Source of the DNA: Apteryx mantelli | Lineage: Eukaryota; Chordata; Aves; Apterygiformes; Apterygidae | Length of the DNA stretch: 64,000 nucleotides | Direction: 5' to 3' | Assembly: GCF_036417845.1 (NCBI RefSeq) | Contig: NC_089994.1 | Span: 16,882,001 to 16,946,000 of the forward strand | In this document: in pieces, positions 1-64,000 of the stretch | Layout of the letters: each line of letters begins with the position of its first letter | Numbering within the stretch: the stretch's first letter is position 1 | The notes under the pieces: generated by a model | Seen by the model: the letters and a program-made list of their open reading frames with translations, nothing else | Told to the model about the DNA's origin: nothing | Database searches by the model: none | Position numbers and translations under genes: made by a program

Positions 1-3000
1 GAAAGGCACTGTGAAATTCAAGTCAAACCAATGACCTTTTAGCTGGTTGGGAGAATTTGAGCCTGGGTTACAAACTTGCTGAGTACATGCTGGTGAGGAA
101 ATGTGTGGCAGTGGGGTTGACTGGAGTGGCAGCAAGGAAGGGGAAATTACTGAGGGTGATAGAGACTCTGTGAAGAGGAAAAGAGATTGGAGCTGTAAGT
201 AGACAAGAACTGATGGGAAGGAGGTGGGTGACTGGAATAAGGATGAGATGGGGAGAAGAGAGGATGTGGCTGTAGTGTGGTTCAGGACAGGAAAAATAGG
301 TGTGGAAGGTGCGATGGCCTGGAAAATAAGGGTAGGTGATTGAAGATGTGTCTGGAGTCCGAGAAGTCCTGGGTTTCTTCCCCATAATTTGGTCTGTGAC
401 AGGAGAGCTTGATAGGAGGCGCTTTGTAAAAGAGTGCCTGATAAAGGGAGTGAGGGAGCTGGATGGGCCAAGTCATGGAAGCCCTGGATGATCCTGCAGG
501 AAAATGGTGGCAGCAGAGCTGGGATTCCTGGCTTGGTGTTGCTCTTCTAGTGCTGCCTTGCTTCCTTCTGCTGGTAGAAAAAAGCTTTGTGTAAATAAAT
601 AAAAATCCAAATCGGTTTAAAAACTTGGACCAGTTTAGATTTAATGTATTTCATTTGTAATAAACAGACTTTAGACTATATGCTTGTTATTTCCTTTCCT
701 TTGTATGCAGAAATTAATTGCATTTACAGTTTTTATTAGCTGTCCTATAGTATTTTAACATCATTGGCGCAAGCAGTCTCTTTAAAGACAAAACTTCTAA
801 GCTATTGCTGAGGAAAAAGACAAGCTTTCTAAACTCTTTGATGGCTATTGAAATATTTTACAGCTTTTATTCTTTTTTTACTTTCATACTGGGAAGGAAA
901 CCTTTAAAATGTCTATAAAACAATTACAGAGATAATTAGGAAAAGTACTTGTTTCAGTTGTCTCCAAAGAAAATAGAGTTGGTTCTTTGTGTTCCAGACA
1001 GCGGTGGAAAAATCTAAATCTGATTGTTTTTAGTGCAGGCTAAATTTACAGTATTGCCACTGTTTCTGAAGCAGGAAGGCTTGGAAAACATGGTTAAGAA
1101 AAAGTAGGTTTTCCAGAAATCACGTCTAGTAGTTTTACTACTAGAATAGAGATTCTGAACGTGGTTTTTAAAAAATAATTCCTTTTTTTTTTCCCTCTTT
1201 GCTCAAATGGGAGTTTGGAGGTCATCTTTGACTTATTTTGAATGTGGTTAAAACTCGTTCTCTTGATGGTATTCATAATATGATTAATGGAGACGTTTCA
1301 TTGTAAGTAAAAGCAGTAATCAGCATTGGAAATATTCTAGTATGCGTTTGCCATGGCTTATTTACTTTGTGGCACAAGCACAAGGCTTTTGGATAGCCCT
1401 TTGTTTCTAGCTTGTTATCTGAATGATCTTAGATAAATCAGTTAACCACTTTATGCATCGCTCTCCCCCTTTTAAAAATGACCAAAACAGTCTCAGCACT
1501 GCAGAGACCCAGATGCATGCACCAATCATTTTAAAAGGGAGAAAGACAGGCATAAAGTTCAGAAGTTAACTAATATAGGAGCCTAAAAGGAAGGTGTATA
1601 ACAGATGGCACTTCAGTTGCAAACCTAAATGATAATAGAAAAAAAGAAGACAAGTGGAAAATTTAGAAGGGGAAGAGGAAGAAGACCTGCAACTTACTGA
1701 CACTGCTGTTAGAAAAGCCACTGGCCATTGTAACTGATGAGAAACCCTACAGATGCAAACTAAGGGATAATAAAACCAACTGGTCTTTGAAGGATGATCA
1801 TGGTACTTCTGGAAGGCCCTGTTCTGCTGACTGCCTTCGGCGCTCGCTGGACTGTCTGTGAAAAGGAGCTGCCCCCTGTGGAAACAGGTAGTTCTGAACC
1901 TGAGAAGAAGCATCATTCTCCCCGCAAAAAGGGATTGCGAAGGAAGCTCAAGTAGCCAGAGCATCAGCTCTGCATTTTCCAGCCTGCTGATGGTGGGGCC
2001 TCCTGGAGAACAGGAGCTGTATATTCACAGAGGAGTTTGGGTTTTCCTGCTGTGGACTGCTGTTTTCTTGGGCTTGGAAGCCTAAATGGCTTGAACCTCC
2101 TTGAGCTGCCAGACAGTCGTCATGTGTCAAAGAGAAATCTCTTAAAAAGGTGAACCTGCTGCTCCAGTTTGCAGAAGGACACTACGTGTCAGGGAACCTG
2201 TTTTACTCTGCAGGAACGAGTGATGGGGGCCCCTTGTCTGCTCTCCTCCCTTTGCTCCGTGTGCTGCAGTCGCTGGACTGGATCTCACTGTGCTGAAAGC
2301 GCTGCTGGTTTGAGCAGATGGTTTGCGTACCCAGACTCCTCTGGGGACAGTGTTTATCTTACTGCCATTCTCATCTATGTGATGATCTTTTATCAGTCTC
2401 CTGCAGGCTTAATGCCTCTGGGGAATGTTAAGGGAGAGTCTGGATGAAGCCTTGTGCATTTGGTTGCCGTAGGCATGGTTGGCTGCAGGGCGATCACCAT
2501 TCCCTTGCTGTCAAGTAGGTTTCAGTTTGTGCTTTAAGATGCTTATAGTCAGGGTGCTCTTTAAGAGCAGGCTCAGCCTCAGACACACTTGCCTTTTTGA
2601 AACACCATTATTTTTAAAGTCGGGCAGTCTAGCTGTATCATCATGTGCGTGATAGAAAATGGGACTGGAAAAGACCTTAGGAAGCCAGCTAGCCTCACGG
2701 CACAGTGAGCTAATTCCCTTGCGCAGTTATCCTGACAGATAACGTGAGAGAAAAGTTGGCTAAGACCTTCCTGTCTCTCCACCCTTTAAAGGCGGAATGG
2801 CACAAACTGCTGTGGTTCCCAAGCCCCTGTCCATGGCCACCTGGAAGGCACGTTTAACCTACAAAGCCCAGGGTGGTGCCAGTGGCCCTAGTAGCTGCTC
2901 CCTCTCCTCTGAGACTGTAACTCCAAAGGTGACAGGCCACGGGACCGTCCTTCAGGCCACCACCTGGATTACTGTATAGCAGGGTTCTAGTGAAAGAATC

Positions 3001-6000
3001 TGATTTTCTTTAATTAGGGATATGTAAGTGTGTTTAGGCCAGACCACGGCTGACCTACAGATCACCCCTCTTGGCATGATGCATTTTGCAGCATAGCATA
3101 ATGTTTTTAGAAAGAGAGTTCAATTCTTTAAATAGCTAAGTGTGCGGCTTAATGAATTGAACACTTTTTGAAAAAAAGTGCAGAAAGATTTTAATGGCTT
3201 GTTACGGTTCAGTCAGACGGCTTTTTGATCCTTGGGTCTATGTTCATAGCCCAACGTTATCTACAATAGTAATGCACAGTTAGAGGCTTTCTCATCTCTC
3301 TACTCCTAGTTCAGCTGATGTTGTAGTGCAAGGAAACATTAACAGTGGTTGCGGTCTTTTTTGCTGTATTTACTGTTTTTCTTATGGGAAATTTTTCTTA
3401 TGGGAATGTTTTGTTTTGTATGGAGAGTTTGTTTGTTTGTTTGTTTAATATAATGGGAGATTTGTGGATTGCCAGAACTATCTTTAATGTTCATTTATAC
3501 CACACCAGAGCCAGCAAAGGATACCTTTACAGTTAAAGCACATGTGCATGCTTCTCTCTCTAATAACAGATAAACCATAGTTCCCTATGCATTCCCCCAG
3601 TAATTTGGGAGATGAAAGACAAAATTTTGGGGAGACGGTTCAGAGCAGCACTGGAAGAGCTGAGGCTCCTTCAGCAGAAGAAGCAAAAGAACAAAGCTTG
3701 AGATGCCTACCTGCTTCCCTCCAAAAGCAACTGTCCTTGTCCAAGTATAGGGCTCTGATGCTTGTTACAGCTTTGTTTCTGCCTGGGCATGGAAACACTT
3801 CTTCCATCTCGTTTGGGAGATGACAGAGTAGTCATGCTTTTGCTGCTGTTCAGTGGGATCTGCTTGTACTAGGACTAGCTTGTGAATAAGGACAAGAATT
3901 GTAGAGCTGAGCCTTAGGGGTGACTGAGGGGGTAAAGAGCAGGAAGATCCAGCTAGCCTTGCTCTTGTGTAAGAGCTTCGCCCTTCTTGAGAAATAAGAT
4001 TGCCATTATTTAGTTTGGGAAGTGAAACAGCAGCTGCATTGTTTATACTTGGGTTTTGCAGATCCGGGGGGAAGGTGACAACTTGCAAGTTGTGTCTCTG
4101 ATCAGTCTGTGTGGTGTTTGCGTGGTCTTCTGCGCTGCTTGCTTCCTACGCTGTATCTGCACTGGCATTTTCGTAATAGAGTCCTGCTTATGCAGACTCT
4201 TTGGGGTAACCACACTGAGCGCTTGGGTGAACACTAGAGCTTTACTGCCATTAGAGTAATTGTGGTAAATACAGTAGCTTGGTCCTGGGGCTATGTTGTG
4301 CTGGGCTGTGTGCAAGAGGCATTCAAGACCGTTCTTTTGTTCTGAAGAGTTTTTCTTGTATCTTCTACCACTGCTTAGAATAGCTCCTCAGGAACATACA
4401 TAAACAGTCTGAGCTCTTGTCTTCTCACTGATCCTTCCAACACTTAAGCCAGTTGTTCCTCATATATCAGCAGGGGATTTTTAGCAATATCTCTGAGTAA
4501 CGAGATCCAAGCAAACCCTGCACAGGCATGAAGGACGCTTTTGCTGCTGGGATCTCCCAAGATCATTGTTTTCAGAACGCTCTAGCATGGGATGTTTACT
4601 CGAAATCCGGGCCTCTGTTTCCCTCTGCCACTTTGTTTACTCTCCCTTCCCTCAAGGTCTCATAGTAACGGGTGCTCTGCTGTGGCAGTTCAAGGATATG
4701 TCTCCTGAAGCGACCTTGGCCAGCATAGCTTTGAGACCTCTAGCGGGGATGCAGCGATTGCAGTGACTTTTCTGTCCAAGAGTCACGCCACTTTCCCAAG
4801 CTACGTGAGCTAGCTGTCCAAAGCACTGTTCTTGTCTGCATCGCCGTGTCTGTGCCAGGGGCTTTGTCACCTTGGTTGAATTATTACCCAGCCAAATTCT
4901 AATGTAGAACATGGGTCAGACTCAGAAAATAAAACCAGGAATGATGATGCAGAACCCAGGCCTCTGCGATGGTATTTCTGCGTCTTTGGAGCAGCTGGAA
5001 TGAAGTAACACTGGAGTTTCACAATAGATCTAAAAATAACGTAGGCCCACTGCATTTAATTACTGTCTAGCAAGAGTACATTCTTGTGAATATGCATATG
5101 AGCTGTCACAGGCTATTCAGCTAAACTTGCTCTTGCTGCATCTTGCATCCAGATTTTAGGCTGCGGGTAAACATACTCACTGTTTATCTTCGCTGTTGAC
5201 TCCATTCCCAAAGGGGCAGGGACCAAATGGAGCATGAATTGTGGAGGAGCTTCTCAGTTCCTTGTGATTCTTCTTTGAAGTCTATTGCTGCTCTTCGTTA
5301 TCTCCTTATTATGCAGACATTTGCTTTCAGTGCTGTGGTATGGCACTTGATGCAGCCTGTGTTAGTTAGTGAAAACTATTACTTTGTAGTGTATCAGAGA
5401 CAGAAATGATTGACAAGGTAAAAAAGGAAAGGCATGCAAATAAAAAAAAGTAAAAAAGGAAATACCTGGGCTCTGGGCTTGGCAGCTGCTAGAGAAGTGC
5501 CAAACAGGAAGAGGCCGGGGGAAGGTCCTGTTGCATTTCTGATATGCCGATCAATGGCTATGGACATTATCTGCTGTCACATTTCCCAGAATGAAGAATG
5601 ATACAACGTGTTATTTTGTAGGATAGTTGGTCTCTGCTCATTTTGATGAATTTCTGGATGTTTGCATAGAAGCTGTAGCCGGGTGAACAAGCTTATCCAT
5701 GGCAAGTCAAGCTCTGCTAATGCTCCTGGCAGTGGGAACTGTCTGCATCCAGAGGACTTGCCACAGTTGAGTGAGGGGCAACACAACAAAGACAGGTTTT
5801 ACTAAGCTGCACTGTGGATTTGGGAATGGGCTCTGCAATTTGCTTGTCTGTTAGCAGCACATAAAGATCTGGATGTTACATATCTTTTTTTCTCATGTTA
5901 GCTCATTCTGTACAGTGTCCAAGGAAGGTATAAATGTTTCCCTGTGTGTGTTCAAACTCCTGTGTATTAATGTCTGCATAGATAATTCAGCCTAGTCCAG

Positions 6001-9000
6001 CTTTTTGTTTGCTTGGTAAATACCTGTCCGTGGCAGGGAGGAGGGTGAGAGAACTTGAATAGAAAACATGGTGGAGTCATGCCAGATGTGGAAGAGCATG
6101 AAACAGTGGAAGGCAATGATCTACCTGCTTTTGCTCCTTTATAATACAGCCTTTAAGAAAGAAAATTGGGAGGGAGGGTTGTAGTGTGGCGAGCAGGGTA
6201 GTGACCTAGCAACACACACAGAAGTGCCCTCTTCTGGGGTTGAGGATATGGAATTTTCAGAAAGGAAGGGCTAAATCAAGCACTGGCAAGAATTTGAATA
6301 TTATTGTGAAATACTTAGGTCTGCTGCAAAGCCAGAGAAGTTCTGTGCATGTTGTCATCTTATTTCAAATGTACCTAGTGTTGAGATAAGAGAAATAACT
6401 TGATCAAAGATACAGATATCCTTAAGGAGGAAACTGAACTTATTTCAGATCCTTAGCAGCCATGTTTGACACCTAAAACCTATTGAAAATGCAAAGCAGA
6501 GCTTGTGAAATAACTGAGATTCTGAAATGATCTATCCAAAAGCTGGGACATTTGAATTGTTGCAGCATTCACTGTAGTGGCTGTTCTCTATTAAGAATGT
6601 CATTATCCTTCCCTTTTCAAAGCAAAGACCTGACAAATCAATACACATACTCATCTCACCAAAGCGTGGAAAAAATGGGGTCTCTAAACAAGTCAGGAGA
6701 AATAATGTAGTTCCTCTGGTACACTTGTAGGGGGTGAGCAGGTTAATATCATTTCCCTTTACAAAAGGTTGACGTCCTCGTGATCATGCATCGAGTCGAG
6801 TATGCAGAATACTCAGTTAACCTGCTCTCGGGCCAGGAAAACTCGCAAGCCAGGACTGGAGCCGGATTAAGCTCTGGCTGGGTGACCCAGCTGGTAATTC
6901 TTAGAACCAGGTTTTGCTTTGGTTCAGTCTAGGGCTGCCTGAGATACGCAGAGCCAGTGAGGACGCAGTAGTACAGGTAAGGTTTTGCAGCGTCTGCGAG
7001 TTCCCTTGGCTGGAAGTAGCTGGAGGAGGGGAGCGTGCTGGGGATCCGGAGGGAGTATCATATGCATATGCTTGTCATGTTTTCATCCTTCCCCAAGCAT
7101 CTGCTTGTGGCCACTGCTGGAGACAGAGGACTGGGAAATTTTGGACCTTGGGCCCAGCCTGTATGGATGTTCTTAGAGCTCTTGTGCTGAAGCAGGCTAG
7201 GTCTGGTGCCAGATACTAAAGTGAGCTGGACACAGCTTTAGTATTAGCTGTAAAAAAAATCCCGGCAGCATTTTCACTGTCTGCTAACCTTTTATCTTCA
7301 TAAAGGAGTTGCCTTTTGACTCATAAAAATTACAGCTTTAGAGTGTTCTCATTTTATAGCTGCTCTTTGGTACTGAAACGTGTGTTCTCTTCGGAGCAGT
7401 GCAAGACGGTGTGTGTCAGTGGCTTTTGGGTTCTGGAGAGCTGCAGATAAGTTTAACTTATGTTGCTGTGCGGCTTCTTTCTGTGATATCAACCTCGTTC
7501 TGAGCTGCTGCCTTCCCTAACTGGGCGCCTGAAGGTACAGGATATCCCACTGTATTGTGAAAGCAGAGAGCCAATATGTTTGTAACTTTAATGTGCCTGT
7601 GCTCTGAGTCATTGCTTATATGCAGGAGGGATAGTCTGTAATCAAACTGCATGGGAACACGAGGCATTCGTATGGTTTGGTCTGTCTCTCTGGCTGTGTG
7701 AAATAGTTAACCCTTCCCGTATCGTGTGATTAGATTTCACTCACTTACTGCATCAAACCAGCATATGTTATAGAAAAGCACAATTCCACTTACAGACTCT
7801 CTAAGTAGATGCACAGAAATCTGAAATAAAAGTCAAGCCATTACTGCTTCTAATAAAGTTTGGGTCTGTGAGGGCTCTGTTTAGGAGCCCAGTATGCCTT
7901 CCATCTGTTCTCAGTATCCAGTCAGACAAGCAGAGTACTCAAATCTCCAGTAAAAATCTTAGCAGCGCTTAAGGAGCCTAAAATTTTTATTAGCAGTTTC
8001 TGTTAGCACATTAGTAGGCTTGGGATCTGACCTCTGCTTGCGGTGATTATAGGCTGCATGGGTGTAGCAAGCTTTTTAAAATGGGGAGACGGATCCTGGG
8101 GAGTTTAGAGAGATTTCTTCCATCTATAGCAATAAACATGTAACAAGTGTTACTTACCTTTCTTTTGAGCACTCTAAGGGACTCTGCGGAGTCAGACTGG
8201 GGCTGGTTTATTATTATTTTTGCAGATGGGACAAACATGGTTCAAAGAAGAGGCTTGCATTAGGCCCACTCAGTGAGATTTTTTTTCTTGTGGTAAGATT
8301 CAGGAAGGTGCTGACACTGTAATTTGTTTTAGTCAGGAAGCCACCACTTGCTCTGGGATGTGTACCATCTAGGTCCATTTGAAAACGTGCTCTTGGTGAG
8401 GAGAGGGGATCCATCGGTCTAACCGTACCTTAGAACCAGTGGAGGGGTGAATGGTGTGAGACAATTTCTGAAGCTGTTTTGCAGGTAGATAGTTGGATGT
8501 GATAGTCACTGTGAGCAAACGAATTACTTTATAAGGTGTTATTGCAATATCAAAGGTAAACCAAGGTCTTTCTCTGACATTTGCCCCATATAGTGTGATT
8601 AAATATTGCTTCATAAAGTTAATTGCTGTGAAGGGTTCTTAAGCCCTATGCCGTGGTGAGCACTGAAGGGCAGTACATCAGCTGATCCATCTGGCCCAAG
8701 GACGATTGTGGCTGCTGACGCTTGACAACTTCAGTTCTATATCATGCCATGACTTCCAGGCCAGCTAGGTGCCCACAGGCATTGGAAAGGCTGCTCGGCT
8801 ATAGTTTGGAGATACAGGCAATAAAGAGAAGCTTTAAATTGCCTCTTTTTTTAACTTCCTGCTTCTGAGTAGTTATCTTTACATAACCGATTTGCTTGGG
8901 TTAGGAAATTCTGACAGAGTTTCATAGTGATGGAAAAAGGATTGCCAGTGCAGGCTTGTTACTTGTCTAAATCAAGTAAGTAGGAAGCCAGGGTCTGTGA

Positions 9001-12000
9001 CTTGCAGGCTTTAATCTGACTGCAAGGTGTTGGAGCCATCGGTGTCTCAAAGCTGCAACTCATGTTGGAGTTTGTCTGTCAGTGGGGGATTTGTTAGTGA
9101 TTTTTTTTTTTTTTAATCCATGTATAAATTTGACCACAGATACAGGGCTTTTCATCATGGAGAAATCTGAAGGGCTTTATAAACTCTGTGTATGTTAGAC
9201 ATGGATGGTCCCTTATGAAAGGTTTCCTGGGGTCCTCAGCGATCCTGCTGACCAGAGGTGAATCTTGGGATAACGTAGCCTTGTGCAGAAACACTGATGG
9301 TCTGTCAGACATGGTTAGTGTTTGCACGCATTGACTTTATTATTGGCTTTTTGTCCATGGCATGCTTTTCTCTGCCAAAGTATATAATATACTTGGGAAG
9401 AGTTTCTATTCTTGCATTTTCTCTTTTCTCACGCTTGCAAAAGTTTGAAAACATAACTGTATCGTAGTTACCATGACCTGCGTATTCAGCCTAATAGCTG
9501 ACTGTTACTTCATCAGTTCTAGCCTCTGGAGACAGGGACAGCGTTTAAACTTCAGTGCTCCTGAGCTTGCCTTTCTGCATCTCCCTAAAGTGGAAATTAA
9601 AGATGGTGCAGCATTTTGATTTTAATCTTCAGAGCCTATGATCCTAGTACTCCAGCCTCTCAGTTCTCCTTTCGCTTAGCGCAGTGAATGTGCACTGAGC
9701 ATCTGGAAAACTGGCTTCTCAGCCTTCCAGACTCAGCAGTTTCTCGCTGAACAGATTACGGTCACTTTTGACAGGCTTTGACAGTCTGTTTCCTGCTTGT
9801 GTAACAAAATTATACTGATGTTTTTTGTCTTTTTATGCTTGTGTGCTGTGTTTAGTTATTATCAGAAGTTTAAAATCTTTAAACACTATCATTGTAAAGT
9901 AACAAATTCTACTTTTCAGTATGACTGGCGTCACTTTTCTGAGGACAGGGCTGCCGCAGGCTGATCTGCTCCCACTCCACGTGTGGGAACCAGGAATCCC
10001 CCTTGGCCTGTCCAGTCCCAAACTGTCAGCACACGTGCCACGTGGGACAAGTGTGGTGAGGATTTCAGTGTCATGAGCATTAGTATGCTTCTCCGCCGTG
10101 TCCCAATTAATTCAATGAAGGGTCACTTACACAGCCTTTCAGAGACTGATGCAGACAATTTTCCACAGCTCCTGTATGAGCTGGTGACCCAGAGGTGAAA
10201 GTCTGTTTTCCGCTACTCGTTATCTGAACATTCAGCCTTCCTAGGAAGCTGCGGGCTTTGCTGGGGGGACCTTGGGGGATGTCACTGCTGTGCTTTGAGA
10301 TGTGGCTGCCCCTGTAGCAGGAAGAGGAGAAACTGCCGATTTCACAGCTCTCTGTACTGGTTGCCTCTAAGAGGAGGGCTGGTTTTGGTGAAGGCATTGG
10401 AAAAGCATTTGTTTGCATTTAGATCCAACAGTGCTCTAATTAGAGCTTCCCTCTGAGATGTACGTGGCCTTGGAGAGGGGCTCTTTTTTCTTCTCCTTTT
10501 GTCTCACTCCAGTCTTTTTTATGTTAACTCTGGAAAGGATTTTCTCCCTAGATTATCTTTCTATGGGATTTTTTTTTTTTTTTTTTGATCTTTCAGTAGC
10601 CTTAGTAGTAACATAACTGTGCCTTTATTCTACTGGTATTTTTTGTGCAGTTTCTGCTTTAGCTTTTATGTAAACTCTCAAAAATCTGTACATTCTGTTG
10701 AAGTCTCGAGTCTTTAATGACTGAATTTGGTAATAAGTCTGGAGTTTTTCATGCTGCAGGGAGTGGGTTGCAGACAGATGGTATGAAAGCTTTGTTCCAG
10801 AAGGCAAGAGGTGGGGAGCGTCTCTGCTCTTTTTAAAACGCTTAAGTCACTTTCAGAATAAGATCCCTGAAGTCTTACAGTGTATTTATAGGCTTGCAAT
10901 GTTGTGCGGAGAATGTTACATTATCCTCTGTCACAGAAGGGCTGGTTTCAGGTTTCTCCGCCTGTTGAGCGCGGTAAACAGCTCTCAGTTCCTGTTGGTC
11001 TGTGCGCTGTACTGATCTGCCCTGCTGATTATGGTTTGTTTGGGTTTCTCAAGAGCGCTGCGCGGGAAAAGTCTCTGAACCACAATTTAGGTGCTTAAAA
11101 CCCAGTCCCAGGTTATCACATATTGATAAATTTATTAATCTAGGCTAATGCCTTAATGTGCAAAGTGATCCTGATGCATTCATGGCTCTGTACAAGAGGG
11201 TGCTTGGTGGCAGCTGTCCTTTGAAATGGAAGGAAGGAGCGCTGGACAGCAGCAATCAGTTCCTGATTGTCTGTATCTGAAAACAGCTCTTTGTGATGTA
11301 TATTCTGATCCTGAGGAGTCCGAGCGAAAGCCGGTGACAAAAATCAAGTTTTAGGAAGAAGCGGAAAATTTCGAAAGACCATGAAAATAGCGAGCAGGAT
11401 CACTTCCTTTATGCTGAAGCTGTTCTGAAAATGAAACTTTTCATCATGCATGATGGGATGCAGAACACGCTTCGAAGACAACGGAAAGCAAAGTTTACTA
11501 TCTAACATGAATTGCTTTGCTGATATGTTTACCAAGGCAACAAGATGGTCATCATCATAACACTTGATACGAGTAGGAAAACTGTTCCTGTAAAGGAACT
11601 GTAAGAAAAGATCACAGTAGAACTAATTGTAATATTCTTACTACGCCAGCGACAACATTGTTAGATATACAAATGCTTCCTTTGCTTCACTAAGATCTTT
11701 TAAATCTTACTTGAGTAGCAGGGAGGTGAGAGATGAAGAGAAGGAAGTGACAGAGAGGAGAAGAAAGGGTGCTCCAAGTACAGTGGCTGTTTTCTAAAAG
11801 GGAGGCGTGCATGAGAGATGGAGATGAAAATAAAGCTATTGGTGAAGATGATGCAGCAAAGAAAATCTGGTACTCACCACACCCATCACTGCTGCTGATC
11901 ACAGTATAGTAGTGGTGACCCATAGCATGTTACAAAGTCACGCGGGATGCTAAAGCTGATTTGTCTTTTGCTCCTTTCATACAAAGCATAGAGAATATGT

Positions 12001-12939
12001 TCTCTACGTTGGAAATTCTCAGGCCTGTTGTGTTAAAATGGTTTTGACTTTTATGTGAATGATGCTGGATACTCATTTTCTGGTCATTCTGGTCCAGGAC
12101 ACGACGCTGCCTGAGCTAGACTAACCCTTGTGTGCAGTCCCAGCGCCGGAGAGAAAGGGAGCTGGAGAGGGGGCTGCATTTGAGCTTTGTGTCTCGAGTA
12201 AATTGACTTCAGCTGCTTGGCCTGCAGCTTGCAGGCTGAGAACAGCTGTCTGGCATTCTGGGAGCTGGTTTCGTACATACTGCTTTAAATACAGAGATAA
12301 CAGGCTCTTTTTGTTACAAGGGTGAGTTATTTAAAACATGAGGCATTAAGCTACGCCACAGAAAACATTAAAAGGAATTGACTTTCCACCCTCTTACCCA
12401 GTAATTATTATAGGCAACACTGGTAACACCTCCTGTTCTTAAGTTACCCACAAATTCCTACTGTGTAACTGTACTTTTGTTTGTTTAACTGCTTGATCTG
12501 AAATTTCATGTGTCTGAGCCTATGTTTTTTGGATGAAAACTTGGTCAGAGCGGTTCAGTTTGTTCCAGTCATAAAGCTGAGGCAAATGTGTTTCCCATAC
12601 TAAAAAAAGAAAGAAAGAAATTCCAGTGATTTTTCAAAAGTCACATTACCCTGAGGTTTGGAACAGGGCCTTGATATTTGGAGAGCGGTGGCCCATGTGC
12701 CAGTGGAGTGCCCTGTCCTGTGAAGCTGTTTTTAAACTTGGTCAGGTTATAATTTTCCGAGAAGCTGGAAGTAGCGGCTAGTTGAAGCAGGACTGCAGAG
12801 CTGGTCGGGGTGTCAACTGGAGTTCAGCACGGGGTGGCGAGAGATCAGGAAAGGGAACTGGAGGATGCAGATTTGCAGGCAAACACAGGCATGTAGTCTC
12901 ATGTTGGCCAGATCTGAGAAGTGGATAATGAAATATTAA

Positions 12940-12985
12940 TAGGTCTATGCCTCAGTTTCCCATCTGCAAAATGAGGGTGGAAGCA
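12940..12985 (+). repeat. MIR-like SINE remnant
   Basis: The string GCCTCAGTTTCCCATCTGCA followed by AAATGAGGG at about 12948-12976 closely matches the conserved 3' part of MIR/CORE-SINEs (CTCAGTTTCC, CATCTGTAAAATG). Only about 45 bases are recognisable. It lies in MLXIP intron 1. Confidence 0.6.
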
Positions 12986-13767
12986 TTGTAGAAAAGCCCA
13001 AGAGGAATTTGTTAATCCTAAATAATAATCTATAAATCGAGCTATGAGTACTGAGCAGTAAACAGCATGAGGGGCCAGCAAGGAGAGTGCTGAACATTTC
13101 AAGATGTGCTGGGTACCATCTCCCTGTGCACTGAGGCTTAGGATGTGGCAGAACTTGTGTGTGATCCTGTCATCAAAGCTTTTCACCATGAGAATGTGCA
13201 GAGAAACCTGCAGTATAAAATCAGATGCTTCCTACCTTTTTCAGTGTTTGTATGTGCTACTACACTGTTCCTTTTATGTAGGATTTAATGCCAATTCAGT
13301 ATTAAAAATGCATTAGCGTTCAGTTCCAGTTGGGATTTGGATTCCACTGTATAAAGTAGGAGTTAAATATATACAGTGTAGGAGAGCTAGGGAAGGTGTG
13401 AACTGAAGTATGCAAGTCTAACCCCTGCTGAAACCTACCTGCGTTCTTCTCCTTGGTAGCATTTCCTGCTTACGTTATTTTTAGAAATTTGAATAACCAT
13501 AGTTAAATTGTTGGGTGTGCGGGCGCAGGGTCATTCCCAGCACGTGGGCTGTGGTGTGGGTACGATCAGCTGCGCTCTCCCTCGCCGGCTCAGTTCGGTT
13601 AGATGAAACAACGGTGCTTCCCCCCATCTCAAAGCGTTTTGCAAGTTCTGTGTGTCAGCGACTGATCTCTTTTCATGAGGGTATCCGATAGCTCTTTAAA
13701 GAAAGTCTTGATACTTAGCAGTTAAAAAGTATATGACATTTTAGAAGTTAAAGTTTATAAAGTATGT

Positions 13768-13832
13768 GACTCTTTTGCAGATGGGGAAACTTGTGTACAG
13801 CAAGGAGAGAGGAGAGGTCTTGCCCAGGAGTT
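13768..13832 (-). repeat. MIR-like SINE remnant, reverse orientation
   Basis: The order 'TTTTGCAGATGGGGAAACT', a GAGAGGAGAGG segment, then 'TCTTGCCCA' matches the reverse complement of the MIR 3' region (TTTTACAGATGGGGAAACTGAGG ... CTTGCCCA in family terms). It is diverged, so the boundaries are approximate. It lies in MLXIP intron 1. Confidence 0.5.
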
Positions 13833-15904
13833 AGCAGCGAGGGATGGTGACAGGGAGGCCTGTTCTCATCGTCCTGACGAAACGTTAGGAGTGACAATCC
13901 TTGCGAATTGGAGTGACAATCCCTGCGAAGCCTCTTCAGCTTTCTTGCTGTTTTAGTTTTGTGGTAAAGTGAGTCAATATTGGACAAATGTCTGAAAAGC
14001 AGGAATGTTTTTAGAAATATCCCTTGATTTCAGACTGGAAAAGAGAAACTCAGAATATTCTGAGTCTTTAAACAGACGCTGGTTGAAGGACGCTGTAGCC
14101 TCCGAGTCTCCTTGATGTTTATACTGCTCTTTATTTTCCCCTTCATTCCATGCTGTTTCAGTGCTCTTTTCACCCTTTCATAACTCGCCTGAAACCTGCT
14201 TCTCTCCTGAGCATTTCTCCGATGGTCCTTCCCAGCTGTCTCCCAGCATTGCTCTTTGTGCATCAGCTATTGCCTGTGTTATGTTTGGCTAAATCTACAG
14301 TTTAAAACTTCTTCCAGCAAAGGCATCTTGCTTGTTCAGCAGGAAGTTTATAGTGCGTTCGTTGGGGCAGGAATGTTTGGTTTTGTAGTATAACTGACTT
14401 TTTTTTTTTTTTTTTTGACTTTCCTGCTTCTTTTTAGGAGGTGCATGCCTCAGCCTTCCTGGGTGAAAACAGTTTGGATAGCACGTTCTTGGCAGGTGTT
14501 ACAAATCCGGTTTGCCAATGGATAGCTTTGTTTTGTTTTAGTTTTTTTTGTTTTCTTTAAACTTTTTTTTAATGTGTTCACACAATAGGGGAAAAATGTT
14601 TGTCCATTTTAGTATCTCTGTCTTCAAGATTGAAGCATTATTTTAAAAGGAGAGGAATCGAACAGTGGGGCGGTTTGGTTGTTTCACAGCATGTTTGTTG
14701 TAACCTCAGCACGAAGCTCTCTACCATCATCTGTGTAGTGTGGGCAACGTAGCATCCCTCCACAGCCTGAATCTGCTGTCACGGGAAGACTTCAGGTAGG
14801 AGGATGAACTGGGTAACCTCAAGAAAATGAGCTGCCCTAACGCTCACTTTTCAAATGAGCGCTGTCTGGGTTTGGCTTCCTAGGGCTGTGGCTAGGATTG
14901 GCTTTGTAATTAGGAGTAGTAACAAGCATCAGTGCAAAAGCGTGGCCTCCTCACGAGTCCTACATGCGTTGACTCAACGTAGGAATGTTTTTGTTTCACT
15001 TGCCTGCCTCTCTGCTCCGGCACACAATGCGTATAATCTGATTCTCTGAATGAACCTTTGTTTGGGGAAATATTGTTAGTTTTGGCTCTTAGAGAGCTGA
15101 GCTGACAGGCCCAGCTCCCCAGCAAAACAGATTGGAGATTAAAAAACAAACTAAAACCACTCCTTTACAAAAAATGCTGGGGAGAAGCCAAAAAGTTCAT
15201 TTTCTTTGTTGCTGAAAAGGCTAATATAGTTAGCTACTTTAATATCAAATTAGAATTTTTTTCTATTGCTTAAATTATAAGACCCTTATTACCAACACCT
15301 GCAAAAAAATCTTAGAATCTCTGCAGTCTGCTTTGTAAATGAAGACTGAATGATCATATACAGGAGGGAATCAGAAAAAACTCGCAGAAGTGGGCATTAA
15401 GGCTGGAGCTGACAAAGTGAAAAAGAAAGCTTTTAGCACAAGGGCAGTGGGAATTCATAAAACAAACAAAACATAAAGTACACTTCGGTAGGTTGTTCCT
15501 GTAACCAAATGTACAAAATTTAGGTCTGAAAACAAAATAATTAGTTTGCTTAGAGCTACAGTACATGAGACCCCTATGGCCTGTATGAGGAGGGGCTCCT
15601 GCAAGTCTGTAGAAGCTACTTTTCAAGGTATCTTTGCTGCGTTTGCTGGGAATATATATTTGGGCAGCAGGGTCAGGCCTGTGGAATCTGAGCCTCAGAG
15701 CTCAGAGGTTTGTGTTTAAATTCCATTTATGATAGATCTAGGCCAGGTGCTGTGAGAGCGCAAAAGGAAAAAATAACTTCTCCTGAGCTAGAAAGCCAAC
15801 TCTAGCCCGAGATTTCCCTTGTCCTTGTGTAGCAAAATAAGTGAAAGATAAGAGGGTGAAAATGAGGCTTCTCCACGCAGAGTATGGAAGCATGTCAGGA
15901 AAGC

Positions 15905-16000
15905 TGGGTCCCATGCCCAGCTCTGTCTGTTGCCTGCTTTGTAGCTATGGGTGTATAAACCAGCCTCACTGCTTATTTCCTAATTTTTAAATGGGGGATT
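15905..16000 (+). repeat. MIR-like SINE remnant
   Basis: CCAGCTCTG, then TTGTAGCTATGGG, then CCTCACTGCTTATTTCCTAA and TTTTTAAATGGGG follow the order of MIR blocks (CTCTGCC, TAGCTGTGTGA, CTCAGTTTCCTCATCTGTAAAATGGGG). The match is weak to moderate and the edges are approximate. Confidence 0.4.
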
Positions 16001-17317
16001 GGGCAGTGCCCTTCTTCCCTCCCAGGGTGCTTGAGAGACCTCTTGTTTTGCAAGGCGTTCAGGTCACTACAGTTGCCGGACAGCTTCCAGCTGAAAGTCC
16101 TTGCTCGGCAGCATTCATGTGCCGTGGTGTGGAGAATGAGCTGAATTTTTTTCTGAATGGGGGAAGGGGATTTTTCAGACTGTTGTTTAAGGCAAAGTGG
16201 AACAGTCTTTCCTACTGTCTTCTATTAGAAAAAATTATGAAACATAATGGTATGCTACTGTTTTGATCATTTCTGAGGCTGATTAAGGCTGGGGAACTGC
16301 AAGTTGAAGCAGAAACAACTTAATAAAGCATTTGAGCTGTATTTTTTTTTAAAAAAAAAAGTATGTTCTATTGTACTATATTACATAGTTTTCATTTAAT
16401 CAACACTTATTCAGATTTAATGGAGCTTATATAAGCTGTCCAAACCTGCCTCCTGCAATTTAGTCCTGTTTGGGAAGTACTTATCTTAACGTTTAAAAAA
16501 CTTTCCTTCTCCTCTGCCCCTTCAGTATTCTCTTTAGAAACCAATGTTTCTTAAAATAATGATTTACCAGTTAGTAATTAAAAAAGAAACCAAAAACCTC
16601 TTCTGGGTTTGCACACAGATAAATGTCCTTTTCTGTCCTAATCCAGAGGGTGATGGTATCACATGGGTTTATGTTGTCCGAAGTCCATTTTAAAATCCTC
16701 TGATCTAAGAGAGGAGAACAGGGGATTCTTCTGTTGTGAGTCATCTTATATCAGAGCTGGATCCTGCTTCCACTGGTGTCAGGAGTTTTTTTCCATTGAC
16801 TTCAGTGGAGTTGGATTGAATTGTTTCAGTGCTCTAATTACAGGGAGCTGCTGCATCTTAACAGGGGTGGGTGGCTGTCTCACGTGCCCCATACCTGGTA
16901 AGGAAGAAGGTCAACCCTTTGCATTGTCCCTGCTGGGTCAAAAGAATCGCTAAAATATCCTGCAAGATCATTCATTAACTGCTCTTGCAGGCAGTATCTG
17001 TTAGCCGTGGCCTTTAAATTGTGTTCATTGCGAATCGTCGGTGGAAGGCATCTCTAACGTGTGTTTGTAAAAAATCTGTAAAGATGAGGAGAGAACAACC
17101 CTCCATAGGTACTGTTCCCAAGGGTGAGAAGGTAGAAGGGTGTTACAATGTAGTTGGAGCTAACGGTGTTTAGAAATGCCTGTGTAGGTGCAATTAAAAT
17201 ATTACCTAGTTTGTAGATTGGTGTTTTATGATTCTCGGGATGTTTTAGTTAAAAATAAGATGATTAAATCCCAGCTGCCTGCACTTTACTAGCTCTTAGA
17301 GCAAACAGAAATAGATG

Positions 17318-17724
17318 ATTAAGAGTCTGGAGCATCTCTTGTACGAGGAGAGGCTGAGAGAGCTGGGACTGTTCAGCCTGAAGACGAGAAGGCTCAGGGG
17401 GATCTTGCCAATGTGTATAAATATCTGGTGGGAGGGTGTCAGGAAGACGGGGCCAGGCTCTTCTCAGTGGTGCCCAGTGGTGGGACGAGAGGCAACGGGC
17501 ACAAACTGAAACACAGGAAATTCTTCTGAGCATAAGAAAAAACTTCTTTATTGTGAGGGCAGCTGAACACGGGCACAGGCTGCCCGGGGAGGCTGTGGAG
17601 ATGCTCCAACCCCAGCTGGAGCTGGGGCTGAGCAGCCAGCTCAGGCTGGCCCTGCTGGAGCAGGGCTTGGACCCGGTGATCTCCAGAGGTTCCTTTCCAA
17701 CCCCAACTGTACTGTGATTCTGTG
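17318..17724 (+). mobile_element. CR1 LINE, 5'-truncated 3' end
   Basis: About 400 bases match the 3' end of avian CR1 retrotransposons. Recognisable blocks, in order, are GGAGCATCTCTTGTACGAGG, AGAGGCTGAGAGAGCTGGGA, GGCTCAGGGGGATCTT, GAGAGGCAACGGGCACAAACTG, AAAAAACTTCTTTATTGTGA, AGGCTGCCCGGGGAGGCTGT, and the tail GGTTCCTTTCCAACCCC ending in a TGTGATTCTGTGA motif. CR1 copies in birds are typically 5'-truncated and end in short ATTCTATGA-type repeats rather than poly(A), as here. The reading frame is broken, so this is a dead copy. It lies in MLXIP intron 1 in the sense orientation and is the strongest taxonomic marker in the window. Confidence 0.92.
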
Positions 17725-20700
17725 AACGGCCCAAAATGTTTAAAGCCATGCAAATACCTCCTTCTTCCGGAAATGTTTTATTTTGGATTTTGAGAATCTC
17801 AGCATTTCGTTTTATTTTCATGAAGGCAAAACTTTGAATAAAAATGAAAGTTGCCAGGGCAAAAATCTGTTTTGTTACATATTAGAATGCACGCCTTCTC
17901 TAATTACATTTCAGACTATTAAAGAAAAATATTTTAAAAATCAAATGTACTTGTGTTTAAGGGAACCAGGTCACAACCTCACAGTGGACATCTGTTTCTT
18001 GTACTTTACTACAAATACCGTAGTGTTTGAAGGTTTTTAATTGCTTTTAAAATACAGCTACTTTTACTGGAATTTTAAAAATAAAGACAGTTCTGTTACT
18101 ATGACAGATCCGTGCTGCATATCTGCCTGCTCGGATCTCGGTTGCCTGAGGTGGTTCCTGAGCTGGGAAGAAGTATTGTGTGTCGAAAAGCTTGGGAATG
18201 AAATCCAGCCCCTCTTGGCGTATGTGGGACTCGTAGGTGAAAGCTGCAGCGCAGGAGGTGGCAGCCGGGTTTGTCTGCGGCTTCTCTCTTTGGAAATGCT
18301 GTGACTCCTCCCGAGCGTGGAGGGGCCCTGGGACGCGAGGGGATTTCCAGCTCCGTCAGCTGTTCAGCTGACGCTTTCTTAGTTGGCTTGCTAAGCTCAA
18401 ACCACTCGGGGTCATTTGGTTTCAGGAAGTGGCGATTTCTCCATGGGAGACTGAACTAAACTCCTGGAATTTATTGCATATTACTCACCCCGTGGTTTTC
18501 ATCACTTCAATTTGAGCTACATTTGATAGCGATGAAGATGAGAAAGTTGCATATTCCTCCGGCATTGCGTGTGCGGGCAGTGCCGCCCGGGCTGCCGGCA
18601 GCGAGGACACCTGCAGACCTCAACCGAGATCCCAGCTGCCTTCCCTCCACGCTCCTGCTCCGCGAGCAGCCTTCGTGCAGCACCAGCACCCGCCCGCTCA
18701 CGCCACTTGCTGGCACAGCAGCGCCCGCGTGGATGGGGCTGTCCCAGCTGGCACCGCGGGCCATCCATGTGTGCCCTCACGTTTCACACTGACGGGTACC
18801 TTGCAGCTCGCTGCTTGGTTGGCAAGTTGCTCTGCGTTCCTTGTAGGAGCAGCGGTGGCCTTGGGGGCCAGGGAGCTGGCAGGGGCAGCAGGCAGTGGGT
18901 CGCTGTGGGTTTTCTTGTTTTGCTGCTTTAAAACGTGAAGATGAGTTTGAGTTAGGCAGCTGCTCTCAGTTACAGCGCGGTTCAAAGTAATGACTGTTGA
19001 CATTGGTGGAATTTGGAGTAGGATCTAAATATTGTTCTCAGCTTCATGCTGGTTTGTCTCCACTGAGGATAAAGCCGTTTCACTTATGACCTCAAGTTGG
19101 ACTTGTGCTTTGCTCCCATGGGAACTAAAAATAATAATTATTTTAAGAATAGGTTCTTAATCACTTCCTTCTTTTGATGCACTATTTTTTGTTTAGTATT
19201 TTGTGAGAATGTAATAGAAAATGTTTTAAACTATTTGTATTTTAATTCCAGTTTTAATTGGCTACTAGGAGCATACAAGAAATAATTATAGTTCCTTTGA
19301 GGTTTTCTGTAGAAAAAGCAGGTGTTCTTGTTATTTTGAATGAAGATTAACTAAGTAATAGAGTGCTGTTGCTTTGGCAGACTATCCAGTCATACAGAGC
19401 GATCAAGAGATGAACATTAAGTTGACATTGCTTAGTCAACGGCATGTAGGCACTGTATCAATGTTTAGAGTGATGCATCAGCGTATTAATCTCCTCTTTC
19501 TCTCTCTCTGAACTGCTAACGTGCATATGAGAGACAGGAAAAGGTGTGTGTTAATCTGGGTTTAGAAATAATGGTAAGCCAAGATATACAATGAGTTTAT
19601 GACAGAGCTGCACGGTGAAGGCAGTGAAGGTGATGAGATAGCTCGCAGAGATGGGGAGACCATTAAACGAAAGGAGGAGTAAAAAACTTGCAGATGCTTC
19701 CCTCAACTGGAAAGGTCTTGAAACTCAGAAATGGGGCTTGGGGAGGCATATTTCAAAGGGTGGCATGCGAGTGCTCCAGCAAAAAAAAGAAAGCAAAAAC
19801 AAAAACATGAGGTAACAGGGGCTTTCCTAAAGACTTCAGTGAGCACATGTTGTACAGAGTGTCTTAGAGCCCAGCTAAAGCGAATAACATGAACAAACTG
19901 ATAACTATTTTTCCTGCTCCTTGCTGACAGATCACGTTGTTTTCTATTACTCCTAGCCTGTGAAGCTGCCCACTGCAGCCAGCCTTCCCTGCCGTGGGGA
20001 AGCCAGCGCTGGCCCATTTCATGTACCAAATTCCGTTTGTGCTTTCTTGCTTCTCAAGCACCAGAGTCCCAAAAGTTGCATCAACCCTTTTGGCGTGAGG
20101 AGAGGGGCAGTAAAACCCTAGAGGGTTCAGGCTACCCCCAGAGGGGTAGCTGGGGGCCGTGGTTAACACAGCCCTCGCGAGCTGGTTACTTGTCTACTCT
20201 CTTGCTGGGGAATTGCCCTCATCCTTTTAGTGTGCTTTATCTGGCCTCTGCGCCTGCTTCCACGTGCATACAAAAGCATAGCAATTTATTTTTTAAGAGG
20301 ATAAAGGAGTAAAAAAAAAAAAAAAACAAAACTTTCTGCCCTTGGGCAACAGCTCGCCTGACAGTGATTTAACCTGCTACTACAACTGGCAATGCACAGT
20401 AGTGGTGAAATTAAAAGAAAGCTAGCTGGTTTTTCTTTCCCTGTCAGCTTGGCTGAGGCCTGGCTTTTGCTCCTGCGCTGCTGTAGCAGCTGTGGGAATA
20501 CCCAAGTGGTAACAGCCGTTGTGGTGCTAGCAAGGGAGAAGAGTAGGAGCCGTGAGCCAAACAGCTGAAGGAAGCGTAGCTCTGGCATTTTAGGGTCTTT
20601 TGTGTAGGCTGCGAAGACTTTCTACTTGTGTATATAGTGTTGCAAATTTTCCTTAAAAAGAAGCGGTGAGGAGGTTTCCTAGACTGAGTACGAGGCTGGG

Positions 20701-22122
20701 AATGAGCAGTTCTCGAGCCGTGAACCTCCCTCGGCATGGCCATGGGCTGGCTCAGTGAAGCCCCTGGTGCTTCTGGGCAATGTGCTTTCTTGTCTCGCTG
20801 TGGTTTTAGGGCTTAAGTTTAAAACGGGCACTTCAAAGAAAAAATACTCTGCTCTTTGAGTGCCTTTCTACTGACTGTGGGATATCAAGTACGGAGGGCC
20901 CCAGGGCTAGTACATCTCTGTGTGGTGTTATTGCGACTCGTGGTAGAGGTCACTCCTGGCTGACCAGGTACTTGGTCTTTTTCTCTGAGGGGGCAAAGTA
21001 TTCAGCAGCAGTGGTATTCGTGTCCCCTGTTCGCATGCTCTTCACTACAGAAGCAAGTCTCATAACGTTGGCCTGACGCCTGCGATGTTTCAAGAGGAAC
21101 CTTTTGCCTTTTGGTGCGTTGTCATATTCTTTGTGGTTTGTACTGTTGATCCGCTTGTGTTGTGCTGAAGACACACAAACAGCATCAAGTAGGAAGATGT
21201 ATGACTATAAAACTGTAAAAATGAGGAAGGACCCTGGGACAGGTGCAATACCTATGTTTTAATCCGTGATGTAAGATTTACTAGATTACCGGTATTTCCT
21301 ACTTCCTCTGCTCTGTCAGTAACCTAAGATTAATGATTCATAAAGGTGTGTTTTAAGGGTTGGGTAGCTGGTGTTTATACAGTGTTTATTGGAGTCTCTG
21401 TTTCTCCCTTTTTTTTCTTCCCTATCCCCGGAAGATTGTTCACACATAAGCTGTGCCTCTTTCCACCCTCCCCTTTCCTTGAAGGTGAGTTACTGTTTCT
21501 AGTCTGTTGGTGATCCCTTGCAGAACTGGTGGGTGACAGTTCTTCTTAGGCCAGAGTTGGTGTTTTGTTCTTCCTTTCCCATGTTACCAGCCTGGAGAAT
21601 CAGAAGGAACAGCAGAAATGAATTTGCATTGACTTCATCCAGCTCCTTGTCAAGATCCAAGCCAGGCAAAACTAAAACTCAGCCAACCCTGCAAAAAGCT
21701 GTAGGCCAGGGTTTGAGCTGAATTTTGAGCAATCTTATTCTCCGCTAATGGAAGCTCATAGGCTGGCATTCAAGAAGGCCGAATGCTGGCAAGGAGAAGG
21801 TGGCCTTTGGGTAAAATGAGTAGCAGTCCTGCTTGAGATGCTTGTGACCCCCATGTAGCGAAGACTCGTGGTCACAGTTGTCAGCAGAATCTGAAGGAGG
21901 CCTGAAAGGTGGACTCCTCTCTGGCACCTAGGGTGGTAAGCCTTGGCCAAAGCATATACGTAGAGAGCATACAGCAAAACCTGTTTGTCGCTGGCCAAGC
22001 ATGGCTTGTTGTACTTTCTCTTCTGTTGGCAGTTTGGCAATTTTAGGAGGGCGCTACTTATCTTGAAGAGAGGAGCAAGAAAAAACTGAAATCAGAATGT
22101 TTTTCTTTCTGTTCTGTTTCAG

Positions 22123-24443
22123 TGGGAAGCTGGTTTCACCAAAATGGAAAAATTTTAAAGGCTTGAAACTTCAGTGGAGAGATAAAATCCGTCTCAATAA
22201 CGCCATCTGGAGGGCATGGTACATGCAGTGTAGGTATCGAACTTCGTTGCGTGTCACTATAAAATATTTTCTGCAAGACATACACATAAGAGGCGAGACA
22301 GGAGAACTGAAGTTCCTGTCTAATGGAAAGTTCAAAAATTGTTAATGAACTAAATGTCTAGAAAGTTGTCATGACAGTGTCTTTGGATCAGTCCTCTTTG
22401 CAGATCTCTACACTGATGCTGCACTGTACAATCCAAGTACAGTCTGAAATTTCCCCATTCCCTGGTGGCTATCTGGAAGGAACCCTGACTAGATTTTTTC
22501 ACATCTTGCCATTCAGGTGACAGGGCTCTCTGCAGAGCCTGCACATGCTGAGCACTTGGTTTTTCATTTGTGTTTCAGATCTGGAGAAGCGCAAGAATCC
22601 AGTGTGCCATTTTGTGACTCCACTGGATGGCTCTGTTGATGTAGATGAACATCGTCGGCCAGAAGTACGTACAACCTGAGGAATGTCTATACTAGTGAGA
22701 TCTAGAAATTGAACTAGATTTTCTAGTCCACTAGATATAAAGCAGCATAGCAAGTCTATGCTCTGGTGCGTTTATCTGTCTGGAAGGAACCATCAATATA
22801 AAGAATACGTGCTGTTGAGCCAGTGTCATGTTAAGATGATCAAGATGCAATCCAAAGGCAAATTATTATCTATGTAACCTATGTCTGTGTTCTAGTTTGG
22901 TGAGATATAAGTCTCAGAAGTGAAATTTGAATAGCTAAAAGATTCTGACAGCCACAGCTCTCTCTGGCTGGAGATTGCTGAAGTCAGTGGGAAATCAGAG
23001 TGCTGACTGTTTTCAGGACTGAATCTAAGAGGCCCTGCGAAAGTTTTCTGTATCTTTATTCATTTGATGAAGTGTGATTTCAAGACAACAAGCAATTTTT
23101 TTTTTCTCTGTCAAGGTAACTTCACAAAAAGAGTGAATATGGGTTTGTGTACTTTCATTTTGTGCTACTGTAAACGTACATGCAGACTAATAGGTGTCCT
23201 CTGGCTCCTTGCAGAAAACCAGTGAGGCCCTTGATGTGGCAATATTTGGCTCTCTCTATACTGCATAATTCCAGAATAATTTATAAATGCTGTACCCTTC
23301 TAGGAAACAGCAAGGTAGCAACTGCTACTGAAAGGAGTTCCAGAAGAGTTTGTGGAACTGTCCCCGAAAAGAACAATGTTAATGTTTTTGTTGAAAGATG
23401 ATCCACGAACCCAAGAAAGTTGTGTTAAGGCTCTCATTAGTCTGCTGTCCTCAGTTTCTCATACCCTGGTATCTGTGATACATTAGAGACCCACATTGTT
23501 CTGATCCTTTTGTCGTTGTTAGGGCACTGGTGTGCAGTATGTGGCCTGCAAGGTCACGCTTCTCCCTAAGTTGGACCTTAGGCTTCTATTACTTTGTGTC
23601 ATTCTTAACAGCTTTTGTGTATGCACATGCATGTTCACACAACCTTGTGAAATTCTCTTTGCCTGTTTGCTGCAGGGCAGGGTGTTATAAGCTTTATATA
23701 TTATATTTTAGTAAGTTCGTTTTTAGTTGTTTGGGTCTTTTTTGTCATGTCTTAAATATTGGTTATGGTTGATCCAATATGGGAGATGCTGACACTGCAG
23801 TCAGAAGCCATCTCTTGTTTGTTTATTGTGGGAAAGATGAAACTGGTACTATGTCAGATTTGCTCTGTGATATCTGAATTCTGGGACAATGTGGTCTGCT
23901 GATACATGAGCTCAGATAGAAATAGCATGCTTTCTTTCCTATTTTTTTCTGCCTGAAAATTTGCTTGAAAAATCTATTGAATGTTCAACCATTCTGTGAT
24001 TCTGTGTAATTCCTGGTATATGTTGTGTTCTCAGGCCATTGCAACGGAAGGGAAATATTGGAAACGAAGAATTGAAATAGTCATCAGGGAATACCACAAG
24101 TGGAGAACCTACTTCAAGAAAAGGGTCTGTTGGTTTGCACAGTGATAGTAACTCATTTGAACTAGCAGCAATATGCTGTTGCTTTTCGAGTTGCAGTGCC
24201 ACTTTTGCTAGCATGCAAAAATACTTAAAGCTGATAATAAGCTAATGCAGGCATACTCATCTAATTAGTCCCACTAAACTAAAACTGATTGTGCAGGGAC
24301 TAATTGTGCATGATCAGAATTTTGCAAAATGAGATCTTCTACTAGCATATACAGGTTCTGTTTTAACTTTGTTTTAAGTCTGTTTTGTTCTCCTTTTGCA
24401 GTTACAAAAACACAAAGATGAAGATCTTTCAAGTTTGGTCAGG
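22123..24443 (+). CDS. MLXIP: MLXIP exons 2-5: Mondo conserved regions (glucose-sensing module, first half)
   Basis: These four exons encode SPKWKNFKGLKLQWRDKIRL, NNAIWRAWYMQY, NPVCHFVTPLDGSVDVDEHR, GKYWKRRIEIVIREYHKW and RTYFKKR. They correspond to the Mondo conserved regions that bind 14-3-3 proteins and CRM1 and contain the nuclear localisation signal. The Tyr in MQY spans the first intron (T at 22229 plus AT at 22579). Exon 24402-24443 is a 42-base mini-exon encoding LQKHKDEDLSSLVR. The near-identity to mammalian MondoA as I remember it suggests strong constraint. Confidence 0.93.
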
Positions 24444-27400
24444 GTAGGTAATATCTCTGATAAGTGGCAGCATTTCTGTTTGTAGAATCTGCAATAAGTA
24501 ACAAAGCTGTAACATGCAGTAGCTTGCATTGATTAGAATCTAAAGACAAGCATCTTGCTTTAGTCTTAATTAAGGTCAGACACCTTAATGCTTTTGTGCC
24601 GTAGAGAGCAGTGTAAATTTTCCAATTTAAATTGGGTGGAAGAGAGGCTGAATGTAAAGTGCTGTGACAAAAGAAAAGAGAACCGGTATTGGGTGCCCAG
24701 AACGATCAATCTCTTTGAGGGCTGACACATTATTTCATCTTGTTGCTGAGTCGTAGCTGTCAGCACGGCCTTGCTTGTGTAACTGGATATATGAGGATGC
24801 GCGTGCTATGTGTTGCAGAGCTTCCTGCTGCCACAACATGGGCAAATAGTCTGCCAGGATCCAAGAAAGGCAAGATGCTTAGAGGAACAGCAGCATCTTC
24901 ATTTAGTATGCCCCCTAAAGCTGTCAAACCTGCTTTAGGCATAAACTGATGATCAGAAGCATTGTTCAGATTTTTTTTGAAGCTAAGCATAAGTCTGGAT
25001 CTGTCCCAGGTTCACAAAATAATCAGCTGTTTTGACCCTGAGCTCTGGTGCACCATCATGGCACACAGCTGTAGCTGGTGCTGCAGGCTGGCTCAGCCAC
25101 AAGAACCTGACTGTGCACGCTTTTAGTCTGCAGCATTGTAAGGCAATGCAATTTAGCTTAGCCTGTAGTGAAGGAGGGGCAAGCCAAGTCACAGTATGTT
25201 GTAATTTTGATGTACTGAAAGTGCCCACAAGAACATAAACCTACCTCGTAGAGAGTCAGATTAATTACACCTAATTACATTTCAGAGATTCAGCAATACT
25301 TCAAGATTGGGAGGGTGTTTGTTTTTAGTTTTTGCTGTCCATGTTATTTTTAAATCTTTATTCAACCCAGAAGGTCATTAAACTGTAGGTGCAAAAATAT
25401 GCATATAATCAATGAAGCTAGGAAGTGTTCTTAAAGTTATTTTTGGTTTTGTGCAAAAACTTCCCCCAGAGCGTGGTGATATTGTACTGAAGTTTGCTGC
25501 TGCTGTTCAAAGCAGTGAGCTTAGGTTATTGTATTAGGAGTACCACCGATCTGTTTCAATATAAAGAGATGATACTGATGCCAGACTAGAGGAGCAATTG
25601 GTCTGTTTAGTATGTAAAATAGGCCAGAATAGATGGAGTGCTGGTTTGATGCGGTGTGGCAGGAGGTAAAAAAGCACAGGTGGACTAATGTGAGAGGAGG
25701 CAGGGTGCTGGAGCAGGTTGTATGTGAATTCTGTCCATTTGAATGGCTCCTAAAGGAGAGTTTCTTTCTCTTAAAAAAAATGTGAAAACTGGAGACTGTT
25801 TTTATATATCTGCTTTACCTACCTGTGTCTAGGCAATCTGACTTTTCTTCCTTTCCTTTGGCAGGATGATGATGTGGTCCTCTGGCAAAAGAGAAGGTAT
25901 GGTAGAGAAACTCCAGTCCCCATGGAGGAAGACTCCCTCTTGGATGCAGATATGCTTATGTCCGAGTTCACCGACACGCTGTTCTCCACGCTGTCTTCAC
26001 ATCAGCTGGTTTCCTGGCCAAATCCCAGAGAGATAGGTATTTTCTGGCTGTTAGCTATGTTGATTTTGCAGTGAGACTCTCTAGGAGATGTCTGGTTTGT
26101 TGCTTTGCTTCTTTTCTAGTCTTGTTTCATTCTGTGCTTAAGAAAGCTTACCTTATTTGGCTGAAAGAGATAAAAATAGCCCAAGGAATATAGCTGTTTA
26201 AGTTATAGAATCCCAGTTATTCATCCAAATATCATTTCTGTCTTAGCTTCTTATTCAGTGTTCCTGATATAGCCTCTAATACTGCTCTGAATAAATCTGT
26301 CTGTAGTGAGCACTGTTTATCACTGGAGAAGGCATTGTTATTTATCTCAAATCATATGTATGTATTTATATGTGCATGTGGGTGTGTATAAATATGTATG
26401 TATTTTTAAGGAATACCTATTCATTTATGTAGCCTCAAAATCCTTGGGTATGTCCCTTAGAACAGACGAAGTCACATCTGTAAAAACAGTCCCAAGAGCT
26501 ATGCTGTTCTGTCAACCTCTTTCTAACCGAAGGCTCTGACTGGCTAATGGGACAGCAAATGTCCACTGTGCACCGTCCTTGCTGCATGGATATCTGAGCT
26601 ATCTGAGCAACTCCAGAGCCACTGCAGTTTACATGAAGTGTGCTTAAAGCAAAATGAAATGGATGATGGTTTATTTTAAAACACTGTTTTATAAACTGTG
26701 GTGGTTCAGGATCTGATTCACAGCAAGCTGATGTCTTGTGCAGCAGGGACAGGACAGGAGGTTTGGGAGCAGTAAGCCTGTGAGGTGTCCAGGCTAGGCT
26801 ATCCTAGCTGTTAGTCAGAGCCTTGAGGGTTTCACCTCTTCCTTTTCACTAGTTCAAAGTTTAATTCCCCAGCAGTCTGATCTCAGAACTGCGCTGTAGT
26901 CCTGAAGGAGAGCAGATGCCCAACCTGTTTCAGCAGCAGTTTTTATGTAAATGTCCTGGCCAAGCCTGGCTGTGGTGTGTTAATTCTAGCCAAGTGCCAA
27001 ATTCCTATTGATGTTACTGTGCAAATGATGCAAAGCTAATCTCTCTTAAATTTTCCAGCTCACTTAGGAAATGCTGACATGATTCAACCAGGGCTTATTC
27101 CTCTCCAGCCAAATTTTGATTTCATGGATACTTTTGAGCCTTTTCAGGGTAAGAATCAGAAATATTATCAATTAATTTCTTTAAAATTACAGTGATTTAT
27201 GAACTAGTGTTTTACAGAAAACTAAACTTTACAGATATGTACTCCCTTTAGAAGTTACAAAATTTGACTGAAAGGAGAAGAACATTTGACGTTTTCATTG
27301 TTGTTTATTTCAAGCAGATGCATGTGTGGGGAGACTCTCTTGTTACTGTGATCCCAACTCCTTGCTTATCCAGCTTTGAAAATCACTTTACAACTGTTTA

Positions 27401-30400
27401 TTCCAGTGTTTGAACTGAGTAACTATTTGTTAATTGTGGCTTTCCGAAGAATGGCTTTTAGATCTTAAGTCATTGAGTAATTAAAGACAGAATATCAGAT
27501 GTGGATAAGAGAACTTTTTGCATTAATCATCACCCACAGAATCACTAAGGTTTTCCCATTTAACACTTCTTAATGGTGAAATATCAGGACCTGTGTTAGA
27601 GAGTTGAAAACATTTTTGTTTGCCCTGGAATATTTGCTGGTACTCTCAAGAGTTACCTATGACATTAAACTACTCCTGACAGCGTTGATTGTTATGGATT
27701 TTGATGGAAGTTGCATGTTTGCTGGGCCTCCACGCGGTTTGCATCAGCTTACAGAATTTTGTGGGACAGGTTGGAATCAGCTCCTGGCTGTCTGCATATA
27801 GGTGAACCTTAAAAAGTGCAATGAATTTGTGTGATTCTCGGCTTCTATAAAAAGCGAAGAACCCTGCCTTGAAGAGATCAGTTCCTCTGGAAGACAACAT
27901 TTAATTTCTTAGCCAGCAGTTGTGTGAAGCAAAAATCTTGTGGTTTCATTATTTTCTAAGTAATATTGAGACTCCTGTGAATTTGTGTTATTTAGCAATG
28001 CTGCCTCATCAATATGAAAAATAGAAGGTTAATAAGCGACTTTTCATATTTCAGATTTGTTCACATCCAGTCGTTCCAGTAATTATTTCCTTTCTGTGTC
28101 TGCTGTCAGTTCTGCTACAACAGACAGCAGCAGCCATTCTTCTCAGGTAAGGTTGATTCTTGATGTTTACAACAGACTCAGCTCAAACATGTATGTGTCG
28201 TGTAGAATTTCAGACATGAGACATGTTCTCACCTCAGAAGGAGTTGAGAAGAGGCTCAGATGAAGAGTTTTAGGGGTCAATGCTGAATCAGAAATATTTT
28301 TCTTTTCTGTCAGTCTCCTGTCCTGCCGTCGGGTTCATTACCCAGCGCGCTTCCAACGGGGAACCTCAGTGATGGACTGATTGCTCCCTCAGTACCTGCT
28401 CCTGTCATTCCTGATGTTGGCACTGACCAGTGCTCCAGCATTAGAAGCGGAGGATCTTTCATCCAGCCAGCGGACTTCACTCCTGACTCGTCTCTCAGCG
28501 GGCCCCAGCCTTTTGTCCCAGTATTTCAAACTCCTCTGCCACTGCTTCAACCTGCGACCCCACAGCACCAGTCCCCGTTGCCTGCAGTGCCTCTGAATAC
28601 TGGCTTAAGCTCTCCACCATCTGCTTTTGCTGCCCCAGAAACCCAGAAGTTTGGCCTCTGTGAATCTACAGTTATCACCCATACAGCTTCTGCTACGCTG
28701 ACCCACAATGCCCCTGCCACCACCTTCAGCCAGAGCCAGAACCTTGTCCTGGCAACGCAGCAGCCAGGGGCAGGAGTGCCTTGTAACCTGGCTTTCCAGA
28801 CTGCTGTCCTGCAGGGGCAGCCCCGGCCCCAGCTTCAGTCCCAGCTGACGTTTGCACTCCCTAAAGCTGTTCCTCTGGCCAGTGCTGGGACAAGGCCCAA
28901 AGAGTCACAAAAAATAGTGCCTGCTCCGAAGCCTGAAACAGTGTCCTTAGTATTAAAGAATGCCTTCATCACCCCAGGTGAGAGGCATTGGTGTGGTGTT
29001 TCTCTTTACTGAGTGGGTCTACTAGGAGGGAGCGATCTTGCTTTTCTTTTTTAAATAGTGAGTAAAAACGCAGCTTGCTAAGGGTGTCCCGGCGACCTGT
29101 GAATCCACTGGAGTGTGGCCACGCTGCACGATGGGGTGCTCTGGACTGCTGCTAGCACTGGAAGCAGTTTTGTTGAGGGTGTGCAAAGAGACCTGCCAAA
29201 GGGGTGATTCACTATGTGGTTTTCAGCCCCAAGATTATATCTCCTTGTAAAATTTGTGCTGAGCTCTATAGATGCATCAGCTTACGGGTTGACTAGAGCT
29301 CTGCACCCCTGCTCCATAGAAACCTTGGTTGTGATATTTAATGCTGTTCTGATTAGCTCTGCCCCGCTTAGCCACGCAGCACAGATGGAGATGGCAGGGA
29401 GACAAGTGTGGGATGGAGAATGGCAGGTTTGTCACTGTCACTGACTCATCTGGTTGCCTTGGTCAAGTCTGTTTACTTATCTGTGCATCACTACCCTCTG
29501 TAATACCAGGGTAATATTTACCTGCTTCAGCTGTATTCTGAGGCTGAGCTTAGTGTGCCTGAAACTCTTTGAGACATAGTACAGGGGTTGGCTAGGGAAC
29601 GGCTGTTGAAATGGACCACAGCGTTGGTGCAGAAGGAAGCATGGGAGCACACATTCGCAGACCATCACAGCAGTGATGGGCACCAAACATTTGGGTGGAA
29701 TAGGACATGGAGCATGCAGAGACCTGGGGATCTTTGCCTCAGACAATCTAAAGACTCCTGAGATGCTGTCAGGAGCATGTGATTTTTTTAGTTCAGTGCA
29801 TCAGTGTGCAACTGATAAGCTGGGACCTCCACAATTGCATTGACTGGGCATGATTTGGAGACATTTGTGGAGGCTGAGAACAGCAAACATGAGCAGAGAG
29901 AGAGTTTTGCTGGCAGTTCTTGTGGGAGAGCTCAAGACTAGGGCAGGACAGGCAATACACTTTTTCTTGGGATTATTGTACTCTGTCTTCAGACTTGTGC
30001 TGGATGGTGGCAAAGCAGCTTCAGCCACCTGAAATGTGCAACACTAATCCAAGAAAACCCCTGCCTGGAGGAGTATCATGAAATAGGCTTTACTAGGGAG
30101 TAGGTGTGTCTGCCAGGGCCTGGCACTGTGATTACCCATCAAAAAATCAGTGTTTAGGAGTGGGAACAGACCTGACGATCTAAATCTAACATGTCACTGG
30201 GAACAAGTTGGTCCACGGTTAATAGCACTAGGGTGCTCCTGGCCATGTTTCTGCCTGTAGTCTGTTATGAAGCAAGAGTCCATGTACCTTCAGCAGTCAA
30301 GACCTGCATTACTTACCTAGTAAAGCATTGTAGACAACGCTCATTGCCAGAAAGCCTTTGCTCCTAGCTTACTCACTGCCTCCTTAGTTGTATACCTTGC

Positions 30401-33400
30401 TCCTCATCCCGTACGTCACTTTTCCAGTACCTTATGAGTTACTTCTGCGCTATTGCAACCAAAAGTTTTGTTTTTCATCCAGACTTTTGATTTTTTTTTT
30501 TTCACTTCTGGCAGTGGCATGTGTTCAGGGATCACAGTGCTCCAAAATCACTGTGACATCAGGCTCAGAGTTCAAATCCAAGATTCTATCTCAAGACTGG
30601 AGCTTTATTTTTGGCAATAGAGTATATATCAGTACTTGTAACTGAGGCATTTATGCCTGTCATTTCTGTTCAGGACACACAAATCACCTCATGACTGTAA
30701 AGTGAATTGCATTATAACCTCTTTTGGAAAGGGATGTATTATGTTTATTGTCATGTGAAATAAGGACTCAGAAATCTGCGCAAGTTGTCTCATCAGGTGC
30801 AAGATTTCACATGGAAAAGAACTGTGCTATCACTACTGCAGCTTAAATGTTCTAATTTGGAGAGGAGAGTCTACAGAAGATGTGTATGTAGGATGGAAAC
30901 CTGAAACCTCTAAAGGGCCATCTAAGCATGTGCCGATTGTTGCAGTTACCCAAATGTGGAAGTCAGAAATACCAAGTTTGTGCAGTAGAATTAGTGCACT
31001 GGTAAGAGTAGGCTCTTCCGCTCGTTAGAGATGTCATGAATACAGCTGGACAGTATAGCAGTGAACAGTGGAAGGGGGATGATTCCAGCTTTGCAGGTGG
31101 GAATGCTCAGACCAAGAATGAGCTGCCTGTCTCGGTGAGAGTGACCGTGCTTTCTGCCAGATGTACCCACAACAGGGCCTCCAAGAGTTGCGCAATCCAT
31201 AGGACTTTCCAGTAAAGGAAGTACAAAAACTTTAGCTAATTCAAAACACAGTTGTTATTAGCCACAGATGACACAGACAAGGGAGAGGACATTAGGTATC
31301 GTGCACTGTCTCCCTGTTTTGCTATACGTATTCTTCAATATCCTCATGCTAAACTGCTGAGGTGTTGGTTGCCAGGGATTGAGCTATTCTGACTGTTTTC
31401 ATACACCGTGACTTTACCAGTACAGAGGAGAGCTGAGGCTATGCTATGTGTCATGTAAAGCGGCTGTAAATCCAGACGGTGAGAGGAGCTAGTAGAGTGA
31501 GGTGGTAAGGGAGTGAAAATTTAATATGTGGACAAGGAAGCACAAAGTACGAATATGCATCCATCAAATGGTTTCTGTCAGGGGTCAGCAGAGCAAGGCT
31601 GAGATCCAAGCAGCATGGATGTGAGAGGAGAGGTGATGAAGATGATCCTCCTCCTGTCAAACCCAGCTATGATACAATGAAGACGTGTTGTACCTCCCTG
31701 ATTTACTAGGCACCTCTGTAAATGTACCTTGAAACAGTGACAGTGATGCTAGAAGCCTCAGAAATAATTGGGGTGTTAGTCTTGTGTACTGCATTTATGG
31801 GCCTGAGATTCTCAAAAACCTAGTAGCACTCTGTGTTGCAGTGAAATAGTACCAAATAGGTACTATTAAACTATTTCTCTGTTCCATGCCAAGTTATTTC
31901 ATACAAAATAATCTCCAGCTTTTTTTCCTGTCTCTTTAACTATTCTAACTTAATTGTGTTCTTCAGCTGCCTTTCAGGGACAGTCCAGAGCTGTGATTGT
32001 AACTCCAGCACCTTTAAAAAGAGAGGGGATTTTGACTCCAGCCATGTCTCAGTCTAATGTTGCAATTGCACCAGCTGGAATTGCCAGAGTAAGGAGAAGA
32101 AAAAAAATGTTTGTTTTAGGTCTGTTGCTTGCAAGTAGCTAGAGCTGTAATGTGCTCAGGAGAGTAACTGTCTCCTAAATCTCACCTGTTACCCAGCATA
32201 TGTGTTTGTATAGTCAGCATTATGGTTTGCTTATTTTTATTTTCACTACTTTGTGTGCCTGGAAGCACTACCTAGTCTTCACAGCCTCTGTCTCATACAA
32301 CAACATGATTATAAAGAGGCATGTGTACACAGTATTGTGAAAGGGGATGTTTTATACTTTTTTTTTAATCATCCAGAAGCTAGAAAGAACCTAGCATGCT
32401 CAACTTTCCAATTACAAGTTGGAAAGTGTGCCTTGAGTACATGAACCAATATATTTTTTTCCAATATGTTATGTAGAGGAAGATGGAAATAAGTTTTAGT
32501 ATATTGTGCTGTTGCCGTGTTGTAATACTGCATTAAGTTATGAAGAGACGCTGGTCTCCTGCCAGAAGTCTGACTTCAGTGCCTGCCAATTTCTCACGTT
32601 AGCCCTTGTTTCATGTTATCAGATTGTTAATCATGTATTAATTTGCTACTTCTAGTGAAAAGCAAGGTAACAAATCTCTCTTTCTCTCTCTCCCTCTCTG
32701 TGTGTTTTTCCCTGTGCTGTTCCCAGGCTCCAGGGGTGACGGAGTTCCGCAGTAACATTCTGGTTGGTCCAGCGCAGCAAGCACCAAGTAACCAACAAAC
32801 CCAGTCCACAGTCTCGCACCTCTTCTCTCCAAGTGTAGTCCAGGATGTGCTGGTGGAAGGAGAGCAAATCCCATCCCACAGTAGCAGTTCACAAGTTCCC
32901 TCGCCTACACCTAGTAAGTTAGAAAGCTCCGAGCGTTGTCTCCCCTGCACGTACAAGTGCATTTGCATTGGTTAGGTAAGAGGTAAATGGGCCTGTAAGA
33001 TTTCAGCTGAACAGAGATCCCAGGATAATTTTTGAAGGAACAGCTTTTTAGGCCCTTTTACCCTGCAGCTTCATTTGCATCCAGTTGTTTCCAGTATTTG
33101 TTTTGAACTGCTGTTTAACAGTTGTTGTGATTTTGTGCTTTCTGTAAGTGACTCCTTTCTAAAAGGAAGCACCATCATTTTCACAAAGAAATAATCAAAC
33201 CTCTTTGAAAGGCATCTGTGCAGAAAGTGCTGAATAGGTTTGTGGTTCAGTATCGTAACTATAATTTTTTGATCAGAGGATCTCAGATACAGTCCGCATT
33301 ACAGTAGGTGGGTGCAAAGACTCCTTTGGTATGTGTGTTGATAGAGGAGTTTGAAGAGATGCATGCTGGTTTCTCTGGCAAATGGTTGTAAGCATTACTG

Positions 33401-36400
33401 TCAGGTCCCAGGCTTTTAGAGCCTCAAATGGGAGTCATGAAATGTCATGAAATATTAGGCTTTCCCAGCAATCTTGGCTAGCATCTAGCTGCTGTATCAA
33501 TGAATATAATTTAGTTGTTGACTGTATTTTAGTTGTGTTCTGAATAGAAACTTCTCAGCAGTTACATTTGCTACAGAAAGTGCTTTTTTATGTGACTTGT
33601 CTTTTTTCCTTTATGAAGGCCGAGACTGTCAGAATTCAGGCCAAGCTTCCCCCTGCACTTCTGAGCAGAGCCCCAGTCCTCAGTCTCCCCAAAACAGCTG
33701 CTCAGGAAAACCTGCCACTGACCCTCAGATAGCTGCGTCTAAGGTGCGTTTCCTTTCCTTGGAGGTGTTTTTCTTGTTCGCCTTTGTAGCTCCTTTTTTT
33801 TTTTTTTTTTTTTTTCCCCCTCCCGATATCCGAGCGTGGACTGGAGAGTAAGTTGTGCTTCAGGATCAGTGGAATATTTGTTTCTAGGGCTTAGCTTGCA
33901 CGGCATCTGTGCTGCTCTGTTCAATTTAAAATGTCAGACTTTATCACTCTGCTTTGTTCCTGGGGAACCAGAGGGGCCAGGCTTAACTGTGGCTCTGCAG
34001 GTCGTTATAGTCATGACAGCAGTTCCTGCTGCGGCTCACAGGAGTCTTATGACAGGTCTCAGTTTACCTGGTCAAAGGTTTCAGGCTTAGTTTTCTAAAC
34101 ATGGCTTTTAGCCATGGTTCTGTTGGAGCTCCTGTGGCTCTTTAGGCCTGCAGGACCCTGGCCATCCCTGGGGGGCAAGTTCTTGACCTGCTGAGTTTGT
34201 ACATGTCTCCAGTGATGCTGTGCTGCTTCACAGAGGAATTCCTGTTTGGAGCACAGACTACTGGTTACATCTGGAAAACACTCTGGGAATTACTGGAATA
34301 AGATGGCAGCTGAAAGTGCTGGTTGTACTTCATATACAAACTGACCTTGTCAGAACATTTTCTTTGATGATATGAGAAACTTCTCCACAAAAAATAACAA
34401 ATACAGGAAAATCGACTCTAACCCTTGCATCCCTTTTGTTGTGAAAGGAGCATTACTTAATCATTTTGCAAGTGACGCCCCCTTTTTGGCTTCTCTGTCT
34501 TTTTACACCCCATGAGTTGGTGTCAGCTTTGTTACTCCTGGGGCAGAGAGGTAAGTTTAAACATTTGCAGCCTGTGATTGCACCCAGTTCTATTTCTGTT
34601 GCAGAGGAGGATCAGAGTGCCACTTGCTGAGCGTGCTGCAAGATATTCATGGTAGCTTGCAGTTCTTTGCTTAGCGTAAATGCTCACGAGCAGTAATTGC
34701 AGCCCGTTCTTGCTGCTAGAGAGTAAGTTAACAAAGGAACAAATTCCTTTGAAAAAAACAAAGAAACCCTTTTTCATGATCCCCAGACGGGAATGAAGGC
34801 ATGCTTTTGATGGGAAAGTAGCCACCAGATGGAGCAGTGTCCTTAAAAGTAAGGACACTGCAATCAGACAGGCTTTATAGCTGTTTCAGCTCACCTCTGT
34901 TGATAGGAATTGTATTGTATGTGTACTGTCAGTAACTCTTTCATAAGAAAGGAGAGAAACAGTGAGGTTTGCCTGTCTCCAGGTGTAGGTTCTTTGCTCC
35001 TTTGCAGATGGCATCATTCATTAGACTAAGCAGTTCCATTATTGCAGGGTAAAATTGGTTCTTCAGTGTGGCGAAACATGGAGGGCACTGGAAATCTCAA
35101 TTCTGCTCTTGAACCTGCATTTGATTTGTTTTTGGGCAGCCACTTAACTGCTTTGTTGCATCCTTTTCCTTCATTATAAAATGGGGGGATGATGAGTTAC
35201 TATTGGGAAGCCTAGCTCTGCAGAGAAACACATTCTCAAAGCGCAAACTCCTTATTTTCTTCCAAGGATTATGGTAGAAACAGCTTCTAAGTTTTTAATG
35301 CTGCAAATGAAAATGTAATTCCTGACAAAGGTTTTATCCTCAGTGTGGGTCACAGCTGCGGATGCTTTTTTTTTTTTTTTTTTTTTTTTGTCTGCAGTTG
35401 ACACCAGCAGACATTCCATGTGTATTAGGAATAAATGATACAAACTATTAAACTTACTGGTCACAACAAGATTCTAACAAATTGCATGTCCCTAAATATA
35501 GAATTAGACTTCAGAAAAGTGAATTGTGTAACAGTCTTGAAAAAAGTAGGAATTTTTACTTTAAAAAGAAAACTTACAATGTTTGGAATTGAATTTAATA
35601 AACTGGACACTTTTTAATTTCTCAAATCATTGTTTACAAGTTTATAGCCCTTTTGCTTGGACTAGGAAGATTATGAATGCCATAATTCAACAAAATCACA
35701 CTGTGAATTGCAATAGCTGAAATAATTATAGAAATAGAACAATAGAGGAAAACAACATAGATTGAGCTAATTTTATTTATGCAGAATCGAAGAATGAAGC
35801 AGATTGCAGCAGAACAGAAACGAAGGTTTAATATCAAGATTGGTTTCAGTACTTTGAACAGCTTGGTTTCGGCCAACTCCATGTTGGTAAGTAACTTGGC
35901 ACCACTAACAGTTCAATATGGAATTTAAGAAACTATGAGTCATTCTGAAAAGAGTTGTTGATAAATGTAATCTCTCCGCTGTTGACTAAGAATGCCGGTC
36001 AGTGATTGAAGATACTTGAACTGAGGGACTTGGAAAGGGTAGGAGGAGAAAACCGTGGCTTCTTGTCAGAAGATTGTGAGAGCGCCCTTTTTCTCTTAGA
36101 TAGTGTTCTTTCAATGCCTTTCAAACATTCCACAAGTCTTATCTGCTGAGATGCTGCAGCTTTAAAGCCACCAGGGAAAGAAGAAAACTGATATTTGCAA
36201 TCCTTCTCCCGGAACCCCAGTAATGATGATTTTGTCATGTGTGCAGCATAAGATGACTTTGTATTTACTGTTATGTTGCTTTTCTTCTGACGTACTGGCG
36301 TTTTACACCCATTCAGGATGGGTTCTGGTCCCCATAGCTGGACTTAAAAAGGGTATGTCTAGCCAGTACTGTGAGCTTATTCTGCCTGCACCATGAGCCA

Positions 36401-39400
36401 GCCAGAAGCCAGGTAGATGCCATTGGTATGGATGTTGGGCCTGGCCTAATATGCCTTGATGTTGAGCCTGAGCTAGTACATCTTCCTATGAGAACAATCT
36501 GTTAGCTTAGGCTTTGTGCTGTGCTAACCGCAGCTATACTGCTTTTGGTCAGCTAGGAGCATGGCGGAGCAACGTCGTGCATCTGCAAATACTGTTGAAA
36601 CATGTCAGTGCGTCGAAGGATGAAAAGTGTCCAGTGAGATTTCTGAAAGTTTCTACACAAATGAGATCTCTACTTCCTGATGGGAGTTAGGAGCCTGACC
36701 ACTTCAGATGATTTTGAAAATACCACTAGGTCTCTTGACATCCAGTATCACCTGCCTTCAAGAATTTGGCTGTGTGTCCACAGACTTGGAAACGTTCTCA
36801 GGTTTTTCTCCTCTGTCGCTCATCTTCTATGCATACGTTTATAGAGGGGAAAAAAAATCCCAACTGGTTTCTCAATGTTGAATGGCTTTGTTTGAATCAA
36901 GAACGCATTCTGTCCTTGCTAGCTAACTTATCTCACTAAACTGAAAGCAAAATTGTTAAAACATAGGCTTGTCTGCATGACAGAGTTCTAAATGTCCTTT
37001 AAATACCAGAACTTTTTAAGCAGCATATCAATTGATTTCTTTACATCATTTTTATAGTTATATACATTTAGGCCGTAAGTTATCAGAATTTCACTTCCTA
37101 TTTTGAATAACCTATTTGAAAAGTAGGCAGCTTTAAAAACTTGACTTTAATAAAATGTCTGATTATTTTGTTTTTCAAGTACAAATTTTTAATTCTTTCA
37201 TCAAAACTGAAAGCAGTTTTTGAAAAAGATCTGTGACATTGTTTCTATTTCCTTTGGTGATAGCTAGATCATGTTACCTTCTGTTTGATAACTTCAGGCT
37301 TCCCAAACCAAGTAATCTAAATCATCAACTTGGAATGATGCTTCTAACAGCACAGTAAATGTATCAGCAAATGCAGCACATCCCTCAGTACCCCAAATAA
37401 AAATTTTAAATATTTTTAAGAGGACAAATAATTAAATATAACATTTTAATACTTCTTGAAATACTTCTTTCAAAAAAGAACAGAGTAGCAAAAATACAAT
37501 TTGGGGTAGAAGAAAACTACTGCAACCACCTTTCTCTGCGCTAGTGTGCAAATGGGAGTCAGAGAAATGAGAATGTTATCTTAACTTAGTGTTTCTGTCT
37601 GTCTATCTATGTGCTTTGCCAGGGTGAAGGAAACTTAAGAAAAGGTGCTGAAGTGCTTTTCTGGTTGTTACAGCAGGTTAGGGGCAAACTCTTCATCTGT
37701 TTAGCTTTGTTCTAGAAAGTGAGCTCTATGTTTGTGTTTGGTCTAGATCAGCCATGCAATCACTCTCCAGAAAACAGTAGAATATATCGCTAAACTACAG
37801 CAGGAAAGAACACAGATGCAAGAGGAAACCAGGCGCCTTCGGGAAGAAATCGAGGAGCTAAACGCTACCATCATGTGAGATTTGGGGAGATTTCTGTAAT
37901 GAAGCCGTGCAGGTGGAATGTTGCTTTGGCTAACAACAGGGGATGTTTGCCTCAGATGTCATGCCAAACAACAGATGGGTGTTGGAGACAAGTAGAGTTG
38001 CTACCAGCTTCCAGACAAAGAGCAAAGTTGTTGTGGGATGGGCACTGGTAGCAAACTGTGTGGATTTTCAGCAAGCTCCGACCATGAATGCACAACAGTG
38101 GCAGCATCAGCAAAGCTGCATCAGGTCAGTTAGAATAATTTGGAGACAGAGACAGTGACGATTGTTTTTAAAGCTAGGCCTACTGGGGATCAAACACTCC
38201 TACTCTTCATGATAGCTTTGCTGCAGCTTTCTTTCCAAATGCAACCTATTTTAACTGGAAGCAATATGGTTGAGTAGGTAGGAACCAGGTCTTGGAATTA
38301 AGGAGTCTTGCTGCTGCTGACTGAATGTAACCTTGATCAAGTCAGTTCACCTTTCTGGTGCCTCAGTTTCCTTCATGGGTTTATGCTATTTAGGCCTTAT
38401 TGCAAAGCATGTTGAGATCCCCAGTGTTTTTTCTTCAATCCACAGAAGTGTTAGGCTTTATGTAATTAGGCTGACTAGTATATCAAAACCTTTTATTATT
38501 TTTTAAAGTATGATAACATCTGTTTGGTTTTATTTTAAACTGATCTCTTTCTTAAGAATCTTTGTAGCATTTTCTTCTGTAACATTGCTCAGGAGTAAGT
38601 CTGTAAATTTTTCCTTATCTCCTAATGTGCTTCTCTCTAAGTGGATGCTGAAAACTTTGTTTTATGTTAAACTTTGTTTTTAGTTTTGTTGCTTGTCATA
38701 AGAAGTGTGTGGTAGCTGGAGAAATCGCTTTGCTACATGAATATAGACAAAATTGATTGGAAAACAGTATGTATTCCTGGCCATAACAAATAAATACTGG
38801 GGGGATCTTTTAGTAGGAAGCTATCTCAGTCTGAGAAACTTGGGATGCATACTTTCCTCACGTTACATTTTAGTCTGGCAGGGAGTACGTCCTTTGTGGT
38901 GAGATGCTGACCTCAAGATGTCTTTTCAGTTCTTGTCAACAGCAGCTCCCTGCTACAGGGGTTCCCATAACACGGCAAAGATTTGATCACATGAGGAGTA
39001 TGTTCGATGAGTACATCAGAAACAGGGCTCTCCAGAACTGGAAGTTTTGGATTGTATCCTTTTATATTAATCTGTTGAACATCACGTTTGGTATTGATAT
39101 GTTTGGAGCCAAGAACTCTGGATTCTGATGCTGTGACTTTAAACTAAGTTGTTTAAGTAATGCATTTCCTCAGTTTTCACATCTATATGGGGTTGTGAAC
39201 CCTTGCCTCTCTTAGTGCCCCAAACTTTAAAAAAATATTTTCCAAAATGTTGCAGTCCTTCCAGTAGCTGAAGTCCATGTAAAAGTCTGGGGTTTTTGTT
39301 TGTGGATCAAGCTATATTAGCCTTTCCCACAGAATGTTTTGAATTCTTCCTTTGTTCTCTCCCTTAACATTTGATAATTTGCAGTTCAGCATTATTATTA

Positions 39401-40268
39401 AGCCATTGTTTGAGTCCTTCAATGGGATGGTTTCCACAACAAGCTTTAAAGATCTGAATCAAACTGCAATGGCCTGGTTGGATCAACACTGTTCTCTTCC
39501 TGTTCTGAGGCCAAGTAAGTAGTGCTCTAACTAGCAGAAATTCCAGATCATAGTAAGTGAGACCATATATAATACTGCTTCTTGAAAGTCAGGGTAGGAC
39601 AGAGAAAGCGCATGATGCTGAATACATTTCCATACATTTTCATTGTGTCAGTGGAAAGATAAGAAGCTCTCCTACTATGCACCTGGTTGCAAGCTTAACA
39701 CTGAGGAGAAAAAACTTACTAAACTTCTGAATACAGATTGCAGAATTTAAACAGACTCAAGCTGCATTTAAATTTTTAATACTCCACGCTAGTCGGAGTA
39801 ATGTTTAGCAGTGTGATTTGCTTCATTATAAAGGGAGAGGCTTCTCATATTTGTATTTATATTTACAGTTATTATTGCCAAGTGATACTCTCTTTAGTAG
39901 AAGAGATTGGTGTTGTGTTAAAGTGCAGTTAAACTCCTAGATCTCCATTTCTTGTTCTCTCAGCACAGTTCTTGCGCTTCCCTGTTTCTTGCTGTTGCTG
40001 TGTGTGCAGGTGTGCATGTTTTGCAGAAATATTCCCATACTTCTGCAGTACCTAACACCCTTGCTATACTTGTACACTCTTATGCATAGATTTGTTTGCA
40101 GTCAGATTAATGGTTTTTCGTAATACCTTTCTGACCTTTATTCTAGTGGCGCTGAACACCCTTCGGCATCTAAGTACCACCACCTCAATTCTGTCGGATC
40201 CATCGCGCCTGCCAGAGCAAGCCACTGAGGCCGTTAACAAGATGAACAAAACAGCTGGTGAAACCTAA
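22123..40268 (+). CDS. MLXIP: MondoA / MLX-interacting protein (16 exons, lacks exon 1)
   Basis: MLXIP is a bHLH-leucine-zipper transcription factor that partners MLX. It shuttles between the cytosol (outer mitochondrial surface) and the nucleus in response to glucose-6-phosphate, and activates ChoRE genes such as TXNIP. Exons read here: 22123-22229, 22579-22664, 24035-24124, 24402-24443, 25865-26036, 27059-27148, 28055-28146, 28314-28977, 31967-32088, 32727-32913, 33619-33743, 35785-35886, 37747-37874, 38930-39053, 39385-39514, 40147-40268. All introns are GT-AG, phases join without a break, and the exons add to about 794 codons ending in TAA at 40266-40268. Human MLXIP has 919 residues, so the missing part is the exon 1 portion. 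MLXIP is preferred over its paralogue MLXIPL because of the long Pro/Ser/Thr-rich middle (SPQSPQN, KIVPAPKPE, SLVLKNA) and the 3' neighbours. No frameshift or premature stop was seen. Confidence 0.96.
25865..28146 (+). CDS. MLXIP: MLXIP exons 6-8: end of glucose-sensing module and start of response region
   Basis: Exon 25865-26036 reads DDDVVLWQKRR, PVPMEEDSLLDADMLMSEF and TDTLFSTLSSHQ, the last conserved block of the low-glucose inhibitory domain. Exon 27059-27148 reads DMIQPGLIPLQPNFDFMDTF, a block shared by MondoA and ChREBP that contributes to the glucose response. Exon 28055-28146 is a Ser-rich, less conserved segment. Introns are phase 1 before and after 27059-27148 and phase 0 after 28146. 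Confidence 0.92.
28314..28977 (+). CDS. MLXIP: MLXIP exon 9: long Pro/Ser/Thr-rich transactivation exon
   Basis: This is the largest coding exon seen (664 bases, about 221 residues). It is rich in Pro, Ser, Thr and Gln, with conserved islands VITHTASATLTH, APATTFSQSQ, IVPAPKPETVSLVLKNAF. In Mondo proteins this region is disordered and carries transactivation activity. It ends at a CCAG|GTGAGA donor at 28977. Confidence 0.93.
29440..29540 (+). repeat. MIR-like SINE remnant
   Basis: CCTTGGTCAAGTCTGTTTAC followed by TTATCTGTGCATCAC, then GTAATACCAGGGTAATATTT and ACCTGCTTCAG, runs in the order of the MIR tail (CTTGGGCAAGTCACTTAAC, CTCTGTGCCTCAG, AATAATAGTACCTACCTC). It is diverged and lies in an MLXIP intron. 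Confidence 0.5.
31967..33743 (+). CDS. MLXIP: MLXIP exons 10-12
   Basis: The three exons encode a Ser/Pro-rich linker between the transactivation exon and the bHLH. Islands recognisable from mammalian MondoA are PLKREGILTPAMSQSNVAIA, APGVTEFRSNILV, and SGQASPCTSEQSPSPQSPQN followed by SCSGK. The first exon ends at CCAGA|GTAAGG and the second at CCTA|GTAAGT. The third begins in a Ser codon after TATGAAG and ends at TCTAAG|GTGCGT. Frame is kept throughout. Confidence 0.92.
35115..35205 (+). repeat. MIR-like SINE remnant
   Basis: GGGCAGCCACTTAACTGCTT, then CCTTTTCCTTCATTATAAAA and TGGGGGGATGATGAG, match the MIR blocks GGGCAAGTCACTTAACCTCT, CAGTTTCCTCATCTGTAAAA and TGGGGATGATAA. It lies in the intron before the bHLH exon. 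Confidence 0.62.
35785..37874 (+). CDS. MLXIP: MLXIP exons 13-14: basic helix-loop-helix-leucine zipper
   Basis: Exon 35785-35886 reads NRRMKQIAAEQKRRFNIKIG and then FSTLNSLVSANSML, the basic region and helix 1. Exon 37747-37874 reads ISHAITLQKTVEYIAKLQQE and a charged heptad-repeat zipper ending REEIEELNATI. This is the E-box/ChoRE-binding and MLX-dimerising part. The base-contact triad of class B bHLH proteins is His-Glu-Arg; Glu and Arg are present, but the His position is Gln here (CAG at 35800-35802), which is unexpected for MondoA. Confidence 0.94.
38275..38400 (+). repeat. MIR-like SINE remnant
   Basis: AACCTTGATCAAGTCAGTTC, then ACCTTTCTGGTGCCTCAGTT and TCCTTCATGGG, match the MIR tail GACCTTGGGCAAGTCACTTAAC, CTCTGTGCCTCAG, TTTCCTCATCTG. 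The upstream GAACCAGGTCTTGGAAT may be the MIR CCTGGGTTC region. It lies between the zipper exon and exon 15. Confidence 0.62.
38930..40268 (+). CDS. MLXIP: MLXIP exons 15-17: C-terminal dimerisation and cytoplasmic localisation domain
   Basis: Three exons encode SCQQQLPATGVPITRQRFDH, MFDEYIRNRALQNWKFWI, FSIIIKPLFESFNGMVSTTS, MAWLDQHCSLPVLRP and LRHLSTTTSILSDPSRLPEQ. This is the DCD (WMC) domain of Mondo/MLX proteins, which holds the heterodimer in the cytosol until glucose signals. The stop TAA is at 40266-40268. The last residues (NKMNKTAGET) differ from the mammalian tail, which is usually the variable end. Confidence 0.94.
39125..39198 (+). repeat. MIR-like SINE remnant
   Basis: GCTGTGACTTTAAACTAAGT, then TGTTTAAGTAATGCATTTCC and TCAGTTTTCACATCTATATG followed by GGG, follow the MIR order (TGTGACCTTGGGCAAGT, TACTTAAC, CCTCAGTTTCCTCATCTGTAAAATGGG). 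It lies in the MLXIP intron 15-16 region. Confidence 0.5.
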
Positions 40269-42430
40269 CAACCAAAGACAGTGAGTTGTGGAGAACCTGC
40301 CAGTCTCGGCAGCCTGGTGAGTCTCCTTTCAGCTGGTGCACTTTAGAAAGAATTCTCTCCATCATCCAAGACGTTGTCCAGGGCATCTGACTTTGCCTCG
40401 GAATATGTGGAAGTATGACGCAACGTTGTCATAACGTTTTGATTCCTCTTCAGTGCTGTGCTCTACTCCGTTAAGTGAGAACACCAAGCTCAGGTAAATT
40501 AAGCAGGTTTGAGTCCTGCAGGCAGCAATATATCTCCATCAATGCAGCATGCATCTATATGCAACAAACATCTTTCTATAAAGCAGCTTCAAGTAGTAAT
40601 TTCTCTGAAGTGTAAATCTTGTACACCAAGGAATAGTCTCTTAAAGGGGAAATACACTTTTGATTTCATGAAACAAAATGTGCTTTTTATTTTGTTTTCA
40701 GGCGTTCAGTTCCATTTGTTTTACTTGAACAGTAAAAATTGTTAAACAGGATCATATTAAAAACCAAAGGAGAAGAAAAGTCCATCAGTGATGTCAACTC
40801 ATGACAAAATACTAGAATTAAAATCTCAGGCTGTGTATTGTGTATTTTTATTTTAATGAGTGTATCATTGCATATGATCAGTTTCAAGGCAGGCTTTATT
40901 TCCTAGCAAATGAAGTAACTGATTTTTATTATTTTTCCTGATTTAGCCATTGCAAATGAGTAGCAGGCTGTGCAGTAGGTGCAAGAGAGCAGTTTTAGTT
41001 TCCATAGATTCTGCAATTATAATAGAAACGAGAAATTCATACCCAATTTATCTGTAAACTCTTTTCTTGCACTCTGCAGAGCTGAGCTGCCTTCCTCATA
41101 AAATGTGCTCATATAAAACACATCCATAGATAAATGTAGTAATGCTTCAGAGACAGGAATTGAGTTTGTATTGTTAGGAAATTGACTTTTATGTTTTCTC
41201 AGAAATTGCATCAAACCACATGGACTTTTAATCCATTCTTAATTTCTTTGTCTTTTTTGCATATCCTTTCTGCTTTCTATCTGAAAAACCTGGAGGACTT
41301 AGCCAAAGTTGTTTGTAGTAGCAAGGTTATTTTCAACATGGATTTTAAAACACATCTTGTTTAAAATCTGAAATACTGCATTACAGTTTTCTGTGACAAT
41401 CTCCTCTGATATCACCCTTTGCTGCAGATGAGCTTAGTTTCATTACGGCAGTGGCAGTGTGTCCATCGTTAAACAGCACTGGGATATTCATTCAAGCCAA
41501 TTGTTCGTGCTTTGGGCTGGAATGATCCTATGACCCTTGTAGTTCCTCTCCTTACTTGATCCTGATTCTTAGGAGCTATGCAAACCGTGGATAACACTGC
41601 CCTGGTACCTCCCATGAGTAGTTTTCTTCCAGTTTCAAAAGCAGGCTGTCTGGAGGTGATTAGCAGGTTGTCACAGTGCTAAAATGAGGAAGAGCCAAAA
41701 CATACGGACGTTGCACATTCTGAAATGGGGTCAGTAGGTTCCCTTGCTGGGATGTAGGTTTTTTCTGCATTCTTCCAATGCAGCAAATTCTTCCCAGTCC
41801 AATTCTTCCCATTCATCCCCACTTGGTGGACTAACCTTTTAAAAAGCAACAATAGGTTTGGAGGGTGTGGGGGAAGGATTTTTCTTTCTTCCTTGTTCTG
41901 AGATTATGCAGATAATGGTTTTCATTGCAGCCTTCACTTGTGTGTGAGCAGGGCCCGTAGCAAGAAGAAAGCGTGAAGGGTTAGTCCCCGGGAACTGCTG
42001 CTTCCTGCGCAGAGGGACTGTGAGTTGGGGGGCTGAAGGGGGCTGCTGGGGGTGGAAGGAACCTAAGGGGAGACAAACAAAATGGCACGACCTGAGCACC
42101 AACATGCCTTTCTGCAGCTGTACAGAAAAACGAGGAGATGCTCTGCTCTGGCCCTTTCACCAAATCTCACAAATCATTTGGAGTTTGTGCCACATATGAA
42201 AACCTGTGTCCCTCTGACACAACCAGCAAAAATACAGGCCTCAGCTAAGCAATGGTTTGTTGAGATAGTGTATAAAGATTGTCATAATAATTAAACAGTG
42301 AGTGGCTTTTCTAGGGGGATCCATATCCAGATGTTTCATACATAATATTTTGGTAAAATGAGCAATATTCTTTGGGATGCATCTGAATAAAAGGTGTTGA
42401 ATAAATATAAGGGTTTTTTTCTTTTTCCCT
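40269..42430 (+). other. MLXIP: MLXIP 3' untranslated region with poly(A) signals
   Basis: After the TAA at 40268 there is no continuing frame. Two AATAAA hexamers at 42386-42391 and 42400-42405 are followed by a T-rich stretch (42414-42437), the usual layout of a cleavage site and its downstream element. Mammalian MLXIP has a multi-kilobase 3' UTR, so a more distal site such as the AATAAA at 45661-45666 (also followed by T-rich sequence) is possible. Transcript data would be needed to choose. Confidence 0.55.
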
Positions 42431-45400
42431 TTTTTTGTTATCAGTGCTTTAATTCTCCCATTTTTATCGCTGATCTTGAACTTGATTCTAGTAAAGCCTT
42501 TTAACACTGATTAGCTGGGCAGTGTCCCTCAAATTCTTCTTTACTGGGCTATCTCTCTGAGATGCATAGATATCTACATGCATATTTGCATGTTAAAAAT
42601 ATGTATCTGGTTTTATAGAAAGAAATCAGTAGGCAAATTATCCAGAAACAGATCCACCTGTGGTTTTGCTGTACATCTAAGATGAACACATTCTGTAATG
42701 CCTGCTCTGCAGTGCAGCCTCCTGCTTGTCATGTAGGAATTGTGCCTGGTTCTTACCGTATTCTTAACCCTGTGTCACTGTGTTGCAGCTGAGGTTGCCC
42801 TAGCATCTATGAAATGAGATCAAAATGTTTTCTCACAGCAAAGTGCACTACAGGCATGCTTCAAAGCCCAGGGAAGTCTGCTGACTTCTAAGCTTAGATC
42901 CCAGCATCTCAGATCTCACTGACTGCATTGGAAGCTGAAAGAGACCTTAAAGGAACAGGAAGGGGTAGTATGATAGAGCTGCTTAAAATTTTGCTCGTTA
43001 ACAGTTTTGATCTGGATGTGGATGGAAAAATCATTGTGCTCATTTCACAATGGGCTAGTTACAATTGGAGGGAAAGTGCTTACTTTAATAACTTGTGGTG
43101 GAGAAACGAGCTCATGGCACATCTTTACTACATGAAGATTTGCAGCCTTTTAGGAAAAAAACTAAATCAAAGATTGCTTACTTAGGCAAGAAGGGAAGAA
43201 AGTGTAGGAGGGGGAGGGAAGGTAAAGTGCAAAGATACTTTCCACGTAGGGCATTTCCCAGAAATGATCTGGCTTCTCTTTGAAGCAGTGATTCAGTGTG
43301 TTTTTGCCACCCTTTTGCAAATCAGAATTCTCTTCTCTCCCCAGCCAACCTTATGTGATTTCACTTCAATAGGAAACACAGGAGAAGAAGGTATACTACG
43401 TCTCACCTCTGCACTGGGTATTGCTATTGGTGTGAAAAGAAATTGGCCACATATGTATGAATTCCTGTCTTGATTTATGCTTTGTTGTATATTTGAACTC
43501 CTTATTCCTCACCCATTGAGGAGTTTAATATATTTCTTTTAAAAAATACTTCATACCACTTCTGCCCTAATTTAAGCCTCTGTCTCACCAAAGTAAACTT
43601 ATGCAAACAAAACACTCTGTGCCTCTAGTCTAGAGAGAATTTCAGGTGCCGCACATCTATCTGTAGTGGATTGGTGCTGGACTTTTAAAGAAACCCCATA
43701 TAATTGAACAGAAGTCATATTCAGTCAAATCCAATTCACTTGGCTCAATAAAGGAGTGGCTGGATTAAATATTATGACCTGTGATACACACAAGGTCAAT
43801 TTGAGATTGTCTAGTGGTTCCTTCTGACCTTGAGTTCTATTAATATATTGTAGATGTACCCCCCTCCCTCAGTTCTAGAGAACTTGTGCGTTATCTGGTG
43901 TAGTTATCTTAGACTTGTATGGTCCCTGTTAACAGGAGAAACGGGGTGAAAAACCGAGTCCAGGAGCGAGCTAAAATTGAGGGAATTAAATGAATAGAAG
44001 GGATGGAGACAAGTCCATGCTTTATCTTGACAATGTGATCTCTGCACAAAACCAAAGGATTCTTGGTTAATACTGATTAACCCCCTTGGCAAGTTTTTTC
44101 CATGCTTCACACCCTTAGGGAAGCTTTCCTTGAAGGGGGACTTACTAGAACGTTTCTATCTGTGCCTTACATCCTGCGGTCCTGTGCACATCTGATGTGT
44201 CTTGAGTCAGACCTTCTTTCCCCTGATATGATGATATGTGGAAAATTCAGTGAAATGACAAAGTGGGGCTTCCCTGGGTTTTGAGAGTGTATTTTATTTG
44301 CGTGGCATTACTGTGATTCTTTACAACTGAGATTGTAAAAATGGTATGTATATGAAAAAAGTTGCATCTTTCCTGCTGACTTCTCCATATTCTTCCCCTC
44401 CCATGTATGCATGTGTGCATATGTGCGCACACGTGCGTGCACACACACACACGCTGTCATACCAGAAGTTGTTTGACAGATTCTCAGTCAACATGCAAAT
44501 GCATGAATCTCTAAATCTGGATGGCTTGGAAAGACAAAGGACTATCAGACTGCATTGGAAAGTAGCATCTTATCTAAGGAGTTAATCACTATTTTGTATC
44601 CTCAGGTTTTTTACATTCCTTCTTGTGTGTGTGTGTGCATGCATGCATGCACACATGATAGAGGTGAGAGGGGCAGGTAAGTTTAGTTTTGTTTGTTTTT
44701 AAAGCCCAGAACTCCCCCAAAAACAGACTAAGGAGAGGGAAGCTCATTGCAAAACCAGTAACACAGTACTTTTGTAGTCCAATTTACTTGGAAGCAATTT
44801 CTTTTTTTGTGTTTCTGGAGTGGACAATTCTTGCCTTGATTTTGCCAACTAGAAGGTACTGCTCAAAATAAGATGAATTGTCAGTGATTTTGACTTTTTT
44901 TTTGTTCCTGAGCACCTTTATCATATGAAGGATGAAAAGGCTAATGATCCCTGGTTTAGGTGCTTTAGGGTTTCAGTCATGCCAGTCCGGGAGAACCCAG
45001 GACCACTGTTGATGACTTGCAGGAGGTCTTTTGATTAGGTGAGACAACAGGAGTTGTCCTATCATTCTTCCTCAATTTGTACATTTGGCTTTTAGAGGAG
45101 CTTATTTGTTTTTTGAGGGTTTTGTTGTATGGGGTCCCAATGCTGTTCCCACAACATTAATTAAGGCCTCGAGTTTCCTTTTGTTTCATTCTCGGATGGA
45201 TTTCATGCTCCTTTGCTGTGTTAGAGCAGAAGCAGTAGTACAGAATTGTAGATTGATCTGTAAAACTTAATTCAGTTACAAACACACTCGCTAGGTATAT
45301 AATAGAATGACTTTGTAGGCATTATCTGAACTGCTTTTATATCTGAATTTTTCCAACATGAGTAAAGTTTTGAGACAAGAGAAATCAATGTTAGGAGCAA

Positions 45401-47594
45401 TCCTCTTAATTAACAATACAGTGAAGAAATTGCTCCTTTCCTTCTTCTAACCATGTATTTAAATGTGTTTTAAGTGAATGGAGTTGATTTTTGTTGTAAA
45501 AAAACTTGGAGGTATGAGGACTTCAGGTTGTGCTCTTGCTTTGCCTAGGTTTCCTGTTCTGTTGCATGACACAACTTCTGTTGTGCTGTTGATATGTAGC
45601 ACTTTTCAAGTAGGTCTATTAAATTGTGCAATGCATTTTTTTTATATTTACAACCAAAACAATAAAGGTTATTTTTTTGAAGAAACTGGTTGTAATGTCC
45701 TTATTTTCAAACTGGAACTTGGCTTGAAGGTGGGGAAATGGTGAGTAGAACTCTTCCTGGTTCACCCACCAGGACCAGCACCTCCTATCCCTTGTGCAAC
45801 TCTGGAAGGTGACGGGGCTCATTTCCCTGCTAGCAATGCTGAAGTCACCCCTTGGGATCCTTGTGTTTGGCTCTCCCTTTGCAAGGCTTGTGTCCTCTAT
45901 TGAGCTTCTGAAGCTTGGACTCCCTCTTTCAAGAGACTTGATGCCCCTTGGACCCTTCTCATTTGAAAGAGCTGGCTCACTCTGGGCTTAGTTGGAGCTT
46001 ACCAGTGATTTACCTTTTCTCGTGCCTTGGCCACCAGGCTATATGTGCTCTGTGCTGAGTGTTCCCTGTCTCACCAAAGTCAGTGTTAGCCAGGTGAACA
46101 AAAACTGAGTATCTGCACTCTATAGTCAGCTCTGCTCCCTTTCTCTGAAGCAGATTAGAGATGGGGAATGAACAGGCTGTGTTCAGTACCACCTCCCCAA
46201 GCCCAGTCTGCAGAGTACACCTCTTTCTTCACCCTAAGTAACTGCTGGAGTTGTCAGCCTGCTGTTTCATATTTTACATGACATAATTTTCCAAACGTGT
46301 TGAGGTTCTGATGTGTTCTTAGAGCAATCAGACCCTTACTACTAATTGTATTAAGCACAGTAGTGTGGGAGAGCTCTTCTGACAAAACTAACTGGACAAA
46401 GATCTTTTTTTCTGTACCTGATTTTAACTTGCAGGCTAGTAATTCAAAGGTAGCCCTGGTGTTTCTCCAAGCAAGATAAAACTCCTAAGCCTGTAGGGGC
46501 TCCACCAACACCTTGAGCCTGATGGTAGTATTTTCTCTCAGGCTTGGATTTAGGGCTCTTGGTTGATATGCTGCCTGGGCAGTGGAGTCAACAGAGCAGT
46601 GCTGTGAGCAGACAACATGGTATATTCTCATGGAATCGATGTCAGTGTTAGAGATTGAGATGCTTCAGTCCATTTAAAAAACACAACAAACAAACGATGT
46701 TTCACTTTTGCCTTTAATGGCTGAATAAGTCGTTTCAGTTCTGTGTGCTTCAGTTGACACCTCGTTGGCATATTGGATTTCCTTGTGTCCAGTGGAAGCA
46801 GTCTTGAGTGACTGAGGCTCTAGTTAAAGTGAAAGATGCTAAATGAGTGAAAAGAGAGATTTCTAGTTTAAAAGCATTGCTCGAGAGTTGATGCTGATTA
46901 ATCTTGCGCTTGCAATTGGTGGCTTTGACCTAATATAGCATATGAGAACTTTTAATGAGTCAGATCTGTGGTTTCAGGAGAAGGTAGAGCATCTCTCTTA
47001 CTCTATTTGCATTTAATTTTTTTTTTTTTAATATCTTTGACTTGATCTCACACAAAGCATTTTGGTAGGAGAAGGCGGTGATGGAGAACGCTATCTAAAC
47101 ACCTTTAGCCTGACATCACTCTCAGTTGAACATACAAATGTCTGTGTTACTGTAGCGATACTATCAAACCTCGCTGGGAGGAAGCTGTGGCTGGAGAGCA
47201 CTGTTGCTTTACAACTGATTTTGTGGTGATTTCAGTGAGGCTGGCATGACTGTAGCTGGTGTGCCAAAAGAGTAATTGAAATGGCTTATTCCTGTGGCTG
47301 ATTCTGCTAATCCTTGAACAATACAAAAAGCAGACCTACGTTTGCTCTTTGCAAATTACTCCAAATGAAATAAGTGCCGTAAGATAATTGGCAAGTCAGT
47401 GGGCCAGCAGTCCAGGTCCCTCTTTATATGTATTGACATCCCATATATTTTTCCAAAAAGTATGTTGTAACCCAGCTCTGGCAGAGTTTGCTTTCTCCTA
47501 GCACTAGCTGAATCTGTTGCAAAATGAACAGCAAACGTTGGTCACTAGCTTTTTTTTCCCCCCCCTTCTTCTTCTGACCTGTGTTTACTCTCAG
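42431..47594. other. Intergenic or distal 3' UTR sequence, no gene seen
   Basis: No coding exon with credible splice sites or family resemblance was found. The stretch contains AATAAA motifs at about 43747 and 45661, two alternating purine-pyrimidine tracts near 44.4 and 44.6 kb, and a poly-T tract near 47.02 kb. Open frames of 60-100 codons are present on both strands but look like chance. Confidence 0.5.
44404..44657. repeat. Paired alternating purine-pyrimidine (TG/CA, GC) tracts
   Basis: Positions 44404-44453 read as almost perfect alternation of purine and pyrimidine (TGTGTGCATATGTGCGCACA and so on, ending in CACACACAC). A second tract, 44624-44657, reads TGTGTGTGTGTGTGCATGCA and continues GCATGCACACATG. 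Such tracts are microsatellites with potential to adopt left-handed Z-DNA. They lie between MLXIP and the cytokine gene. Confidence 0.7.
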
Positions 47595-50334
47595 GAACTC
47601 TCCTAGGGCTATTCTCGTCAAAGAGGACTTCCTCCTGAGCGTGTTCATCAGCAGGAGGTGTGTGGATGGTGAGTACTTGGGTGACAGGGAAGTTCCCGGA
47701 GTGCTCACACTACAAGAGGGCCCTGTTATCATCTGGAGAGATTTTTAACATGTTCCTATCTCGGAAGGAGGTGTGTATACCACAAACCCAGGCCTGAGCA
47801 TTGCAAAATGGAAACAAACCCACAAAAGGTTAGGCTCCATCACCTCCCTAAGTGCTGCTGCTGCCTTCCCTTTTGATGCTCCTTAGAAAGTCCATCCATG
47901 GCTCCCCCGTCTCAACTGCTCATTCCTGCTCCTTGTTCTGGTAGGCCTTGAAGCCAACAGCTTCATGTTCAGTCAGGATAAACGGGGAGCTCCTTGTCAA
48001 GAAAACCCTGTGTATGACCACCTCATCATCACAGCAGAGATGCGGCATGTGGTGCGAGTGGGTCCCCTAACTTGTGGCCTGCGAGGGCTGAGGAGGATTC
48101 AGGGCCCGAATCTCCTGTCCCAGGAAAGGTACAAACTTGCAGTTCTCACACTGAGCCCCAGCAGTCTCATCCTCCTAGGAGTGACTCGGACGAGCCTTGC
48201 TCTCTGCAGATGCTCATGCCATCCTCGGAGCCTCTCTGGGCTTCAGCTCCAGCTTTTGAGCTCTCTGCCGCAGGCCTGGACTGCAGAGGTCCTCTGAACC
48301 TCTTCAGAAGGAAGCCACGAACACACCTCTGCAGTACAGCTAGTGTTGGCTCTCAAATGTCCTCTTTCCTGTTTACTCCAAGCTCAGTCACCAGATACGC
48401 GACCCTAACCTGTTTTATTTCCCTCCCTTTTCTTAAGCTGTCCGATGTTCTCAGAAGAAGCAGGAAGAGCTCTTCAAAGAAGGAGCCTCTGTGCCTGGCC
48501 AGGGTTGGCAGGGAACCAACCGCACTGGGATAGACGGACCAAAGGACAGTAAGTGAGCAGCTCCACCTCTATAGGCTGCCTGCAGGACCCCAATAAACTG
48601 TATCTAACTGTTTGCCATAGGAGCCTGCAGAAATTAGCCAAATGCAGACCTCAGAAATGCTTTGGAGATACAATTGTGTCGCGTTGTGTATCAGACTATC
48701 TGCAATCACTGCTTCGGAAGGGCTGTCTCGCCTGTGTGTACACCTACCCCCTCATCCTGGCTCCTCTTGGCGCTGATTGTCGCTTCCTCACCTCAACCTT
48801 TGAAGTTTGATGTCAGGTACCAGCCGGTCTCACTGCCTCGCTGCATCCCAAACACTCGCGGCAAAGCACTGCCGTCTTTCAGGTACATGCAAGGAGAACA
48901 GCGGTTTGTCACAGTTTAGCATAAGCTCCCGAGGTGAGCCGTGTCTTTGGGGCTGGCAGTACACCACTTCATGCGCTCATAGGGAAGAACAACTCTCTCC
49001 CTTTTTCAGGTCACTCTTCCTTGCCCATGACATGAATTGGGACAGTCTGACTCACTTCTTTAACGTTTTCTTTGAGCCTCAGGCGAATCTGCTTCCCTTT
49101 CCAAGGAAAACCCTTTCTTTGCTCCTTTAGCTCTTCAGATACTCAGAAGGTGAAATAAAAGGTGTGTGCATCAGATGAAACCACAGGGAGTGGCTCTGTG
49201 TAATCCTCTGGTTCAGCAAGGTTTAAGTGGTTTGCTTCAACCGTTGGAAAGGGTGATGTCTAAGTCCTCAGTATCTTAATGTCTCCCTGCTCGCAGTGGT
49301 TTGTTGACCCTGTCTGGTAAGGTCAGCAGATGTTGCTTCTGCCCAGGGGCTAAGCACATCCTTAGACAGGGATCCTTTTACATTCCCTCTTCTTCCTCCA
49401 ACCCTTAGAAACTGAGGTTGGGAAGTTGGGATTGCGCCTCTTGGACCCTGGGAAAATTGTTAGACCTGGGACTGAGCAGGGTAATCTGTGAGGGTGCCCC
49501 AGCCACCAGGGTGTCTCTGTTGCTCTCACTTAGACTTCCAGGGCTGGTAAGTGGCTTTCTGATTAAGAAGAGATCATGAGCAAAATCATCCCAGAAAGCC
49601 ACCTTTGGACTCCACTCACCATGCTTGCACGAACCTCACGCAGGTCAAAGAGGTGGCTTATTAAAACGTTCTTTGAATTCAAGGCACACTGGCATGGCAC
49701 TAACAGGAAAGAGGGCAGTGATAGCTGTGTTAACACCAGGAACCGGGTCCTGGAATCAGATTGGCCTCATCCTTCGGCCTGTCTCCAATATATGATGTTT
49801 TCGGACGGTGCCTGGAAGCGGTCCCGTCTGGGAGGAATTCTTCTCCATTGCTCCAGTGTCCTCAGAGCCCGGTTGCGGGTGGTGCCAGCTCCTGCACCAC
49901 CCCCAGGAGCCCCAACATAGGTGAGCCTCTCCCCTCCCCAAAAAGCAGCCTCAATACCCCACCTGAGCGTGACAGAAGATGCTTCACGAGAACGAAAAGG
50001 CCGGGCATGTCGGTACGGTGGGCTGCAGGAGCAGGAGGCTCCGCAGCTGCATCTGCAGGGATGGCAGCATCTCAGAGAACCTTCACATCAGGAGGGGAAG
50101 CTGCTCTTCCGCAGGACGCTGATGTGCTCATGTTCAGGGGTTTGCAAGGAGGCTGGGGGAGACGGGCTGATACCAAAATGCCTCGCTCGGGCTGCTCGCA
50201 GGCTGTTCGCAGCCTCCCAGCGCCGCTGCTCAATCCGGCTGCGATTCGCCCGACGCTCGGAGCGCAACCTGAGTGCTCCCGAGCAAGGTGACCCTGCGCA
50301 GGGCTGCTTGCTGGTCTGGACCCACCGTCCATGA
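47595..50334 (+). other. Weak candidate for an unrecognised multi-exon gene
   Basis: I do not recognise a family. A 74-base segment, 47595-47668, has a pyrimidine-rich acceptor (TTTACTCTCAG) and a GATG|GTGAGT donor, and reads NSPRAILVKEDFLLSVFISR then RCVD. Its phase joins segment 47945 onward (acceptor TTCTGGTAG), which continues GLEANSFMFSQDKRGAPCQE, NPVYDHLIITAEMRH. Beyond about 48060 the frame becomes ambiguous. Possible further pieces are a Pro/Ser-rich frame (48090-48420), a segment after a good acceptor at 48437, and an open frame from 49976 to a TGA at 50332-50334. The last would need a 55-base intron (49921-49975), too short for most vertebrate genes. Two phase-matched exons are suggestive, but chance, a decayed gene or a lncRNA are all possible. 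Confidence 0.22.
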
Positions 50335-50367
50335 ACGTGGGGGGGCGGTAGCAGAAAGAGGAGTAAT

Positions 50368-51216
50368 CTTTTATTTATTTATTTATTTACTATTTATTAT
50401 TAACCACCCCATTTGGGGGGATAACAAGGGGTTGATACGAGATAAAGGAAAAACAAGGATATGAGAAGTGCTCCTAGACCAAAGCCCATTTGAGTGTCTG
50501 TGCTGTGTTACCAGTTCCAGGAGCATTAATTAACTCAGGCACATTTTGGGTCTGGTGCTTGTGCCTGAGTGAAACCCAGTAAAAAGACAATCCAGCAGTA
50601 TTTGTTTTATTTCATCTCATTTTAATTAAATTCTAGTTTTTGTCCAAAGATATAGTGATGGAAAGCATGAGTAAAACCATTCATCAACTAAATAGGAAAT
50701 ACACCATTCATCCCTCTCATCAATAAAATATAAAAGTTAAAACTCTGAATAAATATGTGTAAACTGTATAATTGCTTAAATAGATTTATAAAAATAAATG
50801 TATTGCATAAATTCATAAATACAAAGTGTACTCGCTAGCAAAAAGAGAAGTACAAAACCAGTCTATTGACAACCAACTTTTCTTTTGGAAAATAACCACA
50901 GGATAAAAATATAAATAACATTAAAATTTCTGAAATCATGATTTCCTGTTTGCTTATTTATATCATGACCAGTTACTTAAATCACCCTGACTTACTTTAG
51001 TCCATCCTTTTTATACAGTGTTGCAAATAAAACAATATAAATAGTTTTATAATAAATATAGTCAATAACTTAAGATATTCATGCTTTAAATATTAAATTA
51101 AACTAGATCATATAGTTAGGATAAATAGAATTACATTATTAATGTTGTTCCTGGCATCAAACTAATCACATAAATACCGGTAGGTCACATTTAGCCAAAG
51201 CTCTGGTACCTTGAAG
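50368..51216 (-). promoter_or_regulatory. AU-rich 3' UTR of the cytokine gene with poly(A) signals
   Basis: Downstream of the cytokine stop codon on the - strand the sequence is strongly AT-rich. Between 51216 and about 50620 it holds roughly fifteen ATTTA pentamers in - strand sense (TAAAT on the + strand), several overlapping AATAAA-like strings. Clustered ATTTA is the classic destabilising element of cytokine and early-response mRNAs. The run at 50368-50388 gives repeated AATAAA on the - strand and is a plausible cleavage signal. The composition contrasts with the GC-richer DNA at 50.0-50.3 kb just beyond it. Confidence 0.6.
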
Positions 51217-51627
51217 TTATTTTTTCATCCTGGCGTATAACGCATTGTACCGTTTTGTTGTATTTTGCATAAACTGGTCGTATTTCTGCAAAACCAGCCA
51301 GATGTATGTCATCTTCTGCGTCGTTTTCATCTGGCTCCACTTGGCGTCCACCTGGGGAAGGTCCTCGCTCCGGCAGGCGTAGAGCTCAGCCCCCTCGCTC
51401 AGCACCACCTCCAGCTGCCTCAGACTGGCGTCCACGGGCGGAGCGGTAGCGTTGCACATGCCTTCTGCCTCGTTCCTCAGGTTCTGTAGAGTTTTGTAGA
51501 AAACGTGGAAGGCGCAGCAGTTTGCGTTGAAGGCTGGGCATTCGGGTATTGCCCGGACCATTGCTGTGGCTTGGGAGTCAGCCTTTAGCCACCCTATGGT
51601 TTGGGGCGTTACAGGGCTGCACGCGTT
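51217..51627 (-). CDS. IL31: Cytokine exon 3 (helices B-D, stop codon)
   Basis: A 411-base exon, entered in phase 0 at NACSPV after a CTCTTCCTCCCCTGCAG acceptor and ending at a TAA (51217-51219). It holds all six mature cysteines and the predicted last helix (MTYIWLVLQKYDQFMQ region, then NTTKRYNALYARMKK). The human IL31 last exon also starts with Asn in a short Cys-containing segment; I recall this from memory only. Confidence 0.75.
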   Translation of the reverse strand, partial: NACSPVTPQTIGWLKADSQATAMVRAIPECPAFNANCCAFHVFYKTLQNLRNEAEGMCNATAPPVDASLRQLEVVLSEGAELYACRSEDLPQVDAKWSQMKTTQKMTYIWLVLQKYDQFMQNTTKRYNALYARMKK

Positions 51628-53160
51628 CTGCAGGGGAGGAAGAGGAGAGACGAGCTGTAGTAACCTTTTGCTTTGCATCTTTCCTGGTGACCTCTTCCCA
51701 TTAGAGGGTCTAGGAGCATGCACGCTGATTTTTCAGGTTTTGTGTGCATTTTTTTGTTGTTGCTCAATAGTGATATTAACACCCACGCTCCTTTTATTGA
51801 GGAGGTATCACAAACTATCTATGGCTTTGATTGCGCAGCACTTTCTGTCTTAATAGCCTGTTTGGCATTGCTTTCAGCTTTTCTAAGTTTTTTTTTTTTT
51901 TTTTTTTAACCATATGGGTAAAATTTACTCATGGAAGAGACCTGCTTTGACCTGAAGCTATATTTGACTGTTTCAGCAGAAATGTTTTTAATTTCAAGCA
52001 TGAGTTCAAGGGAAATCTCTTACATTGATGTTTTATCTATGTATTCTTAAGAATACCTTCCCAGGAATTGAGATTGCCTGAAGCATTGACTGAGCATTGA
52101 CCCTTAGGATCAGTGCGCATTTGGCACAGAAAAGAAAGGGAAAAGAAAGGTCCAGTTTGGCTCCAGTTTTTAAAAGAAGCTTATTTCTCAGATGCAGATG
52201 AAGATGGCTAGATGAAGTGAGAAGGAGAGCATAGACTCATTAAGAGTTTGGTACCAAAAGTCTCTGAAGGTTTCAGCTGCAGGAGATATGTACGACCTGT
52301 GGCGACCAGGCTGCTACGCAGAGCACCCTCCCAGCTCATCTGAGCTTGAGCCCTCCAAGGGGCTGAGCCGGTTTCCTGCAGAAGTGCTCCCGACTGCCCT
52401 AGCACTAGGGTCAAACCCAAGAGCAAGGCGATTGTCCCCATTTTTTCCAAAGATCTGGCTGGTTTCTTCCAAAAAGCTGCCTGCTTCAAGCCTGATGCAA
52501 TGCAGGAGGCAGAGGATGAGCAACGGATTAGTCTGGAAGATACAACCGGCATGAGCTGAGGTGAGGTTGCCCAAGCTCGCCCAACCTGTCCTAGACATTG
52601 TTCCAACTCTGTACTGAAATAAAGCAATGTCAGTGTTTTCCCTCCTGTGTGGAATAGAGAGACACTGCTTTTAAGTTCTAACCCAAATATTTCTTTTCTG
52701 ATGGGCTTTCTAGTATTTTATATTAATTCAAGGGCTTTCTTCTCAGACATAGGCACAACAGATGCAAAATGGTACACTTACATATTTTTCAAACATGGTC
52801 CTTGCGTGTGTTTCCAGCACTGATGCTAAGGTCTTTATGCTGGTAGTAAAATGCTTCTGCCCTGTAGTAGTAATTTTGCCTTCTGAGGTGACAGTTGGGG
52901 CCAAGGAGACCAAAGGAACCAGTGAACAGATGAGGAAGATTGCAAACCCGTTGATTTCTGCATTCAAACGGAGGGGAAGAAAAAGGAATACAATGAATAC
53001 AGCCTCAAGGCTCTACATCGATTTTGCAGAACTTCCTGGGTTTTGCTACGTACTAAATTTTTAAAGCGTATAGGCTTTAAGTTGCTGAGTTAACAATAAG
53101 CATCGAGCAAGGCAAACGTGCAGCGTAAAGTAAGGCATACCCACCTGTCTGGCGCTTCAT
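51217..53160 (-). CDS. IL31: IL31-position secreted four-helix cytokine (3 exons, 200 aa)
   Basis: Exons on the - strand are 53145-53160 (ATG, 5 codons plus G), 52782-52957 and 51217-51627, giving 200 residues with a phase 1 then a phase 0 intron. Donors are ACAG|GTGGGT and AATAT|GTAAGT; acceptors are GAATGCAG and CCCCTGCAG after long pyrimidine tracts. Residues 7-25 (INGFAIFLICSLVPLVSLA) are a signal-peptide core, and 41-64 form a likely helix A. The last exon, with six Cys (67, 94, 101, 102, 122, 149) and N-glycosylation sequons at N123 and N186, would carry helices B-D, with helix D near 160-198. A tiny first exon, an exon with signal plus helix A, and a large last exon is the layout of LIF, OSM and IL31. 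The position between MLXIP and LRRC43 on the opposite strand is that of human IL31. Primary-sequence similarity to IL31 is low by eye, so the symbol rests on synteny; a divergent OSM/LIF-like cytokine is the alternative. Confidence 0.72.
52782..52957 (-). CDS. IL31: Cytokine exon 2 (signal-peptide core and helix A)
   Basis: This is a 176-base exon. The acceptor follows a strong pyrimidine tract (TATTCCTTTTTCTTCCCCTC just upstream). It encodes the signal hydrophobic core, a probable cleavage near the SLA|PT junction at residue 25, a Thr-rich linker, and the amphipathic stretch TTSIKTLASVLETHARTMFE ending KY at the donor. Confidence 0.72.
53145..53160 (-). CDS. IL31: Cytokine exon 1 (start codon, 5 codons plus one base)
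   Basis: In - strand sense GCCCGCC precedes ATG, a good Kozak context, followed by AAG CGC CAG ACA G and a GTGGGT donor. The single leftover G joins AA of the next exon to make a Glu codon, which keeps the frame into the hydrophobic signal core. A very short first coding exon is typical of the LIF/OSM group. Confidence 0.68.
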
Positions 53161-53252
53161 GGCGGGCTTAGAGAGCAGCTGCCTTGGCCACAAGCTAGCT
53201 GGACGCTGGTGCTCAAGTTGCTGGAGCGCTGGAGATGGGGACAGCCGGGCTG

Positions 53253-53259
53253 TATTTAA
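53253..53259 (-). promoter_or_regulatory. IL31: Possible TATA-like box of the cytokine gene
   Basis: In - strand sense the string GTACTTAAATACAGCC lies about 95 bases upstream of the ATG at 53160. TTAAATA at this distance would give a transcription start near 53225 and a 5' UTR of about 65 bases, a usual arrangement for inducible cytokine genes. The assignment is by motif and spacing only. Confidence 0.4.
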
Positions 53260-53260
53260 G

Positions 53261-55866
53261 TACAGAGGAGTTTTGCGTCAGTGGCTCCCCCATGGGTTTT
53301 TTTTTTTTTTTCACATGATAGTTTGGGGTTTTTTTCTTTTTTGAAAGATTACATCAGAATTTGGTTCAAATGCGTCTGCACTGATTGTGATCTAGAATAC
53401 AGTTTCAAACTGACACAGATGGTATCCCGTATCATCTCTTCAGCTAGGAGTTCAGGACACTTGGCTTCGCCATCCCATCCGAGTCGTTGGGATCTCCAAA
53501 ACGCAGCTCTTTCTTAGAGCGTAGGCTCTGGTCTTCAACAACCTGGTGGAGCCCCAGCAGCAAGCGCACGGCTGGGGCATGACGGGAAAAAGCGACGAGT
53601 GGCTCGTATGCAAGGTAGGGCATTCGGAGCAACATAGGCATTAATTCCATGGATCTCTGTAAAACCCTGTCTTCCAGGCGCAATCCTTTTACATAACCCA
53701 GTGGAGAACGTCCAGGTCTCACCTCCCATCGCTGCCACCCTCCCTTCTAACTCGGCTGAAGCTGTCATCTGCTTCCAGTAACTAGATGCTGGATATTCTC
53801 ATATGCAGCAAAATGGGGGGAAAAAAATCATTCCTAGGACATGCAAGTAAGAGGCTGTGATCAGAAGAGGACCTGCAGAACTACCACCAGTATTTTAGGA
53901 CAAAAAGTGAAGGAAAGGAAGCCCCTACGAATGTTCCCTTGTGAAAGCATTAAGTGATACACGTTCACTTGTACTGCCTAGACCAGGGGTAAGAGAAAGA
54001 CCTGAAAGGCAGTGATAGATCCAAGGATGTATGTGTGCAAAGTTACCAGAAAACTTTCAAGGAACAACATTTCGGTGTCAAAATCCTCAGTTCTTTCTCT
54101 TTTCCATGTGAAAAAAAAAAGCAAGCTCTGAAAATAAAAGGCTCCGTGTGTGCATAAACTTCCCCAGGGTGTCTGGGACTGGTCACAGCTGGCCATGGGC
54201 AACGCCAGGCAGCACCTCCAGCCCTCTCCTTCGAGGGCAACCCGTGGGACTCGCTCACCTTCTCCAGGACGTTTGTTCTCGCACAACCCGTGATCCTGGG
54301 CACGAAATAATGCAAAGAAAGAGAAAGAATGACCTTAACCTAAGGTATGAGGCGACGACAGTATTGCATTCAACTGGAGAGGAACAAGAAAAGGACTGTT
54401 CCGGCAGAGGCTTTTTTATTTGTTTTTTTATTACTATTTTTGGGGTAAAATGGGGAGAGGGGTGTTTCTTTGTGCAGAGTGTTCTTAAGGAAAGTCCCTA
54501 CAACGCAAATTCGATGTGTACAGGCAGCTCCTTTTGGAGACATCACGGGGGAGGGGGGGGGTGCTTGTTTGGAAATCAAGCCACGGGAAAAGGAGGGATG
54601 GAGGCGGACGGACAAGCAGAACGGGGAGCTGGTCTCCAGGCCGAGGCAGGACAAGCCGTGGAGAGGCTGGAAGGGGAAGACGAGCAGCAGAGAGGTGCGT
54701 CTGGTTCGCGCACCACGGGGCATTGCAAAGGGAAAGGCACGTGAGCCGGTAGGTGCGGGAGACTTGGGCATCGCGCGCTGTCCCCTTCCAGCTCCTCCAG
54801 CTGAGCGGCCGCGGGCACACGCAGCCAGGGAGGGCGGCTCAAGGAATCACGGCCGGGTTTTCCTCCTAGCGCCGGGAATATTGGTTTGCGCTGTTCCTGG
54901 GGCAACAGGGCCCAGTTCTGACCTACAACCCTGACATAACGCAGCGATACAAGTAAGAAAAACGGTATTCTTGCACCTTGACTTTCCCGTGAAACACGAT
55001 GCAGCCACCGGCGACCCGTTCTTCAAAGGTTTCCAGGCTTGCCTTCATTTTCCGCGGGGCCGAAGGGCGGCAGCATCCCCGCCGCGCCACGCCACGCCAC
55101 CGCCTCCATGGGTGCCTGCTCTGCACATCCTTTCCCAGCTGCCTGCAGCTGCGATAAGCTGCTGAGCTGATAAGGGAGCAGATCGGCATCCGTCCTGTAA
55201 AACCCGCCGCGAGTGGAAGTTCAGCCTTCCACCACGTAACCGCCGGCCGCCGCAGGGCCTCTGCAGTCCGGGTGCTGGCGTTTTGCTGACACAGGCTGCT
55301 CTGCCCTACGATGGAATCTGCAGCTCTTGCCTCAACGCCCGTCGCTGGAAAAAGCAAATAAACCTCAGAGCTCGGAGACCCGAAGCTGACCCGGGGCTTG
55401 CAGGCCTGGAGCTCGTCTACTTTTTCCAAGTGTAGGGGAAGGTACTTTCAGCTATGAACTTTGTTTTCCGACAGCCTTGCGCGGTCGTGGCGGTGACAGC
55501 AGCGCGCTGCACACATGCGGAGCGTGGTGTTTTCGCAGCTAACTGAGGAAGGGACCGTTTCCTCCCCGAAACCCGAGCGACTCTCAGCGCGCCGATAACC
55601 GAACCACGGCAAATGCCAGGCCGCGGGCCCGGGGCGCAGGGCTGACTCCGCGCCCCGCAAAGGCCGCCACAACCCGCGGGTTTCTCCCCTCGCGCGGAGG
55701 GGAAGCAGCCCCCGGCCCAGCAGGAGGGGTGTCGAGCCGGTGCTTTATTCCCCGCGGCGGCGCCCGGCCGAGCGAGAGCCGCCGGCGTTTGCGTCCTTGC
55801 CATCTCCTAGCGACGGGGACGCTGCCGGCAACGCGGCCAGGGAATTCCCGCGGGGGCCGGAGCGGG
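53261..55866. other. Intergenic region leading into the LRRC43 CpG island
   Basis: No supported gene. The first part is of moderate GC content with a poly-T run (53299-53312). From about 54.5 kb the sequence becomes GC- and CpG-rich, and by 55.5 kb it looks like a CpG-island promoter for LRRC43. Open frames on both strands (for example a 168-codon frame on the - strand at 54923-55429) match no family and are expected in such DNA. Confidence 0.5.
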
Positions 55867-56850
55867 ATGGCAGGGCCGGGCGGCCGCAGCGCCTCGGCCG
55901 CGTTTCGGGAGCACCTCCGGCGCCTGGGCCTGCACGAGTTCCCCTGCGGCGCGGGCGGCCGGGTAGGAGCCGGGGGCTCCGGCGCTGCTCCGGGAGGGCT
56001 CGGCCAGGCGCTGCCTCCCGGCCGCCGGAGCGGCAGCACGTGCCGCGGCGGAGCCGACGCCGGCGGGACCCTGGCTGCCCACGCGCCTCCCCTTGCAGCA
56101 GCAGCGGCCCCGCGGCGGCGCGGAGGACGAGGAGAGCCGGGAGGCGCGGACGGAGCTGCTGCGCTGCCGGCACTCGCCCTGGGCCCTGCCGCCGGGCTGC
56201 GGCCCCGAGGACCAGCGCCTGCGGCTGCTGGCCGTGCGGGCGCCCGGGCTCGTCCGCGACACCGACGTCTTCCTCTTCTTCCGCGTCCTGCGGCTGGTCG
56301 ATCAGGGAGTAAGTAAGCGCAGCCACCGGCTGGGCGGGAAAGCGCGGTCGGAGGCCCCGTGCCACCGCGGCGTCCCTGCGGCCGGGGGCGAGCGGCGGCC
56401 GGACCCGGCACTTTGCAGGTAGACGAGGTCGACGAGGGTCTGCTGCGCTTCCAGCGCCTGGAGGAGCTGGTGCTCAGCGCCAACCGCATCAGCACCGTGG
56501 CCTCGGCCAACCTGCCCGGCACGCTGAAGGTGAGCCCGCGACGGCGGAGCGGGTCCCATCCCGGGATGCGGCGCGAGGAGTGGCTAATTGCAAAGGCGCT
56601 CGTCGCCCCCGCTGCCCGGGGCAGGTCCTGGAGCTGTGCGGCAACGCCGTGAGCGACCTGCGGGACCTGTGCTCCCGGCCGCCTCCGCCGCTGCAGCACC
56701 TGGGGCTGGGGCACAACCGCCTGCGCGGCGCCGCGCAGCACGGCTGCCTCACCGCGGACTCCTGGTAACCCCGGCGGCCGAGCGCGCCGGCTCTCGCAAA
56801 GGCGGTGGGAAGGGGTCGGCAGCCACCGTGGGCAGGGCTGCTCGTGGGAG
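55450..56850. promoter_or_regulatory. LRRC43: CpG island over the LRRC43 promoter and first exons
   Basis: CpG dinucleotides are dense (for example GCGCGCCGATAACCG, CCGCGGCGGCGCCCGGCCG) and no TATA box is evident near the ATG at 55867. A CpG island over promoter and first exons is usual for such genes. The boundaries are approximate. Confidence 0.65.
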
Positions 56851-59800
56851 CCCTCTCCCTGCCCGAAGCCCTTCCTGGGAAAGGGCCTGCGGATCGGGCT
56901 GCGCCGTGGAAGGATGCGGTAGGGGGGTTAAGAGATGCTGAAAGAGCGTCTCGGTGAGTTGTGGGGCAGGCTGGTGAGGGGCTGGGTGGCCCAGGGACTT
57001 GCGGTGGCCTCCTGGGGGGGGGGGGCTGCACCGGCAGGTGCCCCCACGAGCTGCGGGCTGCCGGTGCTCTGCCTTCCCGCGAACATCCTCTGCCTGCCCC
57101 GGCTGCTGCCCTCTCTCTGCTCCAGGCCAAACCTCGTTTCCCTCGATCTGAGCTTTAACGCCCTGACGGATCTGCTGGGGCTGGTCTCCAAGCTGGCCGG
57201 TCTGCAGAAGCTCCGCGTGCTGCTGCTCCAAGGGAACCCGCTGGCTCTCCTCGCCGCGTACAGAGGCTTCGTCGTGGACAGCCTGCCCAGGCTCCGCGTC
57301 CTGGACGACGTGCACATAGGGCCCGACGAGAGGCACCGGTACCGCGGGCTGGCGGCGCGGCCTGGTGAGCCTGCGCCTCCGCGAATGGCCGGCGACTCGG
57401 GAGGTGGTTTGGTCGCAGCTGAGCTAGGAGTCCTCGGGGCTCACGCTGCGTCCAGTATCGACTTCTTCCTTGCCTTTTCTCTAATGCACCCCCTCCCCCG
57501 CGCCTCCCGCCCCCATCAGCACGGGGATGCTGCAGCCCCGGGGACGGGCAGCGAGGCAGTTTGCTGCCTTTCCAGTGCGACCTGCATCACAGTTTAAGCT
57601 GCCCGACGTGGTTAGGGCAACGTCCATCACTTAAACCCCTCTGTTTTCGTGCTGAATTGCTCGTCAGAAGGACGAGGGTTTTCTCGATAACCCCTTTTCT
57701 CCCCGGCCGGGGCACCGCGCAGGGCTGCAGCAGGCACCCCGAGGAGCGGGACGGCGGCGCGCGCGGCGCGTTGGACGCGGAGGGGGGGGGAAGCGGGGCA
57801 GGCGGGAGCCGGGATTGGGACGGGACGGGACCTCCCTCCGGGGGTCCTGCTCGGCGGGGCCAGGCCCTCGCCCTGCTTCCCGCTGTCCAAAACGTCGCCC
57901 CGGGGCCGGGGGGGGGGGGGGGGGGTTGCGGCGCAGAGCAGCGGAGCGCGGCGCTGCTCGTGCGGCGGGCGAGTGACCCCGTGCGGCGGTGGCCTGCCAC
58001 AGCCCGGGTGGCCGCGGTGACACGCCCCCCCCCCCCCCCCCCCGCCCGGCAGAGCTGCTGGCCCGCGGGGCTCGCGTGGCCGTGCACGTGGGGGCGGTGA
58101 GGGGCCTCCCCGCGCCCGGCGCCCCCGAGCCGCTGGACGCCGGCGCCGACGTCGCCGTGGTCGCCCGCAGCTACTCGGTGACCTACGAGTTCGCGGCGAG
58201 CGAGGACGTCGGCAGCCCCGAGGTTTGCGCTTCACCCCGCGAGCGACAGCCGCTGGCCACCCCGGTGGGGGGCTTGTAGCCGCTATAGCCGCCCTCGGGG
58301 CCGGGGGTCCCGGTCCCCCGTGGGGGCACCGCGCTCTCCGCACGGAGCAGCGCGTTCCCGGCTCCTTGCCTCCCTGTTCCCGCCACGGGCACGGGCTGCA
58401 AAATGGGACCGCAGCGGGGATGCGTCCCCTGGGCTCGAGGCAAGCACAGCCGGAGGCGTCCCGCCGGGAGAGCCCTCCCTGCCCCAGTAACAAAAATCCC
58501 TCAGCATCCCACGGCGGCCACGCAGGACCCCGGCGGCGGGAAGGCAGCGCGGGACGCAGTGGAAAACGAGGGCCAGGAGCAGTCCAAGGCCGGCACCAGT
58601 AAGGGGAATTAGGAACAAACCTGCTATTCCAGCAGCCAGGGCAGGTTTACAGCTCCTTTGGGATGTGCTGGCATCAGCACGTCCCTCGCAGCCGGGCCGG
58701 CACCGAGCCTGGGCTGATGGATGGGGAATTGGCACCGTCTGGTCCCTGGCGTCACCTGAGCCGGGGCAGGAGCCACCACCTGCATGAGCCAGGCGGGTCC
58801 GAGCCACTGGCCCAAAGAAACCATATTCTGGTTCCTGCACGCTTGCCTGGTATCCGTGGTTTCATAAAAAAAAAACAAGAATAAACCCAGCCTAGATATT
58901 AACCCTGGCTCGACGTTACTGGGTTTATTCTTGTTTTGACTGGAATCGCGATAACATTCGTTTGCCATTATTACGATGGTGCAATGTCACGGGAAACTCA
59001 TTAGCCTTAAACTGCTAGTCTCGGGGTCTGCTGTCGTATCCCGAGCCGATTCCGCAAGCAAACGTTTCCGTGCGGAGGGAAAACCCCCTGTCCCCCGTGG
59101 GGCGCCTCGGGGAGGAGCGGTCCCTCCGCCGAGCCCCCCCGGCGTCCCCGCGCAGCGCAGGTGCACGCCACCCCCGCGAAGCCCTGGGCAGACCCCATGG
59201 ACTGCGGCTACCGGCGGGAGCACGCCGCCCCGGACCTGGTGGGGCTGAAGGCCTTCCTGGAGGCCGGGACCATCCTCTCCGTGGTGGAGGAGAAGGTGAG
59301 CGCGCGGCGGCGCGGGGCCGAGGGGCCGGGCGGTGTTGCGGTGCCGGGGGGAGCGGTGACCCCGGGCCGGGGGCTGGGTGTCCCCACGCGCCGCTGTCCC
59401 GGCAGGTGCTCTCCTGGCCTCTCGTCGTGGACACGGATGAAACCGCCGTCAAGAAGGGGAAGGCAGGGCGAGGGCTGCAGCACGGCGCTGAGGTAGGACG
59501 CTGGCGGGACCCGTGTTCGTGCGCTGCCCCAGCTGCCAGACCCACCGGGGGGGGGGGGGGGAGGGACAAGGGCCCCGGTTTGGGAATCTCCCGTCCACCC
59601 AAAAGTCCCCTCCTTGCTGCGGGAGGAGGCGGCGGCCGCTGGACGCGTCTCAGCCGGGATACAGCGGTGGGACAGCGTGGCCTGGTGCCCTTTGGCAAAG
59701 GAACTGTAACGCTCTGCTGAGGCTCGTCCCCACCTTGGTGCCCCGCAGGACACTGGGCCCGGGGACAAGCAGAAGAAGAAGCAGAGGGAGAAGCCCCGTG

Positions 59801-62276
59801 AGCTCCGCAGCGACCCTCCCATTCGGAGGACCCTGGGCACCGGGAGGGTGAGCCTGCAGGCCCTGCTGACCACCGAGGCCCTGGTGGCAACCGTGTGTGA
59901 CCTCGGGATCCCGACCGCCGAGGAGCCGCCGCGGCCACTGAGCCCAGAGGAGAAGGTACCGAGTGGAGAGGCAGGTCTGCTGGGCTGGGGACTGCAGTGG
60001 TCTCCTCTACTCCTCCTCCTTCTCCTTCTCCTCCTCCTCCTCCTTCTTCTTCTTCTCCTTCTTCTTCTCCTCCTTCTTCTCCTCCTCCTTCACCTCCTCC
60101 TTCTCCTTCACCTTCTCCTTCTCCTTCACCTTCTCCTTCTCTTTCACCTTCACCTTCTCCTCCTTCTCCTTCACCTTCTCCTCCTTCACCTTCTCCTTCT
60201 CTTTCACCTTCTCCTTCTCCTTCTCTTTCACCTTCACCTTCTCCTCCTTCTCCTTCACCTTCTCCTCCTTCACCTTCTCCTTCTCTTTCACCTTCTCCTT
60301 CTCCTTCTCTTTCACCTTCACCTTCTCCTCCTTCTCCTTCACCTTCTCCTCCTTCACCTTCTCCTTCTCTTTCACCTTCTTCCCTCTCCCCCCCACCATG
60401 CTGCTGCGCCCGGGTGCCCCTTTCCGTTGCCCTATACATGCTGGTGACAGACCCCAGACAGCAATGGCCATAATCACGGGGCTCACTTTTGCCCCCAGAC
60501 AGTTAAATCCCAAACCCCCTCACTGTGGAAACGTCTCTCTCCGCAGGACAGGAGAAAAGGGAAAAACAAGAGCAAAAAGCCAAAAGAGGGGAGAGGCAGC
60601 GAGGCCAGCCAGGGGACCGCCACGTCCGCCAAAGGTGACCGCAGGCCGGAGCTGGCCGGGCAGAGCGTGCTGGGGGCGATGGCCCCGTCCCGGGGTGCCG
60701 GGCTCGGAGGTGGCTGCGGGTGCCCAGGCGACCCTGCAAAGTGCTCAGACACATCCCGAACTTCAGGTGGTGAATACTGCGCTGCCCTGCGGGGCTCTAC
60801 GGTTAGGCACACACCAGATACACGTTGTTGGGTTGGTGTCTGAACACGCACCGAGGGTCGGCTCATCGGCACGGCCCAGGAGCGTCCAGCAGCTCCGCTG
60901 GGGCAGGAGGGCAGAGCAGGTTTTCGGGTGAGAGCCCTTCCCAGCGCGCGGCCTCGAGTGCTTTGCAGAGGGCATCACCAGTCCGCGCGGTCCGGAGATG
61001 GGATGCAGAGCCATGCCCAGGGCCCCGTCCCCGTGGGCACTGCGGCCGCCCCGCGCACAGCTCCCCACCGCCCGGGCAGCGGCGCTGCTCGAGTACCGCG
61101 GACAGACCTCCCGGCCTCGCGTGTGTTTTTTTTCCAGCAGTCTCGTTTTGGCTACAAAACCAGCCGTTGCATTAACGCAGTGTTTGCTCTCCCAAAGATG
61201 CTCATTTGCAATGAGCGTTCCGTCCGCACCGAGGCGCTGGAAAAGCCGTGCAGCCCACGGCTGCGAGGGAGCCGCTGCCAGCGCCCTGCAGAGCAGCCGG
61301 GGCTCGGTGCTGCGGCACGAGCCGCTGAGATCAGCTGGATTTAGCTGCCGCGCATTTTTCTCCCTTCCCGCCCGGCGCTGCGTGCGTGCAGCAGCTCTTC
61401 CCTTTCGCGTGAGCGGGCGGCGAAACCTTTCTGCGGGTGGCCGAGGCGGTGCTGGGTGCACAGAAAGCACCCGCGGGGCAATTAGGCAGAAACTTGTGAT
61501 TAATTTGGCGTCCCCCTGCCCCGCTGGCCAGCCCCCCCCCCCCCCCGGCTGCAGCACGCGGCGGCTGGGCTTCGCTTTGCAAAGAGAAGGTGCCAAAGCT
61601 GCGGCCGGCTGCCCCCAGTGCGGAGACCGGCGTCCCCCGGGCAGCGCCGGGGGCCGGTTTGCGTCCCCCCCTCGTCAGCAAACGCCCACAAATAATGAGT
61701 CCTCTCGGGGCGAGCGGGCTCGTTTCTGAACGGCTCCGAGAGGAGCGACGGCCTTGTCTGGAGCACATGGTCTGCCCGCGCGTCGGAGGACGTCGTTGGA
61801 AGTGGTCTCATGTAGGTCCCACGCTTTGATTTTCCAGGATCCTCCGAACGATTTATTTCTGCGTCTCTCTGCTTTTGCTAGAAATACCAGGGTGATTTTA
61901 CAACAACAAACAACAAAAAAGCAAAATTGCCCCCAGCTTGACTTCCTGTTTAAAGACACTTTTGGGACTTCTTAAGTAAAGTCATACTAGAATAGGTTTT
62001 CCCTCGGGGCCTGCAAGTCAGCGCTACCGCGGTGGACACATCCCTCCTGCTGGCTTCAGGGTGATTTCTTCTGCAAGCGCAGTGACCGGTTTACTTCTTT
62101 CCACAGGAAAAGGGAAAACCAAAGAGCCCGCGGGGCCGGACGAGGGCCGAGGGGTGCCGCCGGCGCCGCTGACCGTTCAGTTCCAGATGCAGCTGCTTCG
62201 CTGGCCCGCGGCGGCCGAAGCCCAGCAGCCGGCGAGCGCTGCGGCGGCGGTGGCGGCAGCGGGGAAGGTTCATTAG
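55867..62276 (+). CDS. LRRC43: Leucine-rich repeat-containing protein 43 (about 12 exons)
   Basis: Exons read: 55867-55962, 56099-56308, 56419-56529, 56625-56764, 57126-57364, 58053-58222, 58526-58598 (less certain), 59156-59295, 59406-59492, 59749-59955, 60547-60634, 62107-62276. They join in phase to about 576 residues; human LRRC43 has about 656. The start [20 protein letters not shown] and [23 protein letters not shown] are LRRC43 hallmarks. LRRs follow: [62 protein letters not shown], then an LRR cap ([20 protein letters not shown]). After this come a beta-rich segment ([13 protein letters not shown]), [37 protein letters not shown], Lys-rich segments ([20 protein letters not shown]) and [12 protein letters not shown] near the end. 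The molecular role is not established. Stop TAG at 62274-62276. Confidence 0.92.
57908..58043. repeat. G19 and C19 runs facing each other in an LRRC43 intron
   Basis: A run of 19 G (57908-57926) is followed 98 bases later by a run of 19 C (58025-58043). The C run is the pyrimidine tract of the acceptor for the exon starting at 58053. Shorter G or C runs of 12-15 occur at 57014-57025, 59547-59561 and 61532-61546. Homopolymer lengths may be inexact in an assembly. Confidence 0.85.
58526..58598 (+). CDS. LRRC43: LRRC43 probable exon 7
   Basis: The acceptor is GCCACGCAG and the donor CACCA|GTAAGG. It reads [20 protein letters not shown] then KAGT, a charged segment where mammalian LRRC43 has an acidic stretch. 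It is entered in phase 0 and left in phase 1. It stays in frame only if the next exon uses the upstream acceptor of a tandem pair (starting at 59156, CG CAG GTG); if it is skipped, the acceptor five bases downstream (59161) keeps the frame instead. Both forms would be translatable. Confidence 0.5.
58872..58937. repeat. Perfect 19-bp inverted repeat (stem-loop)
   Basis: AAAACAAGAATAAACCCAG at 58872-58890 is the exact reverse complement of CTGGGTTTATTCTTGTTTT at 58919-58937, separated by 28 bases. It lies in the LRRC43 intron between 58598 and 59156. Its AT-rich content stands out from the GC-rich surroundings. Confidence 0.9.
60001..60392 (+). repeat. Polypyrimidine satellite with 84-bp higher-order unit in an LRRC43 intron
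   Basis: Almost 400 bases contain essentially only C and T on the + strand, apart from A in recurring TTCACC. It is built of TTCTCC/TTCACC hexamers and CTC triplets. The phrase CTTTCACCTTCACC recurs at 60141, 60225 and 60309, exactly 84 bases apart, with near-perfect copies between. The array lies wholly within the intron 59956-60546. Because units are multiples of three, long meaningless open frames run through it on both strands (Ser/Pro/Phe repeats on +, Lys/Glu or Gly/Glu repeats on -). Confidence 0.93.
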
Positions 62277-62307
62277 CGCGGGTGTAGCGAGTCGTAGAGG
62301 TTAGTGA

Positions 62308-62313
62308 AATAAA
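62308..62313 (+). terminator. LRRC43: Poly(A) signal of LRRC43
   Basis: An AATAAA hexamer lies 32 bases after the TAG stop, giving a very short 3' UTR. There is no competing hexamer before the tandem array that begins near 62440. Confidence 0.65.
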
Positions 62314-62439
62314 ACCCACGGAACACTGTGGCTGCCAGTTCAGCACGTACGCGGCCACAGGCTGAATCACCAACGCCAGGAGATGACAGAGTGAGCGTCA
62401 TCTGCCCGGGGCCGCTGCGGAGCGGCTGCTGGACTGCTG

Positions 62440-63130
62440 CGGCGCCGGGTGCAGGGCCGGGGGCGCAGGGCACGAGGTGCAGAGGTTGGTGTGCAGGGTG
62501 CAGGGCCCCGTGCGCAGGGTGCAGTGCGCGGGGTGCCGAGCTCGGTGTGCGGTATGTGGTGCGCAGTGTGCTCGGCCCCGTGTGCAGGGTGCAGTGCGCA
62601 GAGTGCAGTGCGCGGGGTGCTGAGCTCGGTGTGCGGTATGTGGTGCGCAGTGTGCTCGGCCCCGTGTGCAGGGTGCAGTGCGCAGAGTGCAGTGCGCGGG
62701 GTGCCGAGCTCAGTGTGCGGTATGTGGTGCGCAGTGTGCCTGGCCCCGTGTGCAGGGTGCAGTGCGCAGAGTGCAGTGCGCGGGGTGCTGAGCTCAGTGT
62801 GCGGTATGTGGTGCGCAGTGTGCCTGGCCCCGTGTGCAGGGTGCAGTGCGCAGGGTGCCGAGCTCGGTGTGGGGTGTGCAGTGCGCAGCATGCTCGACCC
62901 CGTGTGCAGTGTGCAGGGCCCAGTGTGCTTGGTCCTGCGTGCAGTGCGCAGGGCTCGGTGTGCAGTGCGCAGGGCTCGGTGTGCAGTGTGTAGGGCTCGG
63001 TGTGCAGTGCGCAGGGCTCGGTGTGCAGTGCGCAGCGTGCGCGGCCCCGCGCGCAAGGTGCCCAGCTCGGTGCGCGGCGTGCAGGGTCCGGCGCGCTCGG
63101 CCCCGCGGGCAGCGTGCGGCGCCCGGTGCG
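62440..63130 (+). repeat. GC-rich minisatellite with 84-bp higher-order unit upstream of B3GNT4
   Basis: A tandem array of GTGCAGTGCGCAGGGTGC-like words. The landmark GAGCTC(G/A)GTGTGCGGTATGT recurs at 62538, 62622, 62706 and 62790, each 84 bases apart; the fifth start, 62860, follows after 70 bases, so one 14-base subunit is missing. Beyond 62890 the array breaks into shorter units (GTGCAGTGCGCAGGGCTCGG). It lies between the LRRC43 poly(A) signal and the B3GNT4 promoter. The period is a multiple of three, which yields long spurious frames rich in Cys, Val and Arg. Confidence 0.92.
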
Positions 63131-63763
63131 CAGGAAGCGCCGCGCACTGTGCAGAGCCGGGCGCGCAGCGCCGGTGCCCGGTGCGCACCGCCCCCCCCGG
63201 GCTGCGCGGCGCCGGCTGCGCGCGGGCGGGGCCGGGGCGGGTCCCGGTGCCGGTGCCGGTGCCGCGCGCTCGTGCGGCGGCTGCAGCGGCTGCCGGTAGG
63301 TGTCGGCGGCGGCTCCGCTGCCCGGGCTCGGCCGGCGGCGGCGGCAGCACCAGCGGGGCCCCGGCCCGGCTCCTGCCCCGGCCGCGCCGTCGGCAGCGCT
63401 TCTTCCCTCCCTTTCCCTTCCCTTCCCGTGGGAAACCTCACCCCCCCCCCCCGGGCCTCGGCGGCGTCCGCGGCTGAGCCTGCGCGCCGGGCCCTTTCTT
63501 TGGGAAGCGGCACCCCTGTCCCGATGGGAACCCGAAAAAAAGGAGCTGGCGCAGGAAGCGCCGAGGCCGCGGCGTTCCCGTGGCGCTGACTCAGGCCGTC
63601 TCGCCCCCGCGCTCCCGTCGCTGCCGGGCCGTCGGCGAGGCCGGACTGCGCTCGCCGCTCGCCTGCAGCTGCGCTTGCGGGCCCGGGGGCTGCGGGGATG
63701 GAAAGGGGAAGAGCAAGTCTGCAGGTGTAATTAATAAACGACTTGTGTTTCTTTAACTCGCAG
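63131..63763 (+). promoter_or_regulatory. B3GNT4: CpG-island promoter, non-coding exon 1 and intron 1 of B3GNT4
   Basis: This very GC- and CpG-rich stretch precedes the coding exon. A donor TGCCG|GTAGGT lies at 63295/63296, and a matching acceptor TTTCTTTAACTCGCAG ends at 63763. This indicates a non-coding first exon ending at 63295 and an intron of 468 bases. The transcription start cannot be fixed by eye. Confidence 0.55.
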
Positions 63764-64000
63764 GGCCTGGGTTCTGCCCCAGAGACGGAGATGTATCCCA
63801 GGATGAAGAAGCTCGTGCTCTACACCCTGTCACTCGCGCTGCTGGCGTGTTTCTTTTACATGAAGAATGACATTAACTTGGCAGCATTGTCAGGAGACCA
63901 GAAAGTGGAAGTAGCAACTCTCAAGCCTAAGTCTTTGGTCCTGGACCGTGTTGAAGCCAGCAGGTGCTTGCCAAACCTGACCCTTGCCAATTCCTCTCTC
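63764..64000 (+). CDS. B3GNT4: N-terminus of a beta-1,3-N-acetylglucosaminyltransferase, probably B3GNT4 (cut by window end)
   Basis: The exon starts at 63764 and the ATG is at 63791; 70 codons remain open to the window end. The protein begins [20 protein letters not shown] followed by FFYMKND: a short basic cytosolic tail and one membrane anchor, the layout of type II Golgi glycosyltransferases. Residues 59-70 ([12 protein letters not shown]) resemble the Cys-Pro-Asn-x-Thr stem region of human B3GNT4 as I remember it, and human B3GNT4 follows LRRC43. The enzyme adds GlcNAc in beta-1,3 linkage to galactose on poly-N-acetyllactosamine chains. The catalytic domain lies outside the window, so the choice of B3GNT4 over another B3GNT rests mainly on synteny. 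Confidence 0.78.

Follow-up and report, generated by a model that had tools for sequence, protein, structure and literature searches.

Whether birds possess a counterpart of the mammalian cytokine gene IL31 is the question raised by a small gene on the minus strand of the window analyzed here (64,000 nucleotides [nt] of Apteryx mantelli contig NC_089994.1, positions 16,882,001 to 16,946,000). A recent survey describes IL31 as exclusive to mammals in the part of its text available, and a 2021 survey, likewise in the part available, places the first appearance of IL31 in rodents, that of OSM in reptiles, and that of OSMR in birds (PMC8226699). The original prediction, made from the sequence alone, proposed that a complete and probably undescribed avian IL31 counterpart lies at this locus. 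The undescribed status agrees with our literature search, in which no title or abstract start among the matches listed named an avian or reptilian IL31 gene (subscription papers and the RefSeq and Ensembl gene sets lay outside this search).

The candidate gene and its neighbors

We rebuilt the candidate gene from the raw sequence and thereby reproduced exactly the predicted three minus-strand exons with consensus splice sites and consistent phases. The coding exons of 16, 176, and 411 nt form a single open frame of 200 codons plus a stop codon. Coding exon 1 (positions 53145 to 53160) is as short as had been claimed, with five codons including the ATG (MKRQT) plus one base, and it ends at the phase-1 donor GTGGGT. 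Coding exon 2 (52782 to 52957) carries the predicted signal peptide, an N-terminal stalk, and a helix-A-like segment, and it ends with the residues MFEKY before gtaagt in phase 0. Coding exon 3 (51217 to 51627) encodes 136 residues and the stop codon and, by analogy, would comprise the AB loop and helices B, C, and D. Both introns (187 and 1154 bases; phases 1 and 0) are of the GT/AG type, with the donors CAG/GTGGGT and TAT/GTAAGT and the acceptors TGAATGCAG/A and CCCCTGCAG/A (the slash marks the splice site); the exon 2 acceptor is moderate, with a score of 2.0 versus 5.6 for the exon 3 acceptor. Within exon 3, the GC content at codon positions 1, 2, and 3 is 0.51, 0.42, and 0.71, compared with 0.33 in two short flanks. 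A 169-codon stop-to-stop frame (window positions 52208 to 52717, minus strand) lies within intron 2 and has no role in this gene model.

The start codon stands in the context GCCATGA, as expected for the Kozak ATG that had been predicted, and the TATA-like sequence TTAAATA is present upstream of it as a motif (53253 to 53259, minus strand). Among the NFAT, AP-1, GATA, STAT, and NF-kB motifs that we looked for in the 540 bases upstream, only one reverse NFAT-type TTTCC was found. The presumed signal-peptide hydrophobic core lies inside exon 2 (52902 to 52952, minus strand; span computed by hand) and reaches a hydropathy maximum of 2.79, above the values for LIF (2.57) and OSM (2.43) in this genome, which bears out the proposed signal peptide (as judged by hydropathy rather than by a dedicated predictor). 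In the 200-residue product, we counted one cysteine in the signal peptide (position 16) and the six mature cysteines of the original prediction (positions 67, 94, 101, 102, 122, and 149), as well as its two sequons, which are predicted N-glycosylation sites (N123 and N186).

The stop codon is followed by an AU-rich 3' untranslated region (UTR), again as proposed (50590 to 51216, minus strand; AATAAA at 50611, with the 3' end assumed). These 627 bases contain 15 ATTTA motifs, compared with a mean of 4.6 in first-order Markov shuffles, of which 1 in 2000 reached this number, and 7 TATTTAT motifs, compared with a mean of 0.67 and a number reached by none of the 2000 shuffles. When the 64 kb were scanned on both strands in 1268 stepped windows, a single one attained the same ATTTA count, presumably the UTR itself. 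The nonamer TTATTTA(A/T)(A/T) was not enriched in the UTR, where its 1 copy compares with a shuffle mean of 0.36 and was equaled or exceeded in 594 of 2000 shuffles. Dense AU-rich elements directly after the stop codon are a mark of short-lived cytokine mRNAs, and this UTR is evidence independent of the coding model.

The candidate lies between two genes of the opposite strand. To its left are the 3' coding exons of MLXIP (MondoA) with the bHLH, leucine zipper, and C-terminal regions (35785 to 39517, plus strand; ends approximate), which we take to be MLXIP from their motifs. To its right is a leucine-rich-repeat exon of a gene (57127 to 57351, plus strand; ends approximate) that is presumably LRRC43, a name given by position. 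In mammals, IL31 likewise lies on the strand opposite to MLXIP and LRRC43. A GC-rich open frame of 360 codons at window positions 62395 to 63477 (plus strand) gave a weak Pfam GARP match (E = 0.014, below the cut-off) and is possibly part of the LRRC43-like gene. The start of a B3GNT4-like galactosyltransferase frame follows (63731 to 64000, plus strand), which runs on to 64879 past the window and whose adjoining part matches Galactosyl_T with an E value of 5.5e-44.

Beyond the window end, two minus-strand exons with DIABLO motifs lie at a distance of about 6 to 8 kb; the first DIABLO motif searched for, AVPIAQ, had no match in 114 kb, and other DIABLO motifs then matched these two exons. They are accompanied on the same strand by VPS33A-like exons, for which the Sec1 profile gave one match with an E value of 5.4e-13 and another that fell below its cut-off (E = 0.0012), and by a coiled-coil frame judged by eye to be CLIP1, for which Pfam gave no family. 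The horse gene order is given, in the part of the source available, as BCL7A-MLXIP-IL31-LRRC43-B3GNT4-DIABLO-CLIP1 (PMC6402180), and the gene table of an anole study on genes related to chicken chromosome 15, in the part available, includes MLXIP, LRRC43, and B3GNT4 (PMC4232536). The claim that this is the IL31 locus is thus borne out by the order MLXIP (+), candidate (−), LRRC43-type gene (+), B3GNT4-like gene (+), DIABLO-like gene (−), and VPS33A-like gene (−). The candidate thus occupies the place of mammalian IL31, and LIF and OSM are accounted for elsewhere on the chromosome (see below).

Comparison with LIF, OSM, and mammalian IL31

LIF and OSM of this genome were located by a genome search with the Pfam LIF_OSM profile (PF01291), which matched LIF at 2.483 Mb (E = 8.8e-25) and OSM at 2.496 Mb (E = 6.2e-10) of the candidate's own chromosome (C17) and did not match the candidate locus; a third row, on C4, was below the cut-off (E = 0.75). 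Both are separate genes 14 Mb away, and the candidate is therefore neither of them. The identity of LIF was confirmed against the PDB (163.8 bits to LIF). The OSM-like gene (C17, 2495.8 to 2497.6 kb, minus strand) has three exons and 223 codons, lies about 12.5 kb from LIF, and is closer to LIF chains (best, 31.5 bits) than to OSM chains (best, 19.6 bits), so that its name rests on family membership and its place beside LIF.

The exon layout that the original prediction had assigned to the LIF/OSM/IL31 group is found in LIF, OSM, and the candidate of this genome. As read from the sequence, the coding exons measure 19/185/435 nt in LIF, 37/137/498 nt in OSM, and 16/176/411 nt in the candidate, the intron phases are 1 and 0 throughout, and exon 2 ends directly before gtaagt with the common signature A..[LM]F..Y (ETHARTMFEKY in the candidate, NATAQDLFSLY in LIF, and AEDAQELFAFY in OSM). 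This signature closes the helix-A-like segment of the candidate (52782 to 52853, minus strand; a helix by analogy, span computed by hand). The candidate further resembles LIF in its short first exon and in the size of exon 2, and OSM in the pattern V-L-x-x-Y-x-x-F-M in the last helix. It differs from both in its locus, from LIF in having six cysteines instead of seven (counted by eye), and from OSM in the basic C-terminal tail of the latter.

With mammalian IL31, the candidate shares the place between MLXIP and LRRC43, the predicted secretion, and the size class, in a genome that also has IL31RA and OSMR. It differs in having no significant profile similarity, six mature cysteines where human IL31 has three, and a mature chain of 176 residues (assuming cleavage after residue 24), compared with 141 in the human mature chain (PDB 22pl_A).

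The claim that the protein has diverged beyond the reach of similarity searches agrees with the Pfam and PDB results, none of which gave an informative match. A Pfam search of the candidate protein returned neither an IL31 (PF15209) row at E values up to 10 nor a LIF_OSM row, and only DUF948 appeared (E = 0.12). The genome-wide search with the Pfam IL31 profile, which was presumably built from mammalian sequences, found nothing at the candidate locus; its sole row, at C15:14.959 Mb (E = 0.85), contains an internal stop and looks like noise. In the PDB sequence search, no credible relative was found, the best rows being designed TIM barrels (E = 0.00036) in which no single stretch was significant. 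When exon 3 was folded alone, helices were predicted with low confidence (mean pLDDT, 60; pTM, 0.54), and the structure comparison gave no clear match. A search for virus-captured copies yielded 3 pattern matches in viral contigs, none of which was upheld by tblastn.

Weak but positive signals were obtained with profiles built from a few chains each. With a LIF/OSM profile (three chains), the candidate scored 4.1 bits, a value equaled or exceeded by 12 of 2000 shuffles, and only 3 of 411 decoy open reading frames (ORFs) scored higher, all of them parts of LIF or OSM. The score with the IL31 profile (two chains) was 0.9 bits, which 102 of 2000 shuffles and 13 other ORFs equaled or surpassed; for the combined five-chain profile (3.9 bits), the corresponding counts were 27 of 2000 and three. 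In global alignments, the candidate reached z scores of 2.71 with bird LIF, 2.67 with dog IL31, 2.07 with bird OSM, 1.70 with human IL31, and 1.21 with human LIF; the alignment scores with human and dog IL31 were matched by 60 and 12 of 1000 shuffles, respectively. Aligned exon by exon to bird LIF and OSM, exon 2 gave P values of 0.049 and 0.037 and exon 3 gave 0.06 and 0.09. Of five tests for a resemblance in helix D, that with dog IL31 was the only conspicuous one (9 of 1000 shuffles); the remaining four gave 86, 88, 98, and 124 of 1000.

As a calibration, six pairs of mammalian IL31 with LIF or OSM were aligned and gave z scores from −1.6 to 2.5, so that even accepted members of the group are not dependably detected in this way. 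Similarity of the candidate to mammalian IL31 thus appears at most marginal. The sequence data agree with a very divergent relative, and taken alone they neither prove kinship nor choose among IL31, LIF, and OSM. As the Pfam IL31 profile did not match the candidate, we assign it to the LIF/OSM/IL31 type as a new member and regard it as the positional counterpart of IL31, not as a sequence-proven IL31.

Receptor genes and rival explanations

IL31RA is present in this genome as a series of exon matches. With human IL31RA as the query, exons were found on C44 between 67.498 and 67.477 Mb (minus strand), where 11 of 12 minus-strand rows (E < 1) are collinear and cover human residues 3 to 552, including the WSEWS and box-1 motifs; the count leaves out one weak out-of-order row (residues 155 to 188). 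These are exon matches rather than an assembled coding sequence: some stretches, including the transmembrane segment, were unmatched, and the row for residues 427 to 497 contains stops, the alignment apparently running past the exon start. In the reciprocal PDB check, four joined extracellular pieces matched IL31RA best (100.4 bits versus 60.7 for gp130). OSMR was found on the same contig (72.478 to 72.494 Mb; 10 collinear rows), and six joined exon peptides matched OSMR best in the PDB (159.5 bits versus 116.5 for LIFR). With these exons, both IL-31 receptor subunits are encoded in this genome.

Exons resembling gp130 (IL6ST) lie tail-to-tail with IL31RA (C44:67439791-67449347, plus strand). 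OSMR and a LIFR-like gene (exons at 72.641 to 72.654 Mb) are divergently arranged within 180 kb (C44:72478134-72654228), and the arrangement of OSMR and LIFR at human 5p13 is likewise divergent. In the part of a chicken tracheal-cell study available, "IL-31 receptor subunit alpha" is among the down-regulated mRNAs, with its symbol printed as IL3RA (PMC11053446).

To judge whether the gene model could have arisen by chance, 174 kb were scanned on both strands for the same architecture, with thresholds tuned to recover LIF and OSM of this genome. The scan returned three models, namely, LIF, OSM, and the candidate, and none of 40 Markov-shuffled windows gave a model. In two earlier scans with other thresholds, the candidate was the sole model, LIF and OSM being missed, and a model of any kind appeared in 0 of 20 and 1 of 30 shuffled windows. 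Because the gene was already known when each threshold was chosen, the scans are a strong indication and not a P value.

The late choice of thresholds, the one shuffled window in 30 with some model, and a first exon so tiny that it is easily found by chance are what speaks for a spurious gene model that arose by chance in intergenic sequence. The near absence of models from the three sets of shuffled windows, the codon periodicity of exon 3, a UTR whose ATTTA density recurs in one of 2000 shuffles, and a location that is the predicted place of a known gene speak against it, and we hold this reading to be very improbable; the candidate is unlikely to be chance. A real family gene that has fallen silent or is being lost in this lineage, i.e., a recent pseudogene with an intact frame, would fit the moderate exon 2 acceptor and a model predicted from sequence alone. 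It would have to have kept a frame open across three exons with codon periodicity and consensus splice sites, together with a polyadenylation signal and dense AU-rich elements, and we find it quite improbable.

The main rival is a LIF/OSM-type cytokine that is not an IL31 orthologue but a copy of LIF or OSM duplicated only in sauropsids, moved to or born at the same place by coincidence and acting via LIFR or OSMR with gp130. The higher score with the LIF/OSM than with the IL31 profile, the six mature cysteines, the location of LIF and OSM on the candidate's chromosome, and the exon-2 end signature common to the three genes would all be expected from such a duplicate. However, a place, strand, and neighbors equal to those of mammalian IL31 would then need coincidence, IL31RA would lose any known ligand, and the candidate is no recent copy of either gene, given that its z scores with LIF and OSM of this genome are only 2.7 and 2.1, compared with 12.6 between those two. 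We therefore regard the duplicate as unlikely.

Proposed identity and function

A functional LIF/OSM/IL31-type cytokine is by far the likeliest reading of the candidate by its place, strand, exon phases, exon-2 signature, signal peptide, AU-rich tail, and the receptor pair. We consider it probable that its product is a secreted and N-glycosylated member of the long-chain helical cytokines of the LIF/OSM/IL31 group and that the gene represents, by position, the counterpart of mammalian IL31 in sauropsids (birds). The claim of a bird counterpart thus finds support in the locus, the LIF/OSM-type exon layout, and the IL31RA and OSMR genes, with sequence similarity only marginal; IL31 orthology is most likely by position, gene structure, and receptors, not by sequence.

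From these features we infer how the gene may be expressed and its product glycosylated and folded, which receptors it may use, and in which tissues and physiological roles. In stimulated leukocytes, an inducible TATA-type promoter may drive an AU-rich mRNA that is soon degraded, and the secreted protein, presumably glycosylated and folded as a helical cytokine, would link IL31RA to OSMR on epithelial cells, sensory neurons, or myeloid cells and so might activate JAK-STAT signaling. On balance, we lean toward the view that a working IL31-IL31RA/OSMR axis exists in birds and probably existed in the ancestor that mammals and sauropsids share. In this view, sauropsid IL31RA would only appear to be an orphan receptor, its ligand having escaped notice at the expected locus because its sequence is extremely diverged and its first coding exon measures only 16 nt.

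If true, a sauropsid gene at the place of IL31 would trace this cytokine of itch and type-2 immunity back to before the mammal-sauropsid split, sauropsid IL31RA would gain a candidate ligand, and itch and skin immunity in birds would become testable. The locus, exon phases, exon-2 end signature, and AU-rich UTR together suggest a route to cytokines that similarity searches have missed. OSM has also been stated to be exclusive to mammals (PMC13203501); the OSM-like gene of this genome stands against that statement and is in line with the 2021 survey, which, in its available part, has OSM from reptiles on.
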